Part shown: positions 1 through 44,319 of the stretch, piece after piece
Layout of the letters: each line of letters starts with the position of its first letter
How positions within the stretch are numbered: the stretch's first letter is position 1
Assembly: GCA_024645005.1 (NCBI GenBank)
Contig: JAHEGS010000004.1
Span: 1 to 44,319, forward strand
Direction of reading: 5' to 3'
Length of the DNA: 44,319 bases
Source: Bacteroidota bacterium
GTDB taxonomy: Bacteria > Bacteroidota > Bacteroidia > NS11-12g > UBA9320
Program-made: the position numbers and the translations under genes
The notes under the pieces: model-generated
Told to the model about the DNA's origin: nothing
Database searches by the model: none
The model's input: the letters and a program-made list of their open reading frames with translations, nothing else

Positions 1-2
1 AA

Positions 3-233
3 CTTGAAGATGCAGATGCACAAAGAGATGCGATGAGAAAAATGACTTGGTTTGCATTGTTTGGTATGTTACTATATCCAGCAATTATTTTGATTACTAC
101 TATTATGGGTCAAGATAAAGCCGCACAACTTATTAGTGATATCGCACCTACATATTTTGTCTCTATTTCTGTGTTGGTAGCAGCCTTCTTTGGCGCTGAT
201 GCTGTGAAAGGAAAACCATCAGCTAAGAAATAA
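3..233 (+). CDS. small membrane protein, 5' end cut by window edge
   Basis: The frame is already open at the first complete codon (position 3), and the residues before the first Met (LEDADAQRDA) look coded, so the true start is probably left of the window; the first internal ATG is at 33. Two hydrophobic segments are visible, one after MRKMTW (FALFGMLLYPAIILITTI) and one near the end (YFVSISVLVAAFFGADAV), followed by a lysine-rich tail. This suggests a two-pass inner-membrane protein with a charged C-terminus. Small two-pass proteins are common in T4-like phages, and holin-like roles are possible, but nothing here assigns a function. It precedes the glycan cassette by 27 bases. Confidence 0.65.
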   Translation, partial: LEDADAQRDAMRKMTWFALFGMLLYPAIILITTIMGQDKAAQLISDIAPTYFVSISVLVAAFFGADAVKGKPSAKK

Positions 234-260
234 TATACATAATTTTGTTATGGAGTTATT

Positions 261-1046
261 ATGAAAAGAATGATATACCAAGTCGCCGTGGGCGCCAAAT
301 CTAGATTATATGAACACTGCATTGAGTCATGTGCAAACTATTGTGAAGCCCATGGCATTGATCATATTGTTCAACGAATTCCAATCTTAAAAATCAAACC
401 TGATGTATTTGCTACAAATCGTAGTAAAGAGTCATATGAGAAACATGGCGGATTTCTTCCAATTTATGAGAAGGAAAACGCCTTTTCTTATTGGGACAAA
501 TACGACCAAATTGCAATCATTGATGCCGACATTTGGATTAGACCTGGTTCTAAAAATATTTTTGATGAGATCAAACCTGATGTTTGCTTTGCTGGTGTTA
601 TTGAAAAGCAGATGCCAATAACTGCAAAATACAAACAGAAGATCCATAGTTATTCACGTATGCAATATGGACCAATTAAATTAGATTGGAACTGGGATGA
701 TGCAGGAGGTGATTTCTTTAATATGGGTATGATGGTAATGAATAAGAGCATTACTAAATATCTGAATGGAGAAACACCAGAACAGTTTATTCGCCGACCA
801 GAATTTAAAGGCTTTGTTGATGGACTTGGTGGTTGGAAATGGTCAACTGATCAAACACTTTTAAATTACTGGCTAAAGAAATATAATATTCCAGTACAGC
901 ACTTGCATTCTGAATGGAATTCATTATATGGTGCTTTAAGAGATAATAGATATTATAAAGAAGCCCAATTTGTGCATTTCTTTTTAAAGGATCATTTACC
1001 AAATCGTGGTGAAAACGTAGAAGAATTAATGAAAGCAGTTCAATGA
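261..1046 (+). CDS. glycosyltransferase-like protein, DxD type
   Basis: A 261-residue protein with the layout of a GT-A fold transferase that uses a nucleotide sugar. A hydrophobic strand leads into IIDADIW, with the acidic DAD triad at about residues 88-90, the place for metal and sugar-nucleotide binding. Further on are FNMGMMVMN and a WSTDQTLLNYW segment, which resemble the acceptor-side motifs of GT8-like enzymes, and a late HFF. The start is fixed by GGAG about eight bases upstream of ATG 261. The gene overlaps the next one by four bases (ATGA), so it opens the cassette as a coupled operon. Donor and acceptor sugars cannot be told from the sequence. Family placement is by motif only. Confidence 0.72.
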   Translation: MKRMIYQVAVGAKSRLYEHCIESCANYCEAHGIDHIVQRIPILKIKPDVFATNRSKESYEKHGGFLPIYEKENAFSYWDKYDQIAIIDADIWIRPGSKNIFDEIKPDVCFAGVIEKQMPITAKYKQKIHSYSRMQYGPIKLDWNWDDAGGDFFNMGMMVMNKSITKYLNGETPEQFIRRPEFKGFVDGLGGWKWSTDQTLLNYWLKKYNIPVQHLHSEWNSLYGALRDNRYYKEAQFVHFFLKDHLPNRGENVEELMKAVQ

Positions 1047-2185
1047 AGATATTTGTTTTAGGTGGTGATGGGTTTTGTGGTTGGCCTACAGCTTTAAAAT
1101 TAGCTAAAGAAAACCATGAAGTATGGATTATTGATAACCTATCACGGCGCAGAATAGATGAAGAACTAGAAAGCAATTCACTTACAGATATTGAGCCTAT
1201 TGGTAAAAGAATTGCTACTGCTCGTAATTTAGGATGGGATATTAAATTTTGGAATATTGATATTGCTAAATCTTATGGGTATTTTGCAAAAGCAGTAAAC
1301 GAATTACAACCAGATGCCATTGTGCACTTTGCAGAACAAAGAGCAGCACCATATTCTATGCTCGGCCAAACCGAACGGCGATACACAGTTGATAATAATA
1401 TAACCACAACACATAATGTATTAAACGCAATTGTAGATCATTGTCCAAGTTGTCATCTAGTCCACTTAGGTACAATGGGTGTTTATGGATATTCAAAAGA
1501 AATGGGTTCTATCCCAGAAGGTTATTTGGATATTACTGTAAAAGAAACTGGCGAAGATGCAAGTATTTTATATCCTACAAATCCAGGTAGTGTATATCAC
1601 ATGACAAAGTCTATGGATCAATTATTATTTCAGTTTTATAATAAAAACTGGAACATTCATATTACAGACTTGCATCAAGGTATTGTTTGGGGAACTCAAA
1701 CTGAAGAAACATCTATGGATAAAACACTAGTTAATAGATTTGATTATGATGGAATTTATGGTACTGTTCTAAATAGATTTATTTCACAAGCAGCAACTGG
1801 AAAAAATCTAAGTGTTTATGGTACAGGTGGCCAAAAGAGAGCATTTATTCATATCCAAGATACTGCAAATTGTGTTAAATTAGCCATTGAAAATGTACCA
1901 GATAATAAAAAAGTTAGAATTTTAAATCAAGTTTCAGAAGTACGTTCAGTAAAAGAATTAGCAATGATTATATCAAATTCATATGGAACTCCTATTGAAT
2001 TTTTAGATAATCCAAGAAAAGAACTAGCAGAAAATGATCTTGCAGTTGATAATCAAGGGCTAAAAAGTTTAGGGTTTCAACCTATTACACTAACTGCAAA
2101 TCTGATAGACGATGTACGATATATTGCCACCGAAATGCATAAAAATTTAAAAGAAGAAAATATCCTTAATTCTCCAAAGTGGTAA
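1043..2185 (+). CDS. UDP-sulfoquinovose synthase-like protein (SQD1/SqdB family)
   Basis: A 380-residue extended short-chain dehydrogenase/reductase that matches the UDP-sulfoquinovose synthase family from end to end by eye. Known members make UDP-sulfoquinovose from UDP-glucose and sulfite with bound NAD. Visible features are the NAD-binding GGDGFCGW (Gly7, Gly10, Gly13), an EQRAAPYSM block near residues 98-106 (plant and cyanobacterial enzymes have EQRSAPYSM), LGTMGVYG with Thr144, YHMTK giving Tyr185 and Lys189 as the catalytic pair, and later DLHQGIVWG and VYGTGGQKRAFIHIQD. The length fits cyanobacterial SqdB (about 380). It overlaps the upstream transferase by four bases and is followed by more transferases, so its product probably feeds them. 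A related NDP-sugar epimerase activity cannot be excluded. Confidence 0.85.
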   Translation: MKIFVLGGDGFCGWPTALKLAKENHEVWIIDNLSRRRIDEELESNSLTDIEPIGKRIATARNLGWDIKFWNIDIAKSYGYFAKAVNELQPDAIVHFAEQRAAPYSMLGQTERRYTVDNNITTTHNVLNAIVDHCPSCHLVHLGTMGVYGYSKEMGSIPEGYLDITVKETGEDASILYPTNPGSVYHMTKSMDQLLFQFYNKNWNIHITDLHQGIVWGTQTEETSMDKTLVNRFDYDGIYGTVLNRFISQAATGKNLSVYGTGGQKRAFIHIQDTANCVKLAIENVPDNKKVRILNQVSEVRSVKELAMIISNSYGTPIEFLDNPRKELAENDLAVDNQGLKSLGFQPITLTANLIDDVRYIATEMHKNLKEENILNSPKW

Positions 2186-2189
2186 TATA

Positions 2190-2993
2190 ATGAAAACCAT
2201 AATTTATCAATATTGGGATGGAAACCCTACACCAGGTAATACTGCTGGTGTAGCAGCGATGGAAGAATATGCTAACAGAATAGGTGCTGAATATCTCTAT
2301 GAAGATAATCCAAGATGGAAAACAGATCTAGGTAAATATTCTCCTCATTATGGTGCTTTTAAACCACTCTTTACCGAATCGTTTTATAATTATGACTATG
2401 TGTTATTTGCTGATACAGATGTTTTCCCTGTAGCAAATTTAAATGAAAATATATTTGAACAGTTTTATAATACAGATATTGAATTAGGTATCTGTGAGGA
2501 ATGGCAGCAGCCTGAGGTTAGAAAAAAACATGACCTTGGTGGTATTAATAACGCCAACGATGAATATTGGGTTAAGTTAATAGAAAAAACATGGCCAGTT
2601 AAAATGCCTAGAACTGAAAATAAAGCACCTAGGGTATATAATTCTGGTGTGGTTGTATATTCAAATGCGGGTATGATAAAGGCTAGAGAAAATTTTATTG
2701 ATTTTAAAACATATGTGAATTTTATATCTAGCCATAGATTGCCACCATTCTATACGTGTGATCAGCCGTATCTACACGCTATGATACAGGCATGTAGATT
2801 TAAATGGAAAACAATGGACTATAAATGGAACAGTAGTGTACACTATGTACCAGGTACAAAAGATCCTAGACCTGTAAATGATTTAAGAAATAATCCAAAT
2901 TTTGTGCACATACAATTAAGAAATGCAGATAATTATAATAGTGATAAATTATATAGAATAACGAATTTACCGGTAAAGGAATGGAATTTATGA
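2190..2993 (+). CDS. glycosyltransferase-like protein, DTD type
   Basis: A 267-residue protein starting MKTIIYQYWDG, an opening it shares in form with the two transferases at 3565 and 4212 (MKN-L-hydrophobic-QH). A VLFADTDVFP segment places a DTD metal/nucleotide-sugar motif at residues 75-77. YNSGVVVYS and a CDQPYLHAMIQ segment follow, corresponding to acceptor and base regions of GT8-like or capsule-type transferases, with HIQLRN near the end. It starts four bases after the SQD1-like gene and its stop overlaps the next start as ATGA. A GT-A transferase is likely; the substrate is unknown. Confidence 0.7.
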   Translation: MKTIIYQYWDGNPTPGNTAGVAAMEEYANRIGAEYLYEDNPRWKTDLGKYSPHYGAFKPLFTESFYNYDYVLFADTDVFPVANLNENIFEQFYNTDIELGICEEWQQPEVRKKHDLGGINNANDEYWVKLIEKTWPVKMPRTENKAPRVYNSGVVVYSNAGMIKARENFIDFKTYVNFISSHRLPPFYTCDQPYLHAMIQACRFKWKTMDYKWNSSVHYVPGTKDPRPVNDLRNNPNFVHIQLRNADNYNSDKLYRITNLPVKEWNL

Positions 2994-3568
2994 GTAAAAT
3001 CTTTGATTACACATATGAAGAATATATAAAGGCACAAAAGAAACTTACAGATTTTAAGTTTGGCCGTATTGTATATGTAAAAAAAGACACTATAAGTGAA
3101 ATTTATAAACACTTTGCAAAAGATAATATTTTATCAATTTTATGCCATGGAACTAGATCAGGTGAAGAACAATCCCATTTTAAAAAATATTTTAACTGTT
3201 ATGTTATGGGGTCTGAATTATGTGAAAAAGCAACAGATACACCAGATACTACTATTTGGGATTTTAATAAAGTAAAAGAGGATTGGATTGGTAAATTTGA
3301 TTTAGTATACAGCAATGCCTTTGATCACTGTATTACACCAAGTGAAACAATTGGTGTTTGGCGAGATCAATTAAAGCCAGATGGTAGACTTCTTATTGAG
3401 TGGTCTGATTCACAGAATGGTAAAGGTGTTACAAATGGTGATCCACTAAATGCTACTGAAGAAGAAGTGACTGCATGGGCTGAAGAAAATGGTATGTTTT
3501 TAGAAGCAGAACTTATGAAAAAGAAATGTAAACACGCCGGTACTATTTTGGTTTATAAAAGAAAATGA
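2990..3568 (+). CDS. class I SAM methyltransferase-like protein
   Basis: A 192-residue protein with a Rossmann-type methyltransferase outline: ILSILCHGTRSGEE at about residues 47-60 (cofactor-binding loop), a following acidic MGSEL segment, FDLVYSNAFDH at about 103-113 and LKPDGRLLIEW at about 128-138, which is the typical post-motif strand. I chose ATG 2990 rather than 2981 because the purine-rich AAAGGA at 2975-2980 sits at workable distance only from 2990, and because this start gives an ATGA overlap with the upstream gene like the others in the cassette. It probably methylates a sugar or a modification intermediate. The cofactor loop is not fully canonical, so activity is not certain. Confidence 0.62.
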   Translation: MSKIFDYTYEEYIKAQKKLTDFKFGRIVYVKKDTISEIYKHFAKDNILSILCHGTRSGEEQSHFKKYFNCYVMGSELCEKATDTPDTTIWDFNKVKEDWIGKFDLVYSNAFDHCITPSETIGVWRDQLKPDGRLLIEWSDSQNGKGVTNGDPLNATEEEVTAWAEENGMFLEAELMKKKCKHAGTILVYKRK

Positions 3569-4215
3569 AAAATTTAATACTACAACATTGGAATGGTCCG
3601 TTACCTTTATGGGCAGAAAAGTGTAAAAAAAGCATTGAGGATTATGCCGAGTTAGTCGGTGCTGATTATCAATTATTATCCGGGTATCCTTTTATTACAC
3701 CACCAGATAAATTCGAAATAAAGCCATGGACTGTAATACAAAAAATTCATATGTTAAGTGAAGTGTATGACAGTTATGATGATGTTTTAATGCTAGATAT
3801 GGACATGATGGCGATAAGCCGGTTCCCTGTCGATAATATTTTTAATTATGAAGGTATAGGCCGTTTACATTTAAAATCAATGTCTGGCCTTAATAACAGT
3901 AGATCCAAATTATGGCCTAAACTATATAAGGAAGGTGCTCCTGCATTTTTCGGTAATTGTGTAAAATTAACAAAAAGAGAAAGAGTTATTTTAAGAAGTG
4001 CTTGTGATAAACAGGTAATTTTAGATGCATCCAATGAGGATTTACCACCTAATGATGAAGTTATTATGCACTATTTAATGCATAAAACAAAAGTATTATC
4101 TGATAAAAACACATTGGAATTACCACATGACCGTTTTTGTGATTTAGTAGAAGAAGCACACCCAGAAGCAACTATTATCCATTTTTGTGGACCTAGGAAA
4201 AATCATATCAAATGA
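3565..4215 (+). CDS. glycosyltransferase-like protein, DMD type
   Basis: A 216-residue protein beginning MKNLILQHWNG, with a VLMLDMDMM segment carrying the DMD acidic triad at residues 78-80. FFGNCVKLT, a PPNDEVIMHYLM segment and a terminal IIHFCGPRKNH follow; the last resembles the His-containing end of GT8-type folds. It is clearly a paralogue of the next gene: the first residues match in pattern and the acidic triad lies at the same position. It overlaps both neighbours by four bases. Donor and acceptor are unknown. The tandem paralogues suggest sequential addition of different sugars. Confidence 0.68.
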   Translation: MKNLILQHWNGPLPLWAEKCKKSIEDYAELVGADYQLLSGYPFITPPDKFEIKPWTVIQKIHMLSEVYDSYDDVLMLDMDMMAISRFPVDNIFNYEGIGRLHLKSMSGLNNSRSKLWPKLYKEGAPAFFGNCVKLTKRERVILRSACDKQVILDASNEDLPPNDEVIMHYLMHKTKVLSDKNTLELPHDRFCDLVEEAHPEATIIHFCGPRKNHIK

Positions 4216-4910
4216 AAAATTTAATCGTGCAACATTTTCATCCACAATACGAAAACGTGGGCAAACCTATGCCATGGATTGTGGAAAAAAGTACGGATAA
4301 TATTAAGCGATATGCAGAACAATTAGGCGCAGAATACAAACTATTGGATGGTGAACCATTCAGAAAAGATTTACGAGCACAATGTCAAAAGCTTTGTGTG
4401 TTAAATGAAGAATTTGATGAATACGATAATATCGCTGTATTCGATACAGATATGTTTTTAGTAAATGGCTGTAAGGAAAATATATTTGAAGCAAAGGGTA
4501 TTGGTACTCACCCAGAAGTTCACAAAACTAGAGTTATGGGAGATTTCCAAAGAGCATTTCCCAAACTGGCTAATCCTAATTATCCTATACTATCCGGATC
4601 TGCATATTCATTTCCAAAAGAATTTAGACAATTAATGCGTAAACAAATAAATTCAGGAATGGAATCAGTATTTAAATTAATAAGCCCTAAACCGTTTGTT
4701 GATGAGGGCATTTTACATGTACTAATGCAAAAGGCCAAATTTAAGCTAGACAATTACCTAGATGAAAAATGGTCATATAGTAGCTATTTGCCAGAGTTAA
4801 GTAAAGCATATATAATTCATGTGCGATATACACCATTTAAAAAAGGTGGGCCTATTGATAAAAGAGATGAGAATTGTAAAAAGTTGATGGATGAAGGAAT
4901 TATACAGTGA
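4212..4910 (+). CDS. glycosyltransferase-like protein, DTD type
   Basis: A 232-residue paralogue of the preceding gene. It begins MKNLIVQHFHP and has IAVFDTDMFL, with DTD at residues 78-80, exactly where the upstream paralogue has DMD. A YPILSGSAYSFPKE segment corresponds to the acceptor region, VDEGILHVLMQ to the segment after it, and AYIIHVRYTP to the late His strand. It is joined to its neighbours by an ATGA overlap at the front and a GTGA overlap at the end. A GT-A nucleotide-sugar transferase is the best reading; specificity cannot be judged. Confidence 0.68.
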   Translation: MKNLIVQHFHPQYENVGKPMPWIVEKSTDNIKRYAEQLGAEYKLLDGEPFRKDLRAQCQKLCVLNEEFDEYDNIAVFDTDMFLVNGCKENIFEAKGIGTHPEVHKTRVMGDFQRAFPKLANPNYPILSGSAYSFPKEFRQLMRKQINSGMESVFKLISPKPFVDEGILHVLMQKAKFKLDNYLDEKWSYSSYLPELSKAYIIHVRYTPFKKGGPIDKRDENCKKLMDEGIIQ

Positions 4911-5602
4911 AAGCCTATGTAATAACCTTAGATGATAATGTGCTTAGTCAAGATGGTGCTAATAATCTTATTACATCATCAAAAAAAGTAAAAAATGATT
5001 TTAACATTGAAATATTTGATGCTGTAACTTCAAAGATGGCCAATATTATTTTAATGGGAAATGGGCTAAAATGGAAATATCCTTGGGAAGGTCAAGAAAC
5101 AGATCTAAAAACCGGTTTAATTAAAACTGCATATCCAACACAGGTAAAGGAAAAAAGAATTGCCTGTGCCATGAGCCATTGGTTATTATGGAAAAAATGT
5201 GAATCATTAAATGAACCAATTTTAATATTAGAACACGATGCAATTTTTATTGAAAAATTAGATTATAAATCTATTTTAAAAAGTAATTTTAATATCATTG
5301 GAATTAATAGTCCTGCAGCTGCAACTCGTAAGGCACACCAGTTTCATGATATTGTGCAAAGTAAACCCGCCTGGATTCAACCAGTGCCAGATATTGATGA
5401 GTTTAATATCCCCCAAGGACTGGCTGGAAATTCTGCATATATAATTAAACCAGAAGGCGCTAAACTAATAATTGCAGCTAGTCATGAGCATGGTGTTTGG
5501 CCTAATGATGCTCTAATGTGTAAACAAATTATCCCCAACCTTGGTGTGACGAAAAAATACTTTACAAGAATCCAAGGGTTACCCTCAACAACAGTGAATT
5601 AA
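4907..5602 (+). CDS. glycosyltransferase family 25-like protein
   Basis: A 231-residue protein with the signature of GT25 (LPS/lipooligosaccharide galactosyltransferase-type) enzymes: an N-terminal MKAYVITLDD strand, IACAMSHWLLWKKC at about residues 85-98, then PILILEHDAIF with EHD at 109-111, and AGNSAYIIKPEGAKLI, a common C-terminal block in the family. WPNDALMC near the end may carry another conserved Asp. The start is GTG at 4907, overlapping the upstream stop as GTGA. Members of this family transfer hexoses in surface glycan synthesis; here the acceptor is unknown. A second GT25-like gene lies at 6171. Confidence 0.78.
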   Translation: MKAYVITLDDNVLSQDGANNLITSSKKVKNDFNIEIFDAVTSKMANIILMGNGLKWKYPWEGQETDLKTGLIKTAYPTQVKEKRIACAMSHWLLWKKCESLNEPILILEHDAIFIEKLDYKSILKSNFNIIGINSPAAATRKAHQFHDIVQSKPAWIQPVPDIDEFNIPQGLAGNSAYIIKPEGAKLIIAASHEHGVWPNDALMCKQIIPNLGVTKKYFTRIQGLPSTTVN

Positions 5603-5604
5603 AT

Positions 5605-6174
5605 ATGAAAAAATCAGTATTAAATCATGTAAAAACATTAAAACAATTTCACACAGAAATTTATAAACAGCAAGAAGAAAACCACAGAGAACACTATTGC
5701 GCAGTACATGATGCTATTGTAAAATATTGGAATTTAGGTAAGTGTCAATCATATATGGAATTAGGTGTTCATCAGGGCGGTACTGCATCAAATATTTTAT
5801 TACAAAAACCAAAAAAAGTAGTATTGGTTGATAAAAATTTAGATCTGTACAGAGAATATTTAGAACCAATTGCCATTCATTATTGTGATCAAAATGACAT
5901 TGATTTAAAAACAAAAGAGTGCGAGTCAATTGATCTATATGCAATGGAAGTAGAATGTGATATGCTTTTTATTGATAGTTATCATAAACCAGATTATATG
6001 ATCCAAGAGTTATCTACTCATGCACATAATACTAAGAAATATATAATAGCACATGATACATATTCTGTTAAATCATTGCACGAATGTTTAGAAAATTTTG
6101 CGATGAAAAATAAATGGGAAGTATTAGAATATAATAAAAAAAATGTGGGTTATACAGTATTGGGAAGAAAATGA
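5605..6174 (+). CDS. class I SAM methyltransferase-like protein
   Basis: A 189-residue protein resembling the Methyltransf_24/cephalosporin-hydroxylase-like group. It has YMELGVHQGGTAS at about residues 50-62 (glycine-rich cofactor loop), KVVLVDKN at 71-78 with the acidic ribose-contacting residue, DMLFIDSYHKPD at about 119-130 and YIIAHDTYS soon after. Members often methylate sugars or natural-product hydroxyls. It sits between the two GT25-like genes and overlaps the second by four bases, so O-methylation of the glycan is a natural guess, not shown by the sequence. Confidence 0.65.
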   Translation: MKKSVLNHVKTLKQFHTEIYKQQEENHREHYCAVHDAIVKYWNLGKCQSYMELGVHQGGTASNILLQKPKKVVLVDKNLDLYREYLEPIAIHYCDQNDIDLKTKECESIDLYAMEVECDMLFIDSYHKPDYMIQELSTHAHNTKKYIIAHDTYSVKSLHECLENFAMKNKWEVLEYNKKNVGYTVLGRK

Positions 6175-6821
6175 AAGCTTTTGTAATTACAATTATGGAC
6201 AATGAAAAATCTGTACAATCTGCAATGCGTTGTATGAAATCTGCAGAGAAATACGGATTGCATGTAGAACATCATATAGCGACAACCCCTAAAGATAAAC
6301 CTTGGGAAATTCTCCACAAAAAAGGTATTTCCCCTCACGGATTTGTTGAACGATATTCTAGATTAGAAAATTGCATGGCATGTTTTTTATCACACCATTC
6401 ACTATGGGAAATGTCTGTAAAACTTGATGAACCAATTGTAGTCTTTGAACATGACGCAATTGTTACTGGAGAAGTTCCGATCAATGAGAAGTTTGATGGA
6501 TGCATGACTTTTTCCAAACCTTCATACGGTAAATTTAATACACCAATGAAATTGGGAGTTGATGGATTAGTTCAAAAGCAATACTTCGGTGGCGCGCATG
6601 GATATATGATTAACCCAAAGGGTGCGAAAGAATTTATTAAAAAGGCAAAAATAGATGCATCGCCTACTGATGTATTCATTAATTTAAAGAATTTTAGTTG
6701 GTTGCAAGAGTATTATCCATGGTCTTGTATGGCAGTGGATACATTTACTACAATCCAAAAAGATGATGGATGTCAAGCTAAACATAATTATAAAGACGGA
6801 TATGAGATAATTGATGCATAA
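6171..6821 (+). CDS. glycosyltransferase family 25-like protein
   Basis: A 216-residue second GT25-like protein: MKAFVITIMDN at the N-terminus, CMACFLSHHSLWE at about residues 68-80, PIVVFEHDAIV with EHD at 93-95, and FGGAHGYMINPKGAKEFI, the conserved block seen also in the paralogue at 4907. A DVFINLKN segment may give the late Asp. Its stop (6819-6821) lies eight bases inside the next gene, so translation is coupled. Two different GT25-like enzymes in one operon imply two related but distinct linkages. Confidence 0.76.
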   Translation: MKAFVITIMDNEKSVQSAMRCMKSAEKYGLHVEHHIATTPKDKPWEILHKKGISPHGFVERYSRLENCMACFLSHHSLWEMSVKLDEPIVVFEHDAIVTGEVPINEKFDGCMTFSKPSYGKFNTPMKLGVDGLVQKQYFGGAHGYMINPKGAKEFIKKAKIDASPTDVFINLKNFSWLQEYYPWSCMAVDTFTTIQKDDGCQAKHNYKDGYEIIDA

Positions 6822-7491
6822 AATTATTGATGAATTGGTAATTACTGGTTGTGATTCTAAGACCGAATGGCAACTTCCTTGGTTTTTAGATAATTATTTA
6901 ACACACAACAAAACACCAATTTGTGTTGCTAATTTTGGTGTTTCAGAAGAAATTAGAAATTGGTTAGTGTCACACCCATTTATTCATTGTGTAATGGATT
7001 TAAAAGAAACAAGGGATATAAAGGCTTGGTTTTATAAACCAACTGCAATGTTACATTTACCTGCTAAAAAAGGTGTTTGGCTAGATACAGATTGTCAAGT
7101 ATTGGATAATATTAGTAAAATATTTAAACTTATTGAACAAGATAAGCTTTTAATGGCAGTTGATAAACCATGGCTAAAGCGCCGTGGTGAATTATGGCAC
7201 AATAGTGGAGTTGTTGGTTGGAGTGGACGACCAGAAATTTTAAATAAATGGATTGCTGCAATTAAAGAAAACCCTAGTGTCGGAGATCAGGAAGTTTTAC
7301 ACAGTATTCTAAATCCTATTACCATGATGAAATATATAAAAGAGTTACCAAACGAATATAATTGGTTACGATTACAAATTGAAAATGATGGTGAAGATAG
7401 CCCTAATAAAAAAATTGTACACTGGACCGGCGAAAAAGGTAATGATCGTATCAGGGGTATGATGAAAATAAAGGAGACAATTCGTGCCTAA
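6814..7491 (+). CDS. glycosyltransferase-like protein, DTD type
   Basis: A 225-residue protein with a GVWLDTDCQVL segment, DTD at about residues 91-93, then GELWHNSGVVGWSG, VGDQEVLHSIL and IVHWTGEKG. This order (DxD, N-S-G, D-Q-E, H-W) is that of GT8/GT32-like GT-A transferases. A TTG at 6811 is also in frame, but ATG 6814 is the normal start. It overlaps the upstream stop by eight bases and the downstream GTG start by eight bases. The substrate is unknown. Confidence 0.7.
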   Translation: MHKIIDELVITGCDSKTEWQLPWFLDNYLTHNKTPICVANFGVSEEIRNWLVSHPFIHCVMDLKETRDIKAWFYKPTAMLHLPAKKGVWLDTDCQVLDNISKIFKLIEQDKLLMAVDKPWLKRRGELWHNSGVVGWSGRPEILNKWIAAIKENPSVGDQEVLHSILNPITMMKYIKELPNEYNWLRLQIENDGEDSPNKKIVHWTGEKGNDRIRGMMKIKETIRA

Positions 7492-8176
7492 AACAGTACA
7501 CGTTGTTGGTAATGGTGATTCAGCTACATTTTTTAATGAAGCACCTCGTAGAGGGTTAAAACTAGCATGTAATTTGGCACCATTTCCTATTGAAAATTGT
7601 TACGCATCATGCATTGTTGATTTTAAAATGATGAAAACAATTCAGAGTGGAGTTGTGGATGTACCTGGTGAATGGGTACTAGGAGCAAGACCAAAGATTT
7701 TTATGGAAAAAAATCCTGGTTTTAGAATGCAAAGAGCACATCAAATTAAAACATTCTATACCAAACTCCCAAAGTATGCTTCTAATTATACAGATTTAAA
7801 TTGCGGACATATGGCAGTTTACTTTGCTGCTGAACACTTAAAGGCAGATGTAATTCATATGTATGGTTTTGATTCAATCTTTGATTTTAATCTTAGAAGC
7901 TATACAGATACCTTTATTAATTCTGATAGAGGTAATATGAATAATAATAGATTATCCACTAATTGGAGACCGCTGTGGATGAATATGTTTAAAGACTTTG
8001 ACGGATCTGGTAAAAACCAGAAAACAGAGTTTGTATTACATCATATGCATGATAATTTAAAATTTAATCCAGGTAATAATGTTATTATTGAAAAATACGG
8101 CCGTAGGGGCGAGATAAAGCCTCCAGCTGATAAAGTAAAAGGTAGTTGGCAGCCACCTGCAAATGGGATAATGTAA
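7484..8176 (+). CDS. GT42/DUF115-like protein, last gene of glycan cassette
   Basis: A 230-residue protein starting at GTG 7484 behind a good AAGGAGACA site. The N-terminal VHVVGNGDSATF (residues 5-16) looks like the nucleotide-binding loop of sialyltransferase-42 and DUF115/MAF-type proteins, which have a G-N-G-x-S pattern. CNLAP, and LNCGHMAVYFAAEHLKADV with IHMYGFDS at about residues 106-131, match the T-S-G-x-x-A and hydrophobic-x-G-x-D pattern of the same superfamily. The link is by motif only and distant. It ends the cassette; a promoter follows ten bases later. Confidence 0.5.
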   Translation: MPKTVHVVGNGDSATFFNEAPRRGLKLACNLAPFPIENCYASCIVDFKMMKTIQSGVVDVPGEWVLGARPKIFMEKNPGFRMQRAHQIKTFYTKLPKYASNYTDLNCGHMAVYFAAEHLKADVIHMYGFDSIFDFNLRSYTDTFINSDRGNMNNNRLSTNWRPLWMNMFKDFDGSGKNQKTEFVLHHMHDNLKFNPGNNVIIEKYGRRGEIKPPADKVKGSWQPPANGIM

Positions 8177-8185
8177 AAAAAACAC

Positions 8186-8214
8186 TTTACCTTTTCCAAC
8201 TTATGTATTATAAT
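8186..8214 (+). promoter_or_regulatory. sigma70-type promoter (class with ATGTATTATAATAAACAT)
   Basis: TTTACC at 8186-8191, a 17-base spacer and a perfect TATAAT at 8209-8214. The -10 region lies in an 18-base string, ATGTATTATAATAAACAT, that recurs exactly at the promoter before the ssDNA-binding gene (14866-14894). The start point should be near 8221, giving a very short leader before ATG 8234. Confidence 0.75.
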
Positions 8215-8233
8215 AAACATAATGGAGAATGAT

Positions 8234-8683
8234 ATGATCTTTGTAGAAGGTGGAAGTAAACGCCAAAGAGAACTTACTTATCAGGCTGCAGAGTTTGCGT
8301 GGATGCAATTAATGCCAAGAATAAAAAAATGTGTTATTAATATCGAACTTAAAAAATTAAAGGGTTATGACGGTACATGCTTAGATATTGGCCATAGAGA
8401 ATATCTAATGGAGATTGATAAAAAGCTTAGTCTTGGTGAGAATTTTTTAACCACAATCTTTCATGAGATGGTTCATGTTAAACAGTATGTGAGAAAAGAA
8501 CTTTTCAGTGATGTCAATTTTTATAGCACTAGGGAAGAATATTTAAATCTACCATGGGAAATAGAAGCCTATGAAATGCAGGAGGTATTATTAGAGTTAT
8601 GGAATTCAAAGATCACCAACAATCGGAAACAGAACTTTACAGGCGCGAAATCATTAATAGAGAAGGCCAAATCGAAATTCTAG
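8234..8683 (+). CDS. HEXXH metallopeptidase-like protein
   Basis: A 149-residue protein with a zinc-peptidase signature, FHEMVHVKQY: His77, Glu78 and His81 form HEXXH. Downstream LPWEIEAYEMQ supplies acidic residues (Glu109, Glu111) suitable as a third ligand; PWEIEA is typical of small phage and plasmid metallopeptidases. The start is ATG 8234, six bases after GGAG; ATG 8222 lies almost at the predicted transcript start and overlaps that ribosome site. The target is unknown. Its 3' end overlaps a second frame by 85 bases. Confidence 0.65.
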   Translation: MIFVEGGSKRQRELTYQAAEFAWMQLMPRIKKCVINIELKKLKGYDGTCLDIGHREYLMEIDKKLSLGENFLTTIFHEMVHVKQYVRKELFSDVNFYSTREEYLNLPWEIEAYEMQEVLLELWNSKITNNRKQNFTGAKSLIEKAKSKF

Positions 8684-8826
8684 AAAATAACATATATGAA
8701 TTGCAAGAACAGCTACAAGAAGCATATAAACGCATCGATCACTTAAATGAGGAATTATCTAATGTTAAAGTATGTGAATGTCCCCCTATTGTCAGCGGCG
8801 TTGATGGTCTTGGCAACCCCTATTAA
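8599..8826 (+). CDS. small coiled-coil protein, unknown
   Basis: A 75-residue protein whose middle part (IEILENNIYELQEQLQEAYKRI in pattern) has clear heptad spacing with Leu/Ile at a and d positions, followed by VKVCECPP and a Gly/Pro-rich end. Such short coiled-coil proteins are frequent in marine T4-like phages; none has a role I can name. The first 85 bases overlap the 3' end of the peptidase gene in another frame, and no strong ribosome site precedes ATG 8599, so the true start could be a little later or translation may be coupled. Confidence 0.55.
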   Translation: MEFKDHQQSETELYRREIINREGQIEILENNIYELQEQLQEAYKRIDHLNEELSNVKVCECPPIVSGVDGLGNPY

Positions 8827-8857
8827 GACTAAAACCATTTTCTTTCAAAAATAAATT

Positions 8858-8942
8858 GAAAAAAATGCATTTTAGGGGTTTACATTTGCCTAAAAATGGT
8901 TTATAATATATTATAAAATCAAAAAAGGAAGAGGAGCCTATC
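8858..8942 (+). promoter_or_regulatory. sigma70-type promoter with repeated upstream box
   Basis: TTTACA at 8879-8884, 17-base spacer, TATAAT at 8902-8907. Directly upstream is an A-run plus TGCATTTTAGGGG box. The whole module, from the A-run through to the purine-rich leader, recurs with small changes at 10755-10830 and 13060-13141. It serves the three-gene group 8943-9686. Confidence 0.8.
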
Positions 8943-9095
8943 ATGATTAAATTTATTATTACCGTAACTATGGAATCTGGTGAGGTTTGGGAAACTATTC
9001 GTCACACAAAGAATGGTATGCAAACTGTTTTGGATTCTATTTTTGCTTGTGGTGAATTTGTTAAATTTTCAGTTGAGGAGGTGCGTAATGACTAA
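8943..9095 (+). CDS. 50-residue protein, unknown
   Basis: An ATG-started frame of 50 residues directly behind the GAAGAGGAG leader of the promoter at 8879. It begins MIKFIITVTMESGEVWET and ends FVKFSVEEVRND: alternating hydrophobic residues suggest a small two-ended beta structure. The stop overlaps the next start by eight bases, and the strong GAGGAGG site of the next gene lies inside its last codons, as expected for coupled genes. I recognise no family. Confidence 0.6.
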   Translation: MIKFIITVTMESGEVWETIRHTKNGMQTVLDSIFACGEFVKFSVEEVRND

Positions 9096-9441
9096 AGATC
9101 AAATCAAACTCCAGGCTCATATCGAAGCAAAGAATGCTGAAGGTAAGAAGTGGATGGATGAAAATCCTGGTTCCTATTACGGTATGACTGTCACTGATCC
9201 TGCGCATTGGGCAGATCAAGGTATTACTACTGTCGAGCAGTATGAGTACCAAATGGAGTACTATGGTCTGTTTGACTATATTGCTAACTTGACATCAAAG
9301 GGCAATGCTCGGTATTTGCTAAGTCTTTGTTGCACTATGGACGATTTGAATGTGGCTTACGAAAAATTCAATTCTAACTATGAGCATGATCCGGATCCTG
9401 CTATGGAAGCAGAAAAGGCATGGTGTGAGGATGCAGCATAA
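9088..9441 (+). CDS. 117-residue acidic protein, unknown
   Basis: The start ATG 9088 is set by GAGGAGGTG seven bases upstream; the frame is open further left, but that part overlaps the preceding small gene. The protein begins MTKDQIKLQAHIEAKN, has an aromatic central stretch (YEYQMEYYGLFDYIANL) and an acidic Cys-containing end. It appears soluble and mostly helical. I recognise no family. Its stop overlaps the next ATG by one base (TAATG). Confidence 0.65.
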   Translation: MTKDQIKLQAHIEAKNAEGKKWMDENPGSYYGMTVTDPAHWADQGITTVEQYEYQMEYYGLFDYIANLTSKGNARYLLSLCCTMDDLNVAYEKFNSNYEHDPDPAMEAEKAWCEDAA

Positions 9442-9686
9442 TGGATAAAGTAGAAACGTCTGAAGCATTCGGTTCAATGTTTACCACTCATCCTATTTCA
9501 CTATATGATAGTGGCGATGAACCTTCAGTATTAAAAGAATTTTTTGATATGCTACGAAAAGATTATGAAGATGCCGGTAAAAGCATTATTAATATGCAAA
9601 CGTATTATAATAGTGGTTATAATGGAGCGACTGATCAGTATGAAGGTAAAAAAGAATTTGGAATTGAAGTTGAATGGATTTACTAA
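9441..9686 (+). CDS. 81-residue acidic protein, unknown
   Basis: A soluble, acidic protein that starts on the TAATG junction with the upstream gene and ends at a strong inverted repeat whose first base is the last base of its stop codon. A central LKEFFDMLRKDYEDAGKS helix and a Tyr-rich C-terminal part are visible. No family is recognised. It is the last gene of the transcript that begins near 8914, since the hairpin follows at once. Confidence 0.6.
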   Translation: MDKVETSEAFGSMFTTHPISLYDSGDEPSVLKEFFDMLRKDYEDAGKSIINMQTYYNSGYNGATDQYEGKKEFGIEVEWIY

Positions 9687-9737
9687 TTTAGGAGACGCTC
9701 CTGTCTCGCTCCTCTCTCAGTAGAGCGTCTCCTAAAT
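9686..9737 (+). terminator. perfect 15-bp hairpin before the tRNA genes
   Basis: Bases 9686-9700 (ATTTAGGAGACGCTC) are exactly complementary to 9723-9737, with a 22-base pyrimidine-rich loop at 9701-9722. The position after the last codon of a gene set and before the tRNAs suggests a transcription end, a 3' protecting stem or an RNA-processing signal. No T-run follows the stem, so it is not a standard intrinsic terminator. The loop contains CTCCTCTCT, which could pair with purine-rich ribosome sites. Confidence 0.55.
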
Positions 9738-9743
9738 CCTTAT

Positions 9744-9819
9744 GGTTCCGTAGCTCAGTGGATAGAGCAACAGCCTTCTAAGCTGTGGGTCGAGGGTTCG
9801 AATCCTTCCGGAATCGCCA
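9744..9819 (+). tRNA. tRNA-Arg (TCT)
   Basis: 76 bases with a full cloverleaf: acceptor GGTTCCG pairs with CGGAATC (one G-T), D-arm TAGCTCAGTGG, anticodon loop CTTCTAA giving TCT, T-arm with GGTTCGAATCC, discriminator G and encoded CCA at 9817-9819. TCT reads AGA/AGG, common codons in this AT-rich phage. Confidence 0.93.
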
Positions 9820-9823
9820 ATAT

Positions 9824-9899
9824 ACTCGGTTAGTTCAGCGGTTAGAACCACGTGCTCATAACGCGTTTGTCGGGGGTTCGAATCCCTCACCGAGTACCA
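9824..9899 (+). tRNA. tRNA with CAT anticodon (Met, or Ile if lysidine-modified)
   Basis: 76 bases; acceptor ACTCGGT pairs perfectly with ACCGAGT, anticodon loop CTCATAA gives CAT, T-loop GTTCGAATCC, CCA encoded at 9897-9899. The A1-U72 pair argues against an initiator of the bacterial type, which has a mismatch there. Elongator Met and Ile2 cannot be separated by reading alone. Confidence 0.9.
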
Positions 9900-9917
9900 A
9901 TTTAAAGAGAATCATAT

Positions 9918-10133
9918 ATGTTTAAAACCGATGGTGAAGTAATTAAAGAAGCCTCTATTGGAAATAATAAATATGAATTAAGAACGAATGGTATTTTTGT
10001 CTATTCTAAAAACTTAAAAAAGTGGAGTACTTATGCAAGAAGAAACCTTGATCGACACTGGATTAGAATTAAAACCACGAGCAAAAAGGCTGAGTCAATC
10101 GGAAACAGCAAGAATAAGAAGAAGGAAAAATAA
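9918..10133 (+). CDS. 71-residue basic protein, unknown
   Basis: Starts with ATG 9918 behind AAAGAGA, 18 bases after the tRNA pair. The N-terminal half (MFKTDGEVIKEASIGNNKY) looks like a small beta-rich domain with a YELRTNGIFVYS strand; the C-terminal part is Lys/Ser-rich and overlaps the next frame by 101 bases. Because the overlapped tail is low-complexity and the next frame has a good ribosome site, one of the two may end or begin differently in reality. No family is recognised. Confidence 0.5.
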   Translation: MFKTDGEVIKEASIGNNKYELRTNGIFVYSKNLKKWSTYARRNLDRHWIRIKTTSKKAESIGNSKNKKKEK

Positions 10134-10200
10134 AGTAATTGTTTCTGAAGTTCAAGAACGCAGATATGCTCGTAATAGACGAATACGAAAGAATAAATAA
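10033..10200 (+). CDS. 55-residue arginine-rich protein, unknown
   Basis: Begins at ATG 10033 behind GTGGAG at a spacing of five bases. After an acidic N-terminus (MQEETLIDTGLELKP) it becomes strongly basic (ARIRRRKNK, ERRYARNRRIRKNK), suggesting nucleic-acid or ribosome binding. It overlaps the preceding gene's 3' end in another frame by 101 bases. No family is recognised. The following 111 bases (10201-10311) hold no convincing gene. Confidence 0.55.
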   Translation: MQEETLIDTGLELKPRAKRLSQSETARIRRRKNKVIVSEVQERRYARNRRIRKNK

Positions 10201-10311
10201 CAGAATGGGTTGGTCGCCTAATAGACCCGATAGTCCTTAATGTTAGGGACGAAAACAAAGGAGAATGCATCCAGCGTTTATAAGTTGGCTCTGCTCAATT
10301 AGGGAGACTAT

Positions 10312-10455
10312 ATGTTAACTTGGTACGATTACGCAATGGTAGGTATTTTTTCATATACTATCAGTCAAGGATTAATATATAGTTTCCCATTTGCTCTTAT
10401 CGCATGGATTTGTTGGGTTCAATATATGTACCAAAGGAGAGATGGTCGTGTCTGA
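10312..10455 (+). CDS. 47-residue membrane protein
   Basis: ATG 10312 follows AGGGAGA at a good distance. The protein is hydrophobic over most of its length (AMVGIFSYTISQGLIYSFPF, then ALIAWICWVQYMY) and ends in a basic QRRDGRV tail, which fits a one- or two-pass inner-membrane peptide with a cytoplasmic C-terminus. Its 3' end overlaps the next gene by eight bases, and its AAGGAGAG codons supply that gene's ribosome site. Function unknown. Confidence 0.6.
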   Translation: MLTWYDYAMVGIFSYTISQGLIYSFPFALIAWICWVQYMYQRRDGRV

Positions 10456-10711
10456 TGATATGTTTGATTTCGGTTTTACTGCAGTAGATGAGTCTGAATT
10501 ACAGGCTGTACAAGATGCGCAAAAGGCTGCTGGTGATGTTTCGGTAGAAGCAAGAACAAGTCAAGATAAGTTAGATAAACTCTATAATGCTATTATACCT
10601 CTCCTCAACAATCTAAAGAAAAATCCCGAAAAAGAATATATCCTTTGGCCTAATCGTATAGATAAGGTGGAAAAGTTCGAAGAACACCTCCTCAAAATAT
10701 ACCGCTCCTAA
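10448..10711 (+). CDS. 87-residue conserved T4-like phage protein, unknown
   Basis: A soluble acidic protein: DDMFDFGFTAVDESELQ at the N-terminus, a helical centre, and LYNAIIPLLNNL followed by NPEKEYILWPNR and a VEKFEEHLLKIY end. I know this C-terminal pattern (LLNNLKxNPEKxYIxWPNR) from small unassigned proteins of marine T4-like phages. GTG 10448 is preferred: GGAG lies eight bases before it but only two bases before ATG 10442. Function unknown. Confidence 0.68.
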   Translation: MSDDMFDFGFTAVDESELQAVQDAQKAAGDVSVEARTSQDKLDKLYNAIIPLLNNLKKNPEKEYILWPNRIDKVEKFEEHLLKIYRS

Positions 10712-10754
10712 ACTTTTTTTAAACTATTTTACAAGTGTTTATTTTTATTACAAA

Positions 10755-10830
10755 AAATAATGCACTTTTTTGTTTACATTTGCCTAAAAATGGTTTATAA
10801 TATATTATAAAATCAAAAGAGGAGATATAA
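10755..10830 (+). promoter_or_regulatory. sigma70-type promoter, second copy of repeated module
   Basis: TTTACA at 10773-10778, 17-base spacer, TATAAT at 10796-10801. From the -35 through TATTATAAAATC it is identical to the 8879 promoter; the upstream box is degenerate (ATGCACTTTTTT). The leader ends in AAGAGGAGATATAA before ATG 10831. Confidence 0.8.
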
Positions 10831-11103
10831 ATGATTTTAAAAAATATTACAAAGTTGGAAAAAACCCTTTGGAAAGAAATTGTTGAATATGTAGGCGTTG
10901 ATAATGAAATGGCAGACTTTGTTGCTCAGGACCGTAATGATGTAATTACCTGTAAGGAACTTCTCCAGGCTGGCAAAATTACAGCTCTTCGCAATAAGGT
11001 TAACCATCTTGATACATTTATTCGCGATGGAGTTGTTCTTGCTCTAGCCAAAGACCTTGGCGATGAATGGGTTTCTAATGCACTTGGATATGAGGTACGC
11101 TAA
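10831..11103 (+). CDS. 90-residue protein, unknown
   Basis: First gene after the promoter at 10773, with a GAGGAG ribosome site seven bases upstream of ATG. It is a soluble helical protein: MILKNITKLEKTLWKEIVEYVG, then a Cys-containing middle (VITCKELLQ) and FIRDGVVLALAKDLGDEWV near the end. I recognise no family. The next gene begins directly after its stop. Strong promoter and ribosome site suggest abundant early or middle expression. Confidence 0.65.
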   Translation: MILKNITKLEKTLWKEIVEYVGVDNEMADFVAQDRNDVITCKELLQAGKITALRNKVNHLDTFIRDGVVLALAKDLGDEWVSNALGYEVR

Positions 11104-11400
11104 ATGACAAATATTGTAATTACTAAAAATTCTACTTATGATGAACGTATGGAAGCTATTCGCGATGCCGCGGATCGGTTTGCCAAAATTAAAGCAAGAC
11201 GCGCAAGACTTGCCGCAAGTGCAGCTCGTGTTCGTAAATATGTGGATGAGGAAGAAAAGCCTAAGCGGAAAAAGTTTGATGATATGATTTCCAAAATGGA
11301 TGAAAATTATAACCATTATCAAGATGCCCCACAATATGCGGAGAAATATTATGGCGATAAGATGCGCGATACTGTTGCTATGGATAACGATTGGAACTAG
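11104..11400 (+). CDS. 98-residue charged protein, unknown
   Basis: Starts at the ATG immediately after the upstream TAA. The centre is rich in Ala and Arg (RFAKIKARRARLAASAARVRKYV) and probably forms one long basic helix; a KPKRKKFDD segment and an acidic, Tyr-rich end (NHYQDAPQYAEKYYGD) follow. Nucleic-acid binding is possible. The last 50 bases overlap the signal-peptide gene at 11351. No family recognised. Confidence 0.62.
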   Translation: MTNIVITKNSTYDERMEAIRDAADRFAKIKARRARLAASAARVRKYVDEEEKPKRKKFDDMISKMDENYNHYQDAPQYAEKYYGDKMRDTVAMDNDWN

Positions 11401-11629
11401 TGCTCAGGCACAAGATTGTTTCTATCAACAAGAAACCCAGTATCAAAATGGTACTGCTATAAATTCAGTCACTAAATACGATTGTGAATCTCCACCAGAG
11501 GTGATAGTGATTGAAAAGCCAGTAAAGGCAAAACAAAGAACCTTTGGTGAATTTTTGTTTGGTGTTGAAGAAGAAAATAATGGTGTCAGTCATCTTTTCA
11601 GCACTTTGGTCAGTATAGGAGTTATGTAA
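11351..11629 (+). CDS. secreted small protein with signal peptide
   Basis: ATG 11351 lies eight bases after GGAG, and from here the protein opens with a textbook signal peptide, MAIRCAILLLWITIGTSAQA, with likely cleavage after AQA, before QDC. The frame is open further left but that part has no signal character. The mature part has two Cys and Tyr-rich beta segments, an EVIVIEKPVK strand and FGEFLFGVEEENNG. It is followed by a small hydrophobic protein and a lipoprotein, so these three probably act at the cell envelope. I recognise no family. Confidence 0.65.
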   Translation: MAIRCAILLLWITIGTSAQAQDCFYQQETQYQNGTAINSVTKYDCESPPEVIVIEKPVKAKQRTFGEFLFGVEEENNGVSHLFSTLVSIGVM

Positions 11630-11754
11630 TGATTAAGTTTGGTTTTGGTATGATTGCTGGTGGTGCACTGGTAATTTATAATCCAGAGGTATTGAATTGG
11701 TTTGTGTCCTCTGGTATGCGTGATAATATTGTATCTGTTCTACAAGGAGTTTAA
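11629..11754 (+). CDS. 41-residue hydrophobic protein
   Basis: Starts on the TAATG junction with the secreted protein gene and ends one base before the lipoprotein ATG. It begins MIKFGFGMIAGGALVIYN, one glycine-rich hydrophobic segment, and ends with an amphipathic part containing VLNWFVSSGM. It looks like a single-pass membrane peptide working with its envelope neighbours. The lipoprotein's AAGGAG site lies in its last codons. Function unknown. Confidence 0.6.
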   Translation: MIKFGFGMIAGGALVIYNPEVLNWFVSSGMRDNIVSVLQGV

Positions 11755-11755
11755 T

Positions 11756-12415
11756 ATGAAACGGTTAGCATTGATTCCCCTCGTTCTGGCAGTTTCTGCT
11801 TGTGATAAAACCCCACCAGAGACAGCAATGTCAAAACAGATGTATGAATATAAAAAGGCACAAGTCTCTGAACAGCTAGACACAATGCCTGAATGGTATA
11901 CGGCAATTCCGATAAAAGATGATGCTGTATATGCTGTTGGTACTGCACTAACCCCAGATATGCAATTGACAGTTGATATTGCCATTCTTTCGGCTAAGAC
12001 AACTTTGGCCGATAGAGCAAATAGTCGCCTTCGTTCACAATTAAAATTATTTAAAACTAAATTAGGTGTTGATGATTTTGATAGTGTTGTTCAAAATGAC
12101 TTTGAACAAGTAACTCGCAACATTATTGCAGATGCAGATGTTGCAGGTTATACAGTTAAGGAAACAAAACTTGTTCAAAACGGTACTCAATTCCGTGCAT
12201 ATGTTCTACTAGAATATAAAAATTCAGTAGCTAATCAAATGATTAAAACACGCCTTGCGAGTAATGAGCCACTTTATACTGAACTAAGAGCAGCAGTTGC
12301 ATTTAAGGAAATGGATACTGCCGTCGAAGCTCAAAAAAATAGTGAATTAAATGAGAAAAAAGCCATTATTGATCAAGTTATTGGTTTACAAACTCCAGAA
12401 AATGTAGTAGAATAA
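11756..12415 (+). CDS. LPP20-like lipoprotein
   Basis: A 219-residue lipoprotein: MKRLALIPLVLAVSAC gives a type II signal with a VSAC lipobox and lipidation at Cys16, placing it on the envelope. The mature part has PEWYTAIPIKDDAVYAVGTA, then a long Ala-rich helix (ILSAKTTLADRANSRL) and a YRA-type strand (FRAYVLLEYK); this W-x-x-x-x-P, VGxA, Ala-helix order is that of the LPP20 family. Start is ATG 11756, behind AAGGAG; earlier in-frame codons are in the upstream gene. Phage lipoproteins can alter host surfaces, for example in superinfection exclusion, but no role is shown here. Confidence 0.75.
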   Translation: MKRLALIPLVLAVSACDKTPPETAMSKQMYEYKKAQVSEQLDTMPEWYTAIPIKDDAVYAVGTALTPDMQLTVDIAILSAKTTLADRANSRLRSQLKLFKTKLGVDDFDSVVQNDFEQVTRNIIADADVAGYTVKETKLVQNGTQFRAYVLLEYKNSVANQMIKTRLASNEPLYTELRAAVAFKEMDTAVEAQKNSELNEKKAIIDQVIGLQTPENVVE

Positions 12416-12419
12416 TATA

Positions 12420-12587
12420 ATGGAAAATTTATCTAGTGATCGTATGATGGCAATCAGCGTTTTTGAAGGTGAATTAGAGCGGATGAAAAACATTAAAAAT
12501 GGCGAATATGATGATATCGATAAAATCATTAGGCAATATCTTCAAGAGCGTATTAATGAAATGACTCGAAAAGGATACAACAGATAA
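12420..12587 (+). CDS. 55-residue acidic protein, unknown
   Basis: A short frame starting five bases after the lipoprotein stop and ending on a TAATG junction with the next gene. It opens MENLSSDRMMAISVFEGELER, then has alternating charged residues and ends YLQERINEMTRKGYNR; a two-helix hairpin is likely. No strong ribosome site precedes the ATG, so it is probably coupled to the lipoprotein gene. I recognise no family. Confidence 0.55.
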   Translation: MENLSSDRMMAISVFEGELERMKNIKNGEYDDIDKIIRQYLQERINEMTRKGYNR

Positions 12588-12934
12588 TGACAATGCACCT
12601 CGTACGTGGTATGACTACACTATCAACACGCAAGCGAAAGTCACGTATTAAGACTGCAGCTGTGTTGGAAGAAGAACGCAAGACGGCTAAACTCCTCAAG
12701 TCTCTTGGGTATCAGAAAAATGCTAGTCGCTGGAAAGCTGACCTTCCAGATTATACCGTGTCCGAGACTGTGCCCACCAGCGACCTCATCATCAAGGTAG
12801 AAGGTAAGCGTAAAGCGAATCAGTATACTGGGGATGAGCTCGCTGGAATTGGCACCCTCCATAAATCAAATAGTGTTCCTATACGAAAGGATAGTAATGA
12901 TGCAAAAGAAATTGCTCGTATGCGTAGAGGTTAG
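12587..12934 (+). CDS. 115-residue basic protein conserved in marine T4-like phages
   Basis: The opening MTMHLVRGMTTLSTRKRKSR is a pattern I know from small unassigned proteins of marine T4-like phages (MHLV..MTT...KRK). The middle has WKADLPDYTVSE, the end RKDSNDAKEIARMRRG. It is strongly basic at both ends, suggesting RNA or DNA binding. The region 12600-12850 has noticeably higher GC than its neighbours. It overlaps the upstream stop by one base and is followed after 36 bases by a tRNA. Function unknown. Confidence 0.65.
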   Translation: MTMHLVRGMTTLSTRKRKSRIKTAAVLEEERKTAKLLKSLGYQKNASRWKADLPDYTVSETVPTSDLIIKVEGKRKANQYTGDELAGIGTLHKSNSVPIRKDSNDAKEIARMRRG

Positions 12935-12970
12935 TCTATTTTTAAGTGGATGTGATAGAGCTAGAAATTT

Positions 12971-13054
12971 GCCCGCGTGATGGAATGGTAGACATAACGG
13001 ACTTAAAATCCGTGGCCTTAAGGCGTGGGAGTTCGAATCTCCCCGTGGGTACCA
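12971..13054 (+). tRNA. tRNA-Leu (TAA)
   Basis: 84 bases with the long variable arm of class II tRNAs (GGCCTTAAGGC). Acceptor GCCCGCG pairs with CGTGGGT using two G-T pairs, the anticodon loop CTTAAAA gives TAA, T-arm has GTTCGAATC, discriminator A and CCA at 13052-13054. It reads TTA, very frequent in this phage. Confidence 0.93.
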
Positions 13055-13059
13055 AAAAT

Positions 13060-13141
13060 AAATTAAAAAAAATGCATTTTAGGGGTTTACATTTGCCTCA
13101 ATGCGTGTTAGAATAGTATCATAATCAAAGAGGAGAATATT
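13060..13141 (+). promoter_or_regulatory. sigma70-type promoter, third copy of repeated module
   Basis: TTTACA at 13086-13091, 17-base spacer, TAGAAT at 13109-13114. The upstream A-run and TGCATTTTAGGGG box match the 8858 copy exactly, while the spacer half nearest the -10 has diverged. The leader ends in AAAGAGGAGAATATT before ATG 13142. Confidence 0.78.
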
Positions 13142-13471
13142 ATGAGATATGAAATTTACCAAATGGATAAGGAACATACTACATACCTTGTAGAAAATGA
13201 ACCAGATATCTATTTTAACATCAGTCGGGGTAATATTACACCCGTTGATTTTCTAGCACACTATCAATTAGTTGCTGAAATTGAAGCAAATGATTTGAAT
13301 GAGGTATTTAATATCGGTAATAATGTTGGACCAGAAGAAAAGATTACTAGGATTGCTAGAATGCATTCTATTTCTGTTGGTGATGTAATCCGAGATGATA
13401 CTAATAAACTATTTGTAGTGAAACCAATAGGTTTCGAAAGATTCCATGCATCAGCAACGGAGGTAGCATAA
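13142..13471 (+). CDS. YodL-like domain protein
   Basis: A 109-residue protein: an N-terminal YEIYQMDKEHTTYL strand, IYFNISRGNITPVDFLAHYQLVAEIEA, then LNEVFNIGN and, after a TRIARMHS segment, ISVGDVIRDD. The order of a V-x-F-x-x-x-N element followed by RMHS-x-SVGDVI matches small YodL-type domains found in phages and Firmicutes plasmids; their role is not settled. It is first in a promoter-driven run and is followed by GGAGG for the next gene. Confidence 0.55.
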   Translation: MRYEIYQMDKEHTTYLVENEPDIYFNISRGNITPVDFLAHYQLVAEIEANDLNEVFNIGNNVGPEEKITRIARMHSISVGDVIRDDTNKLFVVKPIGFERFHASATEVA

Positions 13472-13472
13472 C

Positions 13473-14603
13473 ATGCCTATGATTAAACGTAAAAAGAAAA
13501 CAGTTAGGGCTAGAGCTCGTACCGGTATTGCAGCTGCCCCTATTGAAAAAGGCTATGATGTTGTCAAGTATTATTTTCATATGGAACTAGATCGTAAGGA
13601 TCTTGCTGCTAGCATTAAAACTTATGTAAAACGTGTTTATAATAAAAAAGATGCATCTGCTATTTTGGCTAATCCTGAATATAAATTTACTGCATTCAGC
13701 CATTATGCATGTATCTCATTTTGGATGAATAGTGCATTACCTACAGATGAAAAAACCGAATATTGGGAAAACAGTCTTAAAAAATATTTGGCTGGCCTTA
13801 TTGAGTCTGGTAAAATCATTCTAAGTGAGAATGAAAAGAAAGTAGAAAATAAAGCAAATGATAATGTGATTACACTATCGCCTGCTCAAAGACTTGCTAA
13901 TAAAATTTCAAATACTATTATGCAAGATCTGCTTGATTTGGAAGATGCATGGATCGAGGGAGATAAGGCTGAACTCGATATATATCAACAATTTAAAAAG
14001 CATGGGTTGAGTGGTTCTGCCACAATCCCTGTGCGTAAAGTAATTGAGGGATGGGTCGTAGATTATGAAGATGCGTTCCACAAGCGTTGTGAGCAGGCAG
14101 TTGAAGGATATTCACACCTGAAGCGACCCGAACTCAAGCGACGGCTATCGGAGTGCAGTAAAATGCTCGATGATCTAGACCGTATAAAATCTGCTGCACG
14201 TGCCACTAGGGCTACAAAAGTCAAAGGACCTCGTGCAGCAGACAAACAAATTGGTAAGGTTAAATATAAAAAAGAGGATACCGAATTTAAGTTGGTATCC
14301 ATTCCACCAATTAAAATTATTGGTTCATTTAGGTTATATGTTTTTAATACTAAACATAAATCATTAACCGAATATGTTACCGAAAGTCCTAACGGATTTG
14401 AAATTTCTGGTACTACAATTAAAAACTTTGGTCCTACAAGCCGTTCAACGCGGCTTAGAAAACCACTAGATTTCTTACCTGTGGTATTAGGTAAAACTCC
14501 AAATCAAATTGATAAGGAGTGGAAGACACTTACTACTAAAACAAATACACCCAATGGTAGGTTAAACGAAGATACAATCTTATTAAGGGTATTGGATAAA
14601 TAA
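13473..14603 (+). CDS. 376-residue basic protein, unknown
   Basis: A large, strongly basic protein. It begins MPMIKRKKKTVRARARTG, has a helical N-terminal part ending near IILSENEKKVEN, a middle with long helices (KISNTIMQDLLDLEDAWIEG, then RRLSECSKMLDDLDRIKSA) and a linker rich in Lys and Ala; the last third has beta character (IIGSFRLYVFNTK, then FEISGTTIKNFG). The start is ATG 13473, nine bases behind GGAGG. Its place just before gp33 and gp32 and its charge suggest a DNA-associated role in replication or transcription, but I recognise no family. Confidence 0.65.
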   Translation: MPMIKRKKKTVRARARTGIAAAPIEKGYDVVKYYFHMELDRKDLAASIKTYVKRVYNKKDASAILANPEYKFTAFSHYACISFWMNSALPTDEKTEYWENSLKKYLAGLIESGKIILSENEKKVENKANDNVITLSPAQRLANKISNTIMQDLLDLEDAWIEGDKAELDIYQQFKKHGLSGSATIPVRKVIEGWVVDYEDAFHKRCEQAVEGYSHLKRPELKRRLSECSKMLDDLDRIKSAARATRATKVKGPRAADKQIGKVKYKKEDTEFKLVSIPPIKIIGSFRLYVFNTKHKSLTEYVTESPNGFEISGTTIKNFGPTSRSTRLRKPLDFLPVVLGKTPNQIDKEWKTLTTKTNTPNGRLNEDTILLRVLDK

Positions 14604-14849
14604 ATGTCAACAGTAGAATCACACTTTCTGAGTAAGAGTAAATTCACAAAACTTATTGAAAGTACCGTAACCGAATTGAGGATCAGCTATATGGATGCTG
14701 TTCTTCATCTCTGTGAAAAGAATGATATTGATCCACAAGATGTCAGTAAATTCATTTCACCTATTATCAAAAACAAGTTGGAGGCCGAAGCAATGAATCT
14801 TAATTTTTTACCTAAAATTAATTCTATCGACTCGGCCTTTTTTGAATAA
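14604..14849 (+). CDS. 33: gp33-like late transcription accessory protein
   Basis: An 81-residue protein with the pattern I associate with gp33 of marine T4-like phages: FTKLIESTVTELRISYMDAVLHLCEKN, then DPQDVSKFISPIIKNKLEAEAMNLNFLPK. In T4, gp33 bridges host RNA polymerase and the sliding clamp for late transcription with gp55; T4 gp33 is longer (112 residues). The TATAAATA octamers in the structural region fit a gp33/gp55 system. It starts immediately after the upstream stop; no strong ribosome site is visible. gp55 is not in the window. Confidence 0.7.
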   Translation: MSTVESHFLSKSKFTKLIESTVTELRISYMDAVLHLCEKNDIDPQDVSKFISPIIKNKLEAEAMNLNFLPKINSIDSAFFE

Positions 14850-14865
14850 AAACATTATATATAGT

Positions 14866-14894
14866 TTTACATTACAGCTATAATGTATTATAAT
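14866..14894 (+). promoter_or_regulatory. sigma70-type promoter for the gp32 gene
   Basis: TTTACA at 14866-14871, 17-base spacer, TATAAT at 14889-14894. The string ATGTATTATAATAAACAT at the -10 is identical to that of the promoter at 8186. The start point would be near 14901, with a 37-base leader to ATG 14938. Confidence 0.78.
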
Positions 14895-14937
14895 AAACAT
14901 ATAAACATACTTCAGTCATACAAAGGATATAATCACT

Positions 14938-15843
14938 ATGTCATTCGAAGCACTAAAACGTAACCGTACAGATATCTCTAAACTCGTTCAAGCCGCAGAG
15001 GCCGCAGGTGGTCCAGGTGGTGAAAAGAAAAATTATGATGATGAACGAATTTGGAAACCAACTGTAGATAAGGCCGGAAATGGTTATGCAGTCCTCAGAT
15101 TCCTACCAGCAGCAGAAGGAACTGATCTCCCATGGGTTCGATATTGGGACCATGGATTTAAAGGACCAACCGGTTTATGGTATATCGAGAACAGCCTTAC
15201 ATCTATTGGTCAAGCTGATCCAGTCGGCGAACTCAACTCACGGCTCTGGAATTCTGGACACGAAGAAGATAAGGAAACAGCCCGAAAGCAAAAGCGGCGA
15301 CTACATTACGTAGTAAATGCTCTGGTTGTTGAGGATCCATCGGCTCCTCAAAACGAGGGACGTGTTGTTCTCTATAAATTTGGTAAAAAGATCTTTGATA
15401 AAATCATGGATGTTATGCAACCATCGTTTCAAGATGAAAAGCCTGTAAACCCATTTGACTTTTGGAGTGGTGCAGACTTTAAGTTGAAGATTCGCCAGGT
15501 TGAAGGTTATCGTAACTATGATAAATCCGAATTTTCATCCTCATCAGCACTATATGATGGTGATGAATCAAAATTGGAATCCATTTATAATGGGTTACAT
15601 AATCTAAGTGAATTTAATGATCCAAAGAACTACAAAACCTACGATGAACTAAAAACAAAATTGGCAAGAGTTCTAGGGGAAGAGGCATCTATGGGTGCTC
15701 CAACCATGCAACAGGAAGTGCAGATGAACACACCAGCTGCTCCGCCAGAATATAAAGTTGCAGAACCAGTTACAGCAGAACAAATGAATTTGTCTGATGA
15801 TGATACTATGTCATATTTTGCTAAGTTAGCTCAGGAAGACTAA
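14938..15843 (+). CDS. 32: gp32 single-stranded DNA-binding protein
   Basis: A 301-residue protein, the same length as T4 gp32. It has an N-terminal cooperativity-type segment (FEALKRNRTDISKL), then GNGYAVLRFLP, DHGFKGPTGLWYIEN, VVNALVVEDPSAPQNEGRV, LYKFGKKIFDKI, WSGADFKLKIRQVEGYRNYDKS and a moderately acidic C-terminus (LSDDDTMSYFAKLAQED). It coats ssDNA in replication and recombination and recruits partners through the tail. It contains no Cys: where T4 has the zinc ligands (CSSTHGDYDSCPVC) this protein has NSLTSIGQADPVGE, so the zinc site is gone. It has its own promoter and ends at a shared hairpin. Confidence 0.93.
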   Translation: MSFEALKRNRTDISKLVQAAEAAGGPGGEKKNYDDERIWKPTVDKAGNGYAVLRFLPAAEGTDLPWVRYWDHGFKGPTGLWYIENSLTSIGQADPVGELNSRLWNSGHEEDKETARKQKRRLHYVVNALVVEDPSAPQNEGRVVLYKFGKKIFDKIMDVMQPSFQDEKPVNPFDFWSGADFKLKIRQVEGYRNYDKSEFSSSSALYDGDESKLESIYNGLHNLSEFNDPKNYKTYDELKTKLARVLGEEASMGAPTMQQEVQMNTPAAPPEYKVAEPVTAEQMNLSDDDTMSYFAKLAQED

Positions 15844-15851
15844 AAATAATA

Positions 15852-15875
15852 GGGCCACTCTTTATGGGGTGGCCC
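15852..15875 (-). terminator. hairpin between convergent gp32 and tail genes
   Basis: GGGCCACTC at 15852-15860 pairs with 15867-15875 (one T-G pair), loop 15861-15866. On the minus strand the stem is followed by TATTATTTTTAG, as in an intrinsic terminator for the tail operon; on the plus strand no T-run follows. The stem includes the last codons and stop of the minus-strand gene. Confidence 0.65.
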
Positions 15876-17445
15876 CTCCCCAAATATTATCGGCTGCATC
15901 TGATGAATTTAATTGAAGTCCCATAACATTTGTATCACCTGCTTTAGTTACAGATTGATCAATTGTTTGTGAAACTAGTTGTGCACCAAGTTGTCCTTGT
16001 TGTCTAATCATTTGATCTCTTAAAATATTATTTAAGTCTTGTCTCATTGGAGCTCTACTCATATCTGCTTTTACTTGTACTGCAGCTGCTTCACCATCAG
16101 GGCCCACCATATAATCATAAGCATTATTTCCACCAAGACCGGTACCTTCTTTTAAATTAGATGGATAATCAATACCTATATCTTTAGCAGTTAACCCTTC
16201 AAATTCGCCGTGTTGACCACCATACATCATTTCCGATGGCGTTGGAGTTCTTTTACCAGTTTTTATTTGCTCTAATTTTTTATTTTTTTCTATATTATCA
16301 AAATATCCACGTCTTTCATTTTGTAGGGCTTCAAGTTCTGCTCTTAATTTTTCAAATTCTATTTTTTCAGGTTTATTTGCAATATAATTATCACCTGCAA
16401 TATATTTGTATTGGCCTGCTAATTCAGCCATTCTAGCTTCTTTTTGTGAAATTTGACTTGCAACTTCCGGATTCACACTTGCATATTCATCTACCATTGT
16501 ACTTGTTATTTGAGTTTTACCAATACCCGAATTATTCAAAATAGTTTTACCTGCATCAATTAAATATGTTTTTATATCAGCAAATCTATTAGACAACCAA
16601 TTGTTTATATCTTTCATAATATCATTTATGGTATTTTTTAATGATGCCCAACCATCATCTACAAATTTCTTAAAATCATCATTTGTATTATAAGCAATAA
16701 TACCTGCACCAATTGCTGCAATAGCCATAACAATAATTCCAGCAGGTGTAAATAAAAATGGTAATACTTTTGTTAAAAGAGCAGGTATGAGTGCAGGTAA
16801 AAATAGTGCTCCTGCAGTTGCCGCATATTGAGTCATTTCTGTTGCAAATTTTGGATCATCAATATATTTTCCAAATTCATCTTCATAATAACCTTGAATC
16901 TTTTCAGCTGTTTCCTTATTCCATATAGCACCAAGTGCAGCACCTATGATACCACCTTTTAATGCGCCACCAGGGCCTCCAATAAGAAATCCAATTGCTC
17001 CACCCAATGCACCCCATTCTGTAACAGAACCTAAAATTTCACTACCTGTTAATTTTTTAACTGCTTCACCAAGCTCATCTGCTAATACAGCACCAAGAAA
17101 TGCCGGACCTACTCTATTTAATAAAAATGAAAATAATTTAGAAACATATGGTAATAAATTACCTACATCAAAAACACTTTTTAAACCACCAAAAAGACCT
17201 TTATCACCCTTTTGCGCAGCTCTACTTACTTGTGTAGCACTGTTACTTTTATCTTTTGCCCCTTCACGTTTATTTTCCTCATCTTGTTTTTCATCATCAG
17301 CAGCTGCTTCTTTTATCATTTTAAAGAAATCATCAAAAGATGATTTAAGGGCATCAACTCTATTTGAAGTATAGGTTTGTTTAGCACCTAAAACTGCAGT
17401 TTGTTTTTTCAAAGATTTATTGATATCAGAAAGTGATGTTGCCAT
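15862..17445 (-). CDS. tape-measure candidate (gp29-like position)
   Basis: A 527-residue protein with a coiled, charged N-terminal part (KSSFDDFFKMIKEAAADDEKQ), glycine/alanine-rich hydrophobic segments around residues 115-175 (GGAIGFLIGGPGGALKGG) and 207-255 (LFLPALIPALLTKVLPFLF), a helical middle and a Gln/Gly-rich C-terminus. Hydrophobic segments inside a long helical protein directly downstream of a tail chaperone gene are the hallmark of tape measures; T4 gp29 is 590 residues. Its ATG overlaps the stop of the -1 frame extension (TAATG). No sequence similarity to gp29 can be claimed by eye. Confidence 0.6.
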   Translation of the reverse strand: MATSLSDINKSLKKQTAVLGAKQTYTSNRVDALKSSFDDFFKMIKEAAADDEKQDEENKREGAKDKSNSATQVSRAAQKGDKGLFGGLKSVFDVGNLLPYVSKLFSFLLNRVGPAFLGAVLADELGEAVKKLTGSEILGSVTEWGALGGAIGFLIGGPGGALKGGIIGAALGAIWNKETAEKIQGYYEDEFGKYIDDPKFATEMTQYAATAGALFLPALIPALLTKVLPFLFTPAGIIVMAIAAIGAGIIAYNTNDDFKKFVDDGWASLKNTINDIMKDINNWLSNRFADIKTYLIDAGKTILNNSGIGKTQITSTMVDEYASVNPEVASQISQKEARMAELAGQYKYIAGDNYIANKPEKIEFEKLRAELEALQNERRGYFDNIEKNKKLEQIKTGKRTPTPSEMMYGGQHGEFEGLTAKDIGIDYPSNLKEGTGLGGNNAYDYMVGPDGEAAAVQVKADMSRAPMRQDLNNILRDQMIRQQGQLGAQLVSQTIDQSVTKAGDTNVMGLQLNSSDAADNIWGGATP

Positions 17446-17615
17446 TAACTATTTGCCGCTTCTTTTTCTCTAAGATATTCTAACAGTAATGCCAGATATA
17501 CTTCTCTCTCCCAAGGTAACATATTATCTATTTCAGTTAACGAATAATGAAAGTGTTGTAGCAATTGAAAATTAGTTCTATAAAAATTTTCAAGTGTCTC
17601 ATGAGAGAGGTTTAT
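17445..17615 (-). CDS. short tail-chaperone extension frame (T-like), reached by -1 frameshift
   Basis: A 56-codon frame between the gp26-like gene and the tape-measure candidate, with no ATG, GTG or TTG in its first 17 codons. It reads NFYRTNFQLLQHFHYSLTEI and then DNMLPWEREVYLALLLEYL, a clear coding pattern (helical, W/E-R-E-x-Y) like the second half of tail-assembly chaperones. The gp26-like frame carries T8 at 17617-17624; a -1 slip on T TTT TTT there enters this frame and would give a fusion of about 294 residues. An alternative is an ATA start at 17615 overlapping the gp26 stop. An indel in the read cannot be excluded. Confidence 0.65.
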   Translation of the reverse strand: MNLSHETLENFYRTNFQLLQHFHYSLTEIDNMLPWEREVYLALLLEYLREKEAANS

Positions 17616-18328
17616 GAAAAAAAATCTTGTAGGCCCTCCAGATTATGTTTATGTTTCTTATTACAATCCAAGCACGTGTATTCCATATTTAATGTTATTT
17701 TAGGAATTTTTTCTATAAATTCTCTCACCTTTGCAAATTGCTCTGAAGTAAGTGAATTCACAAATGTCTCAATTTCTTCCTTTGATTCATCCTTAAGTGA
17801 AATATGCTCATCTTCAGTTAAAATAGAATCCATGCATGTTATTAACATTTCAAATAATATTTCAGTACCCATGCGATCCGTATTCATAATTTTTTCATTC
17901 ATGGTAAAATCATAATATGATGGGTATTTCATTTTTAGTGAAATGTCTTCAGTAATTTTTACAGTTGATGGTTTTACATCTCCTGTTAATTTAATTTGAT
18001 CCAAATCAATTTCAACATCATTATCATGTGAGCAAGAGGGGCATTTAGCATTGATTGTAACTTTTTCCCCCACCGATTTAGATCTAATTTTTGTAAAAAT
18101 ATAATCTACATCAAATGTTGATAATTTATTTACATCGTATGCATTATCTGTACAGTTAGCAACACAGTTCAAAATAGCGTTAATAATTTGTTTTTGATCT
18201 TGTGATTCATATGCAATTAAAAGTAATTTTTGTTCCTTGATTAAAAATGGTCTGTATTTTAATTCTTCATTTGTTGAAGGTATATTTAATATATACTGTG
18301 AAGATTCATTCAAACGTGGTAGTGCCAT
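17612..18328 (-). CDS. 26: gp26-type baseplate hub assembly protein/tail chaperone
   Basis: A 238-residue protein of the T4 gp26 family: it opens MALPRLNESSQYILNIPS, followed by YRPFLIKEQKLLLIA, a segment typical of the family. Cys96/Cys99 (KCPSCSHD) and Cys219/Cys222 (TCLDCNKKH) form two CxxC pairs that could hold a zinc ion. T4 gp26 (208 residues) acts in hub assembly and is not in the mature tail; related proteins act as tape-measure chaperones. ATG 18328 was chosen over 18343: GGAG lies nine bases upstream and the start makes a TAATG junction with the previous gene. Its last codons carry the T8 slip site. Confidence 0.82.
   Translation of the reverse strand: MALPRLNESSQYILNIPSTNEELKYRPFLIKEQKLLLIAYESQDQKQIINAILNCVANCTDNAYDVNKLSTFDVDYIFTKIRSKSVGEKVTINAKCPSCSHDNDVEIDLDQIKLTGDVKPSTVKITEDISLKMKYPSYYDFTMNEKIMNTDRMGTEILFEMLITCMDSILTEDEHISLKDESKEEIETFVNSLTSEQFAKVREFIEKIPKITLNMEYTCLDCNKKHKHNLEGLQDFFS
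17617..17624 (-). promoter_or_regulatory. candidate -1 ribosomal slippery site (T8)
   Basis: On the minus strand the last codons of the gp26-like gene read GAT TTT TTT TCA TAA. The heptamer T TTT TTT obeys the X-XXY-YYZ rule. A -1 slip leaves the stop and continues into the 56-codon frame. The stop codon lies six bases after the heptamer. I did not establish a downstream pseudoknot. Confidence 0.6.
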
Positions 18329-18567
18329 TATGCGTTTCTCCAAACATCCTTTGCATTCACCCGAATAAACGGTTTATTTGTTTCATTATTATTTGGATTC
18401 TTAATAGTCAACATAACGTTTTTGCCTTTTTTAAATGCTTCTACTTTTGCAAGCATTTGAGCAGTACTACCAATCCATTCTCTACGTGCTTCTTTTGTCC
18501 AACGAGAATTTATAGATTTACGTTGTCCTTTTGAAACTTGATTTGCTCTTTGTTTTTTCTTAGCCAT
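18328..18567 (-). CDS. 79-residue basic protein conserved in T4-like phages
   Basis: Starts at ATG 18567 behind AGGGG at five bases. A basic N-terminus (MAKKKQRANQVSKGQRKS) leads to EWIGSTAQMLAKVEAFKKGK and then VMLTIKNPNNNETNKPFIRV with a final VWRN. I know this pattern, a K-G-K-hydrophobic strand followed by NPN-x-x-E-T-N-x-x-FI, from small proteins in the same tail position of marine T4-like phages. The role is unknown; being inside the tail block suggests an assembly factor or minor virion protein. Confidence 0.65.
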   Translation of the reverse strand: MAKKKQRANQVSKGQRKSINSRWTKEARREWIGSTAQMLAKVEAFKKGKNVMLTIKNPNNNETNKPFIRVNAKDVWRNA

Positions 18568-18576
18568 TATAACCCC

Positions 18577-19245
18577 TTATAAACTACCTAGGCCACCAAA
18601 AGCTTGGATCCAACCTTGGCCGCTGCTTGTTGGTTCCCAATTTGTATATGACATTGTCACGGATACTTGTGCAATTCCACCCATTTCATTACCTAATTCT
18701 ATTTGTGCTACGTCTAGAGGAAATGCATCTTTCAATCTAACTGTATATACAGAACCACCACCTAACCCAACATTTACTCTAATAGGCCCAGCACCAAAAC
18801 CAATATTTTTTAATGGTTTTCTTAACTGATGAATTTTAATATCTTTACTGTATTGTGATTTATACCCAACAGTCCCTTGATTTTCATCTAATACAATTTT
18901 TCTCCATTCATCAAAATATTTTTTTGTGCCATAGTCGTTCATTAAATAAAATGTCATATTCACATCAGGTGCAATATATCCATATGGAACTTTTTGCATT
19001 TCCATACCCATTGGTCTATCATGTGTTAATAGAGATTTGCCTGGCATTGTAACTGATGAACACAATAAATTTAAATCACCCCCACCAGAACCAAGACCGA
19101 CACCACTAGTTAAAAGAGTTGTCAACTGGCCAAGAAAACCACCACCTGATGCAAAGGTTGTGGGTAATTCAACTAAAAATTGATTTGCAATGGCAAAACC
19201 TAGTTTACTTGATGCCAATGATTTTAATTGATCTACTGATGTCAT
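18577..19245 (-). CDS. 54: tail-tube-family protein, probably gp54-like tube initiator
   Basis: A 222-residue protein with the features of T4-type tube proteins (gp19/gp48/gp54 fold): NQFLVELP near the N-terminus, a glycine-rich insertion, SVTMPGKSL, DRPMGMEMQKVPYGY, VNMTFYLMNDYGTKKYFDEW, YTVRLKDAFPLDVAQIEL and a final VSVTMSYTNWE strand. It could be the main tube protein gp19, but its place beside gp26 and the tape measure, and near gp48, matches T4 gene 54, whose product starts tube growth on the gp48 cap. It overlaps the upstream gene as ATGA. Confidence 0.65.
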   Translation of the reverse strand: MTSVDQLKSLASSKLGFAIANQFLVELPTTFASGGGFLGQLTTLLTSGVGLGSGGGDLNLLCSSVTMPGKSLLTHDRPMGMEMQKVPYGYIAPDVNMTFYLMNDYGTKKYFDEWRKIVLDENQGTVGYKSQYSKDIKIHQLRKPLKNIGFGAGPIRVNVGLGGGSVYTVRLKDAFPLDVAQIELGNEMGGIAQVSVTMSYTNWEPTSSGQGWIQAFGGLGSL

Positions 19246-19835
19246 TTAATTTTATTCCTTGAATCTTTATATATTGTTGATGAGTTAGCTCCAGACCAAC
19301 TAGCAGTAGGTAAGAAAGTTGCAATTTCCCATTCTGGAGCAGAAACTCTAGCCAATCTAGATTTTACATGCTGTGTAAGATAATGCTTAAAACAAGGTGC
19401 AAAATATTTTGATTTGCTTGCTTGTTTTAACATATCATAAGAAATTTGAAACCTCGTTGATTCATCATATTTTTTATTTGTGGTATTTTCAATTAATGCA
19501 TCTAATAGTTTTGCTCTTAATGTATTTGGCAAATAGTGTAAATTTAATCCATAAAATCCTTTTTCAGCAGGACCGACTATAATTGTCAGTGGGAATCTAT
19601 CATAATATGGTAAAGTATCTTTGTGTTTAGGATCATAAAAAAACATATTCATAGAACCAATTAAAGGATTCTGTCTGTTTACCAATTTCAATTCTTCAGC
19701 ACCCAATAAATCCATCCGATTAATTCTATTAATAGTACGAACCCTTTTACGGAACCAATCCTGAGCTTCTTTAGTTCTAGGGTTTATCCCAGCTCTATAA
19801 GCTTCATATTCTAATGTTTTAAATAAATTTGACAT
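19242..19835 (-). CDS. 197-residue conserved T4-like phage protein, unknown
   Basis: A soluble protein with an N-terminal helical part (EYEAYRAGINPRTKEAQDWF), a GSMNMFFYDPKHKDTLPYYD block, FPLTIIVGPAEKGFYGLNLHYLPN, and an end with Trp/Ser (TASWSGANSSTIYK). The YDPKHKDTLPYYDRFPL block is familiar to me from unassigned genes next to gene 4 in marine T4-like phages. It lies between gp4 and a tube protein, so a virion or assembly role is likely. No Shine-Dalgarno sequence precedes ATG 19835; a late promoter octamer lies six bases upstream instead. Confidence 0.68.
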   Translation of the reverse strand: MSNLFKTLEYEAYRAGINPRTKEAQDWFRKRVRTINRINRMDLLGAEELKLVNRQNPLIGSMNMFFYDPKHKDTLPYYDRFPLTIIVGPAEKGFYGLNLHYLPNTLRAKLLDALIENTTNKKYDESTRFQISYDMLKQASKSKYFAPCFKHYLTQHVKSRLARVSAPEWEIATFLPTASWSGANSSTIYKDSRNKIK

Positions 19836-19840
19836 ACAAC

Positions 19841-19848
19841 TATTTATA
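19841..19848 (-). promoter_or_regulatory. T4-type late promoter octamer (minus strand)
   Basis: The minus strand reads TATAAATA here, identical to the T4 late -10 consensus. With the usual spacing the transcript would start at or next to the ATG at 19835, so the message would be nearly leaderless. It lies in the 13-base gap between the gp4 gene and the next one. Confidence 0.6.
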
Positions 19849-20346
19849 TTACTTTTTTGGTTTTTTACGATATGGTTTCAATGGTTTTAGAGGTTTCAGT
19901 TTACCCTTCTGTTCCTTCATAATACCCATTGATTTAAGAGTGTTTTCCGTCCATATTTGAAACTCCCAGCCTCTATCCTTAGCATATATATTAGCCGCTT
20001 CCCACTTGTTCATATTTTTCACATATGTCATTGCCTCACTTATGTATCGCTTACTTTTATTTGCATTTTTAGGAGGTTCTGTTTCTTTGGCTGGTTTAAT
20101 TTCAACCAGAATAGTTTTTCCATTATTAAATGTTATTTTAAGATCAATAAAATATCTGTGGTATTTTTTATCAATATCCCAAAAGTAAGGCACGACAACC
20201 TCTTCAGAACTCCACGACTTTATAGAGGGATTCCGATCACACCAAAGGAAACATAATTTTTCCCAGTGTGATCTATAAACAACTCCAGACGCATCACCGT
20301 TATATTTCTTTAGATTCTTTGGTGTGTACTTGCCAGAATATGCCAT
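19849..20346 (-). CDS. 4: gp4 head completion protein
   Basis: A 165-residue protein that matches T4 gp4 (150 residues) from the start: MAYSGKYTPKNLKKYNGD, then VYRSHWEKLCFLWCDRNPSI, WSSEEVVVPYF, HRYFIDLKITF, ILVEIKPAKETEPPK, and AANIYAKDRGWEFQIWTE. The E-E ... D-L ... E-I-K-P order resembles a nuclease core (acidic residues followed by E-x-K). gp4 acts on filled heads before tail joining. A Lys/Pro-rich tail (KPLKPLKPYRKKPKK) extends past the T4 length. It is first in the minus-strand tail block, with a late octamer 31 bases upstream. Confidence 0.88.
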   Translation of the reverse strand: MAYSGKYTPKNLKKYNGDASGVVYRSHWEKLCFLWCDRNPSIKSWSSEEVVVPYFWDIDKKYHRYFIDLKITFNNGKTILVEIKPAKETEPPKNANKSKRYISEAMTYVKNMNKWEAANIYAKDRGWEFQIWTENTLKSMGIMKEQKGKLKPLKPLKPYRKKPKK

Positions 20347-20353
20347 TTTACCA

Positions 20354-20361
20354 TATAAATA
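20354..20361 (+). promoter_or_regulatory. T4-type late promoter octamer (plus strand)
   Basis: Plus-strand TATAAATA in the 47-base gap between gp4 and gp48. It should start transcripts near 20367, 27 bases before the gp48 ATG at 20394. The opposite-strand octamer lies 15 bases further on, so the two late transcripts overlap at their 5' ends. Confidence 0.72.
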
Positions 20362-20376
20362 ATGAAGTAATAATCT

Positions 20377-20384
20377 TATTTATA
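20377..20384 (-). promoter_or_regulatory. T4-type late promoter octamer (minus strand)
   Basis: Minus-strand TATAAATA, expected start near 20371 and a 25-base leader to the gp4 ATG at 20346. It drives the minus-strand tail block and faces the plus-strand octamer at 20354. Confidence 0.72.
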
Positions 20385-20393
20385 GGGTGTGTC

Positions 20394-21650
20394 ATGGCGT
20401 ATGAAGGCGACTGGAATAAACCAAAACCAGGAACAAATTGGAAAACAAGAAGTTTTGTTCAAGATGATAATCGTGGTGGAAATACACAGGTAACATCAAC
20501 AAAATATAATGGTGGTGTTCCAGACTTTGTTAAAATGGTACCGGCCGGTTCTGGAGGTAGTGCTGTAAGTTTAAAATATCCTCTGGAAAATACCGATTTT
20601 TATAAAGCTGCTATAAAATTTAGTGTGCACACTGTTGATCCATACGAAGTAGATCTTATTAATGCTGCAGATATACTTGATGTACCACTAGTATTTGGCA
20701 ATAAGTTTGCAAAAAAACTTATGGAAACTATAAGAGAAAGAGAAAGACCAGATGACAGTGGTGATGATTTAGCAGGTAATAATCAACAAACTGGTAAGTT
20801 TTCTGTTGGAGCAGATGGTCCCGAACCATCTGAATTAGCAGCAGATCAATCTGCTGCTGCTAAACTTAAATCCAAGGAAAGAGAAGAGGCTTTTAACCAA
20901 AGTATTAAGGCTGGTGGCCGATCATTGGGTATGCTGACAAAAGATTTAAATAGAAAAGTTACATTATATTTTCCTCCAGGATTGGTAATACAAGATGCTG
21001 CACAATATGATAATGCAGAACTTGGTTTTATGGGTACAACTGCTTTAGGTGGTATCAGACGTGGAGGTAGCATGATTGGCTCTATGGGTAATGCTGTTAA
21101 AGAAGGGTTGGTTGATACTTTTCAGTTAATGTTAGGTAACTTTGCTCCAGGAGAGGCTGCACAATTAGCAGCTGCCCGTGCAGTAGAAAAAATTCCTTTT
21201 CAAGGTGTCCAGAACGCTGCTAAGATAGCATTACAAAGAGTCATCAGCCCAAATACCAGAACCATGTTTAAGGGTGTTCCCATTAAATCATATGCATTCA
21301 CATTTAAGTTTATTGCAACTTCAAAAGATGAAGCAGATGAAATTAAAAATATTATTAAGTTTTTTAGAACTGAAGTATATCCGGAATCAATGGCTCCAGG
21401 CGGGATACCTTTAGGTTATAAATTTCCAAATATTTTTAGATTACAATTTATGTGGAATGGTGGTGTTAACGAGACAATACCACAACCAATTTTATCATAT
21501 CTTGTAGATGTTTCCACAACATATAATCCATCATCGATGTCTTTTCATGAGGACGGCAATTCAACCGAAATTGATATGACATTAAGATTCCAGGAGTACA
21601 GAGCAATGTCTAGACAAGATGTTGAACGGCCTCTGGAAGGAGGTAAATAA
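20394..21650 (+). CDS. 48: gp48 baseplate tail-tube cap
   Basis: A 418-residue protein with features of gp48, which caps the baseplate and seeds the tail tube: KVTLYFPPGLVIQDAAQYDN, PNTRTMFKGVPIKSYAFTFKF, FFRTEVYPESM, LGYKFPNIFRLQF and a final STEIDMTLRFQEYRAMSR. The N-terminal half has an acidic, Ala-rich insertion. The frame is open to 20268, but that part overlaps the gp4 gene; ATG 20394 is the first after the late promoter at 20354. T4 gp48 has 364 residues. The next gene starts on the TAATG junction. Confidence 0.82.
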   Translation: MAYEGDWNKPKPGTNWKTRSFVQDDNRGGNTQVTSTKYNGGVPDFVKMVPAGSGGSAVSLKYPLENTDFYKAAIKFSVHTVDPYEVDLINAADILDVPLVFGNKFAKKLMETIRERERPDDSGDDLAGNNQQTGKFSVGADGPEPSELAADQSAAAKLKSKEREEAFNQSIKAGGRSLGMLTKDLNRKVTLYFPPGLVIQDAAQYDNAELGFMGTTALGGIRRGGSMIGSMGNAVKEGLVDTFQLMLGNFAPGEAAQLAAARAVEKIPFQGVQNAAKIALQRVISPNTRTMFKGVPIKSYAFTFKFIATSKDEADEIKNIIKFFRTEVYPESMAPGGIPLGYKFPNIFRLQFMWNGGVNETIPQPILSYLVDVSTTYNPSSMSFHEDGNSTEIDMTLRFQEYRAMSRQDVERPLEGGK

Positions 21651-22405
21651 TGGACTTTTTCAAAAATTTTAAATATGCGAATTATGTTTTTGGTGCAGAA
21701 GAAGGCACAAAAGTCTCTGGAGATTTAATCACATCACTTTTTACTAATGTAGCACAATATGTTGATGTTATTGATAGTGTTAAGGTAAATAATGCTTATC
21801 ACACAAAATATTATATTCAAGAAGGTGAAAGACCAGATCAAGTATCTATGAAAATTTACGGTGTACCATTTTACCACTGGACATTTTTTATGATGAATGA
21901 TAATCTAAGAGAACAAGGATGGCCTCTTACTTATAGACAACTTGATGAAGTAGTAAAGAGAGATTTTCCTCATACAGTATGTACTACAACAGATGATTTA
22001 ACTGGCCACTTTTTGCCAGGAGAAAGAGTTATTGGTTCTACATCTGGCGCTCGTGGTAATATTTTAAGAAGAAAATTGGATTTAGGTCAACTTATAGTTG
22101 AGCAAATTGGTTCTACTTCATTTTCACCTCGCGAGGTAATAACTTCAAGTAACGTAAGTGCCACTAGGACACAATCTGTATTGGTTGATACAGTAATAGA
22201 ATATAATGCACTACACCATTATGAAAATGCTGCAGGTGATTATGTTGATGTTGACCCTAGGGTTGCTAATCCAGGAATATATACTGCTGTTACTAATTAT
22301 GATCGGTATATAAAACAAAACGATGCACAAAAATTGATTAATGTTATAAAACCAGATAACGTAATCGAAATTGTGAATTTATATAAACAGGCTTTGAATA
22401 GTTAA
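21650..22405 (+). CDS. 53: gp53 baseplate wedge protein
   Basis: A 251-residue protein with the gp53 plan: an N-terminal segment, then HTKYYIQEGERPDQVSMKIYG and PFYHWTFFMMNDN (T4 has YYIKGSPRPEELANAIYGN and YWVLLMCNDN), and a C-terminal helix DNVIEIVNLYKQAL. gp53 joins wedges around the hub. T4 gp53 is 196 residues; the extra 55 are an inserted beta-rich piece at about residues 120-190 (GERVIGSTSGARGN). A related GQTSGVQAQ piece occurs in the 1689-residue protein. It overlaps the next gene by one base (TAATG). Confidence 0.88.
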   Translation: MDFFKNFKYANYVFGAEEGTKVSGDLITSLFTNVAQYVDVIDSVKVNNAYHTKYYIQEGERPDQVSMKIYGVPFYHWTFFMMNDNLREQGWPLTYRQLDEVVKRDFPHTVCTTTDDLTGHFLPGERVIGSTSGARGNILRRKLDLGQLIVEQIGSTSFSPREVITSSNVSATRTQSVLVDTVIEYNALHHYENAAGDYVDVDPRVANPGIYTAVTNYDRYIKQNDAQKLINVIKPDNVIEIVNLYKQALNS

Positions 22406-23772
22406 TGAGTACTCCTAAAACAATAATGAATGACGTTAATTCGTCTGATTTTTTAATAGAGACAATATTATTAATTTCAGATAGAGCAATTGAGCCTCTG
22501 GAGTTAAAATTTTCTGTCACTGATATTGCAATATTCGAGCATTTGGATAAACCATATCTAACTGGTTATATCACACTTTTAGACAGTAAAAGATTATTTG
22601 ATAGGTTTGATTTTCAAGGTTATGAGAAAATTGTTATATCAATAAAACGAACTGAAAAATCACCGGAGTATATTAAGACTTTTTTCATCGAGCAAATTGT
22701 AAAAGGTATAAAAGTGAATGATACTTCTGAAGTGTTCACTTTTAGATTAATCGAAGAAACACTTTTCCATTCAAATTTACAAAATGTAAATAGAGCATAT
22801 TCTGGAATTCCCTTTGATATTATTAGCCAAATTAGTAATGATTATTTAGAAAAACCAATTGAAAAAATTGGTGAGGTTGATTATCAAAGGAATATGAAAG
22901 TTATTATCCCTAATATGCATCCCATTCAAAGTATGTATTGGATAAAGGAACGAGCTACAACAGTAGATGGTTACCCACAATTTTTATTTTCAACTTGGGC
23001 AAAGACTAACTTATTATATGCAGATTTGGGAACTCTTTTAGAACAAAAACCTATAAATGAAAATACGCCATTCATGTATGCTATGAATGCCGGACAAGCA
23101 CCAAATGCAAATAAATTTTTTGGTATACAATCTTATAATTATAATAAAAATGAAAATTTATTTAAAATGATTGATCAAGGTGTTGTTGGTGCAAAACATG
23201 AATTTTTTGATACTACAAATAATGAAATGTATTCAGTAGATTTTGATATTAATAAAGAATTATCAGATATGGTAACTGAGAAAAATGCTAGACAACCAAG
23301 TTTGAATTTATCTAATGAGTTTAAATTTAATGAAAAATCTTTGGGTCAATTAAATAGTAAAGTTATAACAAATATTTCTAGTACCGGTGCATATAGAATC
23401 CCAGATGGCTATTATAATACATATGGCGAAGAAAATGATGTTGGAGGTCATAAAAAGAAAGTAATAGCACAAGCACTGAAAGCAATGATGAATAAAACAC
23501 CAATTGAGATTTCAGTGAGAGGTAGAGAGTTTCTTTCTGCACAAGAATCAGGGCCGAATCATAAAACAATTGGTAATATAGTTAAGATCATTTTCCTTGC
23601 GAACTCGCCAGGGGCTCTTAAAAATAAACCAAAAATAGACCCTTATAAATCTGGTGACTATCTAATTTTCAGTGTAAAGCACTTAATGCAATCACAAAGA
23701 TTTGATTCTGTTTTAACTTGTGTTAAAATTGCAAATTATACTTCAGATGAATTTCCTATTGGGGCAATGTAA
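22405..23772 (+). CDS. baseplate hub protein (gp27-like position)
   Basis: A 455-residue protein placed directly before the gp5-type spike gene, as expected for the hub (T4 gp27, 391 residues). It has EPLELKFSVTDIAIFEHLDKP with YLTGYITLLD (beta strands of a tube-like domain), FRLIEETLFHSN, MHPIQSMYWIKERATTVDGYP, QFLFSTW, and a late SGDYLIFSVKHLMQSQRF followed by LTCVKIANY. The P-x-x-A-x-x-W-I-x-x-R-A pattern is common to hub proteins of contractile tails. Similarity to gp27 itself is at fold and position level only. Confidence 0.65.
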   Translation: MSTPKTIMNDVNSSDFLIETILLISDRAIEPLELKFSVTDIAIFEHLDKPYLTGYITLLDSKRLFDRFDFQGYEKIVISIKRTEKSPEYIKTFFIEQIVKGIKVNDTSEVFTFRLIEETLFHSNLQNVNRAYSGIPFDIISQISNDYLEKPIEKIGEVDYQRNMKVIIPNMHPIQSMYWIKERATTVDGYPQFLFSTWAKTNLLYADLGTLLEQKPINENTPFMYAMNAGQAPNANKFFGIQSYNYNKNENLFKMIDQGVVGAKHEFFDTTNNEMYSVDFDINKELSDMVTEKNARQPSLNLSNEFKFNEKSLGQLNSKVITNISSTGAYRIPDGYYNTYGEENDVGGHKKKVIAQALKAMMNKTPIEISVRGREFLSAQESGPNHKTIGNIVKIIFLANSPGALKNKPKIDPYKSGDYLIFSVKHLMQSQRFDSVLTCVKIANYTSDEFPIGAM

Positions 23773-24671
23773 TGAGACAAGTACCTAAACTAAATTTAGA
23801 ATATTATGGAGATGAAACTCGTTGGTTTGTCGGAGTGGCAGTTGATATTAATGATCCACTACAACTCGGCCGGGTGAAAGTAAGAATATATGGTATTCAC
23901 ACAGGTAATCAGTCTGATATATCACATTTTGATTTGCCATGGGCACAGGTAGTAACTCCTATTACAGAGGGTGGTAGTAGTGGTATCGGCGCAAATACTG
24001 GCATTAAACCCATGGCATTGGTGTTTGGTTTATTCATGGATGGTAAAAATTCACAAATGCCAATCATTATAGGTTCATTACCAAAATTTGAAACATCATC
24101 ATCTCAAAGCCCACCAGTAGCACCAGTTGATGATCCCATAAGACCATCCAATAATTCATTAGTTGCGACCACAACATTACCAGCTAAAGAAATTGATGAT
24201 AAGTATTTAGCTAAATATGGTACAGAAAATAAAGAAAGAGCCTATAAATTCTTTTTATCCAATGAGGGTGGTTCATTACAAACACACCAATCTGCTGGAA
24301 TTGTAGGTAATCTAATTGTGGAATCAAATGTTGATCCTAATGCATTAAATGAACCAGAAGGATCATATGGTATTGCTCAATGGAATCCATCTGCAAATGC
24401 TGGAAATAGAAAAGGAAAATTGGAAACCTTTTGTGCAGATCCGTCACGCAATTTACCAGTAAATAGCCTATATGCACAATTACTTTTTATTAATTATGAG
24501 TTATTCGTAGTTCCAGAAAATTTTGGCTTAAAACCGCTGCAGTCTTCCAAATCTGCAGAAGAAGCTGCAGAAGTATTTGCTAAATCTTATGAAAAGCCTA
24601 AAACTGGTACCGGCACAATTAAGAAAAGAAAAGAAACGGCCAAAGGTTTATTAGAAGGATTTGAAACATGA
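23772..24671 (+). CDS. 5: gp5-type spike protein: OB fold plus tail lysozyme
   Basis: A 299-residue protein. Residues about 17-103 form a gp5/VgrG OB-type domain (WFVGVAVDINDPLQLGRVKVRIYG ... MALVFGLFMDG, PIIIGSLPK). After a Ser/Pro linker, residues about 145-298 look like a tail lysozyme: AGIVGNLIVESNVDPNA with Glu184 as probable catalytic acid, SYGIAQW, LETFCADP and QLLFINYEL. It would cut peptidoglycan during infection. T4 gp5 also carries a C-terminal beta-helix; here that part is missing and a beta-helix occurs two genes downstream, so the spike is split. It overlaps the next gene as ATGA. Confidence 0.82.
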   Translation: MRQVPKLNLEYYGDETRWFVGVAVDINDPLQLGRVKVRIYGIHTGNQSDISHFDLPWAQVVTPITEGGSSGIGANTGIKPMALVFGLFMDGKNSQMPIIIGSLPKFETSSSQSPPVAPVDDPIRPSNNSLVATTTLPAKEIDDKYLAKYGTENKERAYKFFLSNEGGSLQTHQSAGIVGNLIVESNVDPNALNEPEGSYGIAQWNPSANAGNRKGKLETFCADPSRNLPVNSLYAQLLFINYELFVVPENFGLKPLQSSKSAEEAAEVFAKSYEKPKTGTGTIKKRKETAKGLLEGFET

Positions 24672-26533
24672 TTGATAAAAATGAAATGTTAGCCTTTTCA
24701 ACGTCAGTAACTAACAGCTTATACCAATCTGGATATATGTCTGCTGGAGAAAAATTACAAGCCGATGCAGCTGCAGTTCAAGCCGTAACAATTTTGGAAG
24801 AAGGTGTTGAGAAAGGTGGTTTTAAATCTCTTAATTCAAATGTTATTGAAGGACAGACAGTAACCGATGGTCCAATCATGGCATTATTAACCAATAACGG
24901 TACTGTTAAAATTGAAGAAACAAACACTGAGGCGACTGCTATCGGCGATCTAACTGGTAAGCCATCTGGTAATGGAACACTTAAAAAGGTTTTTGTTCAA
25001 GGAAGCCCAACAGCAATGAAGTCGGCATTAAAAGGAGTTGTAAAAGCAAGTGATGCCGATATCAAGGCAGTTGTGTCTGAAACATCTTCACAACCTACTC
25101 TTGTTTCTAGCGCCATTGATAAGGATCAAAAATCCGAGTTGGCCAAAGAAGTAAAAAAGGCAGTCGCAGAAAATAATAGAAAACTAGATAATCCAATTGC
25201 TTCTACTGAAGATCCATTTGGCTCACTTGGTGGTAAATTCGGTAATATTTTTGCCAGTATAGCTTCTGTTGTATCTGGTGGAAAATCATTTAAGTCTGTA
25301 GGTGCTGAGTTAAAAGATGTAACCACAGAAGTTATTGATCCAGTAAGTGGAGAAAAAACCAATCCAAATATTGTTAATGTAGACGGAACAACTAATATTA
25401 AAAATACGGTCACAAAAAGTGCTACAGGGGAATCAGTAAGTAATTCTGACACACCATTTGATGCCATTGAAAATGGTAAAAAATTTGGTACAGCAAGTTA
25501 TAAGTATGAGCCAGTAGATACTGCAGAAGAACTTGAATTAGAATTAAAAAAATGTAAAAGAGAATTAACTACCATTATGACATCTTGGTTAGAATTCCCT
25601 ATAAACTTTAATGGCACTTTAGAAAATTATAGCGACCTTATAAAGAAAAGGGATAAACAAGCACTTGATCAGTTTAGTGGAGCATTTGGTACTGGTGCTA
25701 GTGGATTCTTTAACCAATTTTCAGGCATTATAGATTCTATTGATTTGGGTGTACAAGAACATTATGTTATTTTAAGAAATGGTAAAGTGTTTAGAGGAAG
25801 ACCTTTAGCAAAAGCTCAAGCTAAAAAAGAAGATAAAATATGGTCAAAAGGTGTTATCAGTGTAGCATTTTGGGCTGGTTCAACAGAACCATATGAAAAT
25901 CCAAAATGGCGATCTTATATGAGTGTTAAATCAATATCAGCAGATCAATGGAAAGCATATGATTTAATTACCGATACCTTTTTAAAGGTATTTCCTGGAG
26001 GTGCTGTTATCTCTCTTGATAAAGTAAATAAAGATAAATCCCCAAACCCTGGATTTGATGCTGCAGAATATGTAAAGAGTAAATTTGGAAAAGAAAGTGT
26101 TTATGATGATGAGGATTATGAATTATCTGAACCATATACTGCTGAAGAAAAAGTAGAGAAAAAATCAAAAACGGCTGTAGCTCCGCCAACAGATCCTACC
26201 GAAGTTCCTTCTATTCAGGATATCAATAAAAAGGCCGCTGCTATTGCCGATATAGATAATTTAACAGGTGTAAAAAAAGATATAGATGCTGCACAAATAT
26301 CTACTGATTATAACAAGGCATTACAAGATGCGCAAAATGCATTAAGACAAAAGGATGGTATTTTAGGAGAAGCAATGAAAGCAGGAACCGGTTTATTAGG
26401 TTCATTCACAAATGCTGCTAATTCTAATGAATTATCACTAACCAGTGCTTTAAATTCTGCTCAAGGGTTTAGACAAAAAGCAATAGATGCTGGATACACA
26501 TATGACCCAGTAACAAAATCTTGGAATAAGTAA
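24668..26533 (+). CDS. spike-region protein with degenerate amidase/PGRP-like domain
   Basis: A 621-residue protein between the lysozyme and the beta-helix. Residues about 300-470 follow the order of an N-acetylmuramoyl-alanine amidase/PGRP fold: LTTIMTSWLEF, EHYVILRNGKVFRGRP, GVISVAFWAG, ISADQWKAYDLI, FPGGAVISLDK, NPGFD. The three zinc ligands expected in that fold (His after the first strand, His in a G-H motif, Cys or Asp before PGFD) read Thr305/Ser306, Ser449 and Asn460, so hydrolysis is unlikely and wall binding is more plausible. The N-terminal 280 residues are low-complexity and repetitive, as is the helical C-terminus. Confidence 0.6.
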   Translation: MIDKNEMLAFSTSVTNSLYQSGYMSAGEKLQADAAAVQAVTILEEGVEKGGFKSLNSNVIEGQTVTDGPIMALLTNNGTVKIEETNTEATAIGDLTGKPSGNGTLKKVFVQGSPTAMKSALKGVVKASDADIKAVVSETSSQPTLVSSAIDKDQKSELAKEVKKAVAENNRKLDNPIASTEDPFGSLGGKFGNIFASIASVVSGGKSFKSVGAELKDVTTEVIDPVSGEKTNPNIVNVDGTTNIKNTVTKSATGESVSNSDTPFDAIENGKKFGTASYKYEPVDTAEELELELKKCKRELTTIMTSWLEFPINFNGTLENYSDLIKKRDKQALDQFSGAFGTGASGFFNQFSGIIDSIDLGVQEHYVILRNGKVFRGRPLAKAQAKKEDKIWSKGVISVAFWAGSTEPYENPKWRSYMSVKSISADQWKAYDLITDTFLKVFPGGAVISLDKVNKDKSPNPGFDAAEYVKSKFGKESVYDDEDYELSEPYTAEEKVEKKSKTAVAPPTDPTEVPSIQDINKKAAAIADIDNLTGVKKDIDAAQISTDYNKALQDAQNALRQKDGILGEAMKAGTGLLGSFTNAANSNELSLTSALNSAQGFRQKAIDAGYTYDPVTKSWNK

Positions 26534-26535
26534 TC

Positions 26536-27990
26536 ATGGCTGAAAACGAAGATGATTTAGGACAAACACTTGAAGATGGATTTAAAGATCCACAAAATGT
26601 TTTTCCTAGAGTAAAGTATTATAACAAGCAATCTACCAACTTTGCTGCTAGAAATATCCAAAACAATGATTTATATATTGGTGGTGGTGACGTTGCTCTT
26701 AGTTTAGGGTTACAACCCCATACAGATACACAGTATCCTATGAATCAGGTTAGAGAAACAGTTTCTGGTCATGTAACAGAAATTGATGATACTCCTGGTG
26801 CTGAGAGAATTTTATTTAAACATAAAACTGGTGCTGGTGTTGAGATGAGAGCTGATGGTACCGTTATCATCAGTTCAACAAATAATACTGTTCAGATTAC
26901 CGGTGGAGATCAAAAGGTCATTGTTGAAGGTGACGGTGAAATAGTATATCATGGTAACCTTAAATTAACAGTAAACGGTAATTTTGATTTAAATGTAGGT
27001 GGTGATTTTAATGTTACAACCGGTGGTGATAATGTTGAAACTGTAAAAGGCAGTTATAAACAAACTGTATCAAATTTCCATGAAACAACAGTGACAAAAA
27101 GTAAATCACAATTTGTTGGTAAAAATACATCAAGTACTGTTTTGGGTGATAATAATACAACAGTAAAAGGTGAAAACAATAATTATAATCAAGGGGATTA
27201 TAATCTTCACGTTGGGTATTTTGATCCGGAAACTGGTGAGGATATTGGAACACTTCGAATATCAGCTACTGATGAAATCATGATGTCTGCAGCAAATATG
27301 AACGGAATGGCTACCGATATGACGTGGGTGGGAGATCATGGTGATATTGGTGGTGATAATATAGTTATGCACAATTATAATATGTACACCGGCCATTCTA
27401 TAGATGTTGGTGATACACTTACAGTTCCAACCATTTATAATGATACTCAAGTTACCAGTGGTCATATGAATATTCCTGTTGTATATGGTGATTTGCAAGG
27501 TACTGCAACTCAGGCGATGGTATCCAATCAAGCAGGACTTCATCCATCTAGTGGTGCTCATGCCGGCGCGGGATATGGTTACACAGCTGCAACTGACACT
27601 ACAGCAGATATACCAGTTGATCCATTTTTAAGAACAAGAGTAAATACCGCAATTGCGGATGAATACCTATATAGAAGTGATAGAGGTATTTCAGATGTGA
27701 ATATTGATTTTGGTGGAGAAATGCTTGATACTGTAGATAAATCTAGACCTTATGATAATATTAGCCAACGTAAATTAACCACACCTGAAATCAGATCAAA
27801 ATTAAGAGATCCAAATACACTTCGAAATGAAACATTTATTAATGCTCAAATTTTGGAAGGTAAATTATCAGCTGATTATATTAATCCTGTACCACCATTT
27901 GGATACGGACGTGTTGTAAATAAAGGAACAACTCCAATACGTGGTTCTGCCACATTACCTAATAGTGATATCACAAAGCGAGTTATATAA
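26536..27990 (+). CDS. beta-helix spike protein (gp5 C-terminal-like)
   Basis: A 484-residue protein. Residues about 75-215 carry a run of short repeats of the gp5/VgrG spike type (GAGVEMRADGTVIISS, TVQITGGDQKVIVEGDGEI, LTVNGNFDLNVGGDFNVTTG, TVKGSYKQTV) that would form a trimeric beta-prism. A globular part with His/Met-rich sequence follows (residues about 255-345), then a C-terminal part ending NPVPPFGYGRVVNKG. It supplies the needle missing from the 23772 gene. No ribosome site is visible at ATG 26536, two bases after the upstream stop, so it is probably coupled. Confidence 0.75.
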   Translation: MAENEDDLGQTLEDGFKDPQNVFPRVKYYNKQSTNFAARNIQNNDLYIGGGDVALSLGLQPHTDTQYPMNQVRETVSGHVTEIDDTPGAERILFKHKTGAGVEMRADGTVIISSTNNTVQITGGDQKVIVEGDGEIVYHGNLKLTVNGNFDLNVGGDFNVTTGGDNVETVKGSYKQTVSNFHETTVTKSKSQFVGKNTSSTVLGDNNTTVKGENNNYNQGDYNLHVGYFDPETGEDIGTLRISATDEIMMSAANMNGMATDMTWVGDHGDIGGDNIVMHNYNMYTGHSIDVGDTLTVPTIYNDTQVTSGHMNIPVVYGDLQGTATQAMVSNQAGLHPSSGAHAGAGYGYTAATDTTADIPVDPFLRTRVNTAIADEYLYRSDRGISDVNIDFGGEMLDTVDKSRPYDNISQRKLTTPEIRSKLRDPNTLRNETFINAQILEGKLSADYINPVPPFGYGRVVNKGTTPIRGSATLPNSDITKRVI

Positions 27991-28590
27991 ATGGCCATAT
28001 TTCAAGTTGCAAATGAATACAATCCTGAATTTCAATCTAAAATAACTAATAAAACTAAGTTAGCTATTGGTATTACTATGGCTAAATTTTTAGGTGGTTA
28101 TGGTTCTGCAAGTAATATGAATCACGTTTCTGATGATAATGAACGAATAAAAATTGCAAAACAGTATACAATGCAAGCGAATGCCATGAGAAAAATAATG
28201 ACTAATCAGGCTAAATTTAATGAATATAGACTGGTTGTTGCTGAAGGCCTTTATAAAAAATCACAAAATGAAACTATTGAACTAGATAGTATTAATGAAT
28301 TAAAAAGTAAAGGTAGGGCAGTTGTTTATGAACTACGGGATTTAAATGGACAGATTGCGCATGAAAAAACATTTGATCTTGCAGTTTATTGGAAAGATAA
28401 TTTAGAATTTGAAAAAATGATTCTTTCATACGATTCATATAATCCAGATCGATCAATCGTGACTCAACTTATTTTGGTTATGCCTGAAATCATTCCTGCT
28501 TGGACGGTGTCATACAAAAACGAAATTCAAACAATGTATAATAATAATGTGCAAACCAATGGAGAATTGGTTGAGATTTTGAATAAATAG
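27991..28590 (+). CDS. 199-residue protein between spike and gp25, unknown
   Basis: Starts with ATG 27991 next to the upstream stop. It begins MAIFQVANEYNPEFQSKITNK, has a helical part (KIAKQYTMQANAMRKIMTNQ), then beta strands (RAVVYELRDLNGQIAHEKTFDLAVYWKDN) and an amphipathic C-terminus. It contains no Cys. Being between gp5-type genes and gp25 it is probably a baseplate or assembly protein, but I recognise no family. Confidence 0.62.
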   Translation: MAIFQVANEYNPEFQSKITNKTKLAIGITMAKFLGGYGSASNMNHVSDDNERIKIAKQYTMQANAMRKIMTNQAKFNEYRLVVAEGLYKKSQNETIELDSINELKSKGRAVVYELRDLNGQIAHEKTFDLAVYWKDNLEFEKMILSYDSYNPDRSIVTQLILVMPEIIPAWTVSYKNEIQTMYNNNVQTNGELVEILNK

Positions 28591-28605
28591 TAACAGGGAT
28601 AAAAA

Positions 28606-29046
28606 ATGGCCAAAGCTTTTTCAATTGAGGACGGAAATCAGAGTACTGCTACTCTAGTAGGGGCTAGAGCAAGATCGTACACTGATATAGATCTAGCTTT
28701 TATTAATAAAACTTCTGGTGATTTATATAAGAAAACAGAAGCAGCTGCTGTTAAACAGGCTGTAAAGAATCTTTTAATGACTGGCGAATCTGAAAAACCT
28801 TTCAATCCGTCATTCGGTGGTAATTTAGGAACTGCTCTTTTTGAATTAGATACAGAATATGATGCTAGAGATTTATCAGATAGAATTTTTAACACTATTG
28901 AATTGCATGAACCAAGAGCTAGAGTGTTAAATATAGATATTAAAACTATATCTGATAGAAACCAGTTGAGTGCTACAATTCAATTTGAAGTAGTAAATGT
29001 TGGGGAAACAGTTACTATAGATATAAACCTAACGAGGCTTAGATAA
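28606..29046 (+). CDS. 25: gp25 baseplate wedge protein
   Basis: A 146-residue protein of the gp25-like/lysozyme-like baseplate family (T4 gp25 132 residues): YTDIDLAFINKTSGDLYKKT, EAAAVKQAVKNLLMT, GESEKPFNPSFGGNLGTALFEL, then LHEPRARVLNIDIKT. The KPFNPSFG and EPR signatures are the family's most conserved. It binds the gp6 ring at the inner baseplate. Ribosome site AGGGA six bases upstream of ATG 28606. It is followed after one base by gp6. Confidence 0.92.
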   Translation: MAKAFSIEDGNQSTATLVGARARSYTDIDLAFINKTSGDLYKKTEAAAVKQAVKNLLMTGESEKPFNPSFGGNLGTALFELDTEYDARDLSDRIFNTIELHEPRARVLNIDIKTISDRNQLSATIQFEVVNVGETVTIDINLTRLR

Positions 29047-29047
29047 A

Positions 29048-30886
29048 ATGGTACATGTTAATGCATCTGATCTAGATTTTGAACAGATTAAAACTAGATT
29101 AAAAACATATCTTAAACAAAAACCAGAATGGACAGATTACGATTTTGAAGCTTCTGGTTTATCAAATATTTTAGATGTTTTATCATATAACACACATTTA
29201 AATGCATTAACAGCTAATTTTGCAATTAATGAATCATTTTTAAATACTGCACAATTAAGAAGTTCAGTTGTTTCCCATGCTGAAAATTTAGGTTATGATA
29301 TTAGATCAAAAACTGCTGCAAAAGGACTTGTAAATCTTTCTGTTAATTTAAGCGGAGTTATTAACAGACCGGCAGCAATATCTTTACCAGAAGGTGCATC
29401 ATTTACAGCACAAGTTGATGGTACATCATATACGTTCAGAACGATTACTACTTATATCGCCAAGGATGTTGGTGGAGGAATTTATAAATTTACAACAAAT
29501 GCAGGTTCATTTGATATTCCAATATACGAAGGGACCTCAAAAACCAAAACATTTTTTGCGCCAGATAAATCTGAAAGACAAATTTATGTCATACCAGATG
29601 AAAATTTAGATAAAAGTACAGCCGTTGTAAGAGTATATGATAATGCAACATCTTCCAATTTTACAAATTATTCTCCGATTAAAGATGCTGTACAGGTAGA
29701 TGCAAATTCAGCATTATATACAATTAGGGAAACACCAAATGGATATTATGAGTTAAATTTTGGAGATGGTATTTCGTTTGGAAAATCCCCAGATGCTGGA
29801 CAAAAAATAGTTGTATCATACCTTTCAACTAAAGGCCCGCTTGCAAATACTGCTAGTGGATTTATACCATCAACCCAATTAATTGTAAACGGTATTAGTT
29901 ATAATATAGCTACTACGACTGTGGCAGTTGCTACAAGTGGTTCTGCTAAACAATCTATAGAATCCATTAAACAACTAGCTCCTTATGCCTATGCATCACA
30001 ACAAAGATTAGTTACTTCACTAGATTATAAAGCAATTATTCAAAGTAACTTTACTGATGTTCAAGATGTGGCAGTTTGGAGTGGTGATCAAAATGTTCCT
30101 GTAGATTACGGTAAGGTTTTTGTTTCACTTAAATTTGCAAACGGTACTCCAGCATCTACACAAGAGGCAATTAAAGGTAGTATTATAACCAACTTTACTA
30201 AAAATCTTTCTATTATGTCAATCAAGACACAGTTTGTAGATCCTGTTAACATGTTCCTCGAATTAAACACGGAATTTAATTTTGATCCAGCATTAACAGG
30301 TGATACTGTACAAGCAACAGAAACACAAGTATATAATTTCCAAAATGCTTACCTAAATACAAATTTAAATAAATTTGATTCAGTGTACCGCAGATCAGTT
30401 CTTGCTTCAGAATTGGATTCCTTATCGCCTGCTATATTATCATCTAGAGTTGAAGTAAAAGCCCAATTAAGATTTGTGCCTACATTAAATGTTTCAACAC
30501 AACATGAATTAAAATTTCCAATGCGAATTGCTGTACCAGATGATATTGAAAATACCGTTATATCTACTACGTTTGAATATAGTGGTGTGATTGGTCAATT
30601 AAGAAATAAATTAAGCAGCAGAACATTACAAATATATGATCTGGATGGTAATATCTTAGCAGACAATGTTGGAGAATATAATCCTACAACAGGTATTGTA
30701 AATATCATTGGATTTAATCCTGATAGATTATTATTTGGTGTTAACTATATTAAATTATCTGTGAAACCAGAAAATGAAGCTACAATAAAACCTTTAAGAA
30801 ATTATGTATTTTCAATTGATGCTGCAAAGTCTTCATCTACTGCAATTATTGATCGACAAACAACAACGTTGGAAATAAATGTCTAA
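29048..30886 (+). CDS. 6: gp6 baseplate wedge protein (baseplate J family)
   Basis: A 612-residue protein; T4 gp6 is 660. The start has FEQIKTRLKTYLKQKPEWTDYDFE and NILDVLSYNTHLNALTANFAINESFL, the conserved N-terminal block. YYELNFGDGISFGKSPDAGQKIVVSYLST is the baseplate J core. VTSLDYKAIIQSNFTDVQDVAVWSG and LSPAILSSRVEVKA follow. gp6 dimers form the iris ring of the baseplate. It overlaps the next gene by eight bases. Confidence 0.92.
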   Translation: MVHVNASDLDFEQIKTRLKTYLKQKPEWTDYDFEASGLSNILDVLSYNTHLNALTANFAINESFLNTAQLRSSVVSHAENLGYDIRSKTAAKGLVNLSVNLSGVINRPAAISLPEGASFTAQVDGTSYTFRTITTYIAKDVGGGIYKFTTNAGSFDIPIYEGTSKTKTFFAPDKSERQIYVIPDENLDKSTAVVRVYDNATSSNFTNYSPIKDAVQVDANSALYTIRETPNGYYELNFGDGISFGKSPDAGQKIVVSYLSTKGPLANTASGFIPSTQLIVNGISYNIATTTVAVATSGSAKQSIESIKQLAPYAYASQQRLVTSLDYKAIIQSNFTDVQDVAVWSGDQNVPVDYGKVFVSLKFANGTPASTQEAIKGSIITNFTKNLSIMSIKTQFVDPVNMFLELNTEFNFDPALTGDTVQATETQVYNFQNAYLNTNLNKFDSVYRRSVLASELDSLSPAILSSRVEVKAQLRFVPTLNVSTQHELKFPMRIAVPDDIENTVISTTFEYSGVIGQLRNKLSSRTLQIYDLDGNILADNVGEYNPTTGIVNIIGFNPDRLLFGVNYIKLSVKPENEATIKPLRNYVFSIDAAKSSSTAIIDRQTTTLEINV

Positions 30887-31946
30887 TAGTGAATCATTAA
30901 GAGATTATAATCGGCTTGGAGTAAACTTTAGAAAAAGTGTAGTTCAAGAAGTACTCCCGGAATATTATCAAACCGAATATCCAAACATAATTACATTTTT
31001 GGAAGGGTATTACGATAACTTAGATTCTGATGAAATGCCAGGTGGCATTATTAATGAATTACAAACTATTAGAGATTTTGAAGATACAGATTTAACTAAA
31101 TTAGATCTTTTGTTTAATGAACTTGCCTTGGGTATAGCACATGATAAAGTTGCCATGCCAAGAGAAGCTATTAGAAATTTTGGTAATTTCTTTAGAGTAA
31201 AAGGGACTATATTCTCTGGTGAAGGATTTTTTAGAGCATTTTTTGAAGAAAATGTTGAGATTATTTACCCCAAGGATAGACTATTTACTATTGGTTCATC
31301 AACAATCGGTACTGATGATGGTTATATTACACAGGATGGTGCTGTAAACCAAATATTTTCCGTTTTAATTAAATCTCCAATTTCATTTACATTTTGGGAA
31401 GAATTATATAGAAAATTTGTACATCCATCTGGTTTTTACTTATCTGCTAAAGTTGCATTAGAAGGTATACCAGACCCTATAGAAATTATAACTAATGAAT
31501 CTGTTCCAGATCCTTTTAAAAATATTGCCTTTGTAACAGAAACTGCCTTATTAGATAAACAAACGGGTGCTGGTGAAGCAAGTCATATAAATAATTATTG
31601 GACAGGAAGTGCTGTATCTATTAGTGGCCATATTAATTTACCACAATTTAGAACAAACCCTTATAGATTAATAGAACACTTTACAGATTCAGCCGTCGCT
31701 GCAAGTGTAGGTAATAGAGTTTATACTTCACTTGCTAATTTAGGATCTGCTTACAAAGACCTAAAAGAGCTAACGGATTACGGAATCCACTGGTCAAGCG
31801 CATTTGATTCCAATGGTACTGGGTTATCATTTGATAATTCATATGAAAAACTGGATCAACAAGAGTTTGAAACATATGCTTCTTATACTGCTGGTCCAGG
31901 TAATTATGTAGCTAATGGTTATATTCCGTTAGTTATTAAATCATAA
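30879..31946 (+). CDS. baseplate/tail structural protein, T4-like marine phage type
   Basis: A 355-residue protein in the place of T4 gene 7. The first part reads VVQEVLPEYYQTEYPNIITFLEGYYDNL, IRDFEDTDLTKLD, then IRNFGNFFRVKGTIFSGEGFFRAFFEEN and VEIIYPKDRLF. This block (a P-x-F/I-x-x-FL-x-x-YY segment, then F-x-R-x-K-G-T) is common in tail proteins of marine myophages. The last third is probably a separate domain (residues about 220-355). I cannot say whether it is equivalent to gp7. A late promoter follows its stop. Confidence 0.65.
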   Translation: MSNSESLRDYNRLGVNFRKSVVQEVLPEYYQTEYPNIITFLEGYYDNLDSDEMPGGIINELQTIRDFEDTDLTKLDLLFNELALGIAHDKVAMPREAIRNFGNFFRVKGTIFSGEGFFRAFFEENVEIIYPKDRLFTIGSSTIGTDDGYITQDGAVNQIFSVLIKSPISFTFWEELYRKFVHPSGFYLSAKVALEGIPDPIEIITNESVPDPFKNIAFVTETALLDKQTGAGEASHINNYWTGSAVSISGHINLPQFRTNPYRLIEHFTDSAVAASVGNRVYTSLANLGSAYKDLKELTDYGIHWSSAFDSNGTGLSFDNSYEKLDQQEFETYASYTAGPGNYVANGYIPLVIKS

Positions 31947-31960
31947 TTGGTTAAAAACAT

Positions 31961-31968
31961 TATAAATA
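31961..31968 (+). promoter_or_regulatory. T4-type late promoter octamer (plus strand)
   Basis: TATAAATA in the 49-base gap before the fibre gene; expected transcript start near 31974, giving a leader that keeps the AGGA ribosome site before ATG 31996. It would boost fibre and later genes. Confidence 0.75.
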
Positions 31969-31995
31969 TAGAGTAACTCTACTGTAGGATTGAAA

Positions 31996-33663
31996 ATGGC
32001 TAGAAAAATTATTAACACAGGTGCTTTTGCAAATGACGGAGCTGGTGATGATCTAAGAACTGGTGCAACTAAAATTAATGATAATTTCTTGGAGTTGTAT
32101 TCACAACTTGATAATATTTCTTTGGCTACTAGTGGTGTTGCTGTAGCAAATGGTATTGGTTATGGCTTTTATGGAATTATGTTCGATGGAGCTACATCTG
32201 ATTCATTTGGTACTTCTACAAGATTAGTACCAGAAGATCCAACACAGATTAATACTATTACATTAAGAGATAGTAGTGGTGAGGTTGCATTTGTAGATGA
32301 TATTGGTAGAATTATTAACCGGAATTATATTCTGAACATTAAAAATAATGGTTACCAATTAAAAGATGAAAATGAAATTTTACAGTTAATTTATGATAAT
32401 TCAATTGACTCAGCTCGAGCTGTAGCCATCACAATTGACTCTGCAGAATTATTGGCTGCTGTTGATAGTGCATATGTTCAGTCTAGACAAATATTTGGCA
32501 CACCTGGCGAATTTCAACCATATATCGATAGCGCCGTAAATGTATTAAGAAGTGATCATGATAGCGACATTACTGTTAACAGATTTGATATTGATTTTCT
32601 ACTCGGAAACCAGGCGGCATTAAATACTGCAGATGTTACAGAAGCTCCTTCTAATCTTTATTATACCAAAACTCGGACAGATTCAGATATCAGTCAGGCA
32701 TTTGGGAGCATTTCACAAAACTTAATTCCGGCAGATGATAGCACATATGACTTAGGTTCTCCCACTAATAAGTGGAAAGATTTACATCTTTCAGGTAATA
32801 CAATTTTCTTAGGTAATACATCAATTACTAATGATGGTACCAATATTAATTTTGGTACTCCTATTAATGCTGAAATTGTTGTTACTAATTCTATGGATCT
32901 TGGATCAAATGTGATACAATCTTCGACCAATAGTCTTAGATTAAGACCTGCAGGTGGTCGTGATGTAAGATTGGAAACCATTGATGGTGTTCCTATATTT
33001 ACGGCAAGTACTGATGGTGATGTATATATTGGTGATTCTCCAGGTACCAATGCGTTATTACCTGGTAATAAAGGTTGGTTATATTTAGGTGTTAATACAG
33101 AGGCAGCCAGATCTGTTAAAATGAATGAAAGACATGGTCTAATACATTATAATGACAATCACAATACAATAGAGGTCTATGCTGATAATCAGTGGGATAT
33201 CTTAATGACTGAAACATTAGTTGATAGTGCTATTGTTGCAATTATTGATAGTGATCATGTTAAAGCTAGACAAGTGTCATCGCATTATTTACATTTTGGA
33301 TATGACCCAGACTTAATTGGTCTCCAATCTGACATTAAAATGCGCCAGACTGATGGGGTGACAACAACTACTGGTTATCATCTCCCATTACCAGGTAAAG
33401 TAACTCATATTACTTTTGATTGCACCTGTACGGCTGTTGGTAGTGGTGGCCAAACATTTAGCATTGAATTATGGAAAGCCGGTGTTGCAACTGGTTATAT
33501 TGCAACTTTCGAGCTTACCGGCGGTCCAGGTAGTGTCTCCTCTTCCGTAGGAGTTGATGAGCCGTTTGGGCCGAATGATGGGTTACAACTTAGGATTAGT
33601 CAGGACAGCGCTTTAACAACAAATAACATTATGGCTTCACTTAGAATAGAAGAAACATTATAA
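31996..33663 (+). CDS. tail fibre-like protein
   Basis: A 555-residue protein. It opens MARKIINTGAFANDGAGDDL and continues RTGATKINDNFLELYSQLD, a phage fibre attachment pattern (I-N-x-G-x-x-x-N-D-G-x-G-D-x-L-R-x-A). VDSAYVQSRQIFG and VDSAIVAIIDSDHVKARQVS are short coiled or triple-beta repeats; ADDSTYDLGSPTNKWKDLHLSG is the common fibre motif before head domains. The end (FSIELWKAGVATGYIATFEL) is beta-rich. ATG 31996 was preferred to TTG 31990 because AGGA lies seven bases before it. Probably trimeric, for host contact. Confidence 0.72.
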   Translation: MARKIINTGAFANDGAGDDLRTGATKINDNFLELYSQLDNISLATSGVAVANGIGYGFYGIMFDGATSDSFGTSTRLVPEDPTQINTITLRDSSGEVAFVDDIGRIINRNYILNIKNNGYQLKDENEILQLIYDNSIDSARAVAITIDSAELLAAVDSAYVQSRQIFGTPGEFQPYIDSAVNVLRSDHDSDITVNRFDIDFLLGNQAALNTADVTEAPSNLYYTKTRTDSDISQAFGSISQNLIPADDSTYDLGSPTNKWKDLHLSGNTIFLGNTSITNDGTNINFGTPINAEIVVTNSMDLGSNVIQSSTNSLRLRPAGGRDVRLETIDGVPIFTASTDGDVYIGDSPGTNALLPGNKGWLYLGVNTEAARSVKMNERHGLIHYNDNHNTIEVYADNQWDILMTETLVDSAIVAIIDSDHVKARQVSSHYLHFGYDPDLIGLQSDIKMRQTDGVTTTTGYHLPLPGKVTHITFDCTCTAVGSGGQTFSIELWKAGVATGYIATFELTGGPGSVSSSVGVDEPFGPNDGLQLRISQDSALTTNNIMASLRIEETL

Positions 33664-33673
33664 GGATTATAAA

Positions 33674-35023
33674 ATGCCAGCAATTGTAACTGATTCACTT
33701 AAAGCTTTATTAGCTAGACAATTTTTTGATCAATTCGCAAACGCCACTGCCAGATATTATATTAGTATTGGAAGATCAGAGCAATGGGATAGTTCAGATA
33801 ATGTTCCTACACCAATAAACACACCAGGGCAAATTGAAGCTGTAAGAAACCAAATGCAGTCTGTGAAACGTGTTCAGGCTACTTCTTTAGTTGTTCCAAG
33901 AACAACTTGGTCAAATGGTGGTATTTATTCCCAGTATGATGATACACAACAAGGGTATCCTAATCCACCATATTATGTCATAAACGAAAATAACAATGTT
34001 TATATTTGCTTAGAAACTGGTAGAACCAATGCGGGTGTTGCAGTACCATCAACAGTAGAACCATCTGGTTCAAATAACGACCCTTTTAGAACTGCTGATG
34101 GGTATGTGTGGAAATTCTTATTTACTATAAGTGCATCTAGAGGCAATTCCTTTATGTCATCTAATTTTTTGCCAGTGCAAAAACAAGGTCCCACAGATTC
34201 ATCTTCAACAGGTATTCAATTAAAACAAAGAGAAGTTCAAGATACTGCAGTTAGTGGTGCCGTTACTTCTGTAATTATTACGGATACTGGTGCTGGTTAT
34301 ACATCTGCACCAACAGTTACAATTACAGGCACAGGTGGTTCTGGAGCTCAAGCAATTGCATACATAGACTCTGCTACTGGAACTCTATCAAAAATTTCTA
34401 TGAAAGATAGTGGTACCACACTAACTCTTGGAAGTGGTTACACAAAGGCGGCAGTCGCGATTACCGGTGGTGGTGCAACAACAGATGCAACTGCCCGAGC
34501 TGTTTTAGGCCCAGATTCTGGTATTGGTGCTGATTCTCGTGTGGATCTTAAATCTTCTTCAATTATGTTTGCCACAACCATCGAGGGTACTGATAGTAAT
34601 TTCATTATAAATCAAGATTTTAGACAGGTATCTCTTATTAAAGATATTAGAGATGCTAATGGTAGTGTTTACACAGCAGAAACTGGTAATACTCTGAAGA
34701 AAATGACACTAGCAACTATTACTAATGCATTTACAAGAGATAAAAAAATCAGAGGTCAAACTACACTGGCTGAAGCCTATATAGATAATATAGACAGTAA
34801 CGAATTATATTATCATCAAACTGACAGTACCGGGTTTGTGGCTTTTCAAGATGGTGAAATTATTGCAGAAACAAATGGGCTTGGTGAAGGTATTAGTGAT
34901 TCATCACTTATTCTACCACTCACCGATCCGGCAACAGGTGATATCCTTTATATAGATAATAGAGCACCTATTTTGAGATCGAATGTCCAGTCGGAAGACA
35001 TTAAAGTAATTATACAGTTCTAA
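33674..35023 (+). CDS. 8: gp8 baseplate wedge protein
   Basis: A 449-residue protein with the gp8 outline: RQFFDQFANATARYYISIGRSEQW at the N-terminus, PRTTWSNGGIYSQYDDTQ, YYVINENNNVYICLE, ADGYVWKFLFTISA, and the C-terminal YYHQTDSTGFVAFQDGE and DPATGDILYIDNRAPILRS with EDIKVIIQF. T4 gp8 has 334 residues; the excess is a Gly/Thr-rich insertion at about residues 190-270 (TDTGAGYTSAPTVTITGTGG). gp8 links wedge parts at the baseplate rim. Ribosome site AAGGA. Confidence 0.88.
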   Translation: MPAIVTDSLKALLARQFFDQFANATARYYISIGRSEQWDSSDNVPTPINTPGQIEAVRNQMQSVKRVQATSLVVPRTTWSNGGIYSQYDDTQQGYPNPPYYVINENNNVYICLETGRTNAGVAVPSTVEPSGSNNDPFRTADGYVWKFLFTISASRGNSFMSSNFLPVQKQGPTDSSSTGIQLKQREVQDTAVSGAVTSVIITDTGAGYTSAPTVTITGTGGSGAQAIAYIDSATGTLSKISMKDSGTTLTLGSGYTKAAVAITGGGATTDATARAVLGPDSGIGADSRVDLKSSSIMFATTIEGTDSNFIINQDFRQVSLIKDIRDANGSVYTAETGNTLKKMTLATITNAFTRDKKIRGQTTLAEAYIDNIDSNELYYHQTDSTGFVAFQDGEIIAETNGLGEGISDSSLILPLTDPATGDILYIDNRAPILRSNVQSEDIKVIIQF

Positions 35024-35032
35024 GGGTTAAAA

Positions 35033-38000
35033 ATGGCTATACAATATACCGAACAGTTATTTTCCACAAAATATAGAGATGATTTTAGGGATAGTGATCA
35101 CTATCACAGAATACTCTTTAACAGTGGACGTCAGTTGCAAGCCCGAGAGCTTACACAAATGCAAACGATTATTCAACGCGAGTTGGAAAGGTTTGGTAGG
35201 AACATCTTTAAAGAAGGTGCAGCAGTTGTTCCAGGTGGTATGACTATTAATAGTGCATATGAATTTGCAAAATTAGATACTTCATCAAATACATTACCTG
35301 GTAATACCACATCAATGATTGGCGACACATTCGTTGGACAAACATCTGGTGTTCAGGCACAAATTCTTCAAGTGGTACCAGTTGATGGGGCCGATCCTGC
35401 TACAGTATATGTAAAATATACAAATTCACTTTCTGGAACACCAGGCGCTACGGCTATCAGATTTACTCCAGGTGAAGATATTGTTGGTAATGCAAGTTCA
35501 GTATCACTTACTGTTCAAACAGTTAATACATTAGCTAATCCTGCTATTGGTAAAGGTACTATTGCTTCTATGCATAGAGGTACTTTCTTTACACAAGGAC
35601 ACTTTGTACAAGCCGATAATCAAAAAATTCTTGTTTCAAAGTATTCATCAACTCCTACAGAAACTGTAGGGTTTGTAGTAACACAAGATGTTGTTACAGT
35701 TGATGATACAAATGATCTTTATGATAATCAAGGGCTATTACCTAACCTCACATCGCCAGGTGCAGACAGATATAGAATTACTCTAACACTTGCAATTAAA
35801 TCACAAGTTCTTAGTACCGACACATTTGTTTATTTTGGTAAGATTAAGGACGGTGTTCTAGTTGAAGCAGTTACTGGTACAGAAGATTATAATAAAATTC
35901 AAGATTTTAATGCTCTTCGTACTAAAGAAATCAATGGTGATTTTATTAAACAAGCATTTAAAATTGAGTTTGATGAACACGATTCAGATATTACAAAATT
36001 GACTATGGATATAAGTGCAGGTGTTGCCTATGTAAATGGTTTTAGAGCATCAAAAGGAGCACCTTTTAAAATTGATGTTAACAAAGCACTTACTACAACC
36101 ACATTAAATGCAGAAGCAATTGCTGCATCATATGGTAACTATGTTTTATCAACAACTTTTGTTGGTTTACCAAATGTTGACACATTCGAATTACAGAATA
36201 TACGAGATACCATAGGCCATGGTGGTTCGACAATCGGTACTTGTAGAGTTAAGGCCGTAGAAGAAGATGGCGCGAATTACAGATTTTATCTAATGGATAT
36301 TAGAATGAATCCTGGTGAAACATTTAGAGATGCTAAATCTATTGGCACCAGTGGAGATCAATACTTTAATCCGATTTTAGAGAATGGTATTGTAGTACAA
36401 AAAGATGCTGTTAATAATAATATGCTATTCCCGTTCCCACAAGAACGTGTAAAATCAATTACAGATGTAAGTCTTACAACGCAACGTCGTGTGACTGCAA
36501 CAACTGATGGTTCTGGTAATGCTTCGTTACCGACATTGGGTGCTACTGAAGTATATTCAACTTCAACTCAATGGATTTTTGCAGAAGTTGGTGGCGGTGG
36601 TGCCACATTTACACCATCCTCTATTACCGGTGTTGGTACTAACTCAGCCTCTATTACGGGCGGCCCGGCGGGTGTTTCAATTGAGGCCTTGGTACATATT
36701 CAAAAGGACGGCATTTTAAGAACAAAGACTCTTACAAATACAACTAAAACAGCTACTATTGCAACTCCTTCTAATGGTGCTAGATATATTGATTTAGGTA
36801 AAGCAGATATTTATGATGTTACTAGAATTAGAGCAACTGATTCTAATGGTGCTGATTTATCTAGTGATTTTCTTTTAGATAAGGGCGCAAGAGATAATTT
36901 TTATGAAACAGGAAGACTTCTCCTTAAAGGTAATGCATCTGTACCGAGTGGAAGTGTTTTTGTAAGATTCAATTATTTTACACATTCTCCTAATGGCCAT
37001 TACTTTGCTGCTAGTTCATACGGCGGAATTGATTATGGTGATATTCCTGTCCATACATTAGGTAACGGTACAGAAATTGCTTTATATGATGTGTTAGATT
37101 TCAGATCACGTAAAGATGATACTAATGCTAACTTTAGTGCAGGTACTGCTAGAGTCAATGAAGTTCCTATTAACACAAGCCTTATTACTGCTGATACTGA
37201 ATATTATCTTCCAAGGTTTGACAAATTAGTCATTGATGAGCAAGCTAAAATCTCATTATTAAATGGTACTCCTTCACTTAACCCTCAATTCCCACCAATT
37301 CCGGCTAACAGTTTGGAATTGTATAATGTTAAATTTAATCCTGGGACAACAGATGAAAAAGATTTAACAATTCAGAATATTGAAGCCAAAGGTTTCACTA
37401 TGAGGGATATTGCTAAACTTGAAGAAAGAATTGAAAATCTAGAAGAATTTACAACTCTAAGTCTTTTGGAAAATGATGCAAGTAGCTTTGCAGTATTTGA
37501 TTCTATTGGTAATGATAGAACTAAATCTGGTTTCTTAGTTGACAACTTTATTGATCATGTTGCATCTGATACACAAAATACAGAATATAGAGCCGCTATT
37601 GACCCTAGAGAACAAATTTTAAGACCTATATTTAATGAAGAATCAATTAACTTAAGATATGATTCTTCACTTTCAACAAATGCTATTCTAAAAGGTGATA
37701 ATGTATACATTGATCATACAGATGTTCTTTATATCGATCAACCTCTTGCATCCGGCACAGAAAATATTAACCCATTTGCCGTAATTACTAACAGAGGTGT
37801 TGTTAATCTTTCACCTGGTTCTGATAACTGGAAAGAAGTTGTCTTTGTTGCAAATAGAGTTATCAATGGTGGTACTAGATTAGATACTAGACAAGCACTA
37901 CTTTGGAATAACTGGAACTGGAACTGGCAAGGTAACAGAATTAATAATTTAAGGGTCGGACAAACACTAGCATCAACAGATACTGGTTGGCAGCGCCGCG

Positions 38001-40102
38001 GCCGCGTTGCAACTAGAAATACTGTAGTTGATACTGTAGTAAGAGATGAAGTTGTAAGAGAACAAGTCGGAGATCGTGTAGTAAATGTTGCATTGATCCC
38101 ATTTATGAGATCACGAAAAATATTCTTTAAGGCTGAAGGTATTGCTCCTAATGTTAGAATGTGGGCATACTTTGATGGTACAAGAGTAGATAACTGGGTT
38201 CGTTCAGAATCATTCCAAAGAATGGCCGTTCAGCCAGATGATTATGGTAGCAAATATAATAATGCTACACAACACCCAGAGGCACCTTCAGCACTATTCA
38301 GTAATGCCCAAGGTGAGGTTGAAGGCTCATTCTTCATTCCTAATTCACCTGCTCAAAGATTCAGAACTGGCCAAAGAACATTTAAACTAATGGACATTTC
38401 TGCAAATAATGATGATGATGCAATTTCAATTGCCTCAGCACAATTTACATCAACTGGTATTTTAGAAACTCGTCAAAGAGACATCTTATCTACTAGGGTA
38501 ATTACTGTTGCTGGTACTTCTAGGCAACACAGAATGGTGTTTGATCCACTGGCACAATCATTCTTTGTGGATGAAGATAATGGTATGTTTATTACAAAAG
38601 TAAGAGCATATTTCCAATCAAAAGATGGCACTGTGCCAGTATCATGTGAGATTAGACCAATGGTTAACGGACAGCCATCATCTGACACAACTGTACCTGG
38701 TACCGTAAAATTCTTACCACCATCGTCTGTTAATACATCTTCAGATGCGTCTGTCGGTACAGATTTTGTATTTGATGAGCCAGCATATCTACTTCCTTAT
38801 ACAGAATATGCAATTGTTCTGAAAGCAGAATCAACAAGATATAATGTTTACATTGCAGAAACAGAACAGTTTGTTTTGGGTTCAACTGCTAAAAAGGTTT
38901 CAAAACAACCAACACTTGGTTCCTTATTTAAATCACAAAATGCTTCAACATGGGAACCTGCTCAGACTAAAGATTTAATGTTCCAAATATATAAAGCTAG
39001 CTTTAATACTGCAGGAGCTACAGTTGTATTGGAAAATACAAATGTACCGCAACAATTACTAGGTAATAACCCATTCAGCATTGCAGGTAATTCAAAAGTT
39101 GTTACTGTAACTCAAGCAAACCATGGATTTGATTCCGGTGACACTGTAACATTTGGTGGTTTGGATTCTGCTACAAACTATGGTGGTGGTATTCTTGGAA
39201 CAGCCATACTTGGCAATCGTAGTGTTATTTCACTTGATGAAAACCAGTATAAGTTTAATTCTGGAACTACCAATTCATCTAGCAATACATTTACATTTGG
39301 TGGTGATAATGCATTAGCATCAAGAAATTATATGTTTGAAACTGCAGTACCATTTATCGAAAACATGATACCACAAGAAACAAACTTAAATATTGTGGGT
39401 AAATTCACTTCAGGTAAATCACTTGCTGGTGCAGAGACTCCATATATCAAAGACGCTACAGATACAGATTTGGATATGAGAGAAAATAATTTCTTCCCTG
39501 TTGTAAAAATGATAGCAAGTAGAGGTGCAGAAATTTCTGAAATGGGTGGAGCAAGATCTGCTACCATTACAGTAAATCTTACAACTGCAGATCCGAATGT
39601 AAGTCCAGTATTAGATATGCAAAGGTCATCATTATGGGTGATTCACAATAATATTGACTTCCAGGACTCTGCTGGCTCACTTGGTATTTTATCAGGTACT
39701 AGAAACTTACCAATTAACTATGCTGATGAAACAGATCCTACTGGTGGTTCACACATTGCAAAACACATTGTGCGGCCTGTAACTTTAGAAAATGCAGCAA
39801 TTGGGTTAAAGATCTTGCTTGGTGCTAACGTACCTCAAGAGGCAGCATTTGATCTTTATTATAAGGCTGTTGAAGAAGATGTAGCATTTGAAGATACAAA
39901 TTGGGTTTATATCGCGCCGGAAAATAATTTACCTACTGATGAAAATCCAAATATCTTTAGAGAATATGAATATTTAATCGGAGGACAGAGTGGGTTAAGT
40001 AGTGCATTCACTAAATTCACTTTGAAAATTGTAATGAAATCTACTAATGCGGCTAAAGTGCCAACATTTAGAGATCTCAGAATTATTGCATTGGCGGTAT
40101 AA
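35033..40102 (+). CDS. 1689-residue baseplate/tail structural protein (DUF4815-like N-terminus)
   Basis: The longest gene of the window. The N-terminus YRDDFRDSDHYHRILFNSGRQLQARELTQMQTIIQRELERFG, followed by IFKEGAAVVPGG, has the layout of DUF4815-type tail proteins of myophages. Internal blocks include PGEDIVGNASSV, GDIPVHTLGNGTEIALYDVLDFRSRKDD, a Trp-rich WNNWNWNWQGNRI segment and RIFF-type strands; the last part is a beta-rich domain ending FTKLTLKIVMKS-like and FRDLRIIALAV. It sits where T4 has genes 9-11 and may unite several wedge or pin functions. Neither fold nor partner can be settled here. Confidence 0.7.
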   Translation: MAIQYTEQLFSTKYRDDFRDSDHYHRILFNSGRQLQARELTQMQTIIQRELERFGRNIFKEGAAVVPGGMTINSAYEFAKLDTSSNTLPGNTTSMIGDTFVGQTSGVQAQILQVVPVDGADPATVYVKYTNSLSGTPGATAIRFTPGEDIVGNASSVSLTVQTVNTLANPAIGKGTIASMHRGTFFTQGHFVQADNQKILVSKYSSTPTETVGFVVTQDVVTVDDTNDLYDNQGLLPNLTSPGADRYRITLTLAIKSQVLSTDTFVYFGKIKDGVLVEAVTGTEDYNKIQDFNALRTKEINGDFIKQAFKIEFDEHDSDITKLTMDISAGVAYVNGFRASKGAPFKIDVNKALTTTTLNAEAIAASYGNYVLSTTFVGLPNVDTFELQNIRDTIGHGGSTIGTCRVKAVEEDGANYRFYLMDIRMNPGETFRDAKSIGTSGDQYFNPILENGIVVQKDAVNNNMLFPFPQERVKSITDVSLTTQRRVTATTDGSGNASLPTLGATEVYSTSTQWIFAEVGGGGATFTPSSITGVGTNSASITGGPAGVSIEALVHIQKDGILRTKTLTNTTKTATIATPSNGARYIDLGKADIYDVTRIRATDSNGADLSSDFLLDKGARDNFYETGRLLLKGNASVPSGSVFVRFNYFTHSPNGHYFAASSYGGIDYGDIPVHTLGNGTEIALYDVLDFRSRKDDTNANFSAGTARVNEVPINTSLITADTEYYLPRFDKLVIDEQAKISLLNGTPSLNPQFPPIPANSLELYNVKFNPGTTDEKDLTIQNIEAKGFTMRDIAKLEERIENLEEFTTLSLLENDASSFAVFDSIGNDRTKSGFLVDNFIDHVASDTQNTEYRAAIDPREQILRPIFNEESINLRYDSSLSTNAILKGDNVYIDHTDVLYIDQPLASGTENINPFAVITNRGVVNLSPGSDNWKEVVFVANRVINGGTRLDTRQALLWNNWNWNWQGNRINNLRVGQTLASTDTGWQRRGRVATRNTVVDTVVRDEVVREQVGDRVVNVALIPFMRSRKIFFKAEGIAPNVRMWAYFDGTRVDNWVRSESFQRMAVQPDDYGSKYNNATQHPEAPSALFSNAQGEVEGSFFIPNSPAQRFRTGQRTFKLMDISANNDDDAISIASAQFTSTGILETRQRDILSTRVITVAGTSRQHRMVFDPLAQSFFVDEDNGMFITKVRAYFQSKDGTVPVSCEIRPMVNGQPSSDTTVPGTVKFLPPSSVNTSSDASVGTDFVFDEPAYLLPYTEYAIVLKAESTRYNVYIAETEQFVLGSTAKKVSKQPTLGSLFKSQNASTWEPAQTKDLMFQIYKASFNTAGATVVLENTNVPQQLLGNNPFSIAGNSKVVTVTQANHGFDSGDTVTFGGLDSATNYGGGILGTAILGNRSVISLDENQYKFNSGTTNSSSNTFTFGGDNALASRNYMFETAVPFIENMIPQETNLNIVGKFTSGKSLAGAETPYIKDATDTDLDMRENNFFPVVKMIASRGAEISEMGGARSATITVNLTTADPNVSPVLDMQRSSLWVIHNNIDFQDSAGSLGILSGTRNLPINYADETDPTGGSHIAKHIVRPVTLENAAIGLKILLGANVPQEAAFDLYYKAVEEDVAFEDTNWVYIAPENNLPTDENPNIFREYEYLIGGQSGLSSAFTKFTLKIVMKSTNAAKVPTFRDLRIIALAV

Positions 40103-40308
40103 TGAGAAGATATGCTAGAGTAGAAGGTTCATCAAGCCTTATAAGAGATCTTAGAAATAATGCCGTCCTAAATATGGATAATGCAGCCATAGAGAAAGCC
40201 AAACAAGCTAAGATCTTAAGAAAACAAAAAGAAAAAGAGCTTGATGATCTTAAACAGGATGTGCTAGACATAAAAGAAATGCTTAACAAAATAGTAGAGA
40301 GATTATAA
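40102..40308 (+). CDS. 68-residue coiled-coil protein between tail genes
   Basis: Starts on a TAATG junction with the large tail gene and ends on another with the fibre gene. The N-terminus is basic (MRRYARVEGSSSLIRDLRN); the C-terminal half (AKQAKILRKQKEKELDDLKQ, then VLDIKEMLNKIVERL) is a clear coiled coil. A role as linker or fibre-attachment helix is reasonable but unproven. Confidence 0.68.
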   Translation: MRRYARVEGSSSLIRDLRNNAVLNMDNAAIEKAKQAKILRKQKEKELDDLKQDVLDIKEMLNKIVERL

Positions 40309-41441
40309 TGGCTCGTAAAATTCTTGTAGATTTAAGTAACTCCCTAGGGACATTCGTTCAAAAAACAAATGCTCTATCGAATTGGGTGGGAGACCTAGAT
40401 GATTTTAATCCTAGATTTGGTGCCAGTGGTACTGATTCAGATATTGTGAGTGTTATCAACTTTTTGGATTCACAATTGCAAGGTGTGCTTGGAGACAGTG
40501 CTAACTTCGCATACATGAGTGTTGACAGTGCAGACTTTAATGCACTTAGAGCAGAAAGTGCATATATTAACACACTGAATTTTGATAGCATATATGGTGG
40601 TGATATTCAAGCAGATAGTATTACTGCAAACTTTTTAAGAGCAGATAGTGCGTATATCACACACCTTTCAGTTGATAGTGCATATATTGATTCTGCAACA
40701 ATTGTTCGGTTACGTGGTGACAGTATTAGTTATAAGTATGCAACATTCAATCAAATTGATTTGGAATCAGACAGACTGATTTTTGATGAGTGGTCAATCA
40801 CAGAGGAATCTGCTAGTGGCCAAACATATTTCCCAGGTGATCCAGGCAAAAGATTTTTAATCAATCATAATAATCCAGTGACTGGTGTGACTCCTGTTTT
40901 ATGGTTTGATTCTAACCAAACTATTCACAGTGATACAAATATCCTACCTGTTTATAATCTTATTGATTCTTTCGGAGTATATGACAGTACAAGTCATACC
41001 GTCGGTTCTTATGCCAGAACATGGAATGAAATGCACGCTATTGATTTTATTGGTACTGCATTAAGAGCAAAATGGGCTGACTTGGCTGAAAATTATCTTT
41101 GTGATGAGGAACTTGAGGTTGGTACTGTAGTTGCAGTCGGTGGATCAAAAGAAATTACTAGAGGCAGTTATTTGAATGCACACTCGGTTATTGGGGTTGT
41201 TTCAGAAAAACCTGCTATTCTCATGAACCAAGATCTGATTGCTGGTAGTGATGAATATGTTGTACCTGTAGCTCTTAAAGGTAGGGTTAAGGTTAAAATC
41301 TCTGGTGCTGTCACAAAAGGTGATAGATTAGTTGCTAAGGAAAACGGTACTGCAGTAGCAGATAATAATAAAAACTCTTGGTCTTTTGCAGTTGCCCTGG
41401 AAGATGCATTATTTGATACAGTTGAAGCTATTATTCTCTAA
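40308..41441 (+). CDS. tail fibre-like protein with DSAYI repeats
   Basis: A 377-residue protein. After MARKILVDLSNSLGTFVQKT the shaft carries repeats of the form R/V-x-DSAYI-x-x-L at about residues 60-125 (SVDSADFNALRAESAYINTL, LRADSAYITHLSVDSAYIDS). DNA copies of GATAGTGCATAT underlie them. YNLIDSFGVYDSTSHTVGS precedes KWADLAENYLCDEELEVGTV and VVAVGGSKEITRG, a C-terminal module found in phage fibres of marine phages. It shares the DSAY motif with the 31996 fibre. The last 11 bases overlap the convergent oxygenase gene. Confidence 0.75.
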   Translation: MARKILVDLSNSLGTFVQKTNALSNWVGDLDDFNPRFGASGTDSDIVSVINFLDSQLQGVLGDSANFAYMSVDSADFNALRAESAYINTLNFDSIYGGDIQADSITANFLRADSAYITHLSVDSAYIDSATIVRLRGDSISYKYATFNQIDLESDRLIFDEWSITEESASGQTYFPGDPGKRFLINHNNPVTGVTPVLWFDSNQTIHSDTNILPVYNLIDSFGVYDSTSHTVGSYARTWNEMHAIDFIGTALRAKWADLAENYLCDEELEVGTVVAVGGSKEITRGSYLNAHSVIGVVSEKPAILMNQDLIAGSDEYVVPVALKGRVKVKISGAVTKGDRLVAKENGTAVADNNKNSWSFAVALEDALFDTVEAIIL

Positions 41442-41946
41442 ACAAGAATAAGTCTACTGGTACACATAATCTAAAATTACTTGTTGGTCTGACCGAGTGA
41501 TATAAAAAACTTGGAAACATAATTACTTGACCTTCCACGGGCTTGTAAATTTTTGATTCAAATAAATTTCTAAATGATAAATCGTAACCACGTGATGCAA
41601 AATGTCGTGGATCATATAATACTAATTCTCCATCATCTGCCGTCACTAAATAAAATATAGCAGACAGCCAAGATCCGGAGTGAGTATGATATTCCATACT
41701 TTCATCCTTTGAATATCTATTAACCCAAGCTGTTAATTTATAATCACTATAATAGGATAATCCGTGATTTAGTGTTTCATTTAGATATTTGTCAAAATAT
41801 TTTAAAGATATTTTTTCAATACCTTCTGTAATATTCTGTAAACTTTCTTGGATTAGATCTTCGGTAACAGTAAATTCATCTACCATTACGTCTGTAGGCC
41901 AACACTTATTTAAGCCTAATTCAAATGTCGTAAAATTCTTTTTCAT
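41431..41946 (-). CDS. 2-oxoglutarate/Fe(II) oxygenase-like protein
   Basis: A 171-residue protein of the 2OG-FeII_Oxy_5 type: LTAWVNRYSKDESMEYHTHSGSWLSAIFYL with His87 and His89, GELVLYDPR, then EGQVIMFPSFLYHSVRPTSNFR with His150 as the far metal ligand and Arg159 as probable 2-oxoglutarate contact. Such enzymes hydroxylate proteins, nucleic acids or small molecules; they are widespread in marine T4-like phages with unknown targets. It is the last gene of the overlapping minus-strand operon and meets the fibre gene tail to tail. It overlaps the previous gene by 26 bases. Confidence 0.82.
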   Translation of the reverse strand: MKKNFTTFELGLNKCWPTDVMVDEFTVTEDLIQESLQNITEGIEKISLKYFDKYLNETLNHGLSYYSDYKLTAWVNRYSKDESMEYHTHSGSWLSAIFYLVTADDGELVLYDPRHFASRGYDLSFRNLFESKIYKPVEGQVIMFPSFLYHSVRPTSNFRLCVPVDLFLFRE

Positions 41947-42319
41947 AATATTTTCTCACATCAGGAACCATGCCTTCCATAGGAATTGGAAATTTTATGC
42001 TATCAAATAATAAATTATAGATTGCAGGTTCCTCATCATATGTTTTAAAGAATGGATCATTACCAGCTAGTAGCATTGGGTCTCTTAATAATTCCCAAAA
42101 ATCTTCATTAAAATCTACACTAATCCAATAGGCATAACAAAAAGCCACAAAGTATGATTTAGCTGGATATAACCACGTATCTATTTTTTCTTCAAAGTGT
42201 CTTATGGTATCATATTCAACATTCATTTCTTCGTAAACAATGTCTACTCTGTTTAAATCATCATCATGGTCTTTATTTAACCTATGATATAGTTCCTGTC
42301 TGATTCGCCATTCTTGCAT
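41921..42319 (-). CDS. 132-residue acidic protein in radical SAM operon, unknown
   Basis: A soluble, acidic and aromatic-rich protein: HDDDLNRVDIVYEEMN, IDTWLYPAKSYFVAFCYAYWI, FNEDFWELLRDPMLLAGNDPFF. Helices are likely. It contains one Cys and no metal motif I recognise. It overlaps its neighbours by 38 and 26 bases in a gene order radical SAM, radical SAM, 42683, this gene, oxygenase. A leader-binding or substrate role is possible but without sequence support. Confidence 0.6.
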   Translation of the reverse strand: MQEWRIRQELYHRLNKDHDDDLNRVDIVYEEMNVEYDTIRHFEEKIDTWLYPAKSYFVAFCYAYWISVDFNEDFWELLRDPMLLAGNDPFFKTYDEEPAIYNLLFDSIKFPIPMEGMVPDVRKYYEKEFYDI

Positions 42320-42683
42320 ATTTTTTTATCGCTTTCATTAGAAAATATCTTTGAATTGAATTGTGTAAAAATGTGAATCTGCATTCCAATTTATAAACTG
42401 GTTCTGAAAATGTATATGAGTCTTCTATAACATATTTCACAAAGGGGTCATAAAAATCTATATGCTTAGATTTAAAACACACATGAGGATCATCATTAAA
42501 AAATCCATGACCTTCACAACTTCCAACAGTTTCAATACCTTGACTTATTAGGTAAAGTACATGGGGCCAAATCTTCTTTTCTATATTTATTTTAAATTCT
42601 GGATGTGTAACTGGTAAAGAATATCCTGTATATTCTTCGCCTATATGAGTAAAAGGCATAATTTTATTGTGCTGTTTTTCCAT
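42282..42683 (-). CDS. 133-residue protein with GSCEGHG motif, unknown
   Basis: The N-terminal half has ISQGIETVGSCEGHGFFNDD, then PHVCFKS. The S-C-E-G-H motif followed by a strand is known to me from small uncharacterised phage and bacterial proteins. Cys and His here could bind a metal or act in catalysis. The C-terminus is basic and helical (QRYFLMKAIKKYARMAN). It overlaps the radical SAM gene by 20 bases and the next gene by 38, so the operon is translationally coupled. Function unknown. Confidence 0.6.
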   Translation of the reverse strand: MEKQHNKIMPFTHIGEEYTGYSLPVTHPEFKINIEKKIWPHVLYLISQGIETVGSCEGHGFFNDDPHVCFKSKHIDFYDPFVKYVIEDSYTFSEPVYKLECRFTFLHNSIQRYFLMKAIKKYARMANQTGTIS

Positions 42684-43566
42684 AATAATCCAACAATCCT
42701 TTATATCCGTTACAAGAATTATTTAGGTCTTTTACATACCGATAATGCTCTGTTAAACAATTACCCAAATAGTTACATGATTTGCATATTGGGCTTAAAT
42801 TGGTTTTTTCATCATCAGCCCATTTTAAATATTCACTATAACTATCTAGTTCTAAAAAATACTCTTTATCATTTTTATCAAATTCTAAAACACCAAATTT
42901 ACCATTTGGAGTAATATAAACATGATCATCTGAAAAGGCATTATATTCATTTGATAAGGATTCTTTTATTTTAATTTCATTTATAAATTCAAATCTCTTT
43001 TTTATAGGAGAATCTAACCACTTAATTACAAAGTCTTCAAATTGTTTATGTGTCACATTATGTGCATTTGCTTGATTAATAGAGTATGGTTTTATCTCTA
43101 CAGATTGAATTGCTGAACACATATTTAATTCTGAGATCATACGATCAATATCCATATTAACTACTTCTGGTGATGCTAGTACTAATACAGCAATTGGTAC
43201 TGGAGACATAAGCATGTTCTGAAAAACTTTATCACTTTTTTCACGTGCAGTAAAATCATATGATACAGATAGATATACATCGTTATCAAAGAATCCTTCG
43301 TGTATCATAGACATATTCGTAATAATGTTAATTTCACCATTGTAAAATTTACGAATAGAATCCTTTAATCCATAGAAATAATTTTTCTTTAACGCACCTA
43401 TTTCACCACCATATAAATCGATATACTCAATTTTAGGTATTTGAGATAATAAATTTTCAAGTTTTGATAACTCTATCTTTTTCGTGTCATTTAGCTGCTC
43501 TTTCGTTAAATAACAAAAGTCACATTTAAAATTACAGAAATAAGATGGGTTAATACTGATTTTCAT
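42664..43566 (-). CDS. radical SAM/SPASM-like enzyme
   Basis: A 300-residue radical SAM protein: YFCNFKCDFCYL gives Cys11, Cys15 and Cys18 (C-x3-C-x2-C) for the 4Fe-4S cluster, and YIDLYGGEIG is the G-G-E SAM-binding motif. The C-terminal part has a compact Cys set, ICKSCNYLGNCLTEHYRY and NNSCNGYKGLL, like a SPASM/twitch domain that holds an auxiliary cluster. Such proteins often modify peptides. It overlaps the upstream radical SAM gene by 17 bases. No precursor peptide gene is visible, so the substrate may be a phage or host protein. Confidence 0.82.
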   Translation of the reverse strand: MKISINPSYFCNFKCDFCYLTKEQLNDTKKIELSKLENLLSQIPKIEYIDLYGGEIGALKKNYFYGLKDSIRKFYNGEINIITNMSMIHEGFFDNDVYLSVSYDFTAREKSDKVFQNMLMSPVPIAVLVLASPEVVNMDIDRMISELNMCSAIQSVEIKPYSINQANAHNVTHKQFEDFVIKWLDSPIKKRFEFINEIKIKESLSNEYNAFSDDHVYITPNGKFGVLEFDKNDKEYFLELDSYSEYLKWADDEKTNLSPICKSCNYLGNCLTEHYRYVKDLNNSCNGYKGLLDYYGKTAQ

Positions 43567-44319
43567 TAATGTATTCCGTAACTGCTATCTCTAATTTATT
43601 TGATTTAATAATATCTGGTGCTAGTTGTTTCATGTGATAACAGTGTTCTTCTACCATTCTATGTTGTTTCATATCCTTTATTGTCTTTTTACAACCATTA
43701 CAGATCTGAAACATAGGACAAGTATAACAGGCTTGTTTTAGACTATTTAAATTATATTCATTTGCTAACGGTGTAAAAAACTCACCAGCCATTTCTTTAT
43801 TAAAATCAATAGACATTTCCTTATCGTCACCAAAAGCACCACAGGAATAATAATCGCCCTCTGGTTGTATTGTCCTAATATGTGAATCACACCCTCTTGT
43901 TTGTGGGCATATCGTAGCTTCACCACGCAGTCTTTTCATCATCTGCTGTGTGTTATGTTCCCAATCAGCTAAACCTGCTTTCCAAATATCAATATATTTT
44001 TCATATATCTTTGAAAGTCTATATGGTTCACCCTGATCACCAGAAGCCATAGCATAATTTATTTTACAGACCACATTCATCCGTTTTGCTAATTCTACTG
44101 TCTGTATTACAGTATCTTCATTTTCTTCCGTAATGACAGCAATAAATGATGGTCTGTAACCACAATATTTTAATACGGCATTTGAACATTTCCAAAAATC
44201 TTCTTCTGTAAATACTGAGTAATCACCTTTTAATCTTCCGTTACCATATTGAAATGAAGTTGCAATACCTACTCTATGATGTGTAAAGACTTCCATCCAT
44301 TTATGTGGATTTTTATAGA
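43550..44319 (-). CDS. radical SAM/SPASM protein, N-terminal part outside window
   Basis: The frame runs open off the right edge (residues NPHKW before the first ATG at 44296), so the gene is 5' partial. The visible C-terminal 250 residues hold a SPASM-type Cys pattern: ICPQTRGCDSHIRTIQPEGDYYSCGAFGDD, ACYTCPMFQICNGCKKT, and a final Cys in EEHCYHMKQL. EGDYYSCGA plus CP-x-x-x-x-C-x-x-C is characteristic of anaerobic maturase-like radical SAM/SPASM enzymes. The N-terminal C-x3-C-x2-C should lie outside. It is the first visible gene of the operon. Confidence 0.8.
   Translation of the reverse strand, partial: YKNPHKWMEVFTHHRVGIATSFQYGNGRLKGDYSVFTEEDFWKCSNAVLKYCGYRPSFIAVITEENEDTVIQTVELAKRMNVVCKINYAMASGDQGEPYRLSKIYEKYIDIWKAGLADWEHNTQQMMKRLRGEATICPQTRGCDSHIRTIQPEGDYYSCGAFGDDKEMSIDFNKEMAGEFFTPLANEYNLNSLKQACYTCPMFQICNGCKKTIKDMKQHRMVEEHCYHMKQLAPDIIKSNKLEIAVTEYINENQY

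Follow-up and report, generated by a model that had tools for sequence, protein, structure and literature searches.

The closest described relatives of the protein considered here are UDP-sulfoquinovose synthases, for which the signature [ST]MG...YxxxK has been listed (PMC8987622). Agl3 of Sulfolobus acidocaldarius, which supplies UDP-sulfoquinovose for an N-glycan and not for a lipid, is proposed to act by oxidation, dehydration, enolisation and sulfite addition; His95, Arg101, Met145, Tyr182 and Lys186 are essential, an E147A variant is impaired, and the enzyme deprived of sulfite yields the 5,6-ene (PMC4388408). Two clades of SqdB have been described, the second comprising sequences from the cyanobacterial C1–C2 groups, alphaproteobacteria and red algae, with C1 including Prochlorococcus (Sato 2021, PMC8227023), in whose membranes SQDG is abundant (PMC9298688). 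Our literature search returned one viral precedent, a Mu-like virus from euxinic water at 900 m in the Cariaco Basin, for which the available text of the report gives a putative UDP-sulfoquinovose synthase and proposes a role in glycosylation (PMC7785012).

The window, that is the whole 44,319-nucleotide stretch of DNA analysed, contains an open reading frame at 1043–2185 (forward strand) which has an ATG start and runs for 380 residues with no internal stop. The top PDB sequence match of the product is Arabidopsis SQD1 (1qrr/1i24; residues 2–380, E = 5e-85, approximately 41% identity), followed by the UDP-glucuronic acid decarboxylase family at E = 9e-11. A Foldseek search with an AlphaFold2 model (mean pLDDT 80, pTM 0.85, weak at residues 146–150 and 162–182) likewise placed SQD1 structures (1QRR) first, with a TM score of 0.89 and 41% identity, and plain epimerases at 0.72 or below. 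The fold, NAD site, catalytic Thr/Tyr/Lys and His-Arg-Met residues are common to the phage protein, SQD1 and the cyanobacterial Glu-type SqdB. An earlier note on this DNA had claimed SQD1/SqdB motifs across the whole length with the catalytic residues in place, and this is borne out: GGDGFCGW (7–14), EQRAAPYSM (98–106), LGTMGVYG (142–149) and YHMTK (185–189) are all present, catalytic T144, Y185 and K189 are retained, and the listed signature is intact (T144-M145-G146, Y185, K189). Each of the residues essential in Agl3 is also matched (His95, Arg100, Met145, Tyr185 and Lys189), and in phylogenetic analysis the protein groups with SqdB-type enzymes and not with plain NDP-sugar epimerases.

The top NCBIfam model for the protein is NF041015 (UDP-sulfoquinovose synthase), at 349 bits compared to 56 bits for GalE, a score that lies under the curated cut-off of 575 bits. 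The SqdB proteins of cyanobacteria miss this cut-off too: in a set of 117 genomes taken from a cyanobacterial phylum, no score passes it and the top one is 483 bits. The cut-off does not cover bacterial SqdB and says little about the phage gene; we rejected the argument that a score below it disproves the identity of the enzyme, while counting the low score as a point against it.

The main departure from the characterised enzymes lies at position 147, which is Val in the phage protein (TMG-V-YG) but Glu in SQD1 and Agl3 (TMG-E-YG); lacking the Glu that corresponds to E147 of Agl3, the protein stands outside the SQD1/Agl3 Glu-type subgroup. In an 81-sequence alignment, Val147 is found in 69 of 69 rows of the phage protein's clade and Glu in 12 of 12 SQD1-type rows, with 27 columns diagnostic between the two sets, i.e. 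26 besides position 147. TMGVYG is present in all 80 of the nearest cellular relatives among the matches listed and in 61 viral relatives, a few diverged viral copies deviating at its Met or Val. The phage protein carries the marks of the second described clade (GGDGFCGW, TMGVYG, and grouping with cyanobacterial C1–C2/alphaproteobacterial SqdB; PMC8227023), and is of equal length to the cellular members, with 53–64% identity to them; it differs from them in being phage-borne, in having no SqdX partner, and in lying within a glycosyltransferase island. Assignment to the SqdB family is supported by the tree, the structure and the gene context; the earlier note had overlooked Val147, and the enzyme belongs to the second SqdB clade, not to that of SQD1 and Agl3. 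The cyanobacteria Nodosilinea and Tildeniella each have one Val-type and one Glu-type gene. One viral contig (L187) encodes a Glu-type SqdB (TMGEYG), unlike the phage group, and three genomes of the class of the metagenome-assembled genome (MAG) to which the contig is assigned (L245, L246 and L247) contain frames of 757–818 residues whose N-terminal part is an SqdB-like domain with GGDGYFGW; these seem to represent another branch of the family.

The genomic setting of Val-type genes in cells informs on their function. Within the cyanobacterial-phylum set (n = 117), a copy scoring 462–483 bits occurs in 41 genomes and one scoring 324–347 bits in eight, with both present in one. The 30 high-scoring copies examined are all of Glu type. 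Seven low-scoring copies have no Glu-type companion, and all seven read TMGVYG, in genomes which possess photosystem I genes. In three of these seven (two of 1.7–1.8 Mb, one of 2.8 Mb) the next same-strand gene is SqdX-like, with 62–74% identity to the SqdX-like gene beside the Leptothoe Val-type copy, which in turn is 68–76% identical to the gene adjoining many Glu-type sqdB. Among 67 bacterial loci, a SqdX-like glycosyltransferase lies within five genes of the Val-type gene in nine (Bacilli, an actinobacterium, alpha- and gammaproteobacteria, and a cyanobacterium), the sulfite producer CysH in six, alphaproteobacteria included, and the UDP-glucose producer GalU in five. On a viral contig (L194, 9348–10267), a Val-type SqdB-like gene starts at the base on which a CysH-like (APS/PAPS reductase) gene ends, which places a sulfite producer next to a sulfite user. 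Because Val-type proteins are the sole SqdB of small photosystem I-bearing cyanobacteria, in some directly before SqdX, and elsewhere occur near SqdX-like, CysH and GalU genes, the Val clade very probably comprises functional, putative UDP-sulfoquinovose synthases. Separately, in six alphaproteobacterial loci (L095, L111, L140, L148, L156 and L157) the Val-type sqdB is directly followed by a conserved protein of 487–570 residues and a GT2 synthase; these are candidate sulfonated exopolysaccharide clusters.

These settings bear directly on whether the phage Val147 enzymes have shifted to another UDP-sugar reaction, such as a sulfite-free 5,6-dehydration or 4-epimerisation, so that the glycan formed would be non-sulfonated. 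The impairment of Agl3 by E147A and its formation of the 5,6-ene when sulfite is withheld (PMC4388408), together with the 27 diagnostic columns, are consistent with such a shift, but the same Val is found in SqdB proteins that are the only copy in their cyanobacterial genomes, in some cases directly before SqdX, and beside CysH in alphaproteobacteria, and the [ST]MG...YxxxK signature is unbroken. We consequently rejected the proposition that Val147 alone denotes another reaction, and regard a changed reaction as unlikely; that the phage gene encodes a working UDP-sulfoquinovose synthase is likely.

The contig belongs to a T4-like myovirus: genes for the baseplate wedge, the hub and the tail-tube cap lie at 20–35 kb. 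The wedge protein is closest to that of Phage C48C1 (Kyanoviridae; 43%), followed by Methylophilales phages (33%). Given these structural genes, and with no comparable gene in the relatives of the MAG, the possibility that the gene belongs to the bacterium itself was rejected. The open reading frames near the sqdB-like gene lie on the same strand, and several of them share 4 nt with the next. The island opens at its 5′ edge with v8 (33–233), a short gene encoding a hydrophobic stretch (KD19 maximum 2.18) and found in 26 viral loci. It is followed by a DxD-type glycosyltransferase of the v1 family (261–1046), which has an invariant DxD and a weak GT8 match below the cut-off (E = 0.005), and which overlaps the start of the sqdB-like gene by 4 nt. 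Downstream, alignment with the v1 family identifies further DxD-type glycosyltransferases at 2190–2993 (which has no Pfam match), 3565–4215 and 4212–4910. Between the first two of these is a methyltransferase-like gene (v40; 2981–3568) with weak Methyltransf_31/11 matches below the cut-off (E = 0.014–0.024). Two GT25 glycosyltransferases (4907–5602, GTG start, PF01755 E = 1.4e-16; 6171–6821, PF01755 E = 2.1e-13) flank a probable methyltransferase (v41; 5605–6174), assigned by eye from its sequence pattern and having no Pfam match. The island continues with a GT8-like glycosyltransferase (v12; 6811–7491, TTG start), whose PF01501 match is at the cut-off (E = 2.7e-5), and the conserved protein v9 (7484–8176, GTG start; 24 viral loci, no Pfam match), and closes with v13 (8222–8683; 22 viral loci), which matches phrog_16532 (function unassigned in PHROG) but no Pfam family, and in which an HEMVH motif suggests a metallopeptidase. 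All of these genes are on the forward strand, and the earlier placement of the phage copy amid transferase genes is upheld. A T4-type late promoter was considered as driver of the operon and rejected, TATAAATA being not enriched and absent from 1–8683. Elsewhere in the window are three phage tRNA genes (Arg-TCT, Met-CAT and Leu-TAA; 9744–13054) and, on the reverse strand at 42664–44296, two tandem radical-SAM genes (phrog_1802) adjoining the tail fibre region; related islands likewise contain radical-SAM genes (v25, v83).

A search of IMG/VR yielded 75 viral loci with a relative of the sqdB-like gene; 53 rows, the window counted among them, share one island. Its frame is constant, with v8 and a DxD glycosyltransferase on one side of the gene and GT25-GT25-GT8-like-v9-v13 on the other, and UvsY-, PhoH- and RNase H-like genes (named by eye) lie upstream. 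DxD-type glycosyltransferases, in which D75 and D77 are invariant, are present in 53/53 island loci; in the 29 rows with at least eight downstream genes, GT25 is found in 28 and an FkbM-type methyltransferase in 13. A sulfotransferase co-occurs in six sqdB loci. Only four of 16 close relatives identified by v13 carry the sqdB-like gene; the same slot is occupied by a UDP-galactopyranose mutase gene in one related locus (L287:4427–5431), by a 449-residue HAD-nucleotidyltransferase fusion in another (L284), and by sulfotransferase-like genes in two more (L271:6532–7050 and L278:6568–7101). The slot is an interchangeable cassette of genes for nucleotide sugars and sulfation, consistent with selection for variable surface chemistry. 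The Cariaco Mu-like virus differs in this respect, as a T4-like island or cassette is not described in the available text of that report (PMC7785012).

In an infected cell the phage enzyme would take UDP-glucose and sulfite from the host; C4 would be oxidised by NAD+, loss of water would give the 5,6-ene, sulfite would add at C6, and reduction at C4 would then release UDP-sulfoquinovose. The adjacent cytoplasmic glycosyltransferases (four DxD-type, two GT25 and one GT8-like) would transfer sulfoquinovose into a glycan, which the methyltransferases may further modify, and, as the phage genes include no SqdX, no phage-made sulfolipid would be expected. The absence of a SqdX/SQD2 synthase noted earlier extends beyond this phage, there being no credible SqdX match in the window, which is part of a phage genome (best E = 0.36), or around the 75 viral loci. 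A glycan is favoured over sulfolipid because SqdX is absent and because, in the cassette, other genes concerned with sugars or sulfation can take the place of this one. Taken jointly, a phage enzyme making UDP-sulfoquinovose and its use by the phage's own glycosyltransferases for a sulfonated glycan appear to us the probable combination, somewhat less assured than the activity of the enzyme by itself. The proposed role resembles that of Agl3, although Agl3 is archaeal and Glu-type.

Alternatively, the product could feed host SQDG, with SqdX contributed by the host, replacing phospholipid while infection proceeds as the work of a phosphorus-saving auxiliary metabolic gene. Val-type genes are indeed found together with SqdX, both in cyanobacteria and in other bacterial groups, and Prochlorococcus has SQDG among its major lipids (PMC9298688). 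Against this, not only do the 75 viral neighbourhoods and the window lack SqdX, but glycosyltransferases surround the gene in 53/53 island loci, the slot exchanges with UDP-Gal mutase, sulfotransferase and nucleotidyltransferase genes and not with lipid genes, and neither the MAG nor its relatives (n = 57) have an SqdB match above 62 bits; we thus consider a lipid destination quite unlikely.

If a glycan is the destination, the most likely acceptor would be a virion protein, since the window island shows no transport or lipid-carrier function; its proteins from 261 to 8683 have no hydrophobic segment of membrane-span type. A glycan of the host surface comes second. Sulfoquinovose might instead decorate modified bases of the phage DNA. 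DNA glycosylation with phage-made sugars is known in T4-type phages, and a thymidylate-synthase-family gene is present in two of the four near-genome-length contigs of the group. It is missing from the other two, however, which makes DNA a less likely acceptor, and the glycosyltransferases and methyltransferases of the island exceed what base modification needs; moreover, to our knowledge, the known DNA glycosyltransferase types do not include GT25 or GT8. A DNA destination is accordingly very unlikely. Least credible of all is that the gene is a passenger, a recently captured host fragment with no phage function, as its presence in only four of 16 close relatives at the locus might suggest, since the reading frame is open and conserved across divergent phages and is under purifying selection (dN/dS 0.05–0.18). 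The sulfoquinovose gene presumably benefits the phage.

In a quick maximum-likelihood tree, the phage sequences form one group (SH-aLRT 99) nested in the Val clade and adjoining SAR116 and roseobacter sequences; with so distant an outgroup and many weakly supported forks, the finer branching order is unreliable. This position suggests that a lineage of marine T4-like phages acquired the gene from bacteria, probably alphaproteobacteria. Further viral lineages with the gene branch elsewhere, indicating that it was captured more than once. The phage group also holds a sequence from a Rhodobacteraceae MAG (L081) and one from Amylibacter kogurei (L080); the latter has 64% identity and represents a possible phage-to-host transfer or prophage. 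The MAG that includes the contig is Bacteroidota (46 Por_Secre_tail), which hints faintly at a Bacteroidota host; the link is unsafe because the MAG is 7.7% contaminated. The tetranucleotide correlation between contig and MAG (0.91–0.95) is at or under the low end of that among the MAG contigs (0.92–0.985), and the nearest cellular sqdB come from alphaproteobacteria. For sulfite supply the MAG offers only one weak match to the PAPS-reductase family.

The kind of enzyme is already known; as far as we searched, there is no description of a copy that recurs, under selection, within an exchangeable glycan cassette of phages, and the isolated-phage collection contained no relative of the sqdB-like protein above 27% identity. 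Tentatively, we propose that this cassette serves marine T4-like phages to cover the virion, or another phage product, with a sulfonated, methylated sulfoquinovose glycan. The Val-type clade, for which our literature search returned no biochemistry, merits such study, because the mechanistic work consulted here concerns Glu-type Agl3 and SQD1. If the proposal holds, viruses synthesise and present a sulfonated sugar that is known chiefly from sulfolipid and an archaeal N-glycan, and phages could use the swappable cassette to alter their surface charge and recognition. The proposal would also establish a sulfonated glycan on a virus, a new marine sulfite sink, and a concrete sulfur-using step in marine infection.
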